The notes under the pieces: model-generated
Told to the model about the DNA's origin: nothing
The model's database searches: none
The model's input: the letters and a program-made list of their open reading frames with translations, nothing else
Made by a program: the position numbers and the translations under genes
Shown: positions 1 to 64,000 of the stretch, piece by piece
Numbering within the stretch: position 1 is the stretch's first letter
How the letters are laid out: each line of letters starts with the position of its first letter
From: Methylobacterium organophilum
GTDB taxonomy: Bacteria > Pseudomonadota > Alphaproteobacteria > Rhizobiales > Beijerinckiaceae
Length of the DNA stretch: 64,000 bases
Direction of reading: 5' to 3'
NCBI RefSeq assembly: GCF_022179465.1
Contig: NZ_BPQV01000004.1
Location: forward strand, 310,001-374,000

Positions 1-1
1 C

Positions 2-859
2 CCGCGCAGACTCAGCGTCACCGAGATCGAGACCCTGGTGCGCGACCCCTACGCGATCTTCGCCAAGCACGTGCTCGGGCTCGAAGCCCTGGAGCCGCTC
101 GCCGCCCCGCCCGGCGCGAGCGAGCGCGGCACCCTGATCCACGCGATCCTCGGCGCCTTCTGCGAGGCCTATCCCGGCGCCCTTCCCGATCGCGACAAGG
201 CCCGCCTCACCCTGGCCGAGATCGCCGCCAACGCCTTCGGCGACCTCTCCGACACCTATCCCGAGCTCTATGCGGAGTGGTTCCCGCGCTACGAGCGCAT
301 GGCCGAGCATTTCCTGGCCTGGGAGGCGGAGCGGCGCGGGCAGCTCGCCGCCGTGCACACGGAGCTATCCGGGCGTTGGACCATCCCCCTCGGCCAGGAG
401 ACCTTCACCCTGACCGCCCGGGCCGACCGGATCGAGGCGCGCCGGGACGGCAGCTTCTGCATCGTCGACTACAAGACCGGCCAACCCCCGAGCAACAAAG
501 AGGTTTTCGCGGGCTTCGCGCCGCAGCTCACCCTGGAGGCGGCGATGCTGATGCAGGGGGGCTTCCCCGGCCTCAAGGCGGCGGAGGTGCCGGACCTGCT
601 CTACGTCCACGCCTCGGGAGGCCGGAAGCCCTTCGAGCCCGCCGAGCTGAAGCCGCCCCGGGGCGAGGCGCGCACCCTCGTCGAGATCGTCGCCGAGCAT
701 CAGGCGCGGCTGCGCGGCCTGATCGCCCGCTTCCTCACCGGCGAGGCGGCCTATACCTCGCGGCCCTACGCCAAATACGCCAAGCGCTATTCCGACTACG
801 ACCACCTCGCCCGGGTGAAGGAATGGTCGCTCGCCGGAGACGGGGAGGGGGAGGCCTGA
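2..859 (+). CDS. addB: AddB, C-terminal nuclease part (partial)
   Basis: This is the 3' end of the AddB subunit of the AddAB helicase-nuclease, which processes double-strand breaks for RecA-dependent repair. The frame is open from base 2 and the start lies outside the window. Visible are the segment LSVTEIETLVRDPYAIF, typical of the AddB C-terminal region, and the PD-(D/E)XK nuclease core, with ADRIE followed by IVDYKTG. The end, with KRYSDYDHLARVKEWS, matches the usual alphaproteobacterial AddB terminus, so the gene looks intact here. Its usual partner addA does not follow; an SRAP gene starts 3 bases after the stop. Confidence 0.9.
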   Translation, partial: PRRLSVTEIETLVRDPYAIFAKHVLGLEALEPLAAPPGASERGTLIHAILGAFCEAYPGALPDRDKARLTLAEIAANAFGDLSDTYPELYAEWFPRYERMAEHFLAWEAERRGQLAAVHTELSGRWTIPLGQETFTLTARADRIEARRDGSFCIVDYKTGQPPSNKEVFAGFAPQLTLEAAMLMQGGFPGLKAAEVPDLLYVHASGGRKPFEPAELKPPRGEARTLVEIVAEHQARLRGLIARFLTGEAAYTSRPYAKYAKRYSDYDHLARVKEWSLAGDGEGEA

Positions 860-862
860 GCC

Positions 863-1624
863 ATGTGCGGCCGCTACGTCATCGCCCAGGCGCCGGAGAC
901 CTACCGGGCCTTCTACGGCTATCCCGAGCGGCCGAATTTCCCGGCCCGCTACAACGTGGCCCCGACCCAGCCCGTGCCGGTGGTGACCGCCGATCACGGC
1001 GCCCGCCACGTCCGCCTGGTCCGCTGGGGCTTCTGGCCCGCCTGGCTCAAGGATCCGCGGGACTTCCCCCTGGTGATCAACGCCCGGGTCGAGACCCTGC
1101 GCGAGAAACCCACCTTCCGCGGCGCCCTGCGCCACCGCCGCTGCGTCTTCCTCGCCGACGGATTCTACGAATGGCGGCGGGACGGGCAGGGCAAAACCGC
1201 CGTGAAGACGCCCTTCGCGATCCGCCGGGCCGACGGCGCCCCGATGGCGCTGGCCGGATTGTGGGAGCCCTGGATGGGGGCGGACGGCTCGGAGGTCGAC
1301 ACCGCGGCCATCGTCACCTGCGGCGCCAACGGCACCCTCGCCGCGATCCACCACCGCATGCCGGCGATCCTCTCGCCGGAGGGCGTCGCCGCCTGGCTCG
1401 ATACCGACCATGTCGACGGGGGCGCGGCGGCCGCCCTGTGCCGGCCCTGCCCGGATGAATGGCTCACCCTCGACGCGGTCAGCGACCGCGTCAACAGCGT
1501 GCGCAACGACGATCCCGATCTCCTCACCCCCGTGGGCACGCCGCAGCCCGAGCCGGCGAAGCGGGCCGACGCGCAGGGGCCGGCCCGCTCCAGCGACGAG
1601 GACGCGCAGGGCCGGCTGTTCTGA
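863..1624 (+). CDS. yedK: SRAP-family abasic-site protein (YedK/HMCES type)
   Basis: SRAP proteins form a covalent link to abasic sites in single-stranded DNA through the N-terminal cysteine and so shield them. The 253-residue protein starts MCGRY, so Cys2 becomes the N-terminal residue after Met removal. Other family landmarks are NVAPTQ near 31, Asn73 in INARVET, Glu103 in GFYEWR and His164 in HHRMP, which together form the expected active site. The ATG lies 3 bases after the addB stop, so the two repair genes are probably cotranscribed. The last 40 residues are a charged, low-complexity tail. Confidence 0.93.
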   Translation: MCGRYVIAQAPETYRAFYGYPERPNFPARYNVAPTQPVPVVTADHGARHVRLVRWGFWPAWLKDPRDFPLVINARVETLREKPTFRGALRHRRCVFLADGFYEWRRDGQGKTAVKTPFAIRRADGAPMALAGLWEPWMGADGSEVDTAAIVTCGANGTLAAIHHRMPAILSPEGVAAWLDTDHVDGGAAAALCRPCPDEWLTLDAVSDRVNSVRNDDPDLLTPVGTPQPEPAKRADAQGPARSSDEDAQGRLF

Positions 1625-1633
1625 TCCCCCGCG

Positions 1634-2548
1634 TCAGGCCGGCGTGAAGCGCAGCGGGAAGGCGCCGGGACGGAACACCACCTTGCGCGGGGCGAAGCGC
1701 CAGAGCCGCTCGGCGCCCGCGACCCGCCCGATCTCCGGCCCGTCGAGGACTACGTCCGCCTCGCCCGTCATCTGGACGAGGTCGCCGGTGGTGAAATCGG
1801 CGAAGACCAGTCCCGCCCGGGGGTTCGCCAGCATGTTGCCCAGCGTGTTGAAGAAGCGGTTGCCGGGATAATCGGGGACCGTGAGCACGCCGTCCTCGTC
1901 GATCCGCACGAAGCCGGCCGGACCGCCGCGATGGGAGACGTCCACCTGCCGGCGCCCGTCCTCCCGGTCGAGAGAACTCGCCACGAAGAAGGTCTCGGCC
2001 GCAGCCACGATCGCCCGGGCCGGCCCTTCGAGGCGCTCCGAGAGCGTAGGGCCGGGCCTCGCATCCCCTGCATCCGGCGCGGGCCGGCCCAGCCGCGGAC
2101 GGATGTATTGCGGGCAATTCCCGAAGCTCTCCGCCACGGACACGTCGAAACCCCGGGCATCGCAGCGCCGGAGCGTGCCGTTGAGGCGGTTGCGGCGGCG
2201 CGTGGCGAGGTCGATGCCGAGGAGCCCCACGGCCGCCCCGTCCTCGAGCCCGGCCTCGGCCGGATCGGCGGGGTCGCGCGTCAGCGCGGCGTGCAGGTGG
2301 AGCGGATCGGGTGACCGGAGGAAGCCGGGCTCGCCGGCCCGCAGGCTCGCCCAGACGCCGCCAGCCGGATCCACCGCCCCGAGCACCACGAAGGAGAGCA
2401 GGGGATAGAAGTCCCGGTGCTGCGGGATCAGGTGGTCGCGGATCACCCGCGGGCCGATCTCGGCCATGCGCTCCGCCACGCCGGCGCTGCGCTGGATCGC
2501 GCGCTCGCCCCGATGCCAGGGAGCGGCCTGCGCCGCCTCGGGGATCAT
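1634..2548 (-). CDS. Pyridoxamine 5'-phosphate oxidase-like flavin-binding protein
   Basis: The 304-residue product resembles the flavin-nucleotide-binding PNPOx-like split-barrel proteins. The C-terminal half carries the typical pattern: [15 protein letters not shown], then [19 protein letters not shown], then [17 protein letters not shown]. These proteins bind FMN or F420-like cofactors, and the reaction here cannot be told. The ATG is chosen because it overlaps the stop of the upstream GST gene by 4 bases (ATGA), which implies translational coupling. It is convergent with the SRAP gene, with 9 bases between the stops. Confidence 0.8.
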
Positions 2549-3174
2549 CGCTCGGCCTCCCTGGGGGCGTTCAGGCCCGCTGCGCTCTTCGGGAAGGGCT
2601 CGAAGCCGGGCAGCGCCTCGACACGGGACAGCCATCCGCGGACATGGGCGTAGGGGGCCAAGTCGACATTCCCCTCCGGCGCGGCGGCGACGTAGCTGTA
2701 GGCCGCCACGTCGGCGATGGTCGGGTGATCGGCGGCGAGCCAGTCGCGGCCGGCGAGCTCCGCCTCGATCAGGCGCAGGATGGCATGGGAGCGCGCGATC
2801 ACCTCCTCCGGGTCGAAGGAGGCGCCGAACAGGGTGACGAGACGGGCCGCGCAGGGCCCGAAGGCGATCTGGCCCGCGGCCACGGAGAGCCAGCGCTGCA
2901 CCCGGGCCGCCCCGACCGGATCCTCCGGCAGCCAGTCGGTCCGGCCGAGCTTCCTGGCCAGATAGACCAGGATCGCGTTCGAATCCGGGACGACGGTGCC
3001 GTCGTCGTCGAGGACGGGTACCTGCCCGAAGGGATTGATCCTCAGGAAGGCGGGCGCCTTGTGCGCGCCCGCCGCGACGTCGACCTCGACCCGCTCGTAG
3101 GCCAGGCCGAGCAGCGACAGGAACAGGCGGGCCCGGTGGGCATGGCCCGACAGGGTGAGATCGTAGAGCTTCAC
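2545..3174 (-). CDS. Glutathione S-transferase family protein
   Basis: A 209-residue cytosolic GST. The thioredoxin-like N-terminal domain (about 1-75) has [22 protein letters not shown], with Ser9 as the likely thiol-contact residue, and the cis-proline segment [11 protein letters not shown] followed by [10 protein letters not shown]. The all-alpha C-terminal domain has [18 protein letters not shown], the N-capping box region. Translation starts at GTG; no in-frame ATG lies nearby. The gene overlaps the flavin-binding gene by 4 bases and diverges from a LysR gene, so that regulator probably controls both. Confidence 0.85.
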
Positions 3175-3271
3175 GGGGTCGTCCTCCGGGATCCGGCCGG
3201 CCCAATCGCCGGTCTCGGACCACTCAAACCCTTTCCCCCCACCGGGAGAACCGGCATTCTCGGCAATCGAC

Positions 3272-3290
3272 TGTTCCGTTGAACGGAACA
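3272..3290. promoter_or_regulatory. Perfect palindrome with LysR T-N11-A box
   Basis: TGTTCCGTT-G-AACGGAACA has two perfect 9-base arms around one central base. It contains T-N11-A (TCCGTTGAACGGA), the general LysR-type recognition pattern. It lies in the 140-base divergent region, 24 bases before the LysR start and about 100 bases before the GST start. It is the likely operator of the adjacent LysR protein; that link is inferred. Confidence 0.7.
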
Positions 3291-3314
3291 ATCGCGGAGA
3301 AGGAGGGCAGGGCG

Positions 3315-4220
3315 ATGGACCGCTGGCAGGCGATGCGGGTCTTCCTGCGCGTCGCGGAGAGCGGCGGCTTCGCGAGCGCGGCGCGCGCCCTCGCCCTGAG
3401 TCCGCCGGCGGTGACCCGCGCCGTCGCCGCACTGGAGGACACGATCGGGACGCGCCTCCTCACCCGGACCACGCGCTCGGTGAAGCTCACCGAAGCCGGC
3501 ACCCGCTACCTGGAGGATTGCCGGCGGATCCTGGGGGAGATCGAGGAGGCGGAGGCCGCCGCCGCGGGCTCCTACCGGCAGCCGACGGGCCTGCTCACCG
3601 TGACGGCCCCGGTCCAATTCGGCCGGATCCACGTGCTTCCGATCCTCACCGCGTATCTCGCGCAGCACGACGGCGTGACGGCGCGCGCCCTCTTCCTCGA
3701 CCGCATCGTCAACATGCTCGAAGACGGCGCCGATGTCGGGGTGCGGATCGGGCATCTGCCCGATTCCGGGCTCAGCGCGATCCGCGTCGGCCGCGTGCGC
3801 CAGGTGGTCTGCGCGGCGCCGGCCTATCTCGACCGGTATGGCGCACCGGATACGCCGCACGCCCTGCAGGACCACACCATCATCGCCTCGACCAACCTCT
3901 CCGCTACCCCAGAATGGCGCTTCGGCCGGGAGCGCAGGACGAGCGTGGCTTTGCGCCCGCGCCTGATCTGCAGCACCATCGACGCGGTGCTCGCCGCGGC
4001 CCTGGACGGGCAGGGCATCGCCCGCCTCCTGTCCTATCAGGTCGCCCCCGCCGTGGCGGAGGGGCGCTTGCGGCTCCTGCTCACCGACTACGAGGAAGAG
4101 CCACGGCCCGTCCATGTCGTGAGTCCGGAGGGACGGCGGGCACCGGCCAAGACGCGCGCCTTCATCGATCTCGCCGTGGAGCGGCTGCGCGCCAATCCGT
4201 GGATCAATCCTGAGGAGTAG
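3315..4220 (+). CDS. LysR-family transcriptional regulator
   Basis: A 301-residue LysR regulator. The N-terminal winged helix-turn-helix is plain: [26 protein letters not shown] then [26 protein letters not shown]. The effector domain follows from about residue 90. The start ATG is preceded by AGGAGGGCAG at a good distance. It resembles the CrgA/DmlR type that often governs a divergent redox gene. The neighbours suggest control of the GST and flavin-binding genes, with the palindrome at 3272-3290 as operator. It converges with the RNA methyltransferase gene, with 3 bases between the stops. Confidence 0.92.
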
Positions 4221-4223
4221 AGC

Positions 4224-5510
4224 TCAACGGCGGACCTTGCCCGCCGTCAGCGAACGCCCGCGTCCGGCGGGCGGGCGGCGGAAGAAGCCGACCATCTCGA
4301 CATGGGCGGAATAGCGGAACTGATCGACCGGCACGACCCGCTCCAGGCGATAGCCACCCTCAACAAGGGTTGCGGCATCCCGGGCGAAGGTGCCCGCATC
4401 GCAGGACACGCCGACGACGAGAGGAACCTTGGATTCGGCAAGCCGGGCCGCCTGGGCCTGGGCGCCGGCCCGGGGGGGATCGAACACCACGGCGTCGAAG
4501 CGGTCGAGCTCCAGCGGCAGGAGCGGTCGACGGAACAGGTCACGCCGCTCGGTGGTGATCCGGCGCAGGCCCTGCGACGCCCGGAAAGCGCGGTCGAGGG
4601 CCGCGAGCGGGGCGGCCTCCCCCTCGACCGCATGCACCTCATGCGCTCGGGCGAGGGCGAGGGCGAAGGGGCCGCAGCCGGAAAACAGGTCGGCGACACG
4701 CTTCACGCGCTTGTCCAGCGCCGCCAGGACCAGCTCGGTCAGCGCCGCCTCGCCCGCCTCCGTCGCCTGCAGGAAGCCGCCGGGAGGCGGCACCACCGCC
4801 GCGCCGCTGGAGGCAAGCACGGGCGGCCGGCGCTCGACGACGATGTCGCCGTGGAGCGAGAGGCGGGCGAGGTCGAGCTCGGCGGCAAGCCGGGTCAGGG
4901 CGGCCCGGACACCCTCGTCGACGGGACCATGACCGCGGATGTCGATATCGAGGCCGGCACGGCTCGCCGTCGCCTGCACATCGAGGGGCTTGGCGCCGCG
5001 CCCGAGCGGCACGGCGAGCGCCTCCGCGACGGCCGGCGCCCGATGCAGGGCCGGCACCGTGATGGGGCAGTGGTCGATCGGCACCAGGTCGTGGCTGCGG
5101 GCCGCCATCAGGCCGGCCCGGGCCGCGCCCTCGATGCGACGCACATGGAGAATCAGCCGGCGCCGTCCCGCCCCGTGGGCGTCGCGGAGCGAGGCGAGAT
5201 CCGTCTCCAGGCCGGCCTGGCCCAACGCCCTCGCCACGCCCTCCTGCTTCCAGGCCGCATAGGGCTCGGAAGCGAGATGCTGCATCACGCAGCCGCCGCA
5301 GCGCGCATAATAGGGGCAGAAAGGCGCGACGCGCTCGGGCGACGCGCTTTCGATGGCAAGGAGCCGGGCGCGGTTCCCGGCCCGTTCGATGCGCACGTGC
5401 TCCCCCGGCAGAGCCCCGGGTATGGCGAGACCCTCCGCGGTAAGTCCGTCACCGCGGATGCCGAGACGGTCGATTACCACGATGTCCGGGTCGGCTTGGG
5501 GATCAGACAT
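4224..5510 (-). CDS. TrmA/RumA-family RNA m5U methyltransferase
   Basis: This is an SAM-dependent RNA methyltransferase of the class that makes 5-methyluridine in rRNA or tRNA. From the ATG at 5510 the protein has 428 residues. An N-terminal TRAM-like part is followed by [4Fe-4S] ligands Cys65, Cys71, Cys74 (CPYYARCGGC) and Cys148. The SAM site is VADLFSGCGPFALALA, and VGVSCDAGTFARDA carries the catalytic cysteine. The ATG overlaps the end of tlyA by 8 bases. A GTG at 5528 is the alternative start. The target base (23S or tRNA) cannot be read from sequence. Confidence 0.9.
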   Translation of the reverse strand: MSDPQADPDIVVIDRLGIRGDGLTAEGLAIPGALPGEHVRIERAGNRARLLAIESASPERVAPFCPYYARCGGCVMQHLASEPYAAWKQEGVARALGQAGLETDLASLRDAHGAGRRRLILHVRRIEGAARAGLMAARSHDLVPIDHCPITVPALHRAPAVAEALAVPLGRGAKPLDVQATASRAGLDIDIRGHGPVDEGVRAALTRLAAELDLARLSLHGDIVVERRPPVLASSGAAVVPPPGGFLQATEAGEAALTELVLAALDKRVKRVADLFSGCGPFALALARAHEVHAVEGEAAPLAALDRAFRASQGLRRITTERRDLFRRPLLPLELDRFDAVVFDPPRAGAQAQAARLAESKVPLVVGVSCDAGTFARDAATLVEGGYRLERVVPVDQFRYSAHVEMVGFFRRPPAGRGRSLTAGKVRR

Positions 5511-6249
5511 GGGAGAGTTTGCGGGCACCGATCAGGAATTCACGATTGCCGTTCCCCCCCTCCACGGGAGAGGGGATCAGGCCGAGGATCTGGAAGCCAA
5601 GCCCTTCGACGAAGCGGCGGATCTCCGCGCATACCGCGGCATGCACCGCTTCGTCGCGCACGATCCCCCCGCGGCCGATCCGCTCGCGGCCTGCCTCGAA
5701 TTGCGGCTTGATCAGCGCGACGAGAGCCGCCCCGGGGGCGCTCAGGGCGGCGAGCGCCGGTAGCACCAGCCGCAGGGAGATGAAACTCACATCGACGCTG
5801 ACGAGGGCGGCTGCGAATCCCACGGTCTCGGCAGAGAGGGCACGCAGGTCCGTGGCCTCCAGGCTCGTCACGCGGGGATCGGCGCGCAGGCTGGGGTGAA
5901 GCTGATCCCGCCCCACATCGACCGCGACGACCCGGATCGCGCCCCGGCGCAGCATCACATCGGTGAAACCACCGGTCGAGGCGCCGGCATCGAGGCAAGC
6001 GAGCCCGGCCGGGTCGATGCCGAAGGCGTCGAGCGCAGCGGCGAGCTTGAGTCCGCCGCGGGACACGTAAGGATGGGGGGCGTGCGCCTCGATCCGAGCC
6101 TCGAGGGGCAGCAGGTCGGATGCCCGCACGACCGTGCGGCCGTCGGCAGCCACGAGACCCGCCTCGATCGCGGCCTGCGCCCGCGCCCGGCTCTCGAAGA
6201 AACCGCGCTCGACCAGAAGCCGGTCGGCGCGCTGGCGCTCGCGCGTCAT
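5503..6249 (-). CDS. tlyA: TlyA-family 2'-O-ribose rRNA methyltransferase
   Basis: TlyA proteins 2'-O-methylate cytidines in 16S and/or 23S rRNA. The 248-residue protein has an N-terminal S4 RNA-binding domain (RADRLLVERGFFESRARAQ), then YVSRGGLKLAAAL. An FtsJ-like SAM domain follows with LDAGASTGGFTDVML, and the late lysine is in LIKPQFEAGRE. In many relatives dxs precedes it, but here the upstream neighbour is the divergent sodC. It is translationally coupled to the RNA methyltransferase downstream, so the pair is an RNA-modification operon. Confidence 0.92.
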   Translation of the reverse strand: MTRERQRADRLLVERGFFESRARAQAAIEAGLVAADGRTVVRASDLLPLEARIEAHAPHPYVSRGGLKLAAALDAFGIDPAGLACLDAGASTGGFTDVMLRRGAIRVVAVDVGRDQLHPSLRADPRVTSLEATDLRALSAETVGFAAALVSVDVSFISLRLVLPALAALSAPGAALVALIKPQFEAGRERIGRGGIVRDEAVHAAVCAEIRRFVEGLGFQILGLIPSPVEGGNGNREFLIGARKLSHV

Positions 6250-6359
6250 CGTCGATCGTTCACTGTCTTGGGTGGTGGGGCGCCATCGTCCTCGGCCCTG
6301 CCCCTGGGCTAGGATCGGCCGGAACCTACCTAAACCATCGCGGAGAGGAGTGTCAGCCC

Positions 6360-6911
6360 GTGAGAGAACTCGCCATCATCCCCGTTGCCCTCGGTCTTGC
6401 GGTCGCAAGCGTTGCGGGGCCCGCCTCGGCCCAGGACAAGGAAGCGGCGGCGCCCGCCGCGCCACAGACCTACGAGAGCCCGGTCACCAACGGCAAGGGC
6501 GAGACCATCGGCAAGATCGCCATCCGCGACGGCGCCAATACCCTGGTGCTCCGCGTGACGATTCAGCCCGGCGGCCTGCCTCCGGGCTGGCACGGCATCC
6601 ATTTCCATGCGGTCGGCGACTGTTCGGACACGGAGAAGTTCGAGAAGTCGAAAGCGCATGTGAACCACGACCAGAGCAAACATGGCTTGCTCAACCCGGA
6701 TGGCCCGGACGAGGGCGACCTGCCCAACATCTATGCGGCGGCAGACGGCTCGGTGAACGCGGAAGTGTCGAGCGAGACGCCGCTGACCGGTGAGGGCGGC
6801 CTGAAGGACGCCGACGGCTCGGCCCTGATCATCCATGCCAACGAGGATGATCACAACACCCAGCCCATCGGAGGCGCCGGCCCGCGCATCGGCTGCGCAG
6901 TGATCAAGTAG
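6360..6911 (+). CDS. sodC: Periplasmic Cu,Zn superoxide dismutase
   Basis: It dismutates superoxide in the periplasm. The start is GTG at 6360, preceded by GGAGAGGAG at 9 bases, and gives 183 residues. A Sec signal peptide (MRELAIIPVALGLAVASVAG, cut after PASA) is followed by an Ala/Lys-rich linker. Metal ligands are visible in HGIHFHAVGDC, HVNHDQSKHG, the GDLPN loop and IIHANEDDHNTQP. The two disulfide cysteines are in GDCSD and IGCAVI. A strong terminator follows, so this is a single-gene unit. Confidence 0.96.
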   Translation: MRELAIIPVALGLAVASVAGPASAQDKEAAAPAAPQTYESPVTNGKGETIGKIAIRDGANTLVLRVTIQPGGLPPGWHGIHFHAVGDCSDTEKFEKSKAHVNHDQSKHGLLNPDGPDEGDLPNIYAAADGSVNAEVSSETPLTGEGGLKDADGSALIIHANEDDHNTQPIGGAGPRIGCAVIK

Positions 6912-6938
6912 GCCGCCGAGGCCGTAGCCGAATAAACG

Positions 6939-6974
6939 AAAGGGCCGGCCGCTCATGCGGCCGGCCCTTTTCTC
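6939..6974. terminator. Rho-independent terminator after sodC
   Basis: A perfect 14 bp stem (AAAGGGCCGGCCGC / GCGGCCGGCCCTTT) closes a TCAT loop and runs into TTTTCT. The A-run on the left arm lets it also end transcripts of the minus-strand gene at 7002. Confidence 0.93.
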
Positions 6975-7001
6975 ATAAGGCCCCTTGCGGGGCCGGGCGG
7001 C

Positions 7002-7268
7002 TCAGCGGCCGGAGTGGAGGCGCTCGCCGCGCGGGGCGCGGACGGTACCGGTAGCGATGCCGTCATCGTAGCCGCGGGCAGCGACGCCCGGCAGCAGGCC
7101 ACCATTGGCCTCGGCCAGGTTCGGGAGGGCGGCACGGCCCTGAAGGCCGCCCGGGGCCACAGCCGGAGCGATGCCGGCGGGAGCGTTGTAGCTCTGAGCG
7201 AAAGCGGTGGCGCCAGACAGTCCGAGGGCGAGGCCAAGGGCAGCGGCGGTGAGCGTGCGTGCGGTCAT
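7002..7268 (-). CDS. Small secreted protein, unknown function
   Basis: An 88-residue protein not recognised by family. It begins with a clear Sec signal peptide (MTARTLTAAALGLALGLSG, likely cut after AFA). The mature part is about 65 residues, rich in Ala, Gly and Pro and without cysteine. The ATG at 7268 is chosen because the signal peptide starts there; an upstream in-frame start would bury it. It is monocistronic, with the shared terminator downstream and an AT-rich region upstream. Confidence 0.7.
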   Translation of the reverse strand: MTARTLTAAALGLALGLSGATAFAQSYNAPAGIAPAVAPGGLQGRAALPNLAEANGGLLPGVAARGYDDGIATGTVRAPRGERLHSGR

Positions 7269-7623
7269 GATAGCATTCCGTTGGCGGGATCGAGCGCCGC
7301 ATGAATGCGGCTCAGGTTGCCCGTCATGTTGTCTAGTTGGGCAGGAATGCCTTTTCAATCAACAGGTTCCGCACGTTTTCTATGCAGTTTTACAGCAATA
7401 TAAGCATAAATAAGACAAAATTCTTACAACCAACCATTCGGACGAGACAACCGAGCGCCATAATCTGAGGTTTTTCAGTCACTTCAAGACATGCATCTGC
7501 GCCATGCCGCAGAAAGTGGCAATCCGCGCGCAGGCGAGGGTGGGCGTGCGATTCCGCACGCCGAGGCGAAAACGCGAGTGACACCAATGCGTTCTTGCGC
7601 GCAGACCGACCGCGCTGCGCTGC
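7269..7623. other. Intergenic region with AT-rich patch
   Basis: No gene is seen in 355 bases. About 7370-7450 is markedly AT-rich compared with everything around it and probably carries the minus-strand promoter of the secreted-protein gene. The only other structure is the hairpin at 7543-7562. Confidence 0.5.
7543..7562 (-). terminator. Hairpin downstream of the amidohydrolase gene
   Basis: GGCGTGCG-ATTC-CGCACGCC is a perfect 8 bp stem with a 4-base loop. It sits about 60 bases past the stop of the minus-strand amidohydrolase. There is no T-run, so termination is only possible. Confidence 0.4.
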
Positions 7624-8979
7624 CTACCAAGCAGCGGATTCCCCATCCAGAGCCTCGTAGGACGGCGCCTCCGCACGCAGGCGGCGGCCGTTCGTGAGGA
7701 TGAGGCGGTTGGCGTGCGGACGGGCCAGCACCTCGTTGAGGGTGCGTGCGGCCAAGAGGATAAGGTCTGCCGGTCCCCCCTCGCGCACGGAGCCGGCTTC
7801 GAGGCCCATGATGGCGGCTGGGAGGGGGCCGACCATCGCCGGCGCGTCGGCGAAGGGGTGGTCGAGATGCAGGATCCGCACGCCCATGCGGAAGGTGTCG
7901 AGCACGTCGTGATCGCCGTAGGCGTAGAAGGCGTCGCGGCAATTGTCCCCGGCGATGGCCACCGGCACCCCGGCCGCCTTCAGCTCCTGCACCGGGGCGA
8001 CGCCGCGCCAGCGCGGGGTGCGGCCGCGGCTGCGGTCCTGGAGATACAGGTTCACCGTGGGCAGGGTAACGATGCGCAGGCCGGCCTGCGCCACCAGGGC
8101 GATGGTGGCGGCCGCGGTCTCCGGATCCTGCACGGCGAGGCTGCAGCAATGCCCGCAGGTCACGCGGCCCTCGTAGCCGTTGCGCAGCACCGCCCGGGCG
8201 ATCGCCGCCAGCGAGGCGGCCTGGGGATCGCCGGTCTCGTCGACATGGAGGTCCACGTCGAGATCGCGCTCCCGGGCGAGGCGGAAGAGATCGTCGAGGA
8301 GCCCGTCCATCTCGTCGAGCGCCTGCCCGTGCAGGCCGCCGGTCGGCCGGGTGACGCCGCCGATCAGGCCGCCCGATTCGGCGATGAGGTCGGCGAGCCG
8401 GATGCCGTAGGGGGTGGCATAGGCGTCGATCGGGGTGAGGCCGACGCCCTGCAGGGTGATCCGGCCGGCCCAGGCGTCGCGCATCTCGCGGAACACGCCC
8501 CAGGTCACCGCCGCCTGGTCGCGGGAGGAGCCCTCGCCCGCCCCGCTCTCCTGGCTGTCGAGATGGGTGCGGATCGCCGCCACGCCGTGGGCCTCGGCGC
8601 AGGCGAGGCCGAATTCCATGCGCCGGCGCAGATCCTCCGCGGTCCAGTAGCGGGTGCGGTCCGCGGTGGTGGCGTCGCGCGCGCCCGGGAAATCGCCGTC
8701 CGGGTTCGGCGTGCGCGCCACCGTATGGCCCTTGTCGAGATGGGTGTGCACGTCGATCAGGCGCGGCCAAGCCTGGCGCCCCTTCAGGTCGAAGGCGGGC
8801 AAGTCCGCGGGCCCATGGCCCGCGGGGACGATCCGGGCGAGCTTCCCGTCCGCCACGACGAGGTCGAGGAGGGGGCTCCCGTCCGCGTCGGTCGCAGCAC
8901 CCGCGGGCACGCCGCCGGGCAGGAAGACGCCCGGAACGCGGGCATTGCGCAGGAGATAGGCCGCAGCGTCGGGCAGCAT
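7624..8979 (-). CDS. Cytosine deaminase-like amidohydrolase
   Basis: A 451-residue metal-dependent amidohydrolase of the cytosine deaminase/N-acyl hydrolase type. Ligand motifs in order are DVHTHLDKGH (His78, His80), DLHVDETGD, CGHCCSL, and the final Asp in IAGDNCRDAFYAYGDHD. No signal peptide, so it is cytoplasmic. It follows the LysR gene by 35 bases on the same strand and is back to back with the ABC transporter/oxygenase run. This suggests it hydrolyses or deaminates the imported ring compound or a product of it. Actual substrate unknown; cytosine itself is not assured. Confidence 0.85.
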   Translation of the reverse strand: MLPDAAAYLLRNARVPGVFLPGGVPAGAATDADGSPLLDLVVADGKLARIVPAGHGPADLPAFDLKGRQAWPRLIDVHTHLDKGHTVARTPNPDGDFPGARDATTADRTRYWTAEDLRRRMEFGLACAEAHGVAAIRTHLDSQESGAGEGSSRDQAAVTWGVFREMRDAWAGRITLQGVGLTPIDAYATPYGIRLADLIAESGGLIGGVTRPTGGLHGQALDEMDGLLDDLFRLARERDLDVDLHVDETGDPQAASLAAIARAVLRNGYEGRVTCGHCCSLAVQDPETAAATIALVAQAGLRIVTLPTVNLYLQDRSRGRTPRWRGVAPVQELKAAGVPVAIAGDNCRDAFYAYGDHDVLDTFRMGVRILHLDHPFADAPAMVGPLPAAIMGLEAGSVREGGPADLILLAARTLNEVLARPHANRLILTNGRRLRAEAPSYEALDGESAAW

Positions 8980-9014
8980 CGTGGGTTCGGGTCCTTGATG
9001 GGCAGAAGAGGGGG

Positions 9015-9920
9015 TCAGTCGACCGCGCTGTGCTTCTCGAAGGCCGCCTCGAGGCGGCTCGCCAGGAGATGCGCCGGCCCGTCCAGGGAGGCGCGGGCAC
9101 GCTGGGACAGGGTCACCTTCTGGGTGATGGCGGCGGCGTCCGAGAGGGGCGTGAAGGCCAGCACCCCGCGGCGGATCTCCTCGCCGACATCGGACAGGTT
9201 CACGAAGGTGATGTGCGGCGGCGTCTGGGCGAGCCGCTTCATCAGCTCGATGGAATTGGTCTCGACGGCGGGGGTGAAGGTCGCGCCCTGGGGCACCAGC
9301 ATCTCCAGCACGTCGCGCAGGGTCATGGAGCGGTCGGCCGTGACGATCGGGTATTCGAGGCAATCGGCCATGCGCACGTGGAAGCGCCCGTTAAGGGGAT
9401 GCTCGGGCGCCATCACCGCGCCGAGCCGGTGCTCGAACTCGGCGATCCGGTGGAGGCGGGGATTGGGCGGCATGCGGTAGGCGAGCGCCAGATCCGCCTC
9501 GCCCGCGAGCACGGCCTGCACGATGTCGTCCACCGGCAGCACCGCGACCTTGACCACGATGCGGGGATTGGTCTCGCGGAACTCGCGGATCACGCCGGCC
9601 AGCACCCCCGCGGCGAGGCTCGCCATGGTCGCGACCGTCACCTCGCCGCGGGTCAGGCCCTTGAGGGAGGCGACCTGGGCGAGGACGCGGTCGTGCTCCT
9701 TCAGGGTCTCGCGCACGTGGCGCATCAGCACCTCGCCGGCGGCGGTGAGGCGAAGGCCCCGGGGGAGACGTTCGAAGAGCGGCGTGCCCATCTCCTCCTC
9801 CAGCGCGAGGATCTGACGGTTGATCGCGCTGGAGGCCACGTTGAGGCGGGTCGCCGCCCGCCGGATGGAGCCGCTGCGGGCGACCTCGTCGAGGTAGCCG
9901 AGCAGGCGATGATGCAACAT
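9015..9920 (-). CDS. LysR-family regulator of the transporter/oxygenase cluster
   Basis: A 301-residue LysR protein. Its N-terminal HTH is LLGYLDEVARSGSIRRAATRLNVASSAINRQILALEEEMG, followed by a substrate-binding-like effector domain. It is first in a two-gene minus-strand unit with the amidohydrolase and diverges from the binding-protein gene across 368 bases. This is the classic layout for a LysR protein that activates the divergent catabolic operon in response to its substrate; that role is inferred. Confidence 0.92.
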   Translation of the reverse strand: MLHHRLLGYLDEVARSGSIRRAATRLNVASSAINRQILALEEEMGTPLFERLPRGLRLTAAGEVLMRHVRETLKEHDRVLAQVASLKGLTRGEVTVATMASLAAGVLAGVIREFRETNPRIVVKVAVLPVDDIVQAVLAGEADLALAYRMPPNPRLHRIAEFEHRLGAVMAPEHPLNGRFHVRMADCLEYPIVTADRSMTLRDVLEMLVPQGATFTPAVETNSIELMKRLAQTPPHITFVNLSDVGEEIRRGVLAFTPLSDAAAITQKVTLSQRARASLDGPAHLLASRLEAAFEKHSAVD

Positions 9921-10288
9921 GGACCCTCGCGACCCTCGTCCCGCCTTCCGGCGATGTGCTGCGACATCCGCGCGACCGTCCCGCGAGGCGGATATCGACC
10001 AAGCCCGCGTCTCTCGTGAACGCCAAGCCCCCGCGCAGGCCCTTAGCAGGGACCTTGCCAATCTCGGATCCGCATCACCGACGGCCGTCCTGACCGCTTT
10101 TTGAGAACGCTTCGAAGAGAGCGCCTAACCCCTTGCGGCATCGAGCCTGTGCAAACGCCCGGAGCCGCATCAGCGACCTCAAAACGCGCACACGCCGTCC
10201 GAAAAACGGTGCTTTCCAAGCAGCGATACGGCCGCCACCGTTCGGGCATCGACTCGGCACGGCCTGTGCGTCCGAAGGGCAGGCGGCA
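9921..10288. other. Divergent control region of the cluster
   Basis: 368 bases without a gene separate the LysR gene and the first binding-protein gene, so both promoters should lie here. No thi-box (TPP riboswitch) consensus or other riboswitch was recognised. A sigma-54-like element is at 10255-10270. Confidence 0.6.
10255..10270 (+). promoter_or_regulatory. Possible sigma-54 -24/-12 element
   Basis: CGGCACG-gcct-GTGCG has GG and GC separated by exactly 10 bases and resembles TGGCACG-N4-TTGCA, with mismatches at the first T, the first T of TTGC and the last base. A transcript would begin near 10281. That is very close to the ATG at 10289 and fits the ATG at 10313 better. No sigma-54 activator gene is nearby. 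Confidence 0.3.
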
Positions 10289-11335
10289 ATGTCCGGGCTA
10301 TGGGGGTTCCACATGCGGGCGTTCGGTTATCCTCGGCCTTCTGATGCGGTGCGGTCCCGTCCGGGCCGGCGCGTTATGCTGGCCGGCTTCGCCTCCGTCG
10401 CCGCGCTGACCCTGGCCGGCCCGGCCTCGGCGGCAGAGAAGATCGTGTTCCTCACGAGCTGGTACGCCCAGGCCGAGCATGGCGGCTTCTACCAGGCCAA
10501 GGCGACGGGCCTGTACGAGAAGGCGGGCCTCGACGTCGAGATCCGCATGGGCGGCCCGCAGGTCAACGGCATGCAGCTCCTGCTCGCCGGCGAGGCCGAC
10601 GCGATCATGGGCTTCGACTTCCAGGTCCTCCAGGCGGCCGAGAAGGGCCTGCCGGCGGTCACCGTCGCCGCCTCCTTCCAGTACGACCTCCAGGGCATGA
10701 TGACCCACGAGGACGTGAAGAGCCTGGCCGGGGTCAAGGACAAGACCATCCTGGTCGCGGGCTCGGGCATGACCTCCTGGTGGCCCTGGCTGAAGAAGAA
10801 ATACGCGCTCTCCGACGCGCAGGTGAAGGCCTATACCTTCAACCTGCAGCCCTTCTTCGCCGACAAGACCGTCGTCCAGCAGGCCTATCCCTCCTCCGAG
10901 CCGTTCCAGGCGCAGGAGAAGGGCGTGCCGGTGAACTTCTACCTCTTCGCGAAGGACGGCTATCCGCCCTACGGCACCACGATCGTCACCACCCGCAAGC
11001 TGATCGAGTCCAAGCCCGACGCGATGCGCAAGTTCGTGGCCGCCTCGATGGAGGGCTGGAAGAGCTACATGGCCGATCCGGCGCCGGGCAACGCGCTGAT
11101 CAAGAAGGACAACCCGAAGATGACCGACGGCCAGATCGCCTTCGGCATCGCCAAGCTGAAGGAACTCAAGGTGCTCGGCGGCGACGCCAACGTCCCGATT
11201 GGCACCATGACCGAGGCCCGTTGGAAGACCAGCTACGACTACCTCGTCGAAGCCGGCCTGCTGAAGCCCGAGACCGACTGGAAGAAGGCCTTCAGCCTCG
11301 CCTTCATGCCCGCCCTGACCGCAAAGGCCGAGTGA
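10289..11335 (+). CDS. ABC transporter binding protein, NMT1/THI5-like (first copy)
   Basis: A periplasmic binding protein of the NMT1/THI5 family, whose members bind pyrimidines, thiamine precursors, sulfonates and related compounds. From ATG 10289 it has 348 residues; ATG 10313 is also possible. The export signal has an Arg pair before the hydrophobic stretch (RPGRRVMLAGFASVAALTLAG, cut near ASA). The mature domain starts EKIVFLTSWYAQAEHGGFYQAKATG. It is a paralogue of the second binding protein at 14304. First gene of the plus-strand run, followed 7 bases later by the ATPase. Confidence 0.88.
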   Translation: MSGLWGFHMRAFGYPRPSDAVRSRPGRRVMLAGFASVAALTLAGPASAAEKIVFLTSWYAQAEHGGFYQAKATGLYEKAGLDVEIRMGGPQVNGMQLLLAGEADAIMGFDFQVLQAAEKGLPAVTVAASFQYDLQGMMTHEDVKSLAGVKDKTILVAGSGMTSWWPWLKKKYALSDAQVKAYTFNLQPFFADKTVVQQAYPSSEPFQAQEKGVPVNFYLFAKDGYPPYGTTIVTTRKLIESKPDAMRKFVAASMEGWKSYMADPAPGNALIKKDNPKMTDGQIAFGIAKLKELKVLGGDANVPIGTMTEARWKTSYDYLVEAGLLKPETDWKKAFSLAFMPALTAKAE

Positions 11336-11342
11336 GGACCCG

Positions 11343-12242
11343 ATGGCGGCGCTCGCCCGATCCTCCTCGCCGCGGCCCATGGAGGCGATCCCGCCCCAGC
11401 CGGCGCCCGAACGGATGAACCGGCCGGCCGCCAACGCCGCGCCGGCGGTGGAAGTGCTGTCCGCGGAGAAGGTCTTCCCGGACGGCACCCGCGGCCTGGC
11501 TCCGGTCAGCCTGACCGTGCGCGAGGGGGAGTTCATCTCGCTGATCGGCCCCTCGGGCTGCGGCAAGAGTACCCTGCTCTCCCTCATCGCCAACCTCGCC
11601 GAGCCGAGCGACGGCCGCCTGCTGTGGTGGCGCGGCGGCTTCGACGGGGTCGGCGCCGAGGGCCGGCGCATGTCGGTGGTGTTTCAGGACGCCACCCTGA
11701 TGCCCTGGCTGCGCATCGCCTCGAACGTGCGCCTGCCCCTCGACCTCGCGGGGGTCAAGAAGGCGGAGGCCGCGCCCCGCGTCCAGGCCGCGCTGGAGAT
11801 GGTCGGCCTCGGCGAGAAGGGCCGCAGCTATCCCCGCCAGCTCTCGGGCGGCATGCGCATGCGCGCGGCCATCGCCCGCGGCCTCGTCACCGAGCCGAAC
11901 CTCCTGCTCATGGACGAGCCCTTCGGCGCCCTCGACGAGTTCACCCGCAACAAGCTCGATTCCGACCTCGTCGACCTGTGGTGGCGGCGCTCGCTCACCG
12001 TGCTGTTCGTGACCCACTCGATCTACGAGGCGGTGTTCCTCTCGACCCGCATCATCGTGATGGCAGCCCGGCCGGGCCGGATCTTCGCCGAGATGACCAT
12101 CGACGAGCCCCATCCCCGCGGCGACGCCTTCCGGCGCAGCCCGCGCTTCGCCGAATATTGCCAGCGGCTCTCCAGCCTCCTGACCGAGGCCTCCCTCGCC
12201 AGCGACCCGGCGAGCACCGCCGCCCCGGAGGCCGAGGCATGA
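11343..12242 (+). CDS. ABC transporter ATPase, SsuB/TauB type
   Basis: The energising subunit of the importer, of the nitrate/sulfonate/pyrimidine group. In 299 residues: Walker A GPSGCGKST (69-77), Q-loop VVFQDATLMPWL, signature LSGGM (167-171), Walker B LLLMDEP ending at Asp191-Glu192, and the H-loop THSIYEA. The first 30 residues are a Pro/Ala-rich extension, and an internal ATG (residue 25) is a possible shorter start. Its stop overlaps the permease start (ATGA). Confidence 0.93.
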   Translation: MAALARSSSPRPMEAIPPQPAPERMNRPAANAAPAVEVLSAEKVFPDGTRGLAPVSLTVREGEFISLIGPSGCGKSTLLSLIANLAEPSDGRLLWWRGGFDGVGAEGRRMSVVFQDATLMPWLRIASNVRLPLDLAGVKKAEAAPRVQAALEMVGLGEKGRSYPRQLSGGMRMRAAIARGLVTEPNLLLMDEPFGALDEFTRNKLDSDLVDLWWRRSLTVLFVTHSIYEAVFLSTRIIVMAARPGRIFAEMTIDEPHPRGDAFRRSPRFAEYCQRLSSLLTEASLASDPASTAAPEAEA

Positions 12243-13030
12243 CCCCGCTGTCCAAGAATCCCCGCTTCCAGGCGGTGATGCCGCCGGTCGTGGTCGGGCT
12301 CTGCGTGCTCGGCCTGTGGGAGGCCCTGTGCCGCGGCTTCGCGATCCCGGAATACCTGTTCCCGGCGCCCACCGTGATCGCGGCCTCGCTCGTCCAGAAC
12401 GGGCCGGACCTGATGCACGCCCTGTGGAGCACGATCCGCGTGACGCTGATCGCCTTCGCCCTCTCCACGGTGCTCGGCACCCTGATCGCCTTCCTGTTCG
12501 TGCAGAGCCGCTTCATCGAGCGCGGCTTCTTCCCCTACGCGGTGATGCTGCAGGTCACCCCCGTGGTGGCGGTGGCCCCGCTCATCATCATCCTGGTGCG
12601 CGACACCCAGATCGCCCTCGTGATCTGCGCGACCATCATCGCGATCTTCCCGATGATCTCGAACACGACGGTGGGCCTGCGCAGCGTCGATCCGGGCCTC
12701 GTCAACCTGATGCGGGTCTACCGGGCCAACCGCCTGCAGACGCTCCTGCGCCTGCGCATCCCGAGCGCCCTCGGCTATTTCTTCGCGGGGCTGCGCATCT
12801 CCTCGGGCCTGGCGCTGATCGGCGCCGTCGTGGCGGAATTCGTGGCCGGCACCGGCGGGCGCAGCGCAGGGCTCGCCTACGAGATCCTTCAGGCCGGCTT
12901 CCAGCTCGACATTCCCCGGATGTTCGCCGCGCTCTCGCTGATCACCGCGGCCGGCATCCTCCTCTTCCTCGCCATGAGCGGACTGAGCCGCCTCGCGCTC
13001 GGCTCGTGGGGGGATCCCGAGCGGGCCTGA
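12239..13030 (+). CDS. ABC transporter permease
   Basis: A 263-residue inner-membrane permease of the BPD_transp_1 superfamily with about six hydrophobic segments. The EAA-type loop that contacts the ATPase lies in LMRVYRANRLQTLLRLRIPSA. It overlaps the ATPase stop by 4 bases. It probably serves both binding proteins of the cluster, since only one ATPase/permease pair is present. Confidence 0.92.
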   Translation: MTPLSKNPRFQAVMPPVVVGLCVLGLWEALCRGFAIPEYLFPAPTVIAASLVQNGPDLMHALWSTIRVTLIAFALSTVLGTLIAFLFVQSRFIERGFFPYAVMLQVTPVVAVAPLIIILVRDTQIALVICATIIAIFPMISNTTVGLRSVDPGLVNLMRVYRANRLQTLLRLRIPSALGYFFAGLRISSGLALIGAVVAEFVAGTGGRSAGLAYEILQAGFQLDIPRMFAALSLITAAGILLFLAMSGLSRLALGSWGDPERA

Positions 13031-13139
13031 GCGGCCCGCCCGTGCCAGGACGCGCCCCCGCTCATCGATCGACGGGGCGCGCCTCTCAACCACCGCATGC
13101 CGGAGGGCTTCACGCCGGGCATCATCGAAGGAGACTTCC

Positions 13140-14213
13140 ATGCTGACGACCCGTCAGAAGCTCTGGCGCCATTACTGGTACGCGACCCTGCGCATCGAGG
13201 ACCTGAAGGAGGGGCCGAAGCCCTTCACCCTGATGGGCGAGAAGATCGTGCTGTTCCTCGACGGCAACGGCGAGCCGGCGGCGATGATGGACCGCTGCTG
13301 CCACCGCACCGCCAAGCTCTCCAAGGGCTGGTGCGACAACGGCCTGATCGTGTGCGGCTATCACGGCTGGGCCTATGACCGGCACGGCGCCCTCGCCCGC
13401 ATCCCCCAGTTCAACCCGGATCAGGTGGTGCCGCGGCTCGCCGTGAAGGCCTATCACTGCACGGAGCGCTACGGCTACGCCTGGGTCTGCCTGGAGGAGC
13501 CCCGCGCGGCGATCCCCGAGATTCCCGAGGACACGATGCCCGGCTACCGGCGCATCCAGCAGTTCCACGACGTGTGGAAGACCTCGCCCCTGCGCCTGAT
13601 GGAGAATTCCTTCGACAACGCGCATTTCGCCTTCGTGCACAAGAACACGTTCGGGCAGATCGACCAGCCGATCCCGGAAAAGTACGAGATCACCGAGACC
13701 GATTACGGCTTCGAGGCGGAGACGATCATCACCATCGCCAACCCGCCGATGGCCCACCGCATCTCCGGCACCACCGAGCCGACCACCAAGCGCCACATGC
13801 GCAACAAGTGGTTCATGCCGTTCTGCCGCCGCCTCGACATCGCGTATCCGTCGGGACTGCGGCACATCATCTTCAACTCGGCGACGCCGATCGACGACGG
13901 CACCATCCGGCTCGCGCAGATCCTCTACCGCAACGATTCGGAGGCGGACTGCTCGACGCAGGAGCTGATCGCCTGGGACGCAGCGATCATCGAGGAGGAC
14001 CGCGACATCCTCGAATCGACCGATCCGGACGCGACCATCGACATGAGCCGCAAGGTCGAGAGCCACATGCCCTCCGACCGCCCGGGCATGATCATGCGCC
14101 GGCGCCTGCTCGCCCTCCTGCGGGAGCACGGCGAGGACGAGGTCTCGGAGGCGGTGCCCGCCGTCTCGGTACCCGTCGCCCCGACCCTGACGCCCCACGA
14201 GCAGATGGTCTGA
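13140..14213 (+). CDS. Rieske non-heme iron oxygenase, oxygenase component
   Basis: A 357-residue single-component-type Rieske oxygenase related to vanillate O-demethylase and N-demethylase alpha subunits. The [2Fe-2S] ligands are Cys53, His55, Cys72 and His75 (CCH ... CGYHGW). The mononuclear iron site is ENSFDNAHFAFVH, with bridging Asp159 and ligands His162 and His167. Such enzymes hydroxylate or demethylate ring compounds with electrons from a reductase. No dedicated ferredoxin reductase lies in the run. GAAGGAG precedes the ATG. Confidence 0.93.
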   Translation: MLTTRQKLWRHYWYATLRIEDLKEGPKPFTLMGEKIVLFLDGNGEPAAMMDRCCHRTAKLSKGWCDNGLIVCGYHGWAYDRHGALARIPQFNPDQVVPRLAVKAYHCTERYGYAWVCLEEPRAAIPEIPEDTMPGYRRIQQFHDVWKTSPLRLMENSFDNAHFAFVHKNTFGQIDQPIPEKYEITETDYGFEAETIITIANPPMAHRISGTTEPTTKRHMRNKWFMPFCRRLDIAYPSGLRHIIFNSATPIDDGTIRLAQILYRNDSEADCSTQELIAWDAAIIEEDRDILESTDPDATIDMSRKVESHMPSDRPGMIMRRRLLALLREHGEDEVSEAVPAVSVPVAPTLTPHEQMV

Positions 14214-14303
14214 CGCGCGCCCCCGCTCCTTTGTTCCCAGGACCCCGGCCGCGGTGCCGGGGTCTCCCGCACCATGCCTCTCACACGCCTGGAGATCCCC
14301 TCG

Positions 14304-15314
14304 ATGCCTGCTGCCGTCCCCTCCACCGCTCGCCACACCCGGCGAACGAGCCGCCTCCTCGCGGCGCTCGCGGTGGCGACAGGGCTCGCCGCCTCGCCGG
14401 CCCGCGCCCTGGAGAAGGTCAGCTTCGGCCTCAACTGGGTGCCGGAGGCGGAGCATTGCGGCTTCTTCCAGGCCAAGGCCCGGGGCTACTACGAGGCGGC
14501 GGGGCTCGACGTGGAGCTCAAGCCCGGCAACCCGAACGTGAACATGCCGCTCCTCGTCGCCTCGGGCGAGGTGAACATGGGCATGGGCTCAAGCTTCACC
14601 ACGCTCAACCTCGTCGCCAAGGGCGTGAAGGCGCGCACCGTCGCCTCGTTCTTCCAGAAGGACCCGCAGACCCTCGTCGCCCATGCCGGCCAGGGCGTGG
14701 CGACGCTGCAGGACCTCAAGGGCAAGCCGATCATGATCGGCGGGTTCTCGCGCAACGAGTTCTGGCAGTTCCTGAAGGCGGCCTACGGCTTCGACGACGG
14801 GCAGCTGCGGCCCTACGCCTATTCCGCCGCGCCCTTCCTCGCCGACAAGAAGGCGGTGCAGCAGGGCTACATCACCGACGACGCGGCGACCCTCGGCAAG
14901 GTCCTGCCCGAGCCGCCGGTCTCGATCCTGCTCGCCGATTACGGCTACAACAATTACGCGACCACGGTCTTCGCCACCGACGCCTATCTCGACACCCACA
15001 AGAAGACCGTGCGGGCCTTCCTGGATGCGAGCCGCAAGGGCTGGACCGAGTGCATGAGCGGCGACTACGCGCCGGCCATGAAGGCGGTGCTCGACCTCGT
15101 GCCGACCGGCGGCGAGGAGCTGTTCCACTTCAAGGTGGACCAGATGAAGAAGCGCGGCCTCGTCGAGGGGGGCGACGCGGAGACCCTCGGCATCGGCGCC
15201 ATGACCGATGCGCGCTGGAAGTCCTTCTTCGACGTGATGGTCAAGGCCGGCATCTACCCGGCCTCCCTCGACGTCACCAAGGCCTACACCCTCGAGTTCA
15301 TCGGCAAGAAGTAG
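14304..15314 (+). CDS. ABC transporter binding protein, NMT1/THI5-like (second copy)
   Basis: A second periplasmic binding protein in the same run, 336 residues from ATG 14304. That start has GGAG 9 bases upstream; ATG 14274 would add 10 residues. Signal peptide with HTRRTSRLLAALAVATGLAA, cut near ARA. The mature start, KVSFGLNWVPEAEHCGFFQAKARGYYEAAGLDVE, parallels the first copy. Both also share an ADK-x-VQQ-Y segment and a T-(E/D)-ARWK segment. The pair suggests two related ligands or a duplicated receptor feeding one transporter. Confidence 0.9.
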   Translation: MPAAVPSTARHTRRTSRLLAALAVATGLAASPARALEKVSFGLNWVPEAEHCGFFQAKARGYYEAAGLDVELKPGNPNVNMPLLVASGEVNMGMGSSFTTLNLVAKGVKARTVASFFQKDPQTLVAHAGQGVATLQDLKGKPIMIGGFSRNEFWQFLKAAYGFDDGQLRPYAYSAAPFLADKKAVQQGYITDDAATLGKVLPEPPVSILLADYGYNNYATTVFATDAYLDTHKKTVRAFLDASRKGWTECMSGDYAPAMKAVLDLVPTGGEELFHFKVDQMKKRGLVEGGDAETLGIGAMTDARWKSFFDVMVKAGIYPASLDVTKAYTLEFIGKK

Positions 15315-15331
15315 ACCCGGAGAGGCCGAAG

Positions 15332-16315
15332 ATGGACCTGCCGATCGTCGACATCGCCCCCTTCCTGCATGGGGACGCCGCCGCGCGGCGCTCGGTCGGT
15401 CGCGCCTTCGGCCACGCCTTCGAGACGACGGGCTTCGCCGTGGTCACCGGCCACGGCGTGCCCGAGCGGCTCGCCAACGAGCTCTACGGGGCGATGAAGC
15501 GCTACTTCGCCCAGGACCTCGCGGCGAAGCTGAAGGACACGCCGCCGGAGAAGACCAAGGGGCGGGGCTACCTGCCCATAGGTATCGAGAGCGTCGCCAA
15601 GACGCTCCGGGGCGAGACGCCGCCGGATCTCTGCGAGGCCCTGGTCTTCTCCGCGCCCCACCGCGAGGGCCGGGGCGGGCGCCCCAATCTCTGGCCGGAG
15701 GAACCGCCGGAGCTCGCCGCCCTCGTCGCGGCCTGGCGGGACGAGATCTTGGGCCTGTCCGCCCGGCTGACCCAGCTCTCGGCGCTGGCGCTCGACCTGC
15801 CGGAGGACCATTTCGCGCCCTTCTTCGCGGACCCGGCCCTGGTGCTGCGCTTCGTCCACTATCCCGACCAGCCGGAGCCCCCGGCCCCGGGCCAGCTGCG
15901 CTACGGCGCGCATCACGATTACGGCGGGCTGACCATCCTGCGCCAGGACGCGGCGCCCGGCGGGCTGGAGGTCGCCGACCGCGACGGCACCTGGCACGAG
16001 GCCCGGGTCGTGCCGGATTCCTTCGTGATCAATGTCGGGGACCTGATGTCCCGCTGGACCAACGGCCGCTGGCGCTCGACCCTGCACCGGGTCTCGAACC
16101 CGGACCGGTCGCTCACCGGCTCCACGGCGCGCCTGTCCATGGTCGCCTTCACGGGGCCGAACGAGGAATCCGAGGTGGCCTGCCTGCCGAGCTGCTGCGA
16201 CACGGCGCATCCCGCCCGGTTCGAGCCGGTGAAGGCCGGCGACTACATCATGGCCAAGCTGGCCGCCTCGATGGACCTGACGGCCCGCCCCGCCTCCCCG
16301 AAACCGGGTGCGTGA
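15332..16315 (+). CDS. Isopenicillin N synthase-family Fe(II)/2-oxoglutarate oxygenase
   Basis: A 327-residue oxygenase of the IPNS/2OG-Fe(II) family. The N-terminal domain is LPIVDIAPFLHG with GFAVVTGHGVP. The jelly-roll iron site is His194-x-Asp196 (AHHDYGGLTIL) with His252 (LHRVSNP), and Arg267-x-Ser269 (RLS) is placed to bind 2-oxoglutarate. Members hydroxylate small molecules, including ring carbons or N-methyl groups. It starts 17 bases after the second binding protein. Substrate unknown. Confidence 0.9.
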   Translation: MDLPIVDIAPFLHGDAAARRSVGRAFGHAFETTGFAVVTGHGVPERLANELYGAMKRYFAQDLAAKLKDTPPEKTKGRGYLPIGIESVAKTLRGETPPDLCEALVFSAPHREGRGGRPNLWPEEPPELAALVAAWRDEILGLSARLTQLSALALDLPEDHFAPFFADPALVLRFVHYPDQPEPPAPGQLRYGAHHDYGGLTILRQDAAPGGLEVADRDGTWHEARVVPDSFVINVGDLMSRWTNGRWRSTLHRVSNPDRSLTGSTARLSMVAFTGPNEESEVACLPSCCDTAHPARFEPVKAGDYIMAKLAASMDLTARPASPKPGA

Positions 16316-16439
16316 CGGGGCGCGAGGCGCCTGTCTTGCATCGCCCGTCCCGAAAGCCGCCCCCCTTCCGGGACGATGGGCGACACCCGCGGCGCGGCCG
16401 TGAGCCCGGTCCGCATCTTCCGACGAAGAGCCATAGCCC

Positions 16440-17822
16440 ATGACCCGCCATCCCTCGCCCGAAGCCCTGGCCGCCCTGCGCAGCGAGCTCGCCGGCCGCG
16501 TCGCCCTCGTGGAGGAGCCCTCCCGGGTCCGGAAGCGCTCGCGGGACTTCTTCTGGTACTCGCCGGTGCTCAACGCCCAGCTCAACGGCCTGTCAGCGGA
16601 TGTCGTGGTCGAGGCGGGAAGCGAGGCGGACGTGATCGCGGTGGCCTCGGCCTGCGCCCGCCACGGCGTGCCCCTGACCGTGCGCGGCGGCGGCACCGGC
16701 AATTACGGTCAGGCGGTGCCGCTCCAGGGCGGCGTGCTCCTCGACATGAGCGGGCTCGCCACCATCGAATGGCAGCGGGACGGGGCGGTGCGCACCGGCC
16801 CCGGCATCAAGATGAACCGGCTCGACGCGGAACTCGCCCCCGGGGGCGAGGAGATCCGCATGCATCCCTCCACCAAGCGCACCGCCACCATCGGCGGCTT
16901 CATCGCCGGGGGCTCGGGGGGCATCGGCTCGGTGAATTACGGGCAGCTGCGCGAGCGCGGCAACATTCGCGCCGCGCGGGTGGTGACCCTGGAAGCGGAA
17001 CCGAAGGTGCTGGAGCTGACCGGCGACCGCGTCCACGGGGTCGCCCATGCCTACGGCACCACCGGCATCATCACCGCGCTGGAGATGCCCCTCGCCCCCG
17101 CCCGCCCCTGGATCGACGTGATCGTCGCCTTCGACGACTTCCTCGCCGCCGCGGAATGCGGCCTGGCGGTCGGGCGCGATGCCGCGATCGGCAAGAAGCT
17201 GATCACCCCGATCGCCTGGCCGCTGCCGCAATGGTTCACGGGCCTCAAGGCCTATTGCCCCGAGGGCCAGGCGATCCTGATCGCGATGATCGCGGAGGAC
17301 ACGCTGCCCGCCTTCCGGGCGCGGGTGGCCGAGGCCGGCGGGCGCATCACCCTGGAGACGCCGCTGGACGACGGCCCCGGCAGCGTGCCGCTCTACGAAT
17401 ACACCTGGAACCACAGCACCCTGCAGGTGCTCAAGACCGACCGCAGCTGGACCTACCTGCAGAGCCTGCATCCGGCCGAGGGGCTGATGGAGAGCGTCGC
17501 CGCGATGGCCGCGCGCTTCCCCGGCGAGATCGTGCCGCATCTCGAGCTCATCGAGTTCGCCGGCAAGCTCACCTATGCCGGCATCCCGCTCCTGAAATTC
17601 ACCACCGAGGAGCGGCTGAACGCGATCATCGCCGAGCACGAGGCGAGCGGCGTCTGGATCGCCAATCCCCATGTCTACACGCTGGAGGACGGCACGAGGC
17701 ACAAGCGGGCGGAGACCGACCAGCTCGGCTTCAAGCGGCTCACCGACCCGGCCGGCCTGATGAATCCCGGCAAGATGCGCAGCTTCACCCCGGCGGATGC
17801 CGAGGCAAGCCTTCCGGCATGA
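16440..17822 (+). CDS. FAD-binding oxidoreductase (VAO/PCMH, GlcD-like)
   Basis: A 460-residue flavoprotein with an N-terminal PCMH-type FAD domain: LTVRGGGTGNYGQAVPLQGG (about 82-101) and GGFIAGGSGGIGSVNYGQ (about 153-170). The C-terminal DPAGLMNPGKM is the usual GlcD/D-lactate dehydrogenase-type ending. It oxidises a C-OH or C-N bond with FAD. The gap before it is 124 bases, and its stop overlaps the next gene by 4 bases. Confidence 0.9.
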   Translation: MTRHPSPEALAALRSELAGRVALVEEPSRVRKRSRDFFWYSPVLNAQLNGLSADVVVEAGSEADVIAVASACARHGVPLTVRGGGTGNYGQAVPLQGGVLLDMSGLATIEWQRDGAVRTGPGIKMNRLDAELAPGGEEIRMHPSTKRTATIGGFIAGGSGGIGSVNYGQLRERGNIRAARVVTLEAEPKVLELTGDRVHGVAHAYGTTGIITALEMPLAPARPWIDVIVAFDDFLAAAECGLAVGRDAAIGKKLITPIAWPLPQWFTGLKAYCPEGQAILIAMIAEDTLPAFRARVAEAGGRITLETPLDDGPGSVPLYEYTWNHSTLQVLKTDRSWTYLQSLHPAEGLMESVAAMAARFPGEIVPHLELIEFAGKLTYAGIPLLKFTTEERLNAIIAEHEASGVWIANPHVYTLEDGTRHKRAETDQLGFKRLTDPAGLMNPGKMRSFTPADAEASLPA

Positions 17823-18415
17823 CGACCCCCAAGAACGTCCTGTACGTCTACTGCCATCCCCTGCCGGAGAGCTTCCACGCGGCGATCCGCGAGGCGGCGC
17901 TGGCGGGGCTGCGGGAGGCCGGGCACCGGGTCGACCTGCTCGACCTCTACGCGGAGGGCTTCGATCCCGTTCTCTCGGCGGAGGGGCGGCGCCACTACCA
18001 CGACACCGCCGTGAACCGGCGCGGGCTCGAAGCCTACGTGGCCCGGCTCCAGGCGGCGGAGGTGCTGGTGGTGCAATTCCCGACCTGGTGCTTCGGGCCG
18101 CCGGCCATGCTGAAGGGCTTCGTCGACCGGCTGATGATGCCCGGCGTCGCCTTCGACATGTCGGATCCGCGCCATGTGCGCCCGATCCTCGACAGCCTGA
18201 AGCGGATCGTCGGCGTGGTGACCTATGGCCGGCCGCGCTGGATGGCGCTCGCCATGCAGGATCCGCCGCGCCGGCTGGTGACGCGCTACCTGCGCTGGTT
18301 CGCGGCTTCGCGGGCGCGGGCCGACTACCTCGCCCTCTACCACATGAACGTGGCGACCGACGCCAAGCGCCGCGCCTTCCTGGAGAAGGTGCGGTTGAAG
18401 ATGTCGAGACTGTAG
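17819..18415 (+). CDS. NAD(P)H-dependent flavodoxin-fold oxidoreductase
   Basis: A 198-residue Flavodoxin_2/quinone-reductase-type protein. The phosphate loop is CHPLPESFHAAI, and the flavin ring contact is in QFPTWCFGPPAMLKGFVDR. It ends the plus-strand run and is coupled to the FAD gene (ATGA). It could pass electrons to the Rieske enzyme, which otherwise lacks a reductase here, or reduce a ring product. That is inference. Confidence 0.87.
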   Translation: MTTPKNVLYVYCHPLPESFHAAIREAALAGLREAGHRVDLLDLYAEGFDPVLSAEGRRHYHDTAVNRRGLEAYVARLQAAEVLVVQFPTWCFGPPAMLKGFVDRLMMPGVAFDMSDPRHVRPILDSLKRIVGVVTYGRPRWMALAMQDPPRRLVTRYLRWFAASRARADYLALYHMNVATDAKRRAFLEKVRLKMSRL

Positions 18416-18844
18416 GAGGCTGTCGCGGGAGACCGCGGCGGAAGCGGCCCAAGGCGGGGCATGTCGCGTGTTCGAAGTCGCGCCGTATCGGCCGCTTCTG
18501 CGCCCCTGGGAGCCGCTTCCGTCCGGTGGCTCGTGTCGCTTGCCGCTAGGCTTCGGGCCGAACCGGTTCCGAAGTGGTCGTGACGGCTTTTTGCTGCGGT
18601 GGAGTCATTCCTGTCTCCCTCAGCGTCTTTCCACGCGGGCAGGATCGATCTGCCCTGCGGATGTGCTTGCATCGCGAAGCACAGGGAAATACTGCGTCCG
18701 CCTCTCCGAAGCGTCAACCCCGAATTCGCGCCGAGCTTGATCGAATTGGCTCGCACGAATTCGTTTTCGCACCGCATCCTTTGCCGCTCAAGCACTTGCA
18801 CCCGACACGGACGCGGCGCAAAAATTTCCGGAGAGACCGATGTC
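18416..18844. other. Convergent intergenic region
   Basis: 429 bases lie between two converging units. An imperfect inverted repeat (GCGGAAGCGGCC at 18438-18449 and GGCCGCTTCTGC at 18490-18501, 11 of 12) may form a long-loop hairpin at the end of the oxygenase run. I see no credible gene. Confidence 0.5.
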
Positions 18845-19354
18845 CTATGGCGCCCGTTCCAGGAACTGATTCTTTACGAGATACCGGATGCCGCGGTCGA
18901 AGGACTCGTCGGTGTTGCCGCGCAGGTCGACGCTGTAGGCCCGCTCGGGGGCCTCGTCCTGGAGCGGCTTCACGTAGACGTTGATGTTGAGGATGAGGTT
19001 GGAGACCTTCTGCACCTCGCCGATCACGGCGGCCTGCGCGCCCAGGCTCTTGGCCGCCGCCTCGGCGCAGCCGCCGCAGGCGCGCAGGTCCTTGCCCGCG
19101 AGATCCTCGGCGACGCTCTCCGTCGGGACCAGGGTGTAGCGGCCGCTCTCCGTCAGCAGCTTGCGGAACGCGTCCCCGGTGCGCTTGAGCCGGGCGAGAT
19201 CCTCCTCGGTCGGCGGCGTCGGGGCGCCCCGGGCGAACTGGAAGTCGAACACGGCGAGCTTTTCCGACTCGGCCCGGGCCACGCCGACCGCGAGGCCGAG
19301 GGCGAGCAGGGAGACGGCGAGGGCGGCGGACGGGCGCGGTCGGCGCGGCGTCAT
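18845..19354 (-). CDS. Secreted DUF2380/DUF3280-type protein
   Basis: A 169-residue exported protein. The signal peptide (SAALAVSLLALGLAVGVARA) is followed by KLAVFDFQFARG, the start typical of DUF2380/DUF3280-like proteins. The domain also carries GKDLRACGGCAEAAAKSLGAQAAVIGEVQKVS and a conserved end, DRGIRYLVKNQFL. In other methylotrophs such proteins turn up near quinoprotein dehydrogenase genes and their binding-protein partners. Here it follows the chemoreceptor/binding-protein fusion by 99 bases on the same strand. Function unknown. Confidence 0.8.
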   Translation of the reverse strand: MTPRRPRPSAALAVSLLALGLAVGVARAESEKLAVFDFQFARGAPTPPTEEDLARLKRTGDAFRKLLTESGRYTLVPTESVAEDLAGKDLRACGGCAEAAAKSLGAQAAVIGEVQKVSNLILNINVYVKPLQDEAPERAYSVDLRGNTDESFDRGIRYLVKNQFLERAP

Positions 19355-19453
19355 GGGGTTGCTCCTGGGATCCGGGACGCGGGTCGAGGCCCGCCCATCC
19401 CAGGGGCAACGCCCGAGACGCCCCGATGGCCCCCCGAATGCCCCGACGCCCCT

Positions 19454-21190
19454 TCAGGCCGCCGGCCGCAGGTCGGACAGAAGGGAGAGGGTCGGGGGGT
19501 GGCCCGTCCACGCGGTGTAAGCGGCGGCGAGTTCCGCGGCGCCGCGCAGGGATCCCGGCTCGTCCCGGTAGCCGTGGCTGCCGGAGATCGCAGCGCCCTG
19601 CCAGGTCCGCTCGATCGCCGCGCGCTGGGGCGTGGTGCAGAAGCGCTCGATGAAGGCGTCGGCCGCCATCAGCAACCGGCAGGAGGAGGGGTGATCGGCC
19701 ACCGCCGCCGCGTAGTACCAGGGCGCCGGGGCGAGGTTGCCGGGGACGATCTCGATGCGGCCGCGCCAGGGACTGTCCGGGCTGGTGCAGGCCCAGTGCA
19801 TGATCGGCGCGTCGATGGCGAAGGCGTCGACCACCCCATCGGCCAGGGCGTCGTGGATGCGGCCCTGATCGGTCATCGGCACGAGGCTGCCCAGCGTCGC
19901 CACGCGCCGCCCCTTGGCGTGGAGATTCTGCGCCCAGCGCAGGCCCACCGTCTCCAGGGTGGCGTAGGCGCCGGGATCGTTGATGATGCCCAGGGTGCGC
20001 CCATCGAGGTCCGCATGGCTGCGGATGCGCGTGTCGCCCGCCCGCCGCGCCAGCACGTAGTGGAGATAGGTGTAGGCGCGGGAATAGGCGATGCCCTCGT
20101 AGGCCGCGCTCGGGGCGAGGGCCGACCAGACGATGTCCACGGGCGGCTCGCCCGCCTTCGGCCCCGCCTCCAGCAGCTCGGTGCACTGGTCCCAGGGGCA
20201 TTCGACGAACTGCGCCCTGACGCCGAGATGGTCGGCGAAGGCCTTGGCGTAGTCGATGTCGAGGCCGATGAGGGGCGCGCCGGGCTGGAGCCGGAAGGAG
20301 AGGCCCTTGAAGGCGGGCTCCACGGCGATGCGCAGCACGCCGCGGGCGCGTACGTCGTCGAGCCGGTCGTAGCCCGGCGGCAGGCGGGCGAGCCCGTGCC
20401 GGGCGAGGTCCGGGCCTGACCCGCCCTCCGCCGCCGCGAGCGTGTCCGCGGCGAGGGCCAGGGCACGGCCGGCCTTGGCCTCGGTGCGGTCGATGCAGGC
20501 CTGCATGGCCCCGAGCGCCTCGCCGATGGTGGCGTTGCTCATGCTGATCGCCGCCAGCTCGTTGCCGACGCCGCCGAGCAGATCCTCGATGCGGTCGGCG
20601 GTGGCCCGCACCGCGCCGCCGAGCCCGTCGAGGGCCCGGTCGGTGGAGCTGCGAAGGGCCCGGAGCTCGGTGCGCACGTCGGAGAAGTCGATCACGGAGG
20701 CGGCGTTGCGGGCGCTCTCGCGGGTCTGTTCGGCGAGCGCCCGCACCTCCTGCGCCACCACGGCGAAGCCGCGGCCATGCTCCCCGGCCCGGGCCGCCTC
20801 GATGGTGGCGTTGAGCGAGAGCATGCGGATCGTGGCGCCGATGCCGTCGATGACGGTGACGATGCGGGCCGCCTCCGCCGCCTTGGCGTCGATGCGCGCG
20901 CCGATCCGCTCGACCTCCGCCGTGATGGCGTTCATCGCCTCGGCCACCGCGCCGACCAGCTCGCCGCGCAGCCGCTCGGCGGTGCCGGCGGCGGTGTCGC
21001 GCCCGACGCTGCCGCGGGTGGCGGCGAGCGAGGCCTCGACGCCCGCGCTCTGACGGCGGATCTCGCGGGTGAAGCCGCCGGCCTGGCCATTGGCCCGCGC
21101 CGCGTGCCGCAGCAGCGTCCCGACGCCCGCCAGACCCTCGGCACAGACGCGCGCGCCCTCATCGGCGGGGCGGGACGGGTCATGCTCCAT
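19454..21190 (-). CDS. Soluble chemoreceptor-like domain fused to a solute-binding domain
   Basis: A 578-residue protein with an unusual domain order. Residues about 60-240 form a coiled-coil MCP signalling module whose conserved tip is [19 protein letters not shown], followed by [15 protein letters not shown]. Residues about 275-545 form an SBP_bac_3 solute-binding domain ([43 protein letters not shown]). I see no signal peptide, transmembrane helix or HAMP domain. The binding domain should therefore be cytoplasmic and lie after the signalling module, the reverse of a normal chemoreceptor. ATG 21190 has GGAG 7 bases upstream; a TTG lies two codons earlier. Confidence 0.85.
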
Positions 21191-21332
21191 CGGCAACTCC
21201 AGCAGGCCAGCAGATCTCTCGCGGCCAAGCTTGCCGAAGCCGGCTTAAGTCTCTGCTAAACCGAACAAAACAAGCCGACTGAGTTTTCGGCAGCGACTGC
21301 CTCGGAAGCAGGCGTGGCTGCGCGCGCGGCGT

Positions 21333-22409
21333 TCATTTGCCGCTCACGGCGGCAGGCGAGAGAGATCCGGAGCGGTCCGGCGCCGGGTCGAGCCAGCCGA
21401 GCACCGCGCCGCGCAGACCGGCGAGCCAGGCCGGCATGGCGCCGACGCCGTCGCCCACGACCACGGTCGCTGTCATGCCGGCCACCAGCGTCACCTCGGG
21501 GGGCACGTGGTCGATGCGGATGCGCACCGGCACCCGCTGGGCGAGCCGGACCCAGGTATAGACGGGATCGACGTTCGGCAGGCCCTGCGTGCTCGGCGCG
21601 GCATTGGCCGTGGCGATGCCGAGCGTGATGCTCTCCACCGTCCCCCGCAGATGCGCCGCATAGCCCATCAGCGCCATCTCGGCGGGGGCGCCGGCGCGGA
21701 TGCCGGCCATCTTGGTCTCCTCGAAATAGCCGTCGACCCAGAAGGAATCGGTGTCGATCACCCGCACGTTCGGGCTGCCGGTGGAAGCGTAGTCGCCGAC
21801 GCGCAGCAGCAGGTTGGTGACGCGCCCGTTCACGGTGGAGCGCACCTGCGTGCGCTCCAGATTCACCTTGGCCTGGGCGCGCTGGGCCTTGGCGGTGGCG
21901 AGCGCCGCCTCGGCGATCTTGGCCGTGCCGGCATATTGCTGCTTCTCCTCGACGGAGGTGGAGACGGTGGAGAGCGCCTGCCGGCGGGCGGACTGGGCCT
22001 GCTTCACCTGCAGGTCGGCCTCGCGGTTGGCGAGCTCCGCCTCGGCGGACCGGACCGCGACCTCGAAGTCGAACGGGTCGATCACGTAGAGCACGTCGCC
22101 CTTGGCCACCGGCTGGTTGTCGGCGACCCGGATCTCCACGATCTGGCCCGAGACCTGGGGCGCGATGTTGGCGACCTGCACCCGCACCCGCCCGTCCCGG
22201 GTCCAGGGCGCGGTGACGTAGAACTGCCAGACCACCACGGCCGCCACGACGGCGCAGGCGAGGATCACGGCGGTCGCGAGGAGGCGGAGGATCCGCCCCG
22301 ACCGTCCGCGCCGCGCCGGCGCCGGGCGCTCGACCGTCAGGGCCGGGGGCGCCTCGCGGGGAGCGTCCGCGGCGTCCGGACTCGCCTTGGGATCGTCCTC
22401 GTCCGCCAT
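21333..22409 (-). CDS. HlyD/AaeA-family periplasmic adaptor
   Basis: A 358-residue membrane-fusion protein. A cytoplasmic tail is followed by one TM helix (about 44-66), then a lipoyl-like half motif (APQVSGQIVEIRVADNQPVAKGDVLYVID). Next come a coiled-coil hairpin rich in Ala/Glu/Gln, the second half motif and a beta-barrel region (DTDSFWVDGYFEETKM). It joins the FUSC pump to the periplasm. The ATG overlaps the DUF1656 stop (TGATG). Homologous AaeXAB systems export aromatic carboxylic acids; the substrate here is not known. Confidence 0.9.
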   Translation of the reverse strand: MADEDDPKASPDAADAPREAPPALTVERPAPARRGRSGRILRLLATAVILACAVVAAVVVWQFYVTAPWTRDGRVRVQVANIAPQVSGQIVEIRVADNQPVAKGDVLYVIDPFDFEVAVRSAEAELANREADLQVKQAQSARRQALSTVSTSVEEKQQYAGTAKIAEAALATAKAQRAQAKVNLERTQVRSTVNGRVTNLLLRVGDYASTGSPNVRVIDTDSFWVDGYFEETKMAGIRAGAPAEMALMGYAAHLRGTVESITLGIATANAAPSTQGLPNVDPVYTWVRLAQRVPVRIRIDHVPPEVTLVAGMTATVVVGDGVGAMPAWLAGLRGAVLGWLDPAPDRSGSLSPAAVSGK

Positions 22410-22603
22410 CACACCAGCACGATCAGGAGGGCGAGGAGACAGACATAGAGCCCTGCCTCCGCCAGGGGGGCGTTCGCCACGTAGCGGCTGAACCGGATCC
22501 GCCGGAACAGCGCCCGCAACAGGATCAGGAGGGCGAAGGCGCCCAGGGCGTCGGCGACGAAGGGCGAGACGAGGATCCCGCCGATCTCGAGTTCTTGGCG
22601 CAT
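22409..22603 (-). CDS. DUF1656 (AaeX-type) small membrane protein
   Basis: A 64-residue protein with two hydrophobic helices (VADALGAFALLILLRALF and LAEAGLYVCLLALLIVLV), as in AaeX. It sits between pump and adaptor, with 2 bases to the FUSC stop and a 1-base overlap with the adaptor start. This is the standard order of these tripartite efflux operons. Confidence 0.87.
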   Translation of the reverse strand: MRQELEIGGILVSPFVADALGAFALLILLRALFRRIRFSRYVANAPLAEAGLYVCLLALLIVLV

Positions 22604-22605
22604 CG

Positions 22606-24642
22606 TCAGGAGCTTGGAAGTTCGAGCCGCCGGAAGAAGCGGCCGTGGCGCTCGACAACGCGCGAGGCGGTCGCGAGATCGCTGGCCGCGCGCGCGACCG
22701 TCATGCGGGTCGCGCGGTCCTCCGGAGCCGCCGCACGGACGAGGTCGCGGGCGACGTCGTCGAGGCTCCAGGCCTGGCCCCGGGCGAGCGCCGCCCGGGC
22801 GCGCTCGACGAGGGGCCGCAGCGCCGGCACCCGCCAGAGCAGCCGCAGCTGGGCATGGGCGCGGGCCGCGGCGGCTTCGAGCTGCGCCATGGCGAAGGCA
22901 TGGGCGAGGCTCGCCCGGCGCACGGCGCCGCTGCCGGAGTTCCAGGTTGAGAACTGCCGCAGGCGGTCCGCGTTCAGGCTGGTGCGGGTGGTGGCGTCGC
23001 CCCCCGCGCCGACCAGGGCGTCGGCGAGGTCGCGCCGGGCCTCGTCCAGGGCGAAGGCCCGGTGGCGGGCGGGCGAGATCGGCAGGACGAGGCGGACGGT
23101 GAGGAACAGGATCACCGCGGAGAGGGTGACGAGCAGGCCGTTCATGAGAACGGATTCGGGGTCGTAGCCCTGCGGATTCGCCGGGGCGAGCAGCACGGGG
23201 AAGAACACGAGCAGGATGAACCCGACGCCGAAGGTCGGCGGGTTCAGCGACAGGAAGCAGGCGACGAAGATCACCGGCGCCATGGCGATGGCGAGCAGGG
23301 GGAAGCCCTGCACCCCGTTGAGCAGGACGAACAGGACCAGCACCGCGCACAGCGCCGCCAGCGGCATGCCGATCAGCACCCCCAGGGCGAATTTCCGCGG
23401 ATCGGGATTGACCGAGGAGAGGGCGCCGGTCGCCGCCACCTGGACCAGGGCGAAGGACGTGTCGGGCAGACCCGTGGCGATGAAGAAGGAGGCGGTGAGG
23501 GCGAAGGCGATCACCACCCGGAAGGCGCCGCGCAGGGCCACCTGGAAGTCGCGATGGGTGGGCAGGGCCACGTCGCGCAGCGGCTTGCGGCCGTCGGCGA
23601 CCGCCCGCAGCCCGTCCTGCGCGAAGGTCGCCGCATTGACGAGGTCGAGGGCGCGCTGCAGCGCCATCACCTCGTCGATCGGCCGGCACCCATCGCGGAT
23701 CGCCGCATCGACCTGGTCGCGCAGGCGCAGGTCGATGGCGTCGAGCCGGGCGGGGGAGGGCGCTCCGACGCCGCCCGCGGTCACCTCCCGGAGCAGGGAC
23801 CGCGCCTCCTCGACCGCCGGGCCGGGCGAACGCAGGCGGCCATGGGCGGCGGCGAAGGCCCGGCTCGCCGCCGCCATCACGTAGAGCGCGGCGATGGCGC
23901 TGCGGGCGCCCGCGGCACGATGCTTTCCGTCGTCGAGCTCTCCCGCGATGGCGCTCGCATCGGCGCGCAGGGCCGCGACCCTGTTGATGAGGGCGGCGGC
24001 GCGCTCCGGGCCGGGATCGCCCCGGCCGATCGCCTCGGCCGCGAAGGCCTTGGTGGCGGCGAAAACCTCCGCGAGCTGCCCGCGCATGGAGCGCCAGGTG
24101 CTGGGGGAAGCGAGCGCGTCATTGATGAAGGTGATCGACACGATGCCGAGCGCGATCGCCGCGAGCCGCCCCACCGCCGCGTCGAAACCCGTCTGCGGCG
24201 CGTCGATATGGGCGAGCGCGATGATCGCGACGGTGTAGCCGGACAGCATCGCCCCATAGGCGCGGGTGTCCTGGAGGAACTGCGCGGCGAAGACGCAGAG
24301 CCCGAGCCAGAGGCCGAAGGCGACGAGGAGCAGGACCCGGTCCTGCCCGAACAGGCCGAGCATCACGATCGCGACGAGTCCGCCGAGGATCGTGCCGAGG
24401 AAGCGGTAGGCCGCCTTGGACAGGGCCTGGCCGCGCTTCGGCTGAGCCAGGATCGCCACGGTGACGGCGGCGGAGGAGGCGCTGTCCAGTTGCAGCCAGA
24501 AGCCCGCATAGAGGGCGAGCATCATGGCGAGCCAGATGCGCAGGGCGAAGGCCCAGGCGGCGGGCTTGGGCAAGACGGCGTCGATTCGGTCAAGCAGGCG
24601 GTCGGCGATGGCGGGGCGCACCCCGGCCGGGGCGCCGCTCAC
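22606..24642 (-). CDS. FUSC-family efflux pump (AaeB type)
   Basis: A 678-residue inner-membrane protein. The N-terminal TM block begins AFALRIWLAMMLALYAGFWLQLDSA, and QPKRGQALSKAAYRFLGTILGG is the FUSC hallmark. A soluble central domain follows (about 160-370). A second TM block, with ALRGAFRVVIAFALTASFFIATGLPD, repeats the fold. The GTG start overlaps the DUF4345 stop by 4 bases. It probably exports a small aromatic or acidic compound together with the next two genes. Confidence 0.9.
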   Translation of the reverse strand: MSGAPAGVRPAIADRLLDRIDAVLPKPAAWAFALRIWLAMMLALYAGFWLQLDSASSAAVTVAILAQPKRGQALSKAAYRFLGTILGGLVAIVMLGLFGQDRVLLLVAFGLWLGLCVFAAQFLQDTRAYGAMLSGYTVAIIALAHIDAPQTGFDAAVGRLAAIALGIVSITFINDALASPSTWRSMRGQLAEVFAATKAFAAEAIGRGDPGPERAAALINRVAALRADASAIAGELDDGKHRAAGARSAIAALYVMAAASRAFAAAHGRLRSPGPAVEEARSLLREVTAGGVGAPSPARLDAIDLRLRDQVDAAIRDGCRPIDEVMALQRALDLVNAATFAQDGLRAVADGRKPLRDVALPTHRDFQVALRGAFRVVIAFALTASFFIATGLPDTSFALVQVAATGALSSVNPDPRKFALGVLIGMPLAALCAVLVLFVLLNGVQGFPLLAIAMAPVIFVACFLSLNPPTFGVGFILLVFFPVLLAPANPQGYDPESVLMNGLLVTLSAVILFLTVRLVLPISPARHRAFALDEARRDLADALVGAGGDATTRTSLNADRLRQFSTWNSGSGAVRRASLAHAFAMAQLEAAAARAHAQLRLLWRVPALRPLVERARAALARGQAWSLDDVARDLVRAAAPEDRATRMTVARAASDLATASRVVERHGRFFRRLELPSS

Positions 24643-25076
24643 AGCGGGGCCTCCCGGGTGAGGTCGACGGTGGCCGGCCCCTCGTTCCAGGCGAGATGGG
24701 CGACCCGCATCTGCCAGAGGCAGAGGAGGGGCGTCACCACGAGCTCCATACCGAGGGCCGCGAGCATGGTCAGGGAGGGCACGCCGGTCAGGTAGAGGCC
24801 GAGCAGGCGGGCGAGGCCGCCCAGCACCACGACCAGGGTGAGGAAGCGGAATAGACCGGTCTTGGTCTCGATGGCCGGCACGCAGGTCCAGAACAGGATG
24901 CCGATGCCGGTGAGCAGACCCGAGAGATAGCGGAAATGGCTGTCGGCGGAGACGTTCACGGCCGGGTTGGAGCCGATCCCGTCGATGCCGAACAGCACGC
25001 CGTAGAGACCCGCCGCGACCGGAACGATCGCGGCGAGCGTCACCACGCGCTGCAGCAGGCGCCGCTCACCCTTCAT
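24639..25076 (-). CDS. DUF4345 membrane protein
   Basis: A 145-residue protein with four predicted TM helices (VVTLAAIVPVAAGLYGVLFG, YLSGLLTGIGILFWTCV, LTLVVVLGGLARLLGLYL, and one near the C-terminus). The pattern VSADSHFRYLSGLLTGIG with GLARLLGLYLTG is typical of DUF4345. It leads the efflux operon and is coupled to the pump gene. Function unknown. Confidence 0.82.
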   Translation of the reverse strand: MKGERRLLQRVVTLAAIVPVAAGLYGVLFGIDGIGSNPAVNVSADSHFRYLSGLLTGIGILFWTCVPAIETKTGLFRFLTLVVVLGGLARLLGLYLTGVPSLTMLAALGMELVVTPLLCLWQMRVAHLAWNEGPATVDLTREAPL

Positions 25077-25154
25077 ACCCCGCCCCGGTCACGCTCGGCT
25101 GTTTCGGACCTGCTCCAACACGCGAGGAAGGGCTGCGGTTCGCGGCCCCACCGC

Positions 25155-25430
25155 TCAGGCCTTCTGTTCCTTCAGGCGCTTGACGCACTTGCTGTAATAT
25201 TGCGGCCATTTCGGCCCCTGGGCCGCCTTCTCCGTGGCGGAGAGGGCGCGCCATTCGGCGCCGCATTTCTTCTGCCGCTCGCGCGCGGCGGATTGGGCGA
25301 GACTCGGCTCCTTCTTCGGTGCCGACTCGGTCGCAGCGGGAGGTACGGCCGCCGGCTCCTTGGCCTGGGCGGCACCGGAGACGAGGAGCGGGGCGGCGAG
25401 GAGCGCCGCGGCGAGAAGACGGGCAAGCAT
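25155..25430 (-). CDS. Small periplasmic protein with two conserved cysteines
   Basis: A 91-residue exported protein: signal peptide (MLARLLAAALLAAPLLVSGA, cut near AQA), a Pro/Ala/Lys linker, then RERQKKCGAEWRALSATEKA ... YYSKCVKRLK. The paired-Cys KKCxxEW...Y(Y/L)xxC module recurs in small secreted proteins of this order and recalls PsiF repeats, but I cannot assign the family firmly. Confidence 0.7.
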   Translation of the reverse strand: MLARLLAAALLAAPLLVSGAAQAKEPAAVPPAATESAPKKEPSLAQSAARERQKKCGAEWRALSATEKAAQGPKWPQYYSKCVKRLKEQKA

Positions 25431-25665
25431 GGCGGGATGGGGACTCCGGCGGGGGCCGGGCTCCCGGCCACACTCGGCATCTCAGCTCGCGCCTGCGAAA
25501 AGCGCAAGCGCGCCACGCGGCTTGCGCACGGCCTTCCCGGCCACAGGGCCTCGGATTGTCGCAGACGGCACGCGACGCCCAAGCTTGAGCGCAGCGCGGG
25601 ATCCGGGCTACTCCAGAGAAAGCGGCCCCGGACGGCATCGGGGGGCCAGCCCGGAGCCTTTGCCC

Positions 25666-26301
25666 ATGGCCTCATCGACGGGAAAACCGATCGACGTCCA
25701 TACCTGGAGCACGCCGAACGGCTGGAAGATCCCGATCATGCTGGAGGAATGCGGTCTGCCCTACCGCATCGTGCCGGTGAATATCGGCAAGGGTGAGCAG
25801 ATGGCGCCCGACTTCCTGGCGCTCTCGCCCAACAACAAGATCCCGGCCATCGTCGATCCGGAGGGGCCGGGCGGCCAGCCGATCTCGGTCTTCGAATCGG
25901 GGGCGATCCTGCAATATCTCGGGCGCAAGACCGGATGCCTCTACCCCGCGGACGAGCGGGCCCGGGTGAGCGTCGACGAGTGGCTGTTCTGGCAGGTCGG
26001 CGGCTTCGGGCCGATGCTGGGCCAGGCCCACCATTTCCGCATCTACGCCACCGAGAAGATTCCTTACGCGATCGAGCGTTTCAGCAAGGAGGCGGAACGC
26101 CTCTACGGCGTCCTCGACCGCCGGCTCGCCGATCACGAATATCTCGCCGGGGCCTATTCCATCGCCGACATCGCGGTCCTGCCCTGGGCCAAGTTCCACG
26201 AGAAGCAGGGCATCGATGCCGCCCGCCTGCCGAACGTCAAGCGCTGGCTCGACGCGGTGCTGGCCCGGCCGGCGGTGCAAAGGGGCCTGGCGGCGATCTG
26301 A
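25666..26301 (+). CDS. Glutathione S-transferase, YfcG/YghU-like
   Basis: A 211-residue GST of the disulfide-bond oxidoreductase group. The N-terminal segment DVHTWSTPNGWKIPIMLEECG carries the Thr/Asn residues that contact glutathione in YfcG-type enzymes. NNKIPAIVDPEG and SVFESGAILQYLGRK complete the glutathione site. The C-terminal domain has YLAGAYSIADIAVLPW. ATG 25666 is taken because the homologous N-terminus starts there. Stands alone, convergent with the sulfurtransferase. Confidence 0.88.
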   Translation: MASSTGKPIDVHTWSTPNGWKIPIMLEECGLPYRIVPVNIGKGEQMAPDFLALSPNNKIPAIVDPEGPGGQPISVFESGAILQYLGRKTGCLYPADERARVSVDEWLFWQVGGFGPMLGQAHHFRIYATEKIPYAIERFSKEAERLYGVLDRRLADHEYLAGAYSIADIAVLPWAKFHEKQGIDAARLPNVKRWLDAVLARPAVQRGLAAI

Positions 26302-26501
26302 CAGGCATCGTGCGCCTCGGGCAGGACGGCACCGGCGCGCTCCACGTCGACGGGCCGCAGCGCGAGAGCGCCGGGCCCGCCGGTCGCGGACCGCCCGGAG
26401 GTGATCGGGCTTCGAGCGGGACGACGCTGTGACCTTATCACACCCCTAGACTGTAAACGCGCGCACTCTGACAGCTTGAACGCGATGTCATCCGGTCCGG
26501 A

Positions 26502-27353
26502 TCAGGCCGGTCCCGTCGCCACGGGACGGGCCGGGTCGCTGCCCCATTCCGACCAGGAGCCGTCATAGAGCGCCCGGGGCGGACGCCCGAGGGTCTCCAG
26601 CGCCAGGGACACGATCGCCGCGGTGACGCCGGAGCCGCAGGTGGTGATGACGGGGGCGTCGAGATCGACGCCGGCTTCGGCGAAGGCGGCGCGCAGGGAC
26701 GCCTCGTCCTTCAGGCGGCCATTGGCCTGGAGGGCGGCGTAGTGGACGTTGCGGGCGCCGGGCATGTGGCCGGGGCGCACGCCGGGGCGCGGCTCCGCCT
26801 CCTCCCCGCGGAAACGGGGGCCGGAGCGGGCATCGACGAGTTGGGCGCTGCCGCGCTCCAGGGCCCGGGCGACGTCCTGCGCATCCGCCACGGCGCCATG
26901 GTCGAGGCGGGCGGTGAAGTGGCGGCGCTCCCGAGGAGGCGCGTCGCCCTCCTCGGTCGGATAGCCGGCGGCGATCCAGGCCGGAAGGCCGCCCTCGAGG
27001 ATGGCGACGTCGCGCACGCCGTAGGCGCGCAGCATCCACCAGACCCGGGGCGCCGAGAACAGGCCCATGCCGTCATAGACGACGATCTGGGCACCGTCCC
27101 CGACCCCGAGGGCCCGCATACGGGAAGAGAACACCTCCGGCCGCGGCAGCATATGGGGCAGGGGGGAGGTCTCGTCGCTCATCGCGTCGATGTCGAAGCG
27201 GATCGCGCCGGGGACATGGGCGGCCCGGAACTCGCCCTCGGCATCGCGGCCCTGCGCCGGGAGGTACCAGGACGCGTCGAGGACGACGATGTCCGGCGCC
27301 GCCAGGCGCTCCTTGAGCCAGTCGGCGGTGACGAAGGGCGAAGTCGCCATCAT
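26502..27353 (-). CDS. sseA: 3-mercaptopyruvate sulfurtransferase
   Basis: A two-domain rhodanese that moves sulfur from 3-mercaptopyruvate to thiol acceptors or cyanide. In 283 residues, the inactive N-terminal rhodanese domain has LDASWYLPAQGRDAEGEF, HVPGAIRFDID and VVYDG. The active C-terminal domain has the loop TTCGSGVTA, the CGSGVT form typical of mercaptopyruvate enzymes rather than thiosulfate ones. Start: ATG 27353, ATG 27350 and GTG 27371 are all possible. Confidence 0.9.
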   Translation of the reverse strand: MMATSPFVTADWLKERLAAPDIVVLDASWYLPAQGRDAEGEFRAAHVPGAIRFDIDAMSDETSPLPHMLPRPEVFSSRMRALGVGDGAQIVVYDGMGLFSAPRVWWMLRAYGVRDVAILEGGLPAWIAAGYPTEEGDAPPRERRHFTARLDHGAVADAQDVARALERGSAQLVDARSGPRFRGEEAEPRPGVRPGHMPGARNVHYAALQANGRLKDEASLRAAFAEAGVDLDAPVITTCGSGVTAAIVSLALETLGRPPRALYDGSWSEWGSDPARPVATGPA

Positions 27354-27572
27354 GCAGAATCCGTCGCACAACCAGGGCCCGGCAAGGTCGTCCTCCCGGG
27401 TTTCCCGGGCGATTGCCCTACCGGCGCCTTAAGTCAACCACATCCAGGCGTTTGTTGCATCCCGGACACCGCGCGGCGGAGCCCGATGCCCTGCGGCAGG
27501 TTGCCGTCGACGAATTCCCACCATCCAATACAGGTGGTGGCCATCGGGAGAGATCCGTCCCAAAGTTGTGCG

Positions 27573-28058
27573 ATGCCGAAACGTAACCATTCAAAGCCAG
27601 GTCTCCTGGTCGCGCCCGCAGCCGACTCTGCCCCTTCGCTCGCGGGCAAGCTCGCGAAGGCGCCCTCCTCGAAGAAGTCCTCCGGCAAGAAGGCGGCGGC
27701 ACAAGCCAAGCCCAAGGACCGCGCCAAAGGCGGGACGCGGCGTACGGCCCCCGAGACCGCGCCCCCCCGCGGCAAGGCGGCCAAGGGAGCCGCCGGAGGC
27801 CCCGCGAAGGAGGGACCTTCGCAGAAGGCGGCCCCTCTTGCCCGCCGGAAGACCTTCCTGGTCGCCGTCCGCCTGCCCCAGGCCGACGCGCCCGCGCTCC
27901 TGCGGGTCTATGCCGCGGTCAAGCGCAGCGCAGCGGACGCCCTCATGGCGGTGCAGGACGAACTCGGCGCGGAAGCCGCCGTGGAGCTCACCGGAAGCCT
28001 CTCGACCCGCATGGCCCGCACCCTGGGGCTGAAGGCCGAGGAGGTGCGCCTGATCTGA
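27573..28058 (+). CDS. Basic Lys/Ala-rich protein with small conserved C-terminal domain
   Basis: A 161-residue protein not recognised by family. Residues 1-90 are low-complexity, rich in Lys, Ala, Pro and Gly (SKKSSGKKAAAQAKPKDRAKG and similar), like bacterial histone-H1-like tails. Residues 92-161 are ordinary globular sequence (KTFLVAVRLPQADAPALLRV ... MARTLGLKAEEVRLI). The strong basic tail suggests binding to DNA, RNA or another polyanion; this is inference. ATG 27573 has no strong ribosome site. The 80-residue gene downstream may be cotranscribed. Confidence 0.6.
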   Translation: MPKRNHSKPGLLVAPAADSAPSLAGKLAKAPSSKKSSGKKAAAQAKPKDRAKGGTRRTAPETAPPRGKAAKGAAGGPAKEGPSQKAAPLARRKTFLVAVRLPQADAPALLRVYAAVKRSAADALMAVQDELGAEAAVELTGSLSTRMARTLGLKAEEVRLI

Positions 28059-28129
28059 CCCGCGCTTCCGCCGGGGCGGCGGAGCGCCTATCTGCACAAC
28101 CGATCCTGCAACCGGAGAGCGGGCGGACC

Positions 28130-28372
28130 TTGGCCTTTCGTGAAACCTTCCACATCGAGGTCGTCGGCGCCGAGGGGCGGGGCGAGGGGGTGCTGCAGCG
28201 GATCTCGGTCCGCACCACGGGACTCGAGGCCGCCCGCGAGAAGGCGCTGGGGCTGTTCGCCCGCGCCCGGGTGCCCCAGCGCAACGGCCCCGTCGCCGAG
28301 GCCGTGCGGGTGATCGACGGCGCCGGCACCGAAGTGTTCCGCTGGAGCCGCTTCGACGCGGCGGAGACCTGA
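28130..28372 (+). CDS. Small conserved-type protein, unknown function
   Basis: An 80-residue protein read from TTG 28130, with GGAGAG about 12 bases upstream. The sequence (MAFRETFHIEVVGAEGRGEG, then VLQRISVRTTGLEAAREKAL) has normal protein composition, suggesting a small alpha/beta domain. No motif is recognised. It is convergent with the acyltransferase gene, with 7 bases between stops. Confidence 0.6.
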   Translation: MAFRETFHIEVVGAEGRGEGVLQRISVRTTGLEAAREKALGLFARARVPQRNGPVAEAVRVIDGAGTEVFRWSRFDAAET

Positions 28373-28379
28373 GGGCGCC

Positions 28380-29534
28380 CTACCGCCGCCAGCGCAGGCG
28401 GGCCCGGGCGACGAGGGCCCGCAGGGATTCGAGCCGGGCCGCGAGGGGGAAGAGCGGGTCGCCGCCCCCGGCCTCGATCAGCGCATGGGCGAGGGGGCGC
28501 CGGCCCTCCCAGGCCGATTCGATCATCCGGAAGCCCGGCGGCGCGCAGGAATCGGCCCCGGCGAGGCGCGCATCGGCGCGGAGGCTACGGGTGACCTCGC
28601 GGACGAGCTGCACGCCCGGGGAGTTCCGGGCCTCGGCCTCGTCGTGGGAGATCTTCAGGTACCAGAGCGTGCCGCCGGTGCGGATCGCCAGGGAGGCGGC
28701 GAGGCTTTTCCCGTCCTTCCCCTCTCCGCGCCGCAGCCGGTCGATGCGCACGGCGCCCCGCGCGCCGTAGGCCGCGACGAGGGCGTGGAGGAAGCGGGCC
28801 TCTGCCGGGTGCTGGCCCAGGGCGGTGCCCGCCCGCCCCTTCCAGCCGGCGGTTTCGAGGGCGATGTAGTCGTCAAGCGCCGGCCCGAGGGCGTCTCGGT
28901 CCGTCACGGTCTCGAAGCAGGCCGGGGCGAGGCGGCGGCGCAGCCGGTCGAGCTGGCGCGTCCTGCGCGGCGAGAGCGACGCCTCCCCCCGTGCGTCCAC
29001 GCCGAGATCGAGCCAGCCGCGCGCATGCGCCCAGTGATCGGCCCGGCGAAGGCCGTGACGGGCGCGATGCGCCTCGACGAGGGCGGCCAGGGGGCCGTCC
29101 AGGGGCAGATAGGGCATCATCATCCGGCGCGGCAGACCGAGGGGCCGGGGGGCGTCCAGGAGCGCCGCGAGCGCGGCCGGCGCCGCAGCGGCGTCGAGAA
29201 GCGGCGCGCCGAAGATCGCGAAGCCGTGGCTCCAGCCCATCAGCACCGGCAGGGGCAGCCCCCAGCGCCGGACGATCCGGCAGGGCCAGAGGGCGAGCAG
29301 GCGGCAGCCCGGCGCCTCCGGCGGGCGGTCGGCGACGAGGAGGAGTTCGACCCCCTCGCCGAAGGCCGGCGCCGCCGCGAGGGCGAAATCGGGCTCGAAG
29401 AACAGGTTGTCGACGAGGGCATTCTCCGCCAGCGCCCGCCAGGCCGGCAGGAACGGCCCGGCCTCGTCCAGGCGGCGCAGGGCGACGACGAGCCCGTCCG
29501 GCCGCCGGACGGTACGGGAGGGGGAAGCGCTCAC
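28380..29534 (-). CDS. CelD/BcsL-like GNAT-fold acyltransferase
   Basis: A 384-residue protein of the Acetyltransf_6 (CelD-like) group. The N-terminal half has DNLFFEPDFALAAAPAFG and the WPCRIVRRWGLPLPVLMGW strand, and the C-terminal GNAT part has LAIRTGGTLWYLKISHDEAEARNSPGVQL. Such proteins modify envelope or exopolysaccharides. The GTG start overlaps the stop of the flippase gene by 4 bases, so both serve one surface-polysaccharide task. Confidence 0.8.
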   Translation of the reverse strand: MSASPSRTVRRPDGLVVALRRLDEAGPFLPAWRALAENALVDNLFFEPDFALAAAPAFGEGVELLLVADRPPEAPGCRLLALWPCRIVRRWGLPLPVLMGWSHGFAIFGAPLLDAAAAPAALAALLDAPRPLGLPRRMMMPYLPLDGPLAALVEAHRARHGLRRADHWAHARGWLDLGVDARGEASLSPRRTRQLDRLRRRLAPACFETVTDRDALGPALDDYIALETAGWKGRAGTALGQHPAEARFLHALVAAYGARGAVRIDRLRRGEGKDGKSLAASLAIRTGGTLWYLKISHDEAEARNSPGVQLVREVTRSLRADARLAGADSCAPPGFRMIESAWEGRRPLAHALIEAGGGDPLFPLAARLESLRALVARARLRWRR

Positions 29535-30949
29535 GCCGCGCGCCGGCTCCGGCGGGCGAGGCCGTCGGCGATGCCGATGATGTTGAAATGCCAGGCCGCC
29601 GCCGCGCCGGCGACCGCGATCAGGGCGAACTGGAGGGCCTCCCCGAACACCCCGTCCCCCCCAGGCAGCCGGCTCACCCCGGACAGGATGGCGGAGGTGC
29701 CGAGCGCGCAGAGCACGATCAGCACGATGTCGACCACCGGCACCGGCATGCGGATGCCGCCCTTCGCGCCGAGGATGAAGGCAAGGCAGGCGACCGCCTG
29801 GCCCACGGCCACGGCGATCGCCGCGCCCATCACGCCGTGGGTCGGGATGAGCAGCAGGGACAGGCCGGCGACCACGACGAGCAGGAGCAGCGAGGCCACG
29901 GCGTCGAGATGGCTGGTGCGGGCGAAGTAGATCACCTGCCCGAAGTAGTAGGCGCGGAACATCTGGCAGAGGCTCGCCGCCACCAGGATCGGCGCCAGCT
30001 CCAGGGCGGTGCCGCGGTATTCCGGCCCGAGCAGCACCGAGACGAGCACCGCGTCGAAGCTCAGGTAGAACACCGTGCCGAAGGCGCCGACCAGGGTCAG
30101 CGCCCGCGCGGCATCCCTCAGCACCGGCCGCGCGGCCGGCATGCCGCCGTCGCGGGCGTCGCGCTTGGCGATGGAGATCATCGACAGGGCGATGCTCTCC
30201 CCGAACACGACGAAGCTCTGGCGCAGGAAGTCGCCGATGGCGCCGTAGGCGCCGAGCTCCTGCGCGCCGATGCTCTTGCCGATGATCAGCCGGTCGAGGG
30301 TCTGGGCCAGGGCCGCGAGCCCGAAGGACAGCACCAGCGGCCAGCCATAGGCGAGGAGGCGGCGGGCCTCCGCGACGCTGCCCCGGCCTCGCAGCAGCGG
30401 CCCGACGGAGCGCAAGGCGGGCAGGGCGGCGAGCGCGTTGGCCAGCGCCACCGCCAGGACGAGGTCGATCGGATCGCCCGTGCGGGCGAGGACGAGACTG
30501 CCGAGGCCGAGCACGAGCACGCCCCGGGCGACCACCGAGGCCGCCACCGAAGCGGCCGCGAGCCGGGTGCGCGCCACCTCCAGCGTGCCCTCGAAGATCG
30601 CCATGCCGAGGACGGCCGCCACCACCGCGGCGGCCATGGGCGGGGCGAGCAGGCCCGCGGCGGCCGCGCCGGCGGTGACGAGCCCGGCCAGGACCAGCAT
30701 GCCCATCAGCAGGCGCACCAGGGTGCCGACCTGCTCCGGCGCGCGGGTCTCGTCATAGAGGGCGAAGAACGCGAATTTCGGCCATTGGCAGGTCGCGCCG
30801 TAGACGAGCAGCGCCCAGGACAGCACCCACAGATAGCTGCCGTAGACCTCGACCGGGGCCAGCCGGGTGAAGACGGCGAGGGAGGCCATGTTCAGCGCCG
30901 CCGCGACGCCCCGCGAGCCGACATAGGTGAGGGTGTGGCGCGCGATCAT
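29531..30949 (-). CDS. Wzx-type oligosaccharide flippase
   Basis: A 472-residue polytopic membrane protein with 12-14 hydrophobic segments, of the MATE/MOP-superfamily flippases that move lipid-linked sugars across the inner membrane. The N-terminus (TLTYVGSRGVAAALNMASLAVFTRLAPVEVYGSY) is typical. LGAYGAIGDFLRQSFVVFGE lies mid-protein. It is first in a two-gene unit with the acyltransferase. No glycosyltransferase genes are adjacent. Confidence 0.85.
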   Translation of the reverse strand: MIARHTLTYVGSRGVAAALNMASLAVFTRLAPVEVYGSYLWVLSWALLVYGATCQWPKFAFFALYDETRAPEQVGTLVRLLMGMLVLAGLVTAGAAAAGLLAPPMAAAVVAAVLGMAIFEGTLEVARTRLAAASVAASVVARGVLVLGLGSLVLARTGDPIDLVLAVALANALAALPALRSVGPLLRGRGSVAEARRLLAYGWPLVLSFGLAALAQTLDRLIIGKSIGAQELGAYGAIGDFLRQSFVVFGESIALSMISIAKRDARDGGMPAARPVLRDAARALTLVGAFGTVFYLSFDAVLVSVLLGPEYRGTALELAPILVAASLCQMFRAYYFGQVIYFARTSHLDAVASLLLLVVVAGLSLLLIPTHGVMGAAIAVAVGQAVACLAFILGAKGGIRMPVPVVDIVLIVLCALGTSAILSGVSRLPGGDGVFGEALQFALIAVAGAAAAWHFNIIGIADGLARRSRRAA

Positions 30950-31503
30950 CCCGCGACCCGCGCGGCCGCGCCGTCCGTAAACCGGACGCGCCGCCCGGCG
31001 CTGGCCGGACGCATGCCATTCTGGAACGCCGCACGCACACGCAGTCTCCCAACGGACAGGACGACGCAGCCGCCATGCCGCCGCCCGGCGCCCGCCTCCG
31101 GAAGGGGCAGGGCCGGCCCTCCGGTTCATCGCATGCCCTGCCCGGCCGCCCAAGCATCCGTCCGGCCGCAGGGCGGCGCTGGCCACCGGATTCCGCCGTT
31201 CATCCCCATCGGCGAGGGCGGAATCCGCCCGCCGGCCCCACAAAGGTCGCGCATTGACTTGCCGCGGGAGCGGGCGCATATGTGCAGCGCAGCGTCAGCG
31301 GCCGAATGAGTGCCGCTTGAGGGGGCTGCGTGACGGCGCGCTTCTCCGCTTTCCAGCCCGAGACGCGAACCGGCCCCTCTCTTCAACGTGCATGCATCTT
31401 CGACCGCCCCATCACGCGGGCAGTCCCTCGCAAACTGACCGGCCTGATCCCGTCGCGAACGCGCGACGCCGGTGGCCGGACATCGCTGCCCGAAAGATAC
31501 GAC
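30950..31503. other. Divergent intergenic region and long helicase leader
   Basis: 554 bases between the flippase and helicase starts. It holds a candidate promoter at 31254-31282, then a leader of about 210 bases before the helicase TTG. Long leaders are common on cold-induced DEAD-box helicase mRNAs, but no specific RNA element is recognised here. Confidence 0.5.
31254..31282 (+). promoter_or_regulatory. Candidate -35/-10 promoter for the helicase
   Basis: TTGACT and CATATG are separated by 17 bases. The -35 matches five of six consensus bases and the -10 is weak, as is usual in alphaproteobacteria. Confidence 0.4.
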
Positions 31504-33054
31504 TTGACCCAGTTTTCCGATTTCGGACTCGCGGAGCCCGTGCTGAAGGCGCTTGCCGAGGCCGGCTACGTGACGCCGACCCCGATCCAGGCGCAGGCGA
31601 TCGCGCCCGCCATGGAGGGCCGGGACCTCTGCGGCATCGCCCAGACCGGCACCGGCAAGACGGCGGCCTTCGCCCTGCCGATCCTGCACCGCCTCGCCCA
31701 GGACAAGCGCCGGGCGCCCCGCCGCGGCTGCCGGGCGCTGGTGCTCTCACCCACCCGTGAGCTCGCCAACCAGATCGCCGACAGCTTCTCCGACTACGGC
31801 AAGCATCTCGCCCTCACCAACACCGTGGTGTTCGGCGGCGTCACCATCGGCCGCCAGGAGCGGGCGGTGGCGCCGGGCGTCGACATCCTCGTCGCCACCC
31901 CCGGCCGGCTCATCGACCTCGTCGACCGCCGGGCGCTGACCCTTGAGGGCGTCGAGATCCTCGTCCTCGACGAGGCCGACCAGATGCTCGACCTCGGCTT
32001 CATCCACGCCCTCAAGCGCATCGTGAAGATGCTCCCGGCCCAGCGCCAGAGCCTGTTCTTCTCGGCCACCATGCCGCGGAACATCGCCGACCTCGCCGGC
32101 CAGTACCTGCGCGATCCCGTGCAGGTCGCCGTCACCCCGGTGGCGACCACCGCCGAGCGCGTCGAGCAGCAGGTGATCTTCTGCCATACCGGCGCCAAGC
32201 AGGCCCTGCTCGGCCACATCCTGCGCGATCCCTCGATCGACCGCGTCCTCGTCTTCACCCGGACCAAGCACGGTGCCGACCGGGTGGTGCGCGGCCTCGA
32301 CAAGGTCGGTATCGCTGGCGCGGCGATCCACGGCAACAAGTCCCAGCCGCAGCGCGAGCGGGCGCTCGCCGCCTTCCGCGACGGTTCCTGCCGGGTGCTG
32401 GTGGCGACGGACATCGCCGCCCGCGGCATCGACGTCGAGGGCGTGACCCACGTCGTCAATTACGACCTGCCGAACGTGCCGGAATCCTACGTCCACCGCA
32501 TCGGCCGCACCGCCCGCGCCGGGGCGGCGGGCCTCGCCATCTCCTTCTGCAACGACGAGGAGAAGGCCTACCTGCGCGACATCGAGCGGATCACCCGCCA
32601 GAAGGTGCCGGTGGCCGGCTTCCCCGAGGGCTTCGTGCCCCCGACCCGCCAGGAGGCCCAGGAGAACGCCGCCGAGGAGGCTCGCCGGCCGCCGCGCCAG
32701 CCCCAGGGCCGGCCGGGCCAGCGCCAGGGTCGCCCGGGCGGCCGCCCGGCCCAGCACCAGGGGCAGCGCCCGGCCCAATCCGCCGGCCAGCACCAGGGCC
32801 GGCCCGGCCAGGGTCGCGACGGGGAGGCCCGCGGCGGCCGTCCCGGACGTCCCCAGGGCCTGCCCGGCGGCCAGGGCCGCCCGGAGCGGACCGAGCGCAA
32901 TGGCGCGCCCCGCGACCAGCGCGCCGAACCGCGCGGCGAGAACCGGGGTGCGGGCCGCCCCGAGCGGCGCGGGCCGCGCCCCGGCGGCAACCGTCCGGGC
33001 CAGGGCGGCGAGGGCCGCGCCATCGGCTGGCTCGAGCGCGCCCCGCGCTCCTGA
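31504..33054 (+). CDS. DEAD-box RNA helicase with Gly/Arg/Gln/Pro-rich tail
   Basis: An ATP-dependent RNA helicase. From TTG 31504, where homology begins (TQFSDFGLAEPVL), it has 516 residues. Motifs: Q-motif TPTPIQAQAI, Walker A AQTGTGKT, PTREL, TPGRLID, DEAD (VLDEADQ), SAT, ARGID and HRIGRTARAG. The core ends near residue 375. The last 130 residues are disordered, full of RPGQ/QGRPG/PGGR repeats, as in RNA-chaperone helicases that form condensates or act in cold adaptation. An upstream in-frame GTG at 31330 would add 58 unlikely residues. Confidence 0.93.
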   Translation: MTQFSDFGLAEPVLKALAEAGYVTPTPIQAQAIAPAMEGRDLCGIAQTGTGKTAAFALPILHRLAQDKRRAPRRGCRALVLSPTRELANQIADSFSDYGKHLALTNTVVFGGVTIGRQERAVAPGVDILVATPGRLIDLVDRRALTLEGVEILVLDEADQMLDLGFIHALKRIVKMLPAQRQSLFFSATMPRNIADLAGQYLRDPVQVAVTPVATTAERVEQQVIFCHTGAKQALLGHILRDPSIDRVLVFTRTKHGADRVVRGLDKVGIAGAAIHGNKSQPQRERALAAFRDGSCRVLVATDIAARGIDVEGVTHVVNYDLPNVPESYVHRIGRTARAGAAGLAISFCNDEEKAYLRDIERITRQKVPVAGFPEGFVPPTRQEAQENAAEEARRPPRQPQGRPGQRQGRPGGRPAQHQGQRPAQSAGQHQGRPGQGRDGEARGGRPGRPQGLPGGQGRPERTERNGAPRDQRAEPRGENRGAGRPERRGPRPGGNRPGQGGEGRAIGWLERAPRS

Positions 33055-33096
33055 TCCGGGCTCGGCTCGCAAAGAGCCGATCCGACACGCGAAACG

Positions 33097-33125
33097 AGGC
33101 CGGTCCCCCTGGGGCCGGCCTTTTT
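33097..33125 (+). terminator. Rho-independent terminator after the helicase
   Basis: AGGCCGG-T-CCCC-CT-GGGG-CCGGCCT forms a stem with one bulged T and is followed by TTTTT. Confidence 0.9.
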
Positions 33126-33204
33126 CGTGCCGCGGCCCCCTCTCCGGGATTGCCGCCGCGCCCGCCGCCCCCATCTCGGCCAGACCCAGCTTGTGGAGGA
33201 TGCG

Positions 33205-33390
33205 ATGCGGTTCGAGCTCTACCGGGATGCCGCCGGCGAATGGCGCTGGCGCCTGCGCGCCAGCAACGGCAACGTCATCGCCGATTCGGGAGAGGGCTAT
33301 GTCCGCCGCGAGGATTGCGAGCACGCGATCGAACTCGTCCGTCGGAGCGGGGAGGCGCGGGTCGTCGACATGACGACGCAGATCGCCTGA
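33205..33390 (+). CDS. YegP-like DUF1508 protein
   Basis: A 61-residue single DUF1508 unit: MRFELYRDAAGEWRWRLRA, SNGNVIADSGEGYVRREDC, HAIELVR. These small beta-rich proteins are widespread and of unknown function. ATG 33205 is preceded by TGGAGGATG; longer upstream reading is not protein-like. A hairpin follows directly. Confidence 0.88.
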   Translation: MRFELYRDAAGEWRWRLRASNGNVIADSGEGYVRREDCEHAIELVRRSGEARVVDMTTQIA

Positions 33391-33397
33391 CCGGCTC

Positions 33398-33417
33398 GGC
33401 TGCCCTTCGGGGCAGCC
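33398..33417 (+). terminator. TTCG-loop hairpin after the DUF1508 gene
   Basis: GGCTGCCC-TTCG-GGGCAGCC is a perfect 8 bp stem with a very stable tetraloop, 7 bases after the stop. It lacks a T-run, so it may end transcription weakly or protect the mRNA 3' end. Confidence 0.55.
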
Positions 33418-33636
33418 CCCCTGATAGCGGGGCGCGGGCAAGTCTTCATGGAACCGGCCGCAGCAAGAACTGCTTTCAGCTTGGGCATGCCCTGTTTTTA
33501 CGCAAGACCACGGCCCCCCTAAGCGCCTGAAAGGACACGATCATCTTCCGAAAACCGCTTCGCCTTTCGGTTGTGCTGTCCTAGGATGATCGCGGCAGAC
33601 GGCCCGCACTAGACGGGCCAGGCCGGAGGAAATCCG

Positions 33637-33777
33637 ATGTTCAGAACCGCCAGCCAGGCGCGGCGGGCCGATGCGCCGGCCCGCGATCTCCTGCAGCATG
33701 TGCCCCTGGAATGGGCCATGGCGGCCTTCGCCATCATCCTGGCGGCCGGCCTGAAGCTTGCGGGCATCCTGCCCTGA
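33637..33777 (+). CDS. 46-residue single-span membrane peptide
   Basis: A short ORF with a strong ribosome site, GGAGGAAATCCG, before ATG 33637. It encodes a basic/amphipathic N-terminus (MFRTASQARRADAPARDLLQ) and one TM helix (WAMAAFAIILAAGLKLAGIL) ending in Pro. It lies 47 bases before the thioesterase and may be cotranscribed with it. Family unknown. Confidence 0.6.
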   Translation: MFRTASQARRADAPARDLLQHVPLEWAMAAFAIILAAGLKLAGILP

Positions 33778-33824
33778 GCACAGGCCTGGCACGGATCGGC
33801 GGCGCATCGGCACGGGAGGGGGGC

Positions 33825-34229
33825 ATGGAGGAGGCGGAGGCACCGCAGGGCAACCTGACGGTGCGCACCATCGCGATGCCGGCGGACACCAACGCCAACG
33901 GCGACATCTTCGGCGGCTGGGTGATGTCGCAGATGGACCAGGCCGGCGGCATCGCCGGGGTCGAGCGGGCGCAGGGCCGCGTGGTCACGGTGGCGGTCGA
34001 CGCCATGACCTTCATCCGGCCGGTCAAGGTCGGGGACGTGCTCTGCGTCTACACCCGCATCACCGCCGTCGGCCGCACCTCGATGAAGATCGAGGTCGAG
34101 GCCTGGGCCCGGCGCTTCCGCACGCAGCTGCGCGAGAAGGTGACGCAGGCGCGCTTCACCTTCGTCTCGATCGACGACCAGGGCCGGCCGCGGCCGGTGC
34201 CGCCGGAGGTCGACGGCGTTTCCGCCTGA
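33825..34229 (+). CDS. YciA-like acyl-CoA thioesterase
   Basis: A 134-residue hot-dog-fold thioesterase that hydrolyses acyl-CoA to free acid and CoA. DTNANGDIFGGWVMSQMDQAG contains the Asn/Asp active-site region. VVTVAVDAMTFIRPVKVGDVL is the second family strand. GGGAGGGGGGC precedes ATG 33825. Cytoplasmic. It abuts the stop of the convergent porin gene. Confidence 0.9.
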   Translation: MEEAEAPQGNLTVRTIAMPADTNANGDIFGGWVMSQMDQAGGIAGVERAQGRVVTVAVDAMTFIRPVKVGDVLCVYTRITAVGRTSMKIEVEAWARRFRTQLREKVTQARFTFVSIDDQGRPRPVPPEVDGVSA

Positions 34230-35702
34230 TCAGTACTGAACGGTGGCGCGCAGGCCGAGCACGGCGGCGTTCTTGATCCGGGCCCCGTTCGGATCGCGCG
34301 GGTTCGGGATGCCGCCGCCGGGATGCAGGATCATCTGCACGTCCGGCTGCACCGTGAATCCCGGCACCACGACGGCCTGGTAGGTCGCCTCGATCACGGT
34401 CTCGCCCCGGCGCCGGGGCAGGGCGGTGCCGGCAAAGCGGATCATGTCGGTGTCGGCGCCGCGATAGGCGTCGCTGATGCGGGCATGGGCGAGGCTGATG
34501 CCGATCGTGTCGTCGTCGCGCCCCGGGAACAGGCCCTTATAGGCGAGCCCGGTGTCGACATAGGCATCGATCAGGCTGGAGCGGGTGGGCGAATAGGCCG
34601 CCCGCAGGAAGAAGCCGAGACCCTCGTCATCCTTGTCCGATTCCCGGTAGAGCGTCTGATCGAACACCGCGTAGATCCCGGCATTGCCGCGCAGGGGCCG
34701 GCCGATGCCGGTCGAATTCGGGTCGGCCAGGAACAGCCCCGTCTGGTCGATGCGGGGATCGTCGAAGCGCCCGAAATGCTGCCAGCCGCCCAGCGTGACA
34801 TCGCCCGGCAGGCCGGTCGCGTCCTTGTCCGTGTTGTAGCCGTAGGAGGCCTCGGCGATGAGGAGGGCCGGGTCGTGCACCCGGAAATTCGTGCCCGTGC
34901 GGTTGAGCCGCTGCGCCTCCGGATCGTCCCCGGGACGGTTCGCGCCGGCTGGGTCGCCGTCATAGAGGCCGACCTGGAGGGAGAAGCCGTTGCCCGGCAC
35001 GTATTTGGCCCGGATCGCCGGGGCGGCGAGGGGATAGGCCGGACCGCCGCTCGGCAGGTCGAAGGCGTTGATCGCCGGCCAGCCGAAGCTCGAATTCACG
35101 AACAGCGTCGCCGACTGGCTCACGAAGAACTCGGTGTCCGCCGCCTGCTGGCCGAGGCGCAGGCCGAGCTGGCCGTCGAAGAACAGCTGCTCGAACCAGA
35201 GCACGTAGAGGCGGCTCGACGGCAGCGCCTCGATCACGCTCGCCGCCAGGAGGTTGCCGACATTGTAGCGCGACAGGCCGGTGCCGTGGATGAAATAGGC
35301 GTTGGCGTGGACGCTCGCCCCCTCCCAGCCGACGAGCTTGTGCAGGTCGAGATTGAGCCGGAGGTTGAGGCGGTCCTCGACGACGGCCCCCTGCCGGATG
35401 CCGCCGACGGGATTGCCGAGGATGTCGGCGATATAGGTGAGGCTGTACTCGATGCCCACCGCCTTGAGCGGGGGGCGCAGTCCGAGGGGATCGCCCAGGG
35501 GGCCGAGGAAGGGCTCGACCGAGCGGACATAGCCGCCGGAGGCCTGGCTCGTCGTCTCCGGCTGCGAGACGGAGGTGCGCGGATCGCCGCCCGCGCCCTC
35601 CACGACGGGCTTCGGCACAGGCGCCTGAGCCGCGGCGGCCGTGGCGAACAGCAGGCCCAGCAGCCCGGAGGCGCGGCGGAGCATGCGGCGCCCTGCGCTC
35701 AT
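34230..35702 (-). CDS. OprB-family carbohydrate-selective porin
   Basis: A 490-residue outer-membrane beta-barrel. The signal peptide (MLRRASGLLGLLFATAAAAQA) is followed by about 35 disordered residues. The OprB domain has GIEYSLTYIADILGNPVGG, LDLHKLVGWEGASVHANAY, LGQQAADTEFFVS and a late GETVIEATYQAVVVPGF. The last residue is an aromatic Tyr (ATVQY), the usual BAM recognition end. It probably admits sugars. Confidence 0.9.
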   Translation of the reverse strand: MSAGRRMLRRASGLLGLLFATAAAAQAPVPKPVVEGAGGDPRTSVSQPETTSQASGGYVRSVEPFLGPLGDPLGLRPPLKAVGIEYSLTYIADILGNPVGGIRQGAVVEDRLNLRLNLDLHKLVGWEGASVHANAYFIHGTGLSRYNVGNLLAASVIEALPSSRLYVLWFEQLFFDGQLGLRLGQQAADTEFFVSQSATLFVNSSFGWPAINAFDLPSGGPAYPLAAPAIRAKYVPGNGFSLQVGLYDGDPAGANRPGDDPEAQRLNRTGTNFRVHDPALLIAEASYGYNTDKDATGLPGDVTLGGWQHFGRFDDPRIDQTGLFLADPNSTGIGRPLRGNAGIYAVFDQTLYRESDKDDEGLGFFLRAAYSPTRSSLIDAYVDTGLAYKGLFPGRDDDTIGISLAHARISDAYRGADTDMIRFAGTALPRRRGETVIEATYQAVVVPGFTVQPDVQMILHPGGGIPNPRDPNGARIKNAAVLGLRATVQY

Positions 35703-35712
35703 CCCCGGTCGC

Positions 35713-36033
35713 TCAGCCCTTGAGGCAGGTGCTCATGAAGGTCTTGCGGGCATCGCCCTTGAGACCCTTCGTGCCGGCCTCCGCGTTGCAGCTCTTCATC
35801 TTCTCCTGCTGCGGGGTGAGTGTGCTCGCCGGCGCCGCGGTCTTGCCGGCGAGGCAATCGGCCATGAAGGTCTTGCGGGCATCGCCCGAGAGCTTCTGCG
35901 TGCCGGCATCGGTGTTGCAGGTCTTCATCCGGTCGCGCTGGGCCGTCTGCGCCGCGGATTGCGCGGCAGCCGGGAGGGCGAGGGGCAGCGTGAGCAGGGC
36001 GGCGAGGGGAAGGGCGAGGCCGAGGGCGCGCAT
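35713..36033 (-). CDS. psiF: PsiF repeat-containing periplasmic protein
   Basis: A 106-residue exported protein with two PsiF repeats: RMKTCNTDAGTQKLSGDARK-TFMADCLAG and KMKSCNAEAGTKGLKGDARK-TFMSTCLKG. Each has a Cys pair. The signal peptide ends near PAAA. psiF is phosphate-starvation-induced in Escherichia coli; no pho box is recognised here. It lies just upstream of the porin on the same strand. Confidence 0.9.
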   Translation of the reverse strand: MRALGLALPLAALLTLPLALPAAAQSAAQTAQRDRMKTCNTDAGTQKLSGDARKTFMADCLAGKTAAPASTLTPQQEKMKSCNAEAGTKGLKGDARKTFMSTCLKG

Positions 36034-36121
36034 GTCGAAAGTCTCCCGAAGGGGAGGGCGAACCTAGCAGTTTGCGCTCCCGCGAACAGGCACCGGAAAT
36101 GATTGTTCCGCATCTTTCGGG

Positions 36122-36172
36122 AGGCACGGCGCGTGCCTGCTCAAAGAAGCGGCTTTACGAAGCGACGCTTCG
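36122..36172. repeat. Two adjacent perfect inverted repeats
   Basis: AGGCACG-GCG-CGTGCCT (36122-36138) and CGAAGCG-A-CGCTTCG (36158-36172) lie in the divergent region between psiF and the 70-residue gene. They may be operators or small hairpins. Confidence 0.5.
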
Positions 36173-36229
36173 CTGCGACGCTCGCGCCATAAAAAGACGA
36201 GGGGAATCAACGATCGGAGCTGCGGCCCG

Positions 36230-36442
36230 ATGTCGAAGATCAACATCCGCCGCGACGAGCGCGGCTTCCAGGCGGTCTATAGCGGCACACTCCTGCTGAT
36301 GGACGGGCTCGCGCCCGCCGATGCCGAGAACTTCGCCGCTTTCTTTCGCGCCTCGGCCCGGCAGCAGGGCCTCCGGGCCGGACACCTGCCGCAGACCCCC
36401 GCGACACGGAGCACGGCGAACCGTCTCGGCGCGACGCGTTAA
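36230..36442 (+). CDS. Small protein, unknown function
   Basis: A 70-residue ORF, MSKINIRRDERGFQAVYSGT, with LLLMDGLAPADAENFAAFFR as an amphipathic middle. No family recognised. A GGAG lies about 12 bases before the ATG. The low-complexity C-terminal third is less convincing. Convergent with the DUF3606 gene. Confidence 0.5.
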   Translation: MSKINIRRDERGFQAVYSGTLLLMDGLAPADAENFAAFFRASARQQGLRAGHLPQTPATRSTANRLGATR

Positions 36443-36463
36443 GGCCACGGCGCAGGCGGGCGC

Positions 36464-36673
36464 TCACACGATCCCGCTCAGGGTGTAGGGCCAGGGCTTG
36501 CCGAGATGCGCCGCGACCCGCGCCGGGTCGTCCCCCACGGTCGCGACCGCGGACTGGACCTGCTCGACGGGCACCTGGAATCGCCGCGCCCAATAGGCGG
36601 CGGCCCGCGCATCCTCGACATTCACCCGGGCCGGCTCGTGCTCGCCCTCGCCCCCGGCGCTCTCGTTCTGCAT
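36464..36673 (-). CDS. DUF3606 protein
   Basis: A 69-residue protein ending in the DUF3606 pattern: ARVNVEDARAAAYWARRFQV, then VEQVQSAVATVGDDPARVAAHLGK. Small acidic/basic proteins of this kind are common in this order and often stress-linked. Function unknown. Confidence 0.85.
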   Translation of the reverse strand: MQNESAGGEGEHEPARVNVEDARAAAYWARRFQVPVEQVQSAVATVGDDPARVAAHLGKPWPYTLSGIV

Positions 36674-36851
36674 GGAATCCTCCTCGGCAGATAACGGGGA
36701 GGGCTCCGAAGGGTTCGCAGGCGACGACGGGCCTTCGCGTCCTGCGCAGGATCAAGCGTGAGGAAGGGGCCGGAGCGACGGAATCACGATCGCGCCCATC
36801 GCGGAAGAGGGCGCCGAAAGCGTTTCGATCCGAGGGATTTTATAAAAGGGA

Positions 36852-36927
36852 TGGCTCCCCGAGCAGGACTCGAACCTGCGACAAGGCGATTAACAGTCGC
36901 CTGCTCTACCAACTGAGCTATCGGGGA
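36852..36927 (-). tRNA. tRNA-Asn (GTT)
   Basis: On the minus strand TCCCCGATAGCTCAGTTGG begins a full cloverleaf of 76 bases with encoded CCA. The anticodon loop is CTGTTAA (anticodon GTT), and the T-loop is GTTCGAGTC. Confidence 0.97.
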
Positions 36928-37175
36928 TCGCCGCGCCGTCTCCGGCGGTGGCGGGCTCATAGCGCAAGGAACCGAGCCGGCGCAAGTCTCGGATGCGAAT
37001 TTCTGCGGCGGAGCCCCGGCGGCGGGGGCGGAGGCCGGGACAGGCCGCCCCCGCCGCCGGGGAGACGAGAAAGGGCGTTGCCCATCGGGGCAGGGCTCTG
37101 CTAGAGACGCCCGACCTCGGATCGGCCGTCGGATCCGGAGGGACCGCGAAACGCCCTTATCGGCTTTGCGGACGA

Positions 37176-37249
37176 GGCCTCGTGGCGGAGTGGTTACGCA
37201 GAGGACTGCAAATCCTTGCACCCCGGTTCGATTCCGGGCGAGGCCTCCA
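37176..37249 (+). tRNA. tRNA-Cys (GCA)
   Basis: GGCCTCGTGGCGGAGTGG begins a 74-base cloverleaf with encoded CCA. The anticodon loop is CTGCAAA (anticodon GCA), the T-loop is GTTCGATTC, and the acceptor pairs GGCCTCG with CGAGGCC. Confidence 0.97.
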
Positions 37250-37425
37250 CAATCTACGGCGTCCCGATAATCCCTCGGATGACATGCGCGCGACGCCGGC
37301 CACGGCGGCGGCCGGCTGAGCCTTGCAATTCGCGGGGCGATCCACGACAAACCGCCCGGCCCGGCCCGGATCTCCGCGAGGAAGCTCCGCGTGCGGGCGT
37401 GGATGTCGAGAGAAAGACCGCCCGC

Positions 37426-38079
37426 ATGCTCGATTTCGCACAGGCTCGGCGCCTCATGGTCGACTGCCAGTTGCGGACCTTCGACGTGAACGACAACGCG
37501 GTGCTCGATGCCTTCGACAGCGTGCCCCGCGAGCGCTTCATGCCGCAGGGACGCGAGGGCTTCGCCTATATCGACCAGACGATTCGCCTCGGCGAGGCCG
37601 AGGGGGATGTGCGCGTCATGCCGGCTCCCATGGTGCTCGCCCGCATGATCCAGGCGCTGCAGGTGCGCCCGGGCAGCCGCGCCCTCGACGTGGCGACGGG
37701 CCACGGCTACGGCGCGGCCATCCTCGCCCGACTCGGCGCCCGCGTCGTCGCCCTGGAGCCGGTAGCGGCGCTCGCCGCGGTGGCGCGGGAGCGCCTGGGC
37801 GATCAGGCCACGCTGATCGAGGGCGCGGTGGAGACGGGTGCGGCCGCCGAGGCGCCGTTCGACGCCATCCTGGTCGAGGGCCGGGTCGAGACGCGGCCCC
37901 AGGCCCTTCTCGACCAGCTCGCCGACGAGGGCCGGCTCGTCTGTGTCCTCGGGCCGGAGCGCGGCGCCAAAGCCACGCTGTTCGTGCGGGCCGGTAACGC
38001 CTTCGGATCCCGCCCCCTCTTCGACGCCGCCCTGCCGCCCCTCAAAGCCTTCGCGCCCGCCCCCGGCTTCGCCTTCTGA
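37426..38079 (+). CDS. Protein-L-isoaspartate O-methyltransferase-like protein
   Basis: A 217-residue SAM methyltransferase of the PIMT superfamily, related to Pcm, which repairs isoaspartyl residues. Landmarks: ARRLMVDCQLRTFDV, SVPRERFMP, and the SAM motif ALDVATGHGYGAAILA. In alphaproteobacteria this gene regularly precedes tolC, as here. The ATG at 37426 begins the conserved MLDFAQAR. Confidence 0.85.
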   Translation: MLDFAQARRLMVDCQLRTFDVNDNAVLDAFDSVPRERFMPQGREGFAYIDQTIRLGEAEGDVRVMPAPMVLARMIQALQVRPGSRALDVATGHGYGAAILARLGARVVALEPVAALAAVARERLGDQATLIEGAVETGAAAEAPFDAILVEGRVETRPQALLDQLADEGRLVCVLGPERGAKATLFVRAGNAFGSRPLFDAALPPLKAFAPAPGFAF

Positions 38080-38425
38080 GCGTCGAGTCGGCCGCCCGAC
38101 AGCCGGGTCAACCCGGCGATCGAGCGAGGCCTCATCCGCTCGCCCGAAGGAATCGGCCGGATCCGACATCAAGGCGCCACACCCAGGCCCTGCAACCACC
38201 GCGAGCGCACCTCCGCGCATGAGGGCGCGGCGGGCCAAGTGTCGCCTTTTTGAGCCACCCCTTCAGCAATCGTAAGTGGATGCCGCGCGCCCCCTGTCCC
38301 GGGCTGCGGCAGCTCGGCTAAGATTTCGCCCGAGGCGGGCATGCCGGAACGCGCGAGAGTGCGTGCAACGGTCGCATCCAGGAGCGGCCGGACGGCGCAT
38401 CGAGAAACCGCAAGGGCTGATCGAC

Positions 38426-39817
38426 GTGAGAGACTGCAAACCTGCCGCTCGGCTTGTGCTCGGGGCTGCCTGCGCGACCGCGCTGGCGCTCGTCATGGCG
38501 CGGCCGGCCGCGGCGGAGACTCTGGAAAGCGCCCTGTCGCGCGCCTACGCGGCCAACCCGACGCTGAACGCGCAGCGCGCCAATGTGCGCTCGACCGACG
38601 AGAACGTCGCCATCGCCCAGTCGGGCTACCGACCCACCGCCAGCATCACCGCCGATATCGGCGCTCAATATTTCGAGGGAAAGCTGCAGGGGCAAAGGAT
38701 CGCCGGGCTCAACACCAATCCCGGCGGGGCGGGGCTGACCGTCAACCAGACCCTGTTCAACGGCTTCCAGACCGACAACCAGACCCGCCGGGCGGAATCG
38801 GGCGTGCTCAACGCCCGCGAGACCCTGCGGCTCAGCGAGATGCAGACGCTGTTCGGCGCCGCCCAGGCCTATATGAACGTCCTGCGCGACACCGCCACCC
38901 TCGAGCTCCAGCGCAACAACGTCGAGGTGCTCGAGGAGCAGCTGCGCCAGACCCGCGACCGCTTCAACGTCGGTGAGGTCACCCGCACCGACGTGGCCCA
39001 GGCCGAGGCCCGCCTCGCCGGTGCCCGCTCCCAGGTCAGCGCCGCCGAGTCCAACCTGCGCTCCTCCATCGGCGTCTACCGCCAGACCATCGGCGTCGAG
39101 CCGCGCCAGCTCGCCCCCGGACGCCCCCTCGACCGCTACGTGCCCGCCAGCCTCGACACCGCCGTCACCATCGGCCTGCGCGAGCATCCCCAGATCCTGG
39201 CCGACCTGCACGCGGTCGATGCCGCCGAATTGCAGGTCAAGGTGCTCGAAGGCGCGCTCGCCCCGCAATTCGGCATCCAGGGCAACGTCCAGCAGCGCTA
39301 CGACCAGACCCTGCCCGGCGACAACGGCGTCACCGCCTCCATCGTCGGCCGCCTGACCGTGCCGCTCTACCAGGGCGGCCAGGAATACGCCCAGATCCGC
39401 CAGGCCAAGGAACTCGTCGGCCAGGCCCGCCTGCTGGCCGAGCGCGACCGCGACGCCGTGCGCGCGGCCATCGTCCAGGCCTGGGGCCGGCTCGAGGCGG
39501 CCAAGGCTCAGGTCATCGCCTCCCAGGCCCAGGTCCAGGCCAACGAGGTCGCCCTCAACGGCGTGCGCGAGGAGGCCCGGGTCGGCCAGCGCACCACCCT
39601 CGACGTGCTCAACGCCCAGCAGGAGCTGCTCAACGCACGGGTCAACCTGATCCTGGCCCAGCGCGACCGGGTCGTGAATTCCTACGACGTCGTCCAGGCC
39701 GTCGGCCGCCTCACCGTGCGCTTCACCGCGCTGCCCGTGGCCGCCTACAGCGCCAAGGAGCATTACGACCAGGTCAAGGATCTCTGGTTCGGATTGCGCA
39801 CACCCGACGGACGATGA
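38426..39817 (+). CDS. tolC: TolC-family outer-membrane channel
   Basis: The outer-membrane exit duct for type I secretion and tripartite efflux. From GTG 38426 it has 463 residues. The signal peptide is VRDCKPAARLVLGAACATALALV, cut after PAAA. The channel consists of two repeats: TLESALSRAYAANPTLNAQR starts the first and LDTAVTIGLREHPQILADL the second. Long Ala/Gln/Glu coiled-coil helices and VGQRTTLDVLNAQQELLNAR are family signatures. It could serve the AaeA/FUSC pump, but a direct link is only inferred. Confidence 0.92.
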   Translation: MRDCKPAARLVLGAACATALALVMARPAAAETLESALSRAYAANPTLNAQRANVRSTDENVAIAQSGYRPTASITADIGAQYFEGKLQGQRIAGLNTNPGGAGLTVNQTLFNGFQTDNQTRRAESGVLNARETLRLSEMQTLFGAAQAYMNVLRDTATLELQRNNVEVLEEQLRQTRDRFNVGEVTRTDVAQAEARLAGARSQVSAAESNLRSSIGVYRQTIGVEPRQLAPGRPLDRYVPASLDTAVTIGLREHPQILADLHAVDAAELQVKVLEGALAPQFGIQGNVQQRYDQTLPGDNGVTASIVGRLTVPLYQGGQEYAQIRQAKELVGQARLLAERDRDAVRAAIVQAWGRLEAAKAQVIASQAQVQANEVALNGVREEARVGQRTTLDVLNAQQELLNARVNLILAQRDRVVNSYDVVQAVGRLTVRFTALPVAAYSAKEHYDQVKDLWFGLRTPDGR

Positions 39818-39824
39818 GACACCG

Positions 39825-39857
39825 GACGCTCTTTCCTTCGGGATGGAGCGTCGTTTC
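39825..39857 (+). terminator. Possible terminator after tolC
   Basis: GACGCTC and GAGCGTC pair over a 14-base loop and are followed by GTTTCC. It is weak but well placed. Confidence 0.4.
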
Positions 39858-39985
39858 CTGTTCGGTGAGTCTTTCGCGCGCTTGTCTCCGCCAAGACGCG
39901 TGAAATACTGGCCACCGTCGCAGAGCGCGATCCGCGTGTCAGGACTTCCCGGGGGAGGTCCGCAGCCTGCCCGAGCGTTCCCGGT

Positions 39986-40525
39986 ATGAGTGCAGCCAAC
40001 CCGAAGATGCCGGATTCCGCGCAGGAACCCTCCATGGAGGAGATCCTCGCCTCGATCCGTCGCATCATCGCCGACGATCAGGCGCCCAAGCCGCCCGAGC
40101 CCGCGCCCAGCGCACCTGCGCCGCCCCCGCCCGAACCCGAGGAAGAGGACGTGCTCGACCTCGCCGAGGTCGCACAGCCCGTACGCCGTCCGGAGCCCGT
40201 TCCCTTCGAGGAAATCGACTTCCTCGAAGAGGAGCCGTTGCCCGAACCGGAGCCGGAACCCGAGCCGACCTTCTTCGAGCCGCCCGCGTTCGAACCGAAA
40301 GCCTTCGAGGAGGAGCGCCTCGTCTCGAAGGCGACGGACGAGACCGTCGGCCAAGCCTTCGGCCTGCTCTCCCATACGGTGCTGACACAGAACAGCCGGA
40401 CCCTCGAAGACCTCGTCAAGGACATGCTGCGGCCGATGCTGCGCTCCTGGCTCGACGAGAATCTGCCGCACATGGTCGAACGCCTCGTGCGCGCGGAGAT
40501 CGAACGGGTCACGCGCGGCCGCTGA
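39986..40525 (+). CDS. popZ: PopZ (DUF2497) polar organising protein
   Basis: PopZ self-assembles at cell poles and anchors the ParB-parS complex. The 179 residues show the three-part PopZ plan: N-terminal helix EPSMEEILASIRRIIADDQ, a Pro/Glu-rich acidic disordered linker (about 32-105), and a C-terminal assembly region LEDLVKDMLRPMLRSWLDE with NLPHMVERLVRAEIERV. It lies immediately before valS, the usual order. Confidence 0.93.
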   Translation: MSAANPKMPDSAQEPSMEEILASIRRIIADDQAPKPPEPAPSAPAPPPPEPEEEDVLDLAEVAQPVRRPEPVPFEEIDFLEEEPLPEPEPEPEPTFFEPPAFEPKAFEEERLVSKATDETVGQAFGLLSHTVLTQNSRTLEDLVKDMLRPMLRSWLDENLPHMVERLVRAEIERVTRGR

Positions 40526-40662
40526 GACGCGATCCCGGCGCCGGGCAGACGTGCGCCCGGCAAGCGATCTCGGCGTCTGCTCGGTTGACGGGGAGGCGGC
40601 GGCGGGTTGAAAGCGGCGCGAGCATTCTTCCGCGACGTGCGCACGACCGGCCGTAACGCCCC

Positions 40663-43380
40663 ATGATGGACAAAACCTTCGATCCCGCCCCCGTCGAGGC
40701 GCGCATCCGCGCCGCCTGGGAGGACGCGGACGCCTTCCGCGCCGGCCGGCCCGAGCGCGCCGGCGCGCAACCCTACTGCATCGTGATCCCGCCGCCGAAC
40801 GTGACGGGCTCCCTGCATATGGGCCATGCCCTCAACAACACCCTGCAGGACATCCTCTGCCGCTTCGAGCGCCTACGCGGGCGGGACGTGCTCTGGCAGC
40901 CGGGCACCGACCATGCGGGCATCGCCACGCAGATGGTGGTCGAGCGCAAGCTCATGGAGACGCAGCAGCCCGGCCGGCGCGAGCTCGGCCGCGAAGCCTT
41001 CGTCGAGAAGGTCTGGGCCTGGAAGGCGGAATCCGGCGGCGCCATCGTCGAGCAGTTGAAGCGCCTGGGCGCCTCCTGCGACTGGTCGCGGGAACGCTTC
41101 ACCATGGACGAGGGCCTGTCCAAGGCCGTCCTGAAGACCTTCGTCGACCTGCACGCCCAGGGCCTGATCTACCGCGACAAGCGCCTCGTGAACTGGGACC
41201 CGAAGTTCCAGACCGCGATCTCCGATCTCGAGGTGCTGCAGGTCGAGGTGAAAGGCCATCTCTGGCACTTCGACTATCCCGTGGTCGATGCGGACGGCGC
41301 GCCGACCGGCGACATCATCACCGTGGCCACCACCCGGCCCGAGACCATGCTCGGCGACACCGCGGTCGCGGTGCATCCGGAGGACGAGCGCTACACGGCG
41401 CTCGTCGGCAAGCGCGTGCGCCTGCCCCTGGTCGGCCGCCTGATCCCGATCGTCGCCGACGAATATTCCGACCCCGAGAAGGGCACCGGCGCGGTCAAGA
41501 TCACCCCGGCCCACGATTTCAACGACTTCGAGGTCGGCCGCCGGCACCGCGCGCCCGCGATCAACGTGCTCGACACCGAGGCCCGCATCGCGATCGCCGG
41601 CAACGCCGCCTTCCTGGAGGGCGCCGCGCCCGAGCCGGAGGCGCTGGCCCTGCACGGGCTCGACCGCTTCGAGGCGCGCAAGCGCGTCGTCGCCCTCATG
41701 GAGGAGCGCGGCCTCTGCCGGACGATCGAGCCGAACACCCATGCGGTGCCCCATGGCGACCGCTCGAACGTGGTGATCGAGCCCTACCTGACCGACCAGT
41801 GGTACGTGAACGTGAAGCCCCTGGCCGAGCGCGCCCTGCAGGCGGTGCGCGACGGCCAGACCAAGTTCGTGCCGGAGAACTACGAGAAGATCTTCTTCCA
41901 GTGGCTCGAGAACATCGAGCCCTGGTGCATCTCGCGCCAGCTCTGGTGGGGCCACCAGATCCCGGTCTGGTACGACGAGGAGGGCGGCATCTACGTCGCC
42001 GGCAGCGAGGCGGAGGCGCAGGCCAAGGCCGCGGCGGCGCGTGGGCGCGCGGTCACTCTCACCCGCGACGCCGACGTGCTGGACACCTGGTTCTCCTCGG
42101 CGCTGTGGCCGTTCTCGACGCTCGGCTGGCCGGAGGCGACGCCCGAGCTGTCGCGCTTCTACCCGACCAACACCCTGGTCACCGGCAAGGACATCCTGTT
42201 CTTCTGGGTCGCCCGCATGATGATGATGGGCCTGCACCTGACCGACCGGGCCCCCTTCGACACGGTCTACCTGCACACCCTGGTGCGGGACGCCTCGGGC
42301 GCCAAGATGTCGAAGTCCAAGGGCAACGTGGTCGATCCCCTCGGGCTGATCGACCAGTACGGTGCCGACGCCCTGCGCTTCACCCTCGCCGCCATGGCTG
42401 CGCAGGGACGCGACATCAAGCTCGCGGTGAACCGGGTCGAGGGCTACCGCAACTTCGCGACCAAGCTCTGGAACGCCTCGCGCTTCGCCGAGATGAACGG
42501 CTGCCGGCTCGACCCGACCTTCGACCCGGGCGCCGTGAAGGAGACCCTGAACGCCTGGGCCATCACCGAGGCCGGCAAGGCCGTGCGCGAGGTCGCTTCG
42601 GCGCTGGAGGCCTACCGCTTCAACGACGCGGCGGCCGCGGCCTATCGCTTCGTCTGGAACATCTTCTGCGACTGGTATCTCGAGCTCGCCAAGCCCGTGC
42701 TGCAGGGGGAGGGGGCGGATCCCGCCGCCAAGGCGGAGACCCAGGCCTCCATCGCCTTCCTGATCGACCAGATCGCCAAGCTCCTGCACCCGTTCATGCC
42801 CTTCCTCACCGAGGAGCTCTGGGCGATCAAGGGCGAGGGGATCCCGGATCGCGGCCTGCTGGCGCTCGCCGCCTGGCCGGATCTCGACCGCTTCGCCGAT
42901 GCCGGCGCGGAGGCCGAGATCGGCTGGGTCGTCGAGCTGATCTCCGAGGTGCGCTCGGCCCGCTCCGAGACCAACGTGCCCGCCGCGGCGCAGGTGCCCC
43001 TGGTCCTGGTCAAGGCCGATCCGGCCACCCGCGCCCGGGCCGAGCGCTGGGGCGAGACCCTGCTGCGCCTCGCGCGCCTTTCCGCCCTCACCTTCGCGGA
43101 GGCCGCGCCGAAGAATTCGGTGCAGCTCCTCGTGCGGGGCAGCGTCGCCGCCCTGCCGCTGGAGGGGATCGTCGATCTCGCGGCCGAGGTGGCGCGCCTC
43201 CGGAAGGAGGCCGCCAAGGCCGAGGGCGAGATCGCCAAGCTCGACGCCAAGCTCGGCAATGCCGACTTCGTCGCCCGGGCGCCGGAGGAGGTGGTGGAGG
43301 AGCAGCGCGAGCGCCGCGACGCGGAAGCCGCTCGGCTCGACAAGCTGCGCGAGGCCCTGGCCCGGCTGACCGAGGGGTAA
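40663..43380 (+). CDS. valS: Valyl-tRNA synthetase
   Basis: It charges tRNA-Val. 905 residues, class I. HIGH box as HMGH at 52-55 within [17 protein letters not shown]. The CP1 editing domain has [17 protein letters not shown] and [28 protein letters not shown] is the CP-core signature. KMSKS is at 548-552. The anticodon-binding domain is followed by a C-terminal coiled coil. Two ATGs in a row (40663 and 40666) start it. Confidence 0.98.
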
Positions 43381-43523
43381 GCGGCGGCCCCCAGGCCGCC
43401 ACCTGTCCAAACCGTAATCTTCGCGCCACGGGCGGGTCAGGGAGCGCCCCGTAGAAACCGGATCACGGTCCGCCGTCCGGAAGGGTTTTCGGAGGGCGGC
43501 GCCCTGCCCATCCGGAGAGTTCC

Positions 43524-45032
43524 ATGACCCTGACCTTCCGCCGCCGCGCCCTCGCCTCCGTCGCCGCGGCCGCCCTCGTCGCGGGCGGTGCCGCCGGCGT
43601 CGGCTTCGTCGATGCGGGCCATCCGGCCTTCGCCCAGGCCCTGCCCAAGACCCCGATCGAGACCCCCGACCATCCCCCGGGCTCCTTCGCCGGCATCGTC
43701 AACAAGGTGAAGCCCGGCGTCGTCTCGGTGAAGGTGAAGCTCGACGACAGCGCGGATGCGGACGACGAGGACGGCTCCGGCGGCCAGAACCTGCAGCAGG
43801 TGCCCCCGCAGCTGCGCGAGTTCTTCAAGCGCTTCGGCCAGAACGGCGGCCCGGGCATGCCGCAGCAGCGCCGCGGCCAGCGCGGGGCGGTGGGCTCCGG
43901 CTTCATCATCTCGGCGGACGGCTACGTCGTCACCAACAACCACGTCGTCGACCATTCCAAGACCGTGCAGGTCACCCTGGACGACAACCGGACCCTCGAC
44001 GCGAAGGTTATCGGCAAGGACGCCAAGACCGACATCGCCCTCCTGAAGATCAACGAGGCCGGCAGCTATCCCTACGTGCAGTTCGGCAAGGCCGCGCCGC
44101 AGGTCGGCGACTGGGTGGTGGCGATCGGCAACCCGTTCGGCCTCGGCGGCACGGTGACGGCGGGCATCGTCTCGGCCCGCGGCCGCGACATCGGCGCCGG
44201 CCCCTACGACGACTTCCTGCAGATCGACGCGCCGATCAACAAGGGCAATTCCGGCGGCCCGACCTTCAACGTCAACGGCGAGGTCGTGGGCGTGAACACG
44301 GCGATCGCCTCGCCCTCCGGCGGCAGCGTCGGCCTCGCCTTCGCCATCCCCGCCGAGACCGTGCAGGCGGTGGTCGACCAGCTGCGCACGGACGGCAAGG
44401 TGGTGCGCGGCTATCTCGGCGTGCAGATCCAGCCCGTGACCAAGGACATCGCCGACGGACTCGGCCTCGACAAGGCCAAGGGCGCCCTCGTCGACCACGC
44501 CGAGGACGGCACGCCCGCCGCCAAGGCGGGCCTGAAATCCGGCGACGTGATCGAGGCGGTCGACGGCACCCCGATCAACGACGCCAAGGAGCTCTCGCGC
44601 AAGATCGCCGGCCTGAAGCCGGGCACCGCGGTGAAGCTCGCCTATCTGCGCAACGGCAAGAGCGACACCGCGACCGTCGAGCTCGGCGCCCTGCCCACCG
44701 ACGGCAAGGCGGCGACCAGCGGCGGCGGCTCCTCCTCGAACGGCCAGCCGCGCCTCGGCCTCAGCCTGGCCCCGGCCGGCGATGTCGGCCTCGGCGACCA
44801 GGGCGTGGCGGTGATGGAGGTCGATCCCGACGGTCCGGCCGCGGCCAAGGGCATCGAGCAGGGCGACGTGATCCTGGACGTCGCCGGCACCGCCGTCACG
44901 AAGCCCTCCGAGGTCGCCGCCCAGATCCGCGCCGCGGAATCGAACGGGCGCAAGGCGGTTCTGATGCGCGTGAAGAGCCAGAAAGGTCAGACCCGCTTCG
45001 TCGCGGTCGCCCTCAACGCCAAGAACGGCTGA
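43524..45032 (+). CDS. degP: DegP/HtrA-type periplasmic serine protease
   Basis: A Do-family protease-chaperone of 502 residues. The signal peptide is cut near AFA-Q. The catalytic triad is His140 (VTNNHVV), Asp170 (KTDIALLK) and Ser243 (NKGNSGGP). A Gln/Gly/Arg-rich LA-loop-like insert lies at 85-120. PDZ1 (about 290-385) begins RGYLGVQIQPV. PDZ2 (about 400-495) follows a Ser/Gly linker and begins RLGLSLAP. It degrades misfolded envelope proteins. A terminator follows. Confidence 0.95.
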   Translation: MTLTFRRRALASVAAAALVAGGAAGVGFVDAGHPAFAQALPKTPIETPDHPPGSFAGIVNKVKPGVVSVKVKLDDSADADDEDGSGGQNLQQVPPQLREFFKRFGQNGGPGMPQQRRGQRGAVGSGFIISADGYVVTNNHVVDHSKTVQVTLDDNRTLDAKVIGKDAKTDIALLKINEAGSYPYVQFGKAAPQVGDWVVAIGNPFGLGGTVTAGIVSARGRDIGAGPYDDFLQIDAPINKGNSGGPTFNVNGEVVGVNTAIASPSGGSVGLAFAIPAETVQAVVDQLRTDGKVVRGYLGVQIQPVTKDIADGLGLDKAKGALVDHAEDGTPAAKAGLKSGDVIEAVDGTPINDAKELSRKIAGLKPGTAVKLAYLRNGKSDTATVELGALPTDGKAATSGGGSSSNGQPRLGLSLAPAGDVGLGDQGVAVMEVDPDGPAAAKGIEQGDVILDVAGTAVTKPSEVAAQIRAAESNGRKAVLMRVKSQKGQTRFVAVALNAKNG

Positions 45033-45395
45033 CGACCGGCGGCCGACCGGCCGCCCCTCCCGGCGCGGGATGCATTCCGTCCCGCGCCGATCTTCCGCTC
45101 TCCCCTCCGACTTGCGCGCCGGCTCCCCCGAGCCGGCGCGTTTTCGTTGGGTCGGTGCGATCGCTCCGGGAAAGCCGGTTCCGACGCGAACCTCAAGTTA
45201 TGCCATTAAAAGTAGAAATACTGACAATCAATCAACTTGAGAGATGTATGAAAATTTTGCGTTAATTCGCATCACAGGTCAGACTCAACAGATCTTGTCT
45301 GGACATCGATTCCGTTTGGCAGGCAAAGCTGCCGCCAGGGGCGGCCTGCCGCCGACATGCAAACAAGCCTGCCTGCTGAACGAAGAATTTGAGAC
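45033..45395. other. Intergenic region with terminator, AT-rich patch and leader hairpin
   Basis: 363 bases. In order: an inverted repeat CGGCGCGGGA/TCCCGCGCCG (45061-45089), the degP terminator, an AT-rich stretch (about 45195-45265) likely to hold the next promoter, and nested hairpins at 45318-45350. No gene is supported. Confidence 0.6.
45115..45145 (+). terminator. Rho-independent terminator after degP
   Basis: CGCGCCGGCTC-CCCC-GAGCCGGCGCG, a perfect 11 bp stem, is followed by TTTTCG. Confidence 0.9.
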
Positions 45396-45695
45396 ATGCG
45401 CAGAATCAAGCTTGTCATCAATGGCCTGTTTGCAGAAGTCCAGCAGCTGAAGATGCTTCTGGAGGCCAGCCCGTCGGGCGCGAAGGGCTACACGATCGGG
45501 GACGTGCGGGCCGCCATCAAGATCATCGACAAGCTCGACAAGCTCCCGGAGGAGGGCGGCCGGCTGGCCCTCGAGGAAGCCGAATGGTCGTGGCTGTGCA
45601 AACGCATCGCCGAGCAGGAATGGGCCGTGGCCCGTCCGGAGATCATCGCCCTGGTGGACAAGATCGAAGGCGCGCCGTCGGTCGAGGCGGTATAA
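45396..45695 (+). CDS. Small cytosolic protein, unknown function
   Basis: A 99-residue protein: RRIKLVINGLFAEVQQLKML, then GYTIGDVRAAIKIIDKLDKL and EEAEWSWLCKRIAEQEWAVA. It is largely helical with a normal composition. No family is recognised. Its GC content matches the surroundings, unlike the AT-rich leader before it. Confidence 0.65.
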   Translation: MRRIKLVINGLFAEVQQLKMLLEASPSGAKGYTIGDVRAAIKIIDKLDKLPEEGGRLALEEAEWSWLCKRIAEQEWAVARPEIIALVDKIEGAPSVEAV

Positions 45696-45806
45696 GCTCC
45701 CCCGCTCCCCGGGCGGAACGACGGCCCGTCGCCGCCCCGCGTGCGCCGGGATCCGGCCAGGCCGCGCGCGGTTGACGCCAGGAGGGAGCGCAGCCGCGAG
45801 AGCAGC

Positions 45807-46676
45807 ATGACCGCACAACCCATCACCGCACAGGCCTCCGGCACCTTCGCCATCGGCGGCGACCTGACCGTCCATCGCCTCGGCTTCGGCGCCATGCGCA
45901 TCACCGGCCCCGGCATCTGGGGCGAGCCTCCGGACCGGGAGAAGGCGAAGGCGGCGCTCGCAGCGGTGCCGGGCCTCGGCATCGACCTGATCGACACCGC
46001 CGACAGCTACGGCCCCTTCGTCAGCGAGGACCTGATCCGGGAGGTGCTCCACCCCTATCCCGGCCTCGTCATCGCCACGAAGGGCGGCCTGACCCGGCAC
46101 GGGCCGGATATCTGGCGGCCGGTGGGCAACCCCGATTACCTGCGCCAATGCGTGCTGATGAGCCTGCGGCGGCTCAAGCTCGAGCGGATCGACCTCTGGC
46201 AGCTCCACCGCATCGGCCCGGACTGCCCGCTGGAGGTGCAGTTCGAGGCCATCGCCGCGATGCGCGAGGAAGGGCTGATCCGGCATGTGGGCTTGAGCGA
46301 GGTCTCGGTCGCCGAGATCGAGGCGGCCCAAAACTTCTTCCCCGTGGCCACGGTGCAGAACCGCTACAACCTCGTGGACCGGGCCAGCGAGGACGTGCTC
46401 GATTTCTGCGAGCGCCAGAACATCGGCTTCATCCCCTGGGCGCCCCTCGACAAGGGCACCCTGACCAAGGGCTCGGCGCTTTCCGGCATCGCCGCGCGGC
46501 ACGGGGTGGGGGAGGGTGCCGTCGCCCTCGCCTGGCTCCTGAAGCGCTCCCCCGTGATCCTGCCGATTCCCGGCACCGGCGACCCGGTCCATCTCGCTGA
46601 GAACGTGGCGGGGGCCGGTATCGCGCTGAGCGACGGGGATTTCGCCGCCCTCGATGCGCAGGGCCGGAGTGGCTGA
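45807..46676 (+). CDS. Aldo/keto reductase
   Basis: A 289-residue NADPH-dependent AKR. The catalytic tetrad is visible: DTADSYG (Asp, Tyr), VIATKGG (Lys) and LWQLHRIG (His). [16 protein letters not shown] and [10 protein letters not shown] line the active site, and [17 protein letters not shown] near the end binds cofactor. Substrate unknown. The ATG is the first in frame with homology. Confidence 0.92.
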
Positions 46677-46729
46677 CCGGCGGCACGCCCGTGGCGGCCC
46701 GGGACGGCCGCGCTAGATCACGGACCGTC

Positions 46730-47218
46730 ATGCTGCGCGCCGCCACCCTCCTCCTCTGCCTCGCTGCGGGCCCCGCCGCCGCACAATCCTGCGACGCGCT
46801 CACCGCGCGCACGATCCGCGTGACCGGGGCGTCGCTCGCCGGGCGCACGGGATCGCTCGCGATGTTCCGCGCGGCGGATGCCCAGCGCATGAGCCTCGAT
46901 TGCCGCGCGCCGCGCCGAATCCTGCTCTGGACGCCGGCCCGGGAGCCGGCCCGGGCCTTCTTCATCCTGGTCGGGCTCTCCGCCAAGGCGCTGGCGGGGG
47001 CGGATGCCCGGCGCGCGGAGGAGATCGCCCTGCGCCTGCATCAGGACGCGCTCCTCACGGGCCTGCCCCAGCGCGCCGCCGCGGGGCGCGCCCTGATCCA
47101 GTGCGAGCCGGGCGACCGCTTCGATGGCGTCAGCGCAGGCAGCCTGTGCCGCCTCGTCCCGGCGCAGGGAAGCGTGCTGCGCCGCTACGGCTTCCGCAGG
47201 GGTGCCCTTCCGGGCTAA
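46730..47218 (+). CDS. Secreted protein, unknown function
   Basis: A 162-residue exported protein. The signal peptide ([19 protein letters not shown]) is followed by a small domain with four cysteines (SCDALT, LDCRAP, IQCEPG, SLCRLV), which could form two disulfides. No family recognised. It ends 10 bases before kdsA. Confidence 0.65.
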
Positions 47219-47228
47219 AGCGGCGCCC

Positions 47229-48095
47229 ATGTCCGAGACCGCCCGCACCACCGGCGCCACCGTCCAGGTCGGCCCCGTCGCCTTCGCCAACCACTTGCCC
47301 CTGGCCCTGATCGCCGGGCCCTGCCAGCTCGAGAGCCGCGACCACGCCCTCGAAGTGGCGGAGGCGCTCAAGGCCGTCACCGAGGCGCTCGGGATCGGGC
47401 TCGTCTTCAAGTCGTCCTTCGACAAGGCGAATCGCACCTCCGGCAGCGCCGCCCGCGGCATCGGCCTGACGGGCGCGCTGCCGATCTTCGCCGAGATCCG
47501 CGAGCGCTTCGGCCTGCCCGTGCTCACCGATGTGCATGCCGCCGAGCAATGCGCCCCGGTGGCGGAGGCCGTGGACGTGCTGCAGATCCCGGCCTTCCTC
47601 TGCCGCCAGACCGACCTGCTCGTCGCCGCCGCCGCCACGGGCCGGGCGGTGAACGTGAAGAAGGGGCAGTTCCTCGCCCCCTGGGACATGGCCCATGTCG
47701 CGGCCAAGGTGACGGCGGCCGGCAACCCGAACGTGATCGTCACCGAGCGCGGCGCCTCCTTCGGCTACAACACCCTCGTCTCCGACATGCGGAGCCTGCC
47801 GATCATGGCGCAGGTGACGAACGGCGCGCCGGTGGTGTTCGACGCGACCCATTCCGTGCAGCAGCCGGGCGGTCAGGGGGCGAGCTCCGGCGGCCAGCGG
47901 GAATTCGTGGCCGTCCTCGCCCGGGCGGCGGTGGCGGTCGGCGTCGCGGGCGTGTTCATCGAGACGCATCCCGATCCCGACCAGGCGCCCTCCGACGGGC
48001 CGAACATGGTCGCGCTCCGGGACATGCCGGGGCTTCTGGCCGAGCTCCAGGCCTTCGATCGCCTCGCCAAGGCCCGCCGGGCGGAACCAGCTTGA
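47229..48095 (+). CDS. kdsA: 3-deoxy-8-phosphooctulonate synthase
   Basis: It condenses arabinose 5-phosphate with phosphoenolpyruvate to make Kdo 8-phosphate for lipid A-core. The 288 residues include [96 protein letters not shown] and [17 protein letters not shown], which cover both substrate sites. kdsA close to eno is usual in alphaproteobacteria. Confidence 0.97.
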
Positions 48096-48143
48096 GCGGG
48101 ACGGCGTTGGTTTCCTAACGATTTCCAGAATCGAAAGGACGCC

Positions 48144-48434
48144 ATGCGCAAGATCGCCCTCCTCACCGCCGCTGCCCTGACGGCGAGTTCCCTCGCTGTC
48201 ACAACGGCCGATGCCCGCCCCCGGGGCCACGGTTACGGCTACGGCCACCATCATGGCGGCTACGCCTATCGCGGCGGCCGGCGTGGCATCGGGACGGGGG
48301 CCGCGGTCGGACTCGGCATCGCGGGTCTCGCGGCCGGCGCCATCGCCGCCGGCGCGGCGCGCGACGCCTATTACCGCGACCGCTACTATGGCGGCCCCGG
48401 CCCGGGCTACGGCTACTACGATTACGGCTACTGA
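48144..48434 (+). CDS. Gly/Tyr/His-rich exported protein
   Basis: A 96-residue protein with signal peptide (KIALLTAAALTASSLAVTTADA), a Gly/His/Tyr-rich stretch (RGHGYGYGHHHGGYAYRGG), a hydrophobic Gly/Ala helix (VGLGIAGLAAGAIAAGAA) and a Tyr/Gly tail. Such proteins are common in this order and lack a known function. AAAGGA precedes the ATG; a terminator follows. Confidence 0.75.
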   Translation: MRKIALLTAAALTASSLAVTTADARPRGHGYGYGHHHGGYAYRGGRRGIGTGAAVGLGIAGLAAGAIAAGAARDAYYRDRYYGGPGPGYGYYDYGY

Positions 48435-48456
48435 GCCGATCGACGATCAGAACGAG

Positions 48457-48486
48457 AAAGCGGCCGGGAGACCGGCCGCTTTTTCT
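48457..48486. terminator. Bidirectional terminator
   Basis: AAAGCGGCCGG-GAGA-CCGGCCGCTTT, 11 bp, is followed by TTTC. It serves both the Gly/Tyr-rich gene and the converging queF. Confidence 0.92.
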
Positions 48487-48492
48487 TTGCCG

Positions 48493-48954
48493 TCAGCGCC
48501 CGCGATAGGGGGCGACGCCCTGATCGGGCAGCCAGACGGATTTCGGCGGCTCGCCGGTCTGCCAGAACACGTCGATCGGGATGCCGCCGCGCGGGTACCA
48601 GTAGCCGCCGATGCGCAGCCAGCGCGGCGCCAGCAGCGCGGTCAAGGTCCGGCCGATGCCCACGGTGCAATCCTCGTGAAAGGCGCCGTGGTTGCGGAAC
48701 GAGCCGAGATAGAGCTTCAGCGACTTCGATTCGACGAGCCAGTCCCCCGGCACGTAGTCGATCACCAGGGTCGCGAAATCCGGCTGGCCCGTCACCGGGC
48801 AGAGCGAGGTGAATTCGGGCGCCGTGAAGCGGGCGAGATAGTCCGTGTCCGGATGGGGATTGGGGACGCGGTCGAGACGCGCCTCCTCCGGCGAGGCGGG
48901 GAGGGGAGTCGGGCTGCCGAGCTGAAGGTCGCGGCCGGAAAGATCTGTGGTCAT
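48493..48954 (-). CDS. queF: NADPH-dependent 7-cyano-7-deazaguanine reductase
   Basis: It reduces preQ0 to preQ1 in queuosine synthesis. It is the short, single-domain type of 153 residues. The active site is Cys52 ([12 protein letters not shown]) with Asp59. [20 protein letters not shown] is the preQ0/NADPH motif, and DVFWQTGE is near the C-terminus. Other queuosine genes are not adjacent. Confidence 0.96.
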
Positions 48955-49160
48955 GCCACCGCTATAGCGCGCGCGACTCCCCGCTGGCATCTCCCATGCG
49001 GAAAGGCGGCTGCGCGGCGGGCACAGACCGGAGAACGCCTCTAACCGCTTCCCCTGGACTGGTCGACCGTATTCGGGGGCCCAGGCGCTCCGGAACCCGT
49101 TCTGCCCGCTTGCCCGGGGCCGTGCGTTGGCGGATAAGCCGCCGAGGTAACGGATGATAA

Positions 49161-50989
<1,829 letters not shown>

Positions 50990-51035
50990 GGGCGCCGGCA
51001 ACCCTTTCTTCACCCTGTTGCGCGATGAAGGCGGC

Positions 51036-51347
51036 ATGGTCATCCGCCGCCGCGTCCGCGCCATCGTCGTTCCCGCCGTCCTCTGGACGGTGTCGGCGCT
51101 CGTCTGCGGCTACTTCGTGCAGCAGGCCGAGAGCGGCAATCGCGGCCTCACCGCGAAGCGCGCCCTCAAGATCGAGGCCTACGGCCTGACCCGGGAGCTC
51201 AACGCCGCCAAGGCCGAGCGGGCGACCTGGGAACACCGGGTCTCCCTACTGCGCAGCGAGCAGATCGACCGCGACCTTCTGGAGGAGCGGGCGCGGGTGG
51301 TGCTCGGCCGCGTCCACGCCAACGACGTGGTCATCATCGATCCCTGA
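51036..51347 (+). CDS. ftsB: FtsB/DivIC septum formation initiator
   Basis: A 103-residue bitopic division protein: one TM helix (AIVVPAVLWTVSALVCGYFV) and a coiled coil (LKIEAYGLTRELNAAKAERA). The terminal segment LLEERARVVLGRVHANDVVI is typical of alphaproteobacterial FtsB. It belongs to the FtsQLB complex. Its place between eno and pdhA is conserved in the class. Confidence 0.9.
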   Translation: MVIRRRVRAIVVPAVLWTVSALVCGYFVQQAESGNRGLTAKRALKIEAYGLTRELNAAKAERATWEHRVSLLRSEQIDRDLLEERARVVLGRVHANDVVIIDP

Positions 51348-51542
51348 TCACTCCGACCGTCCGATACGGAAAATCGAGCCGGCACAGAAGGATGAGCCGC
51401 GCGCAAAAGCCGCGCCGACCCTGAGCCGCGACCGAAAAAGCGTGGCGGTGACAGGGTGCTCGGGCTGTCAGCCCGCCCCTCGATTTCCGGAGGACCCTGT
51501 CCTAGAACCCCGAGGAACAGGTCAACGCCCGGGAGGTCGCCG

Positions 51543-52589
51543 ATGGATGCTGGCAACGAAGCGGGCAAACCCGCGCCCGGAAAGGATGCGGCCCACAAGC
51601 CCGCCCCCAACATTCCGCAATTCACCAGGGACGAGGATCTCCACGCCTACCGGGAGATGCTCCTGATCCGGCGCTTCGAGGAGAAGGCCGGCCAGCTCTA
51701 TGGCATGGGCCTGATCGGCGGCTTCTGTCACTTGTACATTGGTCAGGAGGCGGTGGTCGTCGGCGTGCAGATGGCCGGCGAGGACGGTGACCAGAATATC
51801 ACCGGCTACCGCGACCACGGCCACATGCTGGCCTGCGGCATGGACGCCAAGGGCGTGATGGCCGAGCTGACCGGGCGCCGGGGCGGCTATTCCCGCGGCA
51901 AGGGCGGCTCGATGCACATGTTCAGCCGCGAGAAGCAGTTCTTCGGCGGCCACGGCATTGTCGGTGCGCAGGTCGCGCTCGGCACCGGCCTCGCCTTCGC
52001 CGACGCCTATCTCAAGAATGGCAAGGTCAGCTTCACCTATATGGGCGACGGCGCAGCCAACCAGGGCCAAGTCTACGAGAGCTTCAACATGGCAGCCCTG
52101 TGGAAGCTGCCGGTGGTCTACATCATCGAGAACAACCGCTACGCCATGGGCACCTCGGTGGCCCGCGCCTCGGCGCAGACGGATTTCTCCAAGCGCGGCC
52201 TCTCTTTCGGCATCCCGGGCGAGCAGGTCGACGGCATGGATGTCCGCACGGTCCGCGAGGCGGCCGCCCGCGCGATCGCGCATGCCCGCTCCGGCCAGGG
52301 CCCCTACATCCTGGAGATGCAGACCTACCGCTATCGCGGCCACTCGATGTCCGACCCGGCCAAGTATCGGTCGAAGGACGAGGTCTCCAAGATGCGCGAG
52401 GAGCACGACCCGATCGAGATGGTGCGCAAGCGCTTGGTCGAAGCGCATGGCGTGCCGGAGGCGGAGCTGAAGGAGACCGACGCCAAGGTGCGGGAGATCG
52501 TCAACGAGGCCGCCGATTTCGCAACCCACGATCCCGAGCCCGACGTGTCCGAGCTCTGGACCGACATTCTCCTGGAAGCCCGCGCCTGA
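51543..52589 (+). CDS. pdhA: Pyruvate dehydrogenase E1 alpha
   Basis: The thiamine-diphosphate-dependent decarboxylating subunit, 348 residues. The TPP motif is GDGAANQGQVYESFNMAAL ... IIENN. YRDHGHMLACGMD and YSRGKGGSMHMF line the active site. TYRYRGHSMSDPAKYRSKDE is the phosphorylation-loop equivalent. The N-terminus is Lys/Pro-rich. GGGAGG precedes the ATG. First gene of the PDH operon. Confidence 0.97.
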   Translation: MDAGNEAGKPAPGKDAAHKPAPNIPQFTRDEDLHAYREMLLIRRFEEKAGQLYGMGLIGGFCHLYIGQEAVVVGVQMAGEDGDQNITGYRDHGHMLACGMDAKGVMAELTGRRGGYSRGKGGSMHMFSREKQFFGGHGIVGAQVALGTGLAFADAYLKNGKVSFTYMGDGAANQGQVYESFNMAALWKLPVVYIIENNRYAMGTSVARASAQTDFSKRGLSFGIPGEQVDGMDVRTVREAAARAIAHARSGQGPYILEMQTYRYRGHSMSDPAKYRSKDEVSKMREEHDPIEMVRKRLVEAHGVPEAELKETDAKVREIVNEAADFATHDPEPDVSELWTDILLEARA

Positions 52590-52714
52590 GGCGTGTGAAG
52601 CGCCTTCTCCCGGGAAGGCCATCCTCCCGAGCGGCACGGGGCGCGGTGGGAGCCGGCAAGCGGCTCCCCTTCGCCCGAGTGCCGACGCAACCGGATCGAT
52701 AGAGCAGCGCGACC

Positions 52715-54160
52715 ATGGCGACCGACATCCTGATGCCCGCCCTCTCTCCGACCATGGAGGAAGGCAAGCTCGCCAAGTGGCTCAAGAAGGAGGGCGATCC
52801 GATCAAGTCGGGCGACGTGCTCGCCGAGATCGAGACCGACAAGGCCACCATGGAGGTCGAGGCGATCGACGAGGGCGTGCTTGCCAAGATCCTGGTGCCG
52901 GACGGGACCGAGAACGTCGCCGTCAACACGCCGATCGCGATCATCGCAGCCGAGGGTGAGGACGTCTCCGCCGCGGCCGCAGGCGGCGGCAAACCCAACG
53001 GCAAGGATGCCGGCGGGCCGCCCGCCCCGACGCCGCAGATGCAGGCCGAGGGCATGGCGGAGAAGGCTTCGGCCACCGCCAAGTCCGGCGACGACGCCCC
53101 CAAGGCACCGGCCGCGCCCGCCGTCATCAGCAACAAGGCCGCCGAGCCGGTGATGGCGGAATATCCCGCCGATACGCCCATGGAGACCCAGACCGTCCGC
53201 GAGGCCCTGCGCGACGCCATGGCCGAGGAGATGCGCAAGGACGAGGCCGTCTTCGTGATGGGCGAGGAGGTCGCCGAGTACCAGGGCGCCTACAAGATCA
53301 CGCAGGGCCTGCTGCAGGAATTCGGGGCGCGCCGGGTGGTCGACACCCCGATCACCGAGCACGGCTTCGCCGGCATCGGCGTCGGCGCGGCCTTCATGGG
53401 CCTGAAGCCCATCGTCGAGTTCATGACCTTCAACTTCGCCATGCAGGCGATCGACCACATCATCAACTCGGCGGCCAAGACCCTCTACATGTCCGGCGGC
53501 CAGCTCGGCTGCCCGATCGTGTTCCGCGGGCCCAACGGCGCCGCCGCCCGCGTCGGCGCCCAGCACAGCCACGACTATGCCGCCTGGTACTCGAACGTGC
53601 CCGGCCTCAAGGTGATCGCCCCCTACACGGCGGCCGACGCCAAGGGTCTGCTCAAGGCGGCGATCCGCGATCCCAACCCGGTGATCTTCCTCGAGAACGA
53701 GATCCTCTACGGCCAGTCCTTCCCGGTGCCGAAGCTCGACGACTTCGTGCTGCCGATCGGCAAGGCCAAGGTGCACCGGCCGGGCAAGGACGTGACCCTC
53801 GTCTCCTTCTCCATCGGCATGACCTACGCCCTCAAGGCCGCGCAGGCGCTCGCCGAGCAGGGCATCGAGGCGGAGGTGATCGACCTGCGCACGATCCGTC
53901 CGATGGACACCGACACGGTGGTGGAATCGGTCAAGAAGACGGGCCGCTGCGTCACCGTGGAGGAGGGCTTCCCGCAATCCGGCGTCGGCGCCGAGATCGT
54001 CGCCCGCCTCATGGTCGATGCCTTCGACTTCCTCGACGCTCCCGTGCTGCGGGTGACCGGCAAGGACGTGCCGATGCCCTACGCCGCCAATCTCGAGAAG
54101 CTGGCGCTGCCGAGCGTGGCCGAGGTCGTCGAGGCGGCCAAGGCCGTCTGCTACAAGTGA
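52715..54160 (+). CDS. pdhB: Pyruvate dehydrogenase E1 beta with N-terminal lipoyl domain
   Basis: 481 residues. A lipoyl domain (1-80, lipoyl Lys43 in [11 protein letters not shown]) is joined by an Ala/Pro/Lys linker to the E1 beta transketolase-like domain (from about 155). That domain has [38 protein letters not shown] and [18 protein letters not shown]. The lipoyl fusion is characteristic of alphaproteobacteria. The lipoyl coding sequence is nearly the same as that of pdhC. Confidence 0.97.
52811..52864 (+). repeat. 54-base exact repeat, pdhB copy
   Basis: Identical to 54616-54669 in pdhC; it covers the lipoyl-lysine region. The flanks are also very similar. Confidence 0.9.
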
Positions 54161-54182
54161 CGCGCCGCCGCGGGGTCGCGCC

Positions 54183-54467
54183 ATGACGGGCAAGTTTGAG
54201 GAGCTCGACATCCCGCCCGATGCCCTGGAGCAGGGCGGGATCGAGATCGTGCGCGCCTCCATCGTCGACGGGGCCGTGAGCGTGGCGCTCCGGCGTGCCT
54301 TCGACGATCCGGCGACCTGGGGGCGGCTGCTCAGCGACCTCGCCCGCCAGGCCGCCCGCGCCTACGCCGTCGAGACGGAGATGTCGGAGGAGGAGGCGTT
54401 CGAGCGCATCCGCGCCGGGATCGAGGCCGAGTTCCTCGGCGGGAGCGGCACGAACACCTTCAATTGA
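54183..54467 (+). CDS. DUF5076 protein
   Basis: A 94-residue protein: [20 protein letters not shown], then [21 protein letters not shown] and [17 protein letters not shown]. It sits in the PDH operon between E1 beta and E2, where DUF5076 genes occur in related genomes. It may aid or regulate the complex; function unknown. Confidence 0.85.
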
Positions 54468-54519
54468 TCTCTCAAGAACCCCTTCCAACCCTCTTAGGCC
54501 GCTCGGGATTTTTGAAGCC

Positions 54520-55947
54520 ATGCCGATCAACGTCCTGATGCCCGCCCTCTCGCCGACCATGGAGAAGGGTAACCTCGCCAAGTGGCTCAAGAAGGAAGGC
54601 GACGCCATCAAGTCCGGCGACGTGCTCGCCGAGATCGAGACCGACAAGGCCACCATGGAGGTCGAGGCGGTCGACGAGGGCGTGCTCGCCAAGATCCTGG
54701 TGCCCGAGGGCACGGCGGACGTGCCGGTCAACGACCTGATCGCGCTGATCGCCGAGGAGGGCGAGGACCCGAAAAGCATCCAAGCCCCGAAGGGAGGCGC
54801 CGAGGCCCCGGCCGCCAAGGCCGAGCCCGCCAAGACCGCGACCGAGCCCGCCAGCGCGGCGGACACCAATGCCGCGCCGGACGGGGCCCACGCTTCCTAT
54901 GCTCGCGTCGACACCGCGCCGGAGGGCGCCAAGCCCGCGGGCGGCACCGCCCCCTCGGCAACTGGCGGCCGCGTCTTCGCCTCGCCGCTCGCCCGCCGCA
55001 TCGCCAAGCAGGAAGGCATCGACCTCTCCGCGCTGAAGGGCTCCGGCCCGCATGGCCGCGTGATCCAGCGCGACGTGCAGGACGCGCTGGCCAACGGCAC
55101 CGGCAAGGCCCCGGCCCCGCAGGCCGCGGGCGAGGCACAGACAACCGCCACGGAGGCCCTAAAAGCAGCCCCCGCTCCGAAACCCGCGGCCGCCACGCCG
55201 GCCGGGCTCTCGCTCGATCAGGTCAAGGGCTTCTTCGCCAAGGACGCCTACGAGGAGGTGCCCCTCGACGGCATGCGCAAGACCATCGCCAAGCGCCTCA
55301 CCGAGGCGATGCAGGTGGCCCCGCACTTCTACCTCACCGTCGATTGCGAGCTCGACGCGCTGATGACGCTGCGCGAGACGCTGAACGCCTCCGCGGGCAA
55401 GGACAAGGACGGCAAGCCGCTGTTCAAGCTCTCGGTCAACGACTTCGTCATCAAGGCGATGGGCCTGGCGCTCACCCGCGTGCCGGCGGCCAATGCCGTC
55501 TGGGCCGAGGACCGCATCCTTCGCTTCAAGCATGCCGAGGTCGGCGTCGCGGTGGCGATCGACGGTGGCCTGTTCACCCCCGTCATCCGCCGCGCCGACG
55601 AGAAGACGCTTTCCAGCATCTCCAACGAGATGAAGGACTTCGCCGCCCGCGCCCGGGCCAAGAAGCTGAAGCCCGAGGAGTATCAGGGCGGCGTCACCTC
55701 GGTGTCGAACCTCGGCATGTTCGGCATCAAGCACTTCACCGCGGTGATCAACCCGCCCCAGTCGACGATCCTGGCGGTCGGCGCCGGCGAGAAGCGCGTC
55801 GTGGTCAAGGACGGCGCCCCCGCGGTCATTCAGGCCATGACCTGCACCCTCTCCTGCGACCACCGCGTCCTCGACGGGGCGCTCGGCGCCGAGCTGATCG
55901 CGGCGTTCAAGAGCCTGATCGAGAACCCGATGGGGATGCTGGTCTAA
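54520..55947 (+). CDS. pdhC: Pyruvate dehydrogenase E2 (dihydrolipoamide acetyltransferase)
   Basis: 475 residues. An N-terminal lipoyl domain (lipoyl Lys43) is followed by an Ala/Pro/Lys linker. The E1/E3-binding domain (about 150-185) is [20 protein letters not shown], then [12 protein letters not shown]. The catalytic domain has the active-site motif [11 protein letters not shown] near the end. It forms the core of the complex. Confidence 0.97.
54616..54669 (+). repeat. 54-base exact repeat, pdhC copy
   Basis: Identical to 52811-52864 in pdhB, around the lipoylated lysine. Confidence 0.9.
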
Positions 55948-55976
55948 GCGTGGCGACCGAGAGCCCGGAGAGCTGA

Positions 55977-57416
55977 ATGTCCGACACCTACGACGTCCTC
56001 ATCATCGGGGCCGGCCCCGGCGGCTACGTCACCGCGATCCGCGCGGCGCAGCTCGGCTTCAAGACGGCGGTGGTGGACCGCGAGCATCTGGGCGGCATCT
56101 GCCTCAACTGGGGCTGCATCCCGACCAAGGCCCTGCTGCGCTCGGCCGAGATCTACCACTACATGCAGCACGCCGCCGATTACGGGCTCTCCGCCAAGGA
56201 GGTCTCCTTCGATGCCGCGGCCATCGTGAAGCGCTCCCGCGGCGTCTCGGGCCGGCTCAACGGCGGCGTCGGCATGCTGCTCAAGAAGAACAAGGTCGAC
56301 GTGATCTGGGGCGAGGCCGCCATCGACTCCGCGCCCAAGGGCGACACCCCCGGCACGGTGGCGGTGAAGGAGACGAAGCGGGCCGAGGCTCCGAAGGGCG
56401 CCAAGGGTGCGGGCACGTACAAGGCCACGCACATCATCGTCGCGACCGGCGCGCGGCCCCGCGTGCTGCCCGGCATCGAGCCCGACAAGAAGCTGATCTG
56501 GACCTATTACGAGGCCATGGTGCCCGAGACGATGCCCAAGAGCCTGCTCGTCATGGGCTCGGGCGCCATCGGCATCGAGTTCGCCTCGTTCTACCGCACC
56601 ATGGGCGCGGAGGTGACGGTGATCGAGCTGCTGCCGCAGATCCTGCCCGTCGAGGATGCCGAGATCGCCGGCCTCGCCCGCAAGCGCTTCGAGAAGCAGG
56701 GCATCAAGATCCTCACCGGCGCCAAGGTGACCAAGGTCGAGAAGGGCGCCGATTCCGTTAAGGCCACGGTCGAGGACGACAAGGGCAAGACCCAGACGCT
56801 CACCGCCGAGAAGCTGATCTCCGCCGTCGGCGTCGTCGGCAACATCGAGAATCTCGGCCTCGAGAAGCTCGGGGTGAAGATCGAGCGGGGCATCATCGCC
56901 AATGACGGGTTGGGCCGCACCAACGTGCCGGGCCTCTACGCCATCGGTGATGTGGCCGGGCCGCCCATGCTCGCCCACAAGGCCGAGCACGAGGGCGTGA
57001 TCTGCGTCGAGACCATCAAGGGCCTGCACACCCATCCGATGGACAAGGGCAAGATCCCCGGCTGCACCTATTGCCAGCCGCAGATCGCCAGCGTCGGCCT
57101 CACGGAGGCGAAGGCCAAGGAGCAGGGCTTCCAGATCAAGGTCGGCCGCTTCCCCTTCGCGGGCAACGGCAAGGCCATCGCGCTCGGCGAGCCGGACGGC
57201 CTCATCAAGACGATCTTCGACGCCAAGACGGGCCAGCTGCTGGGCGCCCACATGGTCGGCGCCGAGGTGACCGAGCTGATCCAGGGCTACGTCGTCGCCA
57301 TGACCCTGGAGACCACCGAGGAAGAGCTGATGCACACGGTCTTCCCGCACCCGACCCTGTCGGAAATGATGCACGAGAGCGTGCTCGACGCCTACGGGAA
57401 GGTGATCCACACCTGA
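55977..57416 (+). CDS. lpdA: Dihydrolipoyl dehydrogenase (E3)
   Basis: It reoxidises dihydrolipoyl groups and reduces NAD. 479 residues: FAD site IIGAGPGGYVTAIRAAQLG, redox disulfide Cys42-Cys47 (CLNWGC), NAD site VMGSGAIGIEFASF, and dimerisation domain ending in HTVFPHPTLSEMMHESV with the catalytic His-Glu. A Lys/Ala/Pro-rich insert (about 118-145) is odd but in frame. Its last 59 bases are repeated at 59785-59843, so the 3' end may have been supplied by an integrated element. Confidence 0.97.
   Translation: MSDTYDVLIIGAGPGGYVTAIRAAQLGFKTAVVDREHLGGICLNWGCIPTKALLRSAEIYHYMQHAADYGLSAKEVSFDAAAIVKRSRGVSGRLNGGVGMLLKKNKVDVIWGEAAIDSAPKGDTPGTVAVKETKRAEAPKGAKGAGTYKATHIIVATGARPRVLPGIEPDKKLIWTYYEAMVPETMPKSLLVMGSGAIGIEFASFYRTMGAEVTVIELLPQILPVEDAEIAGLARKRFEKQGIKILTGAKVTKVEKGADSVKATVEDDKGKTQTLTAEKLISAVGVVGNIENLGLEKLGVKIERGIIANDGLGRTNVPGLYAIGDVAGPPMLAHKAEHEGVICVETIKGLHTHPMDKGKIPGCTYCQPQIASVGLTEAKAKEQGFQIKVGRFPFAGNGKAIALGEPDGLIKTIFDAKTGQLLGAHMVGAEVTELIQGYVVAMTLETTEEELMHTVFPHPTLSEMMHESVLDAYGKVIHT
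57358..57416 (+). repeat. Left direct repeat: lpdA 3' end
   Basis: The last 59 bases of lpdA, including the stop, match 59785-59843 at 57 positions. Mismatches are at 57365 and 57408; the latter turns Asp to His in the penultimate codon. The core CGAG-AGCGTG-CTCG is an inverted pair of the kind used by tyrosine recombinases. Likely attL/attR-type scar. Confidence 0.85.
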
Positions 57417-57730
57417 CGATTAGGAACCGCGAAAACCCTCACGAAACAAGCCTTTAGCAAACCAAGGCTAAGCGCTGCAGTTCGTGAGGGTCAAGTTCGG
57501 GGCAGCCACACCGAGTCCCTTTTTCACAGTCCCGGTGTGACAGGATTGTGCCCGTCGAGGGCTCTCTGGCTATACCGTTATAGATGGCAAAGGCGACCAC
57601 ACCGAAACGGCATTGCCGCTCTGCTCTCGGCGCGGAAAAGTGGTCCATCTCTTAGATTTCGAGCAATGCTCTTTTCCGACAGGTCAACTCAGCCGGCTAC
57701 GCTCACCCTCAATTTTCGTGGGGTTCAGAG
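57417..57730. other. Left part of the insert, no clear gene
   Basis: 314 bases directly after lpdA with several inverted repeats (57435-57491, 57507-57539) and no convincing ORF. Its composition differs from the flanking core genes. Confidence 0.6.
57435..57491. repeat. Nested inverted repeat at the insert's left edge
   Basis: Outer arms ACCCTCACGAA / TTCGTGAGGGT are perfect over 11 bp. Inside, AGCCTT-tagcaaacc-AAGGCT forms a second stem. It lies 18 bases past lpdA and could be a terminator-like RNA, a recombination-associated structure or an element end. Confidence 0.7.
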
Positions 57731-57910
57731 ATGCGTACTGCTGTGATCCTCGGGATCGTGATCCTGTCAGCGACGAGCTGGCAAAGCGCAGCTGAGGCTC
57801 GAGGCGGGCGCGGTGGGGGCGGCTACGGAGGCAGTTCGATCATCTCGGTTCGAGGTCATAAGCTGTGTGACAGAGATGGCAGAGCTTGGCTTTGGTGGCC
57901 AACCCAATAA
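57731..57910 (+). CDS. 59-residue secreted Gly-rich protein
   Basis: From ATG 57731: signal peptide MRTAVILGIVILSATSWQSA (cut near AEA), then RGGRGGGGYGGSSIISVRGH and KLCDRDGRAWLWWPTQ. A short GGGG box lies 9 bases upstream. Small secreted proteins of this shape are common in the genus. It lies within the insert. No family assigned. Confidence 0.6.
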   Translation: MRTAVILGIVILSATSWQSAAEARGGRGGGGYGGSSIISVRGHKLCDRDGRAWLWWPTQ

Positions 57911-58295
57911 TTACATGACCACAGAATATAAATTGCTTAAAAAATTTTGTATTTAATGGGTGAGTGATTTTATTTAAAGATTAATACTCATTAATATACA
58001 CTATCACAGAAGCAAGTTTTTGAAAATTTTGAATTTAAGCCTCATGTTAACAGGGAAACAATCTTCTATCTGGATGGGCAATCAGCCGTTGACTGGTTCG
58101 CCGGGCTGTCGAGGCTTCAAAAACCGATTGACGTTGGGCACGTCGTCAGCGTGCTGGCAGCAGCGCTCAGGGGCCTGCCCTGATCGGCAAACTTCACGTT
58201 TGCGCTGTAGTGATGCCCGGCTGCTGGACGTAGCTCGCCGGCCCGGTATTTGAGCCGGGCGCCTCAATCTGCGAGGCGGATGGAAAAGTGCCTTG
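57911..58295. other. AT-rich region of the insert
   Basis: 385 bases. About 57905-58035 is the most AT-rich stretch of the window. It then returns to GC-rich sequence containing a possible gene remnant (57995-58183). It may also hold the promoter of the diguanylate cyclase gene. Confidence 0.55.
57995..58183 (+). pseudogene. Possible gene remnant without start codon
   Basis: A frame open for 62 codons to a TGA, with protein-like composition in its second half (ETIFYLDGQSAVDWFAGL, KPIDVGHVVSVLAAALRGLP). There is no ATG, GTG or TTG, and a TAA precedes it. It may be the tail of a gene whose front was lost. Family unknown. Confidence 0.3.
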
Positions 58296-59564
58296 GTGAA
58301 CGCTGGGATCAAGAGCGCGACGTTCCTGCTCGCCTTCAACTTCTCAATCGGCCTATCCTTCGCCGTTGCCTTTCTCGCCCTAACCCGGCGGTCCGAGCTT
58401 CGCCTTGGTCGCTGGTGCGCGGCGGGGTTTCTATCGGCGGCCTCGACCGTCACCATCGAGGCGCTGGCATCCGAAATCCCCTCCGTCCGCCTCACCTCGG
58501 CGGCCTCCTTCGGCTCGCTGATGCTCGCGCTTGCCCTCATCACCGCCGGTTTGGCTCAGCACTACCGTCCGCAGTTCCCTTTGGTCTGGCTCTCCGCTCC
58601 GCCTATCATCGCAACCGTCTTCAACGCCGTTGTCGTGTTCGAGCTTCCTCGAGGGAGTTGGGGCTGGGCCCTTGGATACCAGGGGCCGTTTGCGCTCATG
58701 CTCGTCATCGCCACCATCCTGGTGGCAATGACATCCCCGCGGCGGCCAATCGACTTGGCTCTTGCCGCCGTACTTGGCCTTAGCGCCATCCAGTTCATGA
58801 CGAAGGCTGTCCTGGTAGGCCTGGCGGGCGGCGGCCCCGGCGTGCGCGACTACATCATCAGCGCCTACGCCTTCTACTCGCAAACGGCAGGGGGCATCCT
58901 CTCGCTGCTACTTGGGCTAGTGCTGATCGGGCTGGTCGTGACCGAGGTCATGGCCGAGACCAAGTGCCGGCTACAGCGTGACAGCCTCTCCGGCATCCTG
59001 AACCGCGCTGCCTTCATTGAGCAAGCGCTAAGCGTCCTGCGAAAAGCGAGCGCTGTGCCGGCAGCGCTGATCCTGGCCGATCTCGACCACTTCAAGTCTA
59101 TCAACGACCGCTTCGGACACGCAGCCGGGGACGAGGTGATCCGCACCTTTGGGTCCAACCTGCGCGCCTATTTCCAGGACGACGCGCTCTATGGTCGGCT
59201 TGGTGGGGAGGAGTTTTGTATCCTCGTGCCGGGGTGCAGCCCCGCAGCCGCACGTATTCATCTCGAGGCACTGCAGTGGTTGAGCCGGGAGAGCCGATAC
59301 AACCTGCTGCCGCCCGACGTGCCGGTGACGGCGAGCTTCGGCATCGCCCTTACTGATCGGGACGAGCTACTCGAAGAGGCCCTACAGCGAGCGGATATGG
59401 CACTCTATGAGGCAAAGACCGCGGGACGCGATGGCTACCGGTTTGCGGTGATGCGAGGATGCCAGGGCGCCAATGACGGAAATCCGTTCAGAGTTCGATC
59501 TGCGCACGGTGAGGCTACCCAGCCAGGAGTGAGCCCAGATACTCGCGAAAACCGGCTGGCGTGA
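58296..59564 (+). CDS. Membrane diguanylate cyclase (GGDEF)
   Basis: It makes cyclic di-GMP. 422 residues from GTG 58296 (TTG 58293 also possible). Six or seven TM helices fill residues 1-220. The GGDEF domain (about 230-385) has SLSGILNRAAFIEQA, ADLDHFKSINDRFGHAAGD and the active-site variant GGEEF in RLGGEEFCILV, and ends TAGRDGYRFAV. I see no RxxD inhibitory site before GGEEF. A 40-residue tail after the domain lacks family character and overlaps the opposite pseudogene, so the original end was probably lost. Confidence 0.88.
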   Translation: MNAGIKSATFLLAFNFSIGLSFAVAFLALTRRSELRLGRWCAAGFLSAASTVTIEALASEIPSVRLTSAASFGSLMLALALITAGLAQHYRPQFPLVWLSAPPIIATVFNAVVVFELPRGSWGWALGYQGPFALMLVIATILVAMTSPRRPIDLALAAVLGLSAIQFMTKAVLVGLAGGGPGVRDYIISAYAFYSQTAGGILSLLLGLVLIGLVVTEVMAETKCRLQRDSLSGILNRAAFIEQALSVLRKASAVPAALILADLDHFKSINDRFGHAAGDEVIRTFGSNLRAYFQDDALYGRLGGEEFCILVPGCSPAAARIHLEALQWLSRESRYNLLPPDVPVTASFGIALTDRDELLEEALQRADMALYEAKTAGRDGYRFAVMRGCQGANDGNPFRVRSAHGEATQPGVSPDTRENRLA

Positions 59565-59784
59565 ACCGCACATCGCCGACGACGGGGCCGGCGGCCTCGG
59601 CGTAGAGGCGCACCAGCTTACGCACCTCGTCAGAGTTGGCAGTCTCGGTGCAGAGATCGCGCTGGAGGCTAAGTCGCCAGATGGTGGCAGTGTCGAGCTG
59701 CTCCCCGCGTCGGGCCGCGATCCACGCCAGCACCTAGTCCACTCGATAGATGCGGGGCCGACCCGGTGCGGGCCGGAACCAAGT
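59515..59784 (-). pseudogene. Truncated gene remnant with an in-frame stop
   Basis: A minus-strand frame reads TWFRPAPGRPRIYRVD, then TAG, then VLAWIAARRGEQLDTATIWR to LVRLYAEAAGPVVGDVRF and a natural stop. The TAG at 59734-59736 is one change from CAG, and coding character continues across it. Upstream it stops at the right direct repeat (59785), so the gene's front is missing. A 72-residue piece could still be made from GTG 59733. Family unknown. Confidence 0.65.
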
Positions 59785-59843
59785 TGTCGGAGATGATGCA
59801 CGAGAGCGTGCTCGACGCCTACGGGAAGGTGATCGACACCTGA
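59785..59843 (+). repeat. Right direct repeat: displaced lpdA 3' end
   Basis: A 59-base copy of the lpdA end that still encodes LSEMMHESVLDAYGKVIDT and a stop, with no upstream lpdA sequence. It is 2427 bases from the left copy. The simplest reading is that this was the original 3' end before insertion. Confidence 0.85.
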
Positions 59844-59905
59844 GCAGGCCGGAGGGGGCGCGAACCAAAACAGTTGTTGCGCGTTGGAATTACACAACCT
59901 GAACG

Positions 59906-59931
59906 AGAAAAAGGCCGCCTGGAAGGCGGCC
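59906..59931 (-). terminator. Terminator for the yoaK-like unit
   Basis: Read on the minus strand, GGCCGCCT-TCC-AGGCGGCC is an 8 bp stem followed by TTTTTCTCG. It lies about 160 bases past the stop of the minus-strand membrane-protein gene. Confidence 0.8.
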
Positions 59932-60041
59932 CGAAGTTCAGGGAGGAAACGCCCAAGAAGGGCAGGCGTGTGAGGCCATCACCGCGCCGTACCGCGACAA
60001 CGGAGGCCGAACAGGCATTGTTCCGAGCCGGGGACGGGACG

Positions 60042-60072
60042 AACGGGCTCGCCGTATGGCGGGCCCGTTTCA
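60042..60072 (+). terminator. Hairpin, possible old lpdA terminator
   Basis: AACGGGCTCGCC-GTAT-GGCGGGCCCGTT is a 12 bp stem with one wobble pair, followed by TCACGTTT. It lies 200 bases past the displaced lpdA end. Confidence 0.4.
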
Positions 60073-60088
60073 CGTTTCGAGGGCCAGC

Positions 60089-60799
60089 TCAGAAGGGTTG
60101 CAGGCGTCGGGCCGTGCTGATGCCGGGGATCGCCAGGACCGCCAGGAGGCCGGCCGCACCGACGAGCAGGAAGCCGCCGAGCGCCCGGTAACCGAGCACG
60201 CCCGCGATCCCACCGAGCAGGAAGGCCGCCACCGTGCCCGCATGCAGGCGCAGCCGGCCCTGGTCCGGGCGCGGCCTTCCGTCGAGCAGGCTGGTGAGAC
60301 GGTGGCCGAGCCCGATGCCGAGATCGGTGACCATGCCGGTGACGTGGGTGGTGCGCACCCGGGCATCGGTGATCTGGGTCACGGTGGCGTTCTGCAGGCC
60401 GAGCAGGAAGCTCAGCCCCAGGGACAGGACCAGCCCGCGTGCAAGCGGCGCGAGCCAGGGGTCGAGGAGGCCGAGGCCGGCGAGCAGCACCGCCTCGGCC
60501 AGGACGCCGTAGGCGTAGATCCCGGGCAGGCGCCGGCGGCGGCCCGCTTCGATCAGTAGGGTCGCGACGAGCGCGCCGCCCGCGAAGGCGGCGACCAGGG
60601 CCAGCGCCTGCATGGCAAGAGCGCCCTCGGCGAGGCCGAGATGGTCGGCCAGCGCCGAGACATTGCCGGTCATATTCGAGGAGAACAGTCCGAAGGCGCA
60701 GAATCCCGCCGCGTTCAGCGCCCCGGCGATCGCCGCGAAGCTCCAGCCCAGGCGCTCGTCGATCTGGCGGGTACGGGCCTCTCCTTCGCGGACGAGCAT
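60089..60799 (-). CDS. YoaK-family (DUF1275) membrane protein
   Basis: A 236-residue inner-membrane protein with about six TM helices. Family marks: AIAGALNAAGFCAFGLFSSN-MTGNVSALADHLG and GLSFLLGLQNATVT with TTHVTGMVTDLGIGLG. Function unknown; transporter-like. It lies 129 bases after the flavin monooxygenase on the same strand. Confidence 0.9.
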   Translation of the reverse strand: MLVREGEARTRQIDERLGWSFAAIAGALNAAGFCAFGLFSSNMTGNVSALADHLGLAEGALAMQALALVAAFAGGALVATLLIEAGRRRRLPGIYAYGVLAEAVLLAGLGLLDPWLAPLARGLVLSLGLSFLLGLQNATVTQITDARVRTTHVTGMVTDLGIGLGHRLTSLLDGRPRPDQGRLRLHAGTVAAFLLGGIAGVLGYRALGGFLLVGAAGLLAVLAIPGISTARRLQPF

Positions 60800-60928
60800 G
60801 GCGGACGACTTCCGGCGGCGATTGCGGTGCCGGCTCTTCTACCCCGCCACGCGTTGAAGTGCCGTTTCTCCGCTCGAAGCCGCCGCATGGCGGCCATGCC
60901 CCCGCCTGCAGACCTTGGCAGGAAACAC

Positions 60929-62248
60929 TCAGAATTCCTTCAGCGTGTCCCGCAACGTGGCCTTGGTATAGGCCTTGCGCGTCAGGCCGCGGCGCTGGAG
61001 CGCCGGCACCAAGCCGTCGCAGATGCTGTCGATGTAGACCCGGGTCAGGCGGTGGAACGGCGTGGCGATGAGGAAGCCGTCGCCCCTCACGCTCGCCATG
61101 GCGTCTCCCATCATATCGGCGACGTCGTCCGGGGTGCCGACGAGGTCGAGGGCGCCGGTATGGCCGCTGTCGCGCACCAGCTCGCGCAGGGTCTTGGGGC
61201 TCGGCGGCTCGCCGGGCCGGGTCTGGCAGAACTTGTCCAGTGCCCCCTGCTCGGCATTGGTGGTCAGGGGCGGCAGCGGCTTGTCGAGATCGAACTGTCC
61301 GAAATCGATATCGGTGAAGGAGGAGAACAGGGCGAGCGCCCGCTCCGTATAGCCCGGCGAGGCCAGCGCCCGCTCGTACATCTCCCGCGCCTGTTCCCGG
61401 GTCTCGCCGACGATGGGCGTGATCAACGAGAGCACCTTGATGTCGTCGGGGTTTCGTCCGGCCTTGTCGGCCCGGGCGCGCACGTCGTCGCGATAGGCCT
61501 TCATGCCGGCGATGCCGGTCACGCTGGCGATGATCGAATCCGCGTGCTGGGCGGCGAAGTCGCGGCCGCGGGGGGAGCCGCCGGCCTGGATGAAGGCCGG
61601 ACGGCCCTGGGGCGGCGGCACGGTGGTGAGCGGCCCGCGGGAGGAATACCAGCGGCCCTCGAAATTCACCTCGTGCACCTTGCTCGCATCGGCATAGGTG
61701 TCGCTCGCATGGTCGCGCAGCACCGCGTCCGGCTCCCAGGAGCCGATCAGCTTCTCCACGAGCTCCACGTATTCGTCGGCCATGTCGTAGCGCAGCTGGC
61801 GCGGCGGCAGTTCCTTCAGACCCATGTTCTGGGCGGCGGCGCTCTCGGCGGTGGTGACGATGTTCCAGCCGAAGCGCCCGCGGGTCATGTGATCGAGGGT
61901 CACGATCAGCCGGGCCAGCATGAACGGCTTGTAGACAAGGGTAGACAGGGTCGTGACGATGCCGAGATTCCGGGTCGCCGCGCCGATCACCGCAGCGAGC
62001 GGCACGGGATCCTGCTTGGGCACCATGATGCCGTGCTTGAGGTAGGTCTCCCGGCTGTTGCCGAAGGCGTGCGGAATCGAGAGCGTGTCCTCGATCAACA
62101 TGTAGTCGAAGCAGGCCCGCTCCATGGCGCGGGCGAGGTCGACATGCAGCTCGCCGGTCCAGGGTTCGGGATTCGAGCCCAGGGGGTCGTTCCAGGCATT
62201 CTGACCGAAATAGGTGAACCAGCCGAGGTGGAACCGCCCGTCCGTCAT
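60929..62248 (-). CDS. NtaA/DmoA-type FMN-dependent monooxygenase
   Basis: A 439-residue flavin monooxygenase of the bacterial-luciferase fold, in the nitrilotriacetate/dibenzothiophene/dimethylsulfide monooxygenase group. HLGWFTYFGQNAWNDP begins it. Also visible are FDYMLIEDTL, STLVYKPFMLARLIVTLDHM, GRFGWNIVTTAESAAAQNMG, and AFIQAGGSPRGRDFAAQHAD near the FMN site. It needs reduced FMN from a separate reductase, and none is adjacent. Substrate unknown. Divergent from the MOSC gene. Confidence 0.92.
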   Translation of the reverse strand: MTDGRFHLGWFTYFGQNAWNDPLGSNPEPWTGELHVDLARAMERACFDYMLIEDTLSIPHAFGNSRETYLKHGIMVPKQDPVPLAAVIGAATRNLGIVTTLSTLVYKPFMLARLIVTLDHMTRGRFGWNIVTTAESAAAQNMGLKELPPRQLRYDMADEYVELVEKLIGSWEPDAVLRDHASDTYADASKVHEVNFEGRWYSSRGPLTTVPPPQGRPAFIQAGGSPRGRDFAAQHADSIIASVTGIAGMKAYRDDVRARADKAGRNPDDIKVLSLITPIVGETREQAREMYERALASPGYTERALALFSSFTDIDFGQFDLDKPLPPLTTNAEQGALDKFCQTRPGEPPSPKTLRELVRDSGHTGALDLVGTPDDVADMMGDAMASVRGDGFLIATPFHRLTRVYIDSICDGLVPALQRRGLTRKAYTKATLRDTLKEF

Positions 62249-62486
62249 CCCGCGCTCCGTGTAAAAGCCCAGCTTTTCGGGTAGCCCTGATCCCGCGGCG
62301 GAGACAGAAGAAATTCCGGGCAGTCACGACGAAGAGCGGTCATGATCGCAAAGATCGACCACTTGCGATGACCTGACGGCATCGATCCGCCCGCACGGCA
62401 GAACTTCGCTGAATCTTGTTTGATCTTGCACGCCGCGAGCCGCCGCCTAACCTCGCCACGGTACAACGGGAGCGGGAGAGAACGGG

Positions 62487-63032
62487 ATGGACAGGGCTTA
62501 CGTCGCGGGCACCTTCGCGAGCGACACCCACAGCTTCAGCAAGGTCGCGCAGCCGAGCCTCACCCTGGTCGCGGGCCTCGGCATCGTCGGCGACGCGCAT
62601 TATGGCGAGGCCGTGCAGCATGTCTGGGACGCGCAGCGCGACCCGACGCGGCCCAATCGCCGTCAGGTCCATCTCATTCATGCGGAGCTCCTCGACGAGG
62701 TCCGGGCCAATGGGTTCCCGGTGGCGCCGGGCGAACTGGGCGAGAACCTCTCCACGCGGGGCGTCGACCTGCTCGGCCTGCCCGAGGGCACCCACCTCCG
62801 GCTCGGCGCGGAGGTGATCGTCGAGATCACCGGCCTGCGCAGTTGCTGCGTGCAGATCGACGATTTCCGGAAGGGCCTGCTCGCCCATATCCTCGAGCGG
62901 CCGAAGGGCGGCAAGCTCCGCCGCAAGGGTGGCGTGATGGGCATCGTGCTGCGCGGCGGGACGGTGCGTCCCGACGACGCCATCACCGTCACCCTACCGC
63001 CGGAGCCACATCGGCCGCTGGAGGTCGTCTGA
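62487..63032 (+). CDS. MOSC-domain protein
   Basis: A 181-residue MOSC protein, related to the C-terminal sulfur-carrier domain of molybdenum cofactor sulfurase and to YiiM. LIHAELLDEVRANGFPVAPGELGENLSTRG and TGLRSCCVQIDDF carry the conserved Glu-Asn and Cys residues. It may bind molybdopterin or handle sulfur in detoxification. Ends 5 bases from the converging membrane-protein gene. Confidence 0.9.
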   Translation: MDRAYVAGTFASDTHSFSKVAQPSLTLVAGLGIVGDAHYGEAVQHVWDAQRDPTRPNRRQVHLIHAELLDEVRANGFPVAPGELGENLSTRGVDLLGLPEGTHLRLGAEVIVEITGLRSCCVQIDDFRKGLLAHILERPKGGKLRRKGGVMGIVLRGGTVRPDDAITVTLPPEPHRPLEVV

Positions 63033-63037
63033 CCCTC

Positions 63038-63331
63038 TCAGCGGTCGCAGCGATAGGGCCGCCCGTCCTCGGGGACATGCGTCACCCGGCCCCCCGAGGC
63101 GCGACACTGCGCGCCGAAGGCCGCCAGCGCCTGGCCCTCGGCCAGCGCCAAGCTGAGGGGCACCAGCGTCACGACCAGCAGGAACCAGGCGATCAGACCG
63201 ATCAGCCAGAAGTTGGGGGCTTGCGGCTCATGCCGTTCCGCGCGCTCCCACCGGGGCGGCAAAGGCGCCATGAAACCGAGGATCGGGCCAAGGAAGGGGC
63301 CGAATTGGCCGAAGGCGTCGGCGGCTCGCAT
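63038..63331 (-). CDS. Small membrane protein, unknown function
   Basis: A 97-residue protein: proline/aromatic N-terminus (FGQFGPFLGPILGFMAPLPP), one TM helix (FWLIGLIAWFLLVVTLVPLSLAL) and a C-terminal part with two cysteines (AQCRASGG, PYRCDR). Not recognised. ATG 63331 is the nearest start. Confidence 0.6.
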   Translation of the reverse strand: MRAADAFGQFGPFLGPILGFMAPLPPRWERAERHEPQAPNFWLIGLIAWFLLVVTLVPLSLALAEGQALAAFGAQCRASGGRVTHVPEDGRPYRCDR

Positions 63332-63535
63332 GATCGACCCTGAGTTGCCGCGGCGAGGGCGATGCACACCATTGATAGGCCGGTTCGGCCCGCTTGAAAC
63401 GCCGTGCCGTCGAAAAGCCGGCGCGACCATGGGAAGCAGCCCCCACGGGGGCTTTCCCGTCCTGGCAATCGGCCCCCGGCTAGGGCAGATAGCGGCTCCG
63501 AGCATCTGCTCGTTCCGCGAATTTGGTGAGGCCCC

Positions 63536-64000
63536 ATGCGCTGCCCCTATTGCGGCGGTCTCGACACCCAGGTGAAGGATTCGCGGCCGAGCGAGGACTC
63601 TTCCGCGATCCGCCGCCGCCGGGTCTGCCCGGATTGCGGCGGGCGCTTCACGACCTTCGAGCGGGTGCAGCTGCGGGAGCTGACCGTGCTGAAGCGCTCG
63701 GGCAAGCGCGTGCCCTTCGACCGGGACAAGCTGCAGCGCTCCATCGACGTCGCCCTGCGCAAGCGCTCGGTCGATCCCGAGCGGGTCGAGCGGCTCGTCA
63801 GCGGCATCGTGCGCCAGCTCGAGAGCGCGGGGGAGGGCGAGGTGGCGAGCGAGGCGATCGGCGAGGCCGTGATGGAAGGGCTGAAAGGCCTCGACGACGT
63901 GGCCTATGTCCGCTTCGCCTCCGTCTACAAGAACTTCCGCGAGCCGCAGGACTTCAAGGACCTCCTTGGCACGCTGGGCGGCGTGCCGCCCGAGGCTTTG
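63536..64000 (+). CDS. nrdR: NrdR transcriptional repressor (partial)
   Basis: It represses ribonucleotide reductase genes when ATP/dATP is bound. The visible 155 residues hold the N-terminal zinc ribbon (MRCPYCGG ... CPDCGGRF) and the ATP-cone ([20 protein letters not shown] to [19 protein letters not shown]). The family is about 150-180 residues, so the end is near the window edge. glyA, its frequent upstream neighbour, is absent. Confidence 0.96.

Follow-up and report, generated by a model that had tools for sequence, protein, structure and literature searches.

A divergent, LysR-bearing gene cluster as a variant of the xanthine-riboswitch gene set, probably serving nucleobase uptake and oxidation

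Positions 7624 to 18415 of the window (the whole 64-kb stretch of DNA that was analysed, its host described as a Methylorubrum-like bacterium) hold a divergent two-arm cluster that we regard as a LysR-controlled variant of a known gene set, that of the xanthine riboswitch, and as a module for the uptake and oxidation of a nucleobase, most likely a purine or modified purine (probability roughly 0.6). Such a substrate is favored because some relatives of the cluster lie under a xanthine-sensing switch or near purine genes. Observed directly were the gene content, its conserved linkage, riboswitches before orthologues and the nearness of purine genes in sister genomes; from these we infer the substrate, the order of steps, the electron donor and the role of LysR. 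The initial annotation had proposed import and oxidation of an N-heterocycle, an idea that the riboswitch-linked orthologues and the sisters' purine genes support by inference and narrow to nucleobases, probably purines. It had also described a ten-gene divergent module, and all ten reading frames are indeed intact, in that order and on those strands:

7624 to 8979, minus strand: AMID, amidohydrolase of the PRK07583 'cytosine deaminase' family, putative function (profile 629.6 bits, cut-off 403)
9015 to 9920, minus strand: LysR-type regulator that presumably controls both arms (family profile)
9921 to 10375, no strand: divergent regulatory gap, without a detected xanthine riboswitch
10313 to 11335 (start may be 10376), plus strand: SBP1, NMT1-type solute-binding protein with leader (family profile)
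11343 to 12242, plus strand: ABC transporter ATPase (family profile)
12239 to 13030, plus strand: ABC transporter permease (family profile)
13140 to 14213, plus strand: RSK, Rieske oxygenase (Rieske and VanA_C domains)
14274 to 15314 (start 14274 or 14304), plus strand: SBP2, second NMT1-type solute-binding protein (family profile)
15332 to 16315, plus strand: DIOX, Fe(II)/2-oxoglutarate oxygenase of the IPNS-like superfamily (DIOX_N and 2OG-FeII_Oxy)
16440 to 17822, plus strand: FAD_binding_4 (VAO-type) oxidoreductase (family profile)
17819 to 18415, plus strand: Flavodoxin_2 NAD(P)H oxidoreductase (family profile)

The tight spacing that had been claimed is borne out by the coordinates, with gaps of 7 bp (SBP1 to ATPase) and 17 bp (SBP2 to DIOX) and 4-bp overlaps of ATPase with permease and of FAD oxidoreductase with reductase; AMID and LysR are 35 bp apart, the permease and RSK 109 bp, and DIOX and the FAD gene 124 bp, and the divergent gap measures 392 or 455 bp, depending on whether SBP1 starts at 10313 or 10376. 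The two binding proteins, said to be paralogous, both belong to the NMT1 family and are 37% identical across 331 alignment columns.

The link to xanthine comes from RF03054, the xanthine/urate riboswitch, which precedes RSK orthologues (57-60% identity) in ten loci, three of them SBP1-Rieske-transporter operons (L034, L129 and L130). One of these, L034, has RF03054 followed by SBP1-DIOX-RSK-ATPase-permease-PRK12393-FNR, and the riboswitch also lies upstream of RSK orthologues (57-59%) in L035, L036, L038, L039 and L042. A riboswitch-anchored search found RF03054 in 16 of 398 genomes, and the 17 loci fetched from those 16 included four with RSK downstream (57-60%; L117, L120, L129, L130), four with SBP1 (52-64%; L119, L121, L129, L130), and one, L131, from the same taxonomic order as the window, in which RF03054 is followed by a DIOX-like gene, LysR (53%) and AMID (60%). 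In an RSK tree, built without duplicate and sister entries (L002, L134, L156-L160) and without sequences shorter than 250 aa or below 26% identity, the window falls together with all ten riboswitch-linked rows in a clade of 42 rows (support 100/100). The riboswitch is far from universal: it was present in only 6 of the 36 RSK loci scanned with Rfam (out of 43), in none of the 23 scanned rows of the window's 29-row RSK subclade, and in none of the eight scanned AMID-anchored loci (out of 19). It is likewise absent from the window by Rfam scan, the divergent gap included, and was not found in the window's own genome by the riboswitch-anchored search with its strict filters. Alignment of the gap with five relatives identified no element, and a CRISPR-DR33 match at 10121-10157, below the gathering score, was taken as chance. 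Presumably, LysR substitutes for the riboswitch seen in some relatives. Identities of 57-60% leave the substrate unfixed.

The conservation of the cluster was followed with a Rieske-anchored scan that returned 79 loci; the counts use the 43 loci of 44% identity or higher and omit the 36 weaker ones (L052-L087), which match at 40% or less. Rather than being scattered, homologues co-occur: gene calling in these 43 loci, several on incomplete contigs, found SBP1 in 25, the permease in 24, the ATPase in 23, FAD in 16, AMID and LysR in 13 each, the reductase in 7, DIOX in 5 and SBP2 in 4. All ten genes were together (tblastn) in three loci, L009 and L010 of the same genus and L037 of Chelatococcus, the last being the only one of the 43 outside the genus with the exact set, and parts of the cluster co-occur well outside the genus. 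(L009, L010, L011 and L018 appear to lie in the genomes G611, G674, G677 and G171, and were not counted as extra genomes.) An AMID-anchored search was positive in 19 of 385 genomes, the window's own included, and the 19 loci fetched carried the ATPase and permease 12 times each, the reductase 11, FAD 10 and the Rieske gene 3 times. Two amidohydrolase families alternate, PRK07583 in 12 of 24 loci and PRK12393 in 11, and since none has both, this suggests that they share one reaction.

We know of no characterised pathway with the exact ten-gene set. A literature search for the combination, most subscription journals and bioRxiv being outside its scope, found only the gene families in PMC7373994, so the earlier statement that no such characterised pathway is known stands for the exact set, whereas its families have precedent in the available part of that paper. 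According to that part, genes of the xanthine (NMT1) riboswitch include NMT1-type receptors, IPNS-like and Rieske oxygenases and amidohydrolases, and the precise functions of the riboswitch-tied dioxygenases are not established. The window shares these families, and its RSK, SBP1, LysR and AMID have orthologues downstream of RF03054 elsewhere. It differs in having no riboswitch but a LysR gene and added FAD and flavodoxin-fold genes, and in its AMID, which is of the PRK07583 type, while the SBP1-RSK operons behind the riboswitch (L034, L129, L130) carry a PRK12393-type deaminase. It is thus a riboswitch-free, LysR-bearing version in which receptors, two oxygenases, amidohydrolase and regulator stand side by side, and with all parts in one cluster, ligand-binding and growth tests should be straightforward.

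RSK retains C53-x-H55 and C72-x2-H75, presumably of the Rieske centre, and D159-x2-H162-x4-H167, which we take to bind the mononuclear iron. Its nearest PDB relatives are SxtDIOX, SxtT and NdmA; the methylxanthine N-demethylases NdmA and NdmB (E 3.5e-32 to 4.2e-28) are thus among its nearest solved relatives by sequence but are distant, and SxtDIOX and SxtT score higher. Klebsiella HpxDE, a Rieske oxygenase plus reductase for hypoxanthine/xanthine in the available part of PMC7373994, is similar by description, i.e., a Rieske oxygenase in a purine setting, but family profiles found no FNR/ferredoxin-type ([2Fe-2S]) reductase for RSK linked in the window's cluster. An FNR+Fer2 reductase gene is present in 5 of the 43 RSK-related loci, and of the 24 RSK loci that also carry SBP1 and the permease, 14 have the FAD oxidoreductase and 5 the FNR-type reductase, but none has both (p 0.006, the loci not being independent); the FAD/flavodoxin pair was considered as a hypothetical electron supplier of the Rieske enzyme. 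DIOX has the HxD...H and RxS motifs of Fe(II)/2OG oxygenases (H194-x-D196, H252, R267-x-S269), its nearest PDB relatives being 9ovh (ethylene/succinate-forming enzyme), 6jyv and thymine dioxygenase.

In AMID, the metal-ligand residues H78, H80, H245, H277 and D345 are invariant among 26 aligned sequences, the window's included, and agree with the metal ligands of CodA (HxH, H, H, D). At the position of the CodA substrate-binding glutamine, which we take to be Gln156, AMID has a different residue, so that the description 'cytosine-deaminase-like' holds for the metal centre but not for this position, and on sequence grounds the label 'cytosine deaminase' is a family name only. The nearest folds are 5-methylcytosine deaminase, CodA and AtzC, with which AMID shares fold and metal centre but only 22-25% identity in the structural match. 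AtzC, its distant relative, releases alkylamines.

The purine connection was extended by the five sister genomes with the cluster, in all of which urate/ureide genes lie some 18-27 kb away; an OHCU decarboxylase gene is 18.1-26.6 kb from RSK in five of five. A guanine deaminase lies inside the 20-kb cluster locus in four of the five, and the fetched island encodes a Urate_ox_N protein in four (G605 scanned, three more by 89-96% identity). Because these five genomes are closely related, their islands do not count as independent evidence, and purine genes that lie 18-27 kb off may be regulated separately from the cluster. Beside the window's own cluster, the gene calls showed no purine genes. 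Elsewhere in its genome, a creatininase-family and CocE gene pair adjoins uricase, OHCU decarboxylase/HIUase, allantoate amidohydrolase and 8-oxoguanine deaminase, and this pair shares 73-78% identity with the one that the sisters have close to their cluster. Across 60 genus genomes the creatininase gene (E up to 1e-80) was found in four, the same four with RSK, and uricase (E up to 1e-60) in 50. Uricase was not found in three of the four RSK-positive genomes vs 7 of the 56 RSK-negative ones, weakening a simple purine-to-uricase route; in G607 and G674, which are among those three, a Urate_ox_N-like gene matches that of G605 at 89-94% identity. A role for the cluster as a replacement for xanthine dehydrogenase was also entertained: TIGR02965 gave no above-cut-off match, and a pucD-like fused protein of the window's own genome scored 690.5 bits (cut-off 783.65). 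Relatives of this protein were present in four of five sister genomes with the cluster vs none of five genus genomes tried without it, and its presence in the window's genome and these sisters led us to reject the replacement role.

As a purine module, the cluster would work as follows. SBP1 would pass the base to the ATPase/permease pair, SBP2 perhaps doing likewise with a second ligand; in the cytoplasm RSK would hydroxylate or dealkylate the ring, DIOX may add a second oxidation, and AMID would take off an exocyclic amine or alkylamine. Later redox steps would fall to the FAD oxidoreductase and the flavodoxin-fold reductase, the product would enter xanthine/urate catabolism encoded elsewhere in the genome, and LysR, which adjoins AMID, may sense substrate or product in the riboswitch's stead. 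Since the sister genomes already encode guanine deaminase and an enzyme resembling xanthine dehydrogenase, the boldest reading is that the substrate is a modified purine. More speculatively, and with considerable doubt on our part, the module might mineralise modified purine bases and thereby supply the standard pathway with unmodified xanthine or urate. Purines carrying N-methyl or N-alkyl groups (methylguanines or methyladenines from RNA, methylxanthines from plants, or cytokinin-like bases) would be imported, RSK and DIOX would N-dealkylate them, and AMID would release ammonia or alkylamine. If true, this would give a methylotroph both nitrogen and formaldehyde, and would explain the coexistence with those two enzymes in the sisters and the xanthine shut-off of riboswitch-linked relatives.

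A real, though rather unlikely, rival with several points in its favor is a pyrimidine pathway. In it, a 4-aminopyrimidine (either 5-methylcytosine or thiamine's HMP moiety) would be imported and deaminated by AMID, after which the 2OG, Rieske and FAD enzymes would oxidise its methyl or hydroxymethyl group. In its fold, the predicted SBP1 model comes closest to pyrimidine- and thiamin-binding proteins, with 3ix1 and 4nmy as nearest structures and ThiY-like, thiamin-binding and Thi5 chains ahead of sulfonate receptors, which would fit a heterocycle ligand, though not specifically purines; 5-methylcytosine deaminase and CodA are closest to AMID; DIOX matches thymine dioxygenase; and four of the five islands in the sisters contain RutA, its neighbors being tentatively read as further Rut genes. 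Against it, RSK, SBP1, LysR and AMID orthologues follow a xanthine/urate riboswitch, the CodA glutamine is missing, and riboswitch-tied NMT1/THI5-like genes differ from thiamin NMT1 genes in the available part of PMC7373994. A role in thiamine breakdown, which the NMT1/THI5 name and the fold of SBP1 had first suggested, is kept only within this alternative.

It is improbable that the substrate is instead a non-nucleobase urea- or guanidine-like ring (creatinine, hydantoin etc.), degraded via the relatives' creatininase-family, isochorismatase-family and amidohydrolase genes. Of the 43 RSK loci, 21 do have creatininase-family genes and 15 have isochorismatase-family genes, and the former also occur in 10 of the 19 AMID-anchored loci, but the window's cluster has neither, and the best NCBIfam creatininase-type scores fall below cut-off (98.7 vs 172; 94.6 vs 235). 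A triuret/biuret link via isochorismatase-family genes, drawn from the available parts of PMC7948467 and PMC12625717, was dropped, as the cluster has no such gene. Guanidine riboswitches are seen in L030, but this is one of 36 scanned RSK loci and they lie outside the module. Least credible by far is an ordinary transporter of sulfonate, taurine or nitrate beside unrelated oxygenases: the ABC genes do score with the SsuA_fam, taurine and nitrate families, but all below cut-off (SsuA_fam 32.6 and 23.6 bits vs 163.5), TauA and SsuA rank behind the ThiY, thiamin-binding and Thi5 chains in the SBP1 fold comparison, and, except for four loci with TauD-family genes, no enzyme of sulfonate or nitrate metabolism was recognised among the recurring neighbors examined. 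A plasmid search (E up to 1e-40) returned six records.

The ten genes that the initial annotation assigned to a divergent module at 7624-18415 were all found, intact and in the order it gave:

7624-8979, minus strand: AMID, a PRK07583 amidohydrolase (629.6 bits against a cut-off of 403)
9015-9920, minus strand: LysR regulator
10313-18415, plus strand: in order, the binding protein SBP1, an ATPase, a permease, the Rieske oxygenase RSK, a second binding protein (SBP2), the Fe(II)/2OG oxygenase DIOX, an FAD oxidoreductase and a flavodoxin-fold reductase

Family scans placed SBP1 and SBP2 in NMT1, found Rieske and VanA_C domains in RSK and DIOX_N and 2OG-FeII_Oxy domains in DIOX, and assigned the last two plus-strand genes to FAD_binding_4 and Flavodoxin_2. 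RSK and DIOX keep their iron motifs and AMID its metal ligands, and the binding proteins, at 37% identity, are indeed paralogous. The cytosine-deaminase-like label of AMID stood only in part: family and metal ligands agree with it, but the position of the substrate glutamine of CodA (cytosine deaminase), known from CodA structures, lends it no support.

The nearest relatives of RSK are in Methylorubrum species (89-92% identity), which marks the host as Methylorubrum-like, and the distribution of RSK is patchy, with the gene in 6 of 112 genomes of the genus, our own included. All ten genes occur in four of five sister genomes with the cluster; DIOX was not found in the fifth, G677. A scan of genome contigs for RSK gave 79 loci, of which the 43 with at least 44% identity (L009-L051) were counted, with the proviso that several contigs end early and that the gene caller overlooks genes visible to tblastn. 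Called in these 43 were SBP1 (25), permease (24), ATPase (23), FAD oxidoreductase (16), AMID and LysR (13 each), the flavodoxin-fold reductase (7), DIOX (5) and SBP2 (4), and further neighbours were creatininase-family (21), isochorismatase-family (15) and PRK12393 deaminase-like genes (11) and FNR-type reductases (5). The core of the cluster is thus widespread and its genes co-occur in other genomes, while the exact set is rare (3 of the 43: L009, L010 and L037). When 385 genomes of the class were searched with AMID as anchor, no more than four candidates being scored in each, 19 had it, our own included; 17 of the other 18 genomes gave 19 loci, one contig-edge match being omitted. These held ATPase and permease (12 each), reductase (11), FAD oxidoreductase and a creatininase-family gene (10 each) and RSK (3), counts which imply a wider core of AMID, transporter, FAD oxidoreductase and reductase, to which RSK was added in some lineages only. 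Some loci carry three clustered Rieske genes, 47-67% identical to RSK (L033:10001-13130, L041:7461-10869, L021:10001-15223). A gene for a TauD-family 2OG oxygenase, the family of the fungal xanthine hydroxylase XanA, shares the locus with RSK in L021, where it lies immediately behind RSK, and in L022, L040 and L051.

Some parts of the module occur as alternatives. Of the 24 RSK loci with both SBP1 and permease, 12 carry AMID and 11 the PRK12393 type, but no locus has the two together (p 5e-6); the FAD oxidoreductase (14 loci) and the FNR reductase (5 loci) are likewise not found together (p 0.006). These p values serve as a guide only, since the loci are related. The mutual exclusion of the amidohydrolases suggests that two distinct families serve one role.

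A link to purines came from the NMT1-motif RNA (Rfam RF03054), which binds xanthine and uric acid, switches genes off, and lies upstream of genes that encode receptors (NMT1-like and TauA-like), oxygenases (IPNS-like and Rieske) and PRK12393 amidohydrolases (PMC7373994). RF03054 was found in six RSK loci (36 of the 43 scanned). In five (L035, L036, L038, L039 and L042) a distance of 66-93 bases separates its end from a downstream RSK match of 57-59% identity, and in L034 it is followed by SBP1-DIOX-RSK-ATPase-permease-PRK12393-FNR. A search of 398 genomes from the phylum, anchored on the riboswitch, found it in 16; in 17 loci from those genomes, RSK (57-60%) lay behind it in 4 and SBP1 (52-64%) in 4, and weaker DIOX-like genes (24-34%) were present in 13. 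One locus of the window's own order (L131) has RF03054 ahead of a DIOX-like gene, LysR (53%) and AMID (60%), in that order. In a 64-row RSK tree, a fully supported clade of 42 rows contains the window and all ten riboswitch-linked rows (six found through RSK and four through the riboswitch), which split into groups of 3 and 7; no such row was seen in the window's 29-row subclade (23 of 29 scanned). RF03054 had no match in the window or its genome, so that LysR control would be a substitute, and, counting against a purine substrate, the riboswitch occurred in none of the 8 AMID-anchored loci scanned of the 19. Other RNAs were noted near related modules: guanidine-II and guanidine-I riboswitches (L030:524-573 and 3398-3505, minus strand) within a few kb, and an FMN riboswitch, minus strand, just past the RSK-LysR pair of two Martelella genomes (L022:12979-13151, L040:13307-13476).

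Purine genes also lie near the cluster in the sister genomes: in each of the five, the contig with RSK has an OHCU decarboxylase-type gene as well, at a distance of 18.1-26.6 kb. In G605, read towards the cluster, an amidohydrolase-family gene is followed by genes for a VanA_C protein, a pucD-like oxidoreductase (728 bits, below the cut-off of 783.65), HIUase and a PuuE allantoinase/OHCU decarboxylase; next are genes for a Urate_ox_N protein, ureidoglycine aminohydrolase, ureidoglycolate lyase and RutA and others read as further Rut genes, then an NMT1-type transporter, another molybdenum hydroxylase and guanine deaminase (561.2 bits against 375.4), with the cluster after them. Of these, PuuE/OHCU decarboxylase, the Urate_ox_N protein, ureidoglycine aminohydrolase and RutA recur in the stretches of G611, G674 and G607 (88-99%, tblastn), and the short contig of G677 has an OHCU decarboxylase/HIUase fusion in their place. 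Guanine deaminase lies inside the 20-kb cluster locus of four sisters and was not seen in that of G607. As the sisters are close kin, the islands they have in common amount to a single observation. VanA_C-type proteins of 288-292 aa in our own genome (L263:12049-12912, contig C7) and G605 (L257:4962-5837) lie close to pucD-like oxidoreductase and deaminase-family genes; they keep the D-x2-H-x4-H iron motif, lack the Rieske CxH...CxxH motif and are possibly oxygenases without a Rieske cluster of their own in a purine operon.

In our own genome the cluster is set apart from the purine genes. A creatininase-family and CocE pair, which in the sisters lies downstream of the cluster behind a CoA-ligase-like gene, is here on another contig (73-78% identical), adjoining uricase, OHCU decarboxylase/HIUase, allantoate amidohydrolase and 8-oxoguanine deaminase. 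Its creatininase-family gene (E up to 1e-80) occurs in 4 of 60 genus genomes, exactly the four with RSK (p 2e-6, uncorrected for kinship). Uricase, found in 50 of the 60, counts against the purine reading, as it was not found in three of these four (p 0.013); two of the three have a Urate_ox_N-like gene. The gene for a second, distant Rieske protein of our own genome (L162:10339-11433, contig C14; 26% identity over 68% of RSK) and the uricase gene are about 16 kb apart.

We infer that the receptors and ABC pair would take up a base, most likely a purine or modified purine, that RSK and DIOX would oxidise or dealkylate it, and that AMID would remove an exocyclic amine or alkylamine. Later redox chemistry may fall to the FAD and flavodoxin-fold enzymes, the product would enter xanthine/urate breakdown, and LysR may sense substrate or product. 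A modified purine is the more speculative case: it would account for the additional enzymes, given that the sisters encode guanine deaminase as well as a xanthine dehydrogenase-like enzyme, and our own genome a pucD-like enzyme. A pyrimidine is a real rival, given RutA in four of the five sister islands and the neighbours of the predicted structures: the SBP1 model (mean pLDDT 92) is closest to formylaminopyrimidine- and thiamin-binding proteins, ahead of TauA and SsuA, and that of AMID (mean pLDDT 84) to 5-methylcytosine deaminase, CodA and AtzC. A reductase of the FNR/ferredoxin type that could serve RSK was looked for in the cluster and not found, which also counts against the purine reading.

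Set against known systems, the cluster is similar to the xanthine-riboswitch gene sets, with which it has orthologues in common, but the riboswitch that defines them was not found at the cluster, which is therefore a variant of these sets. Lacking a linked reductase, it is not a strict HpxDE system, as judged by gene content, and functional kinship of RSK with NdmA is unproven from sequence. Elsewhere in the window are a suhB/mmgR small RNA (59898-59970, minus strand, 62.4 bits) and two tRNAs (36855-36927 and 37176-37246).
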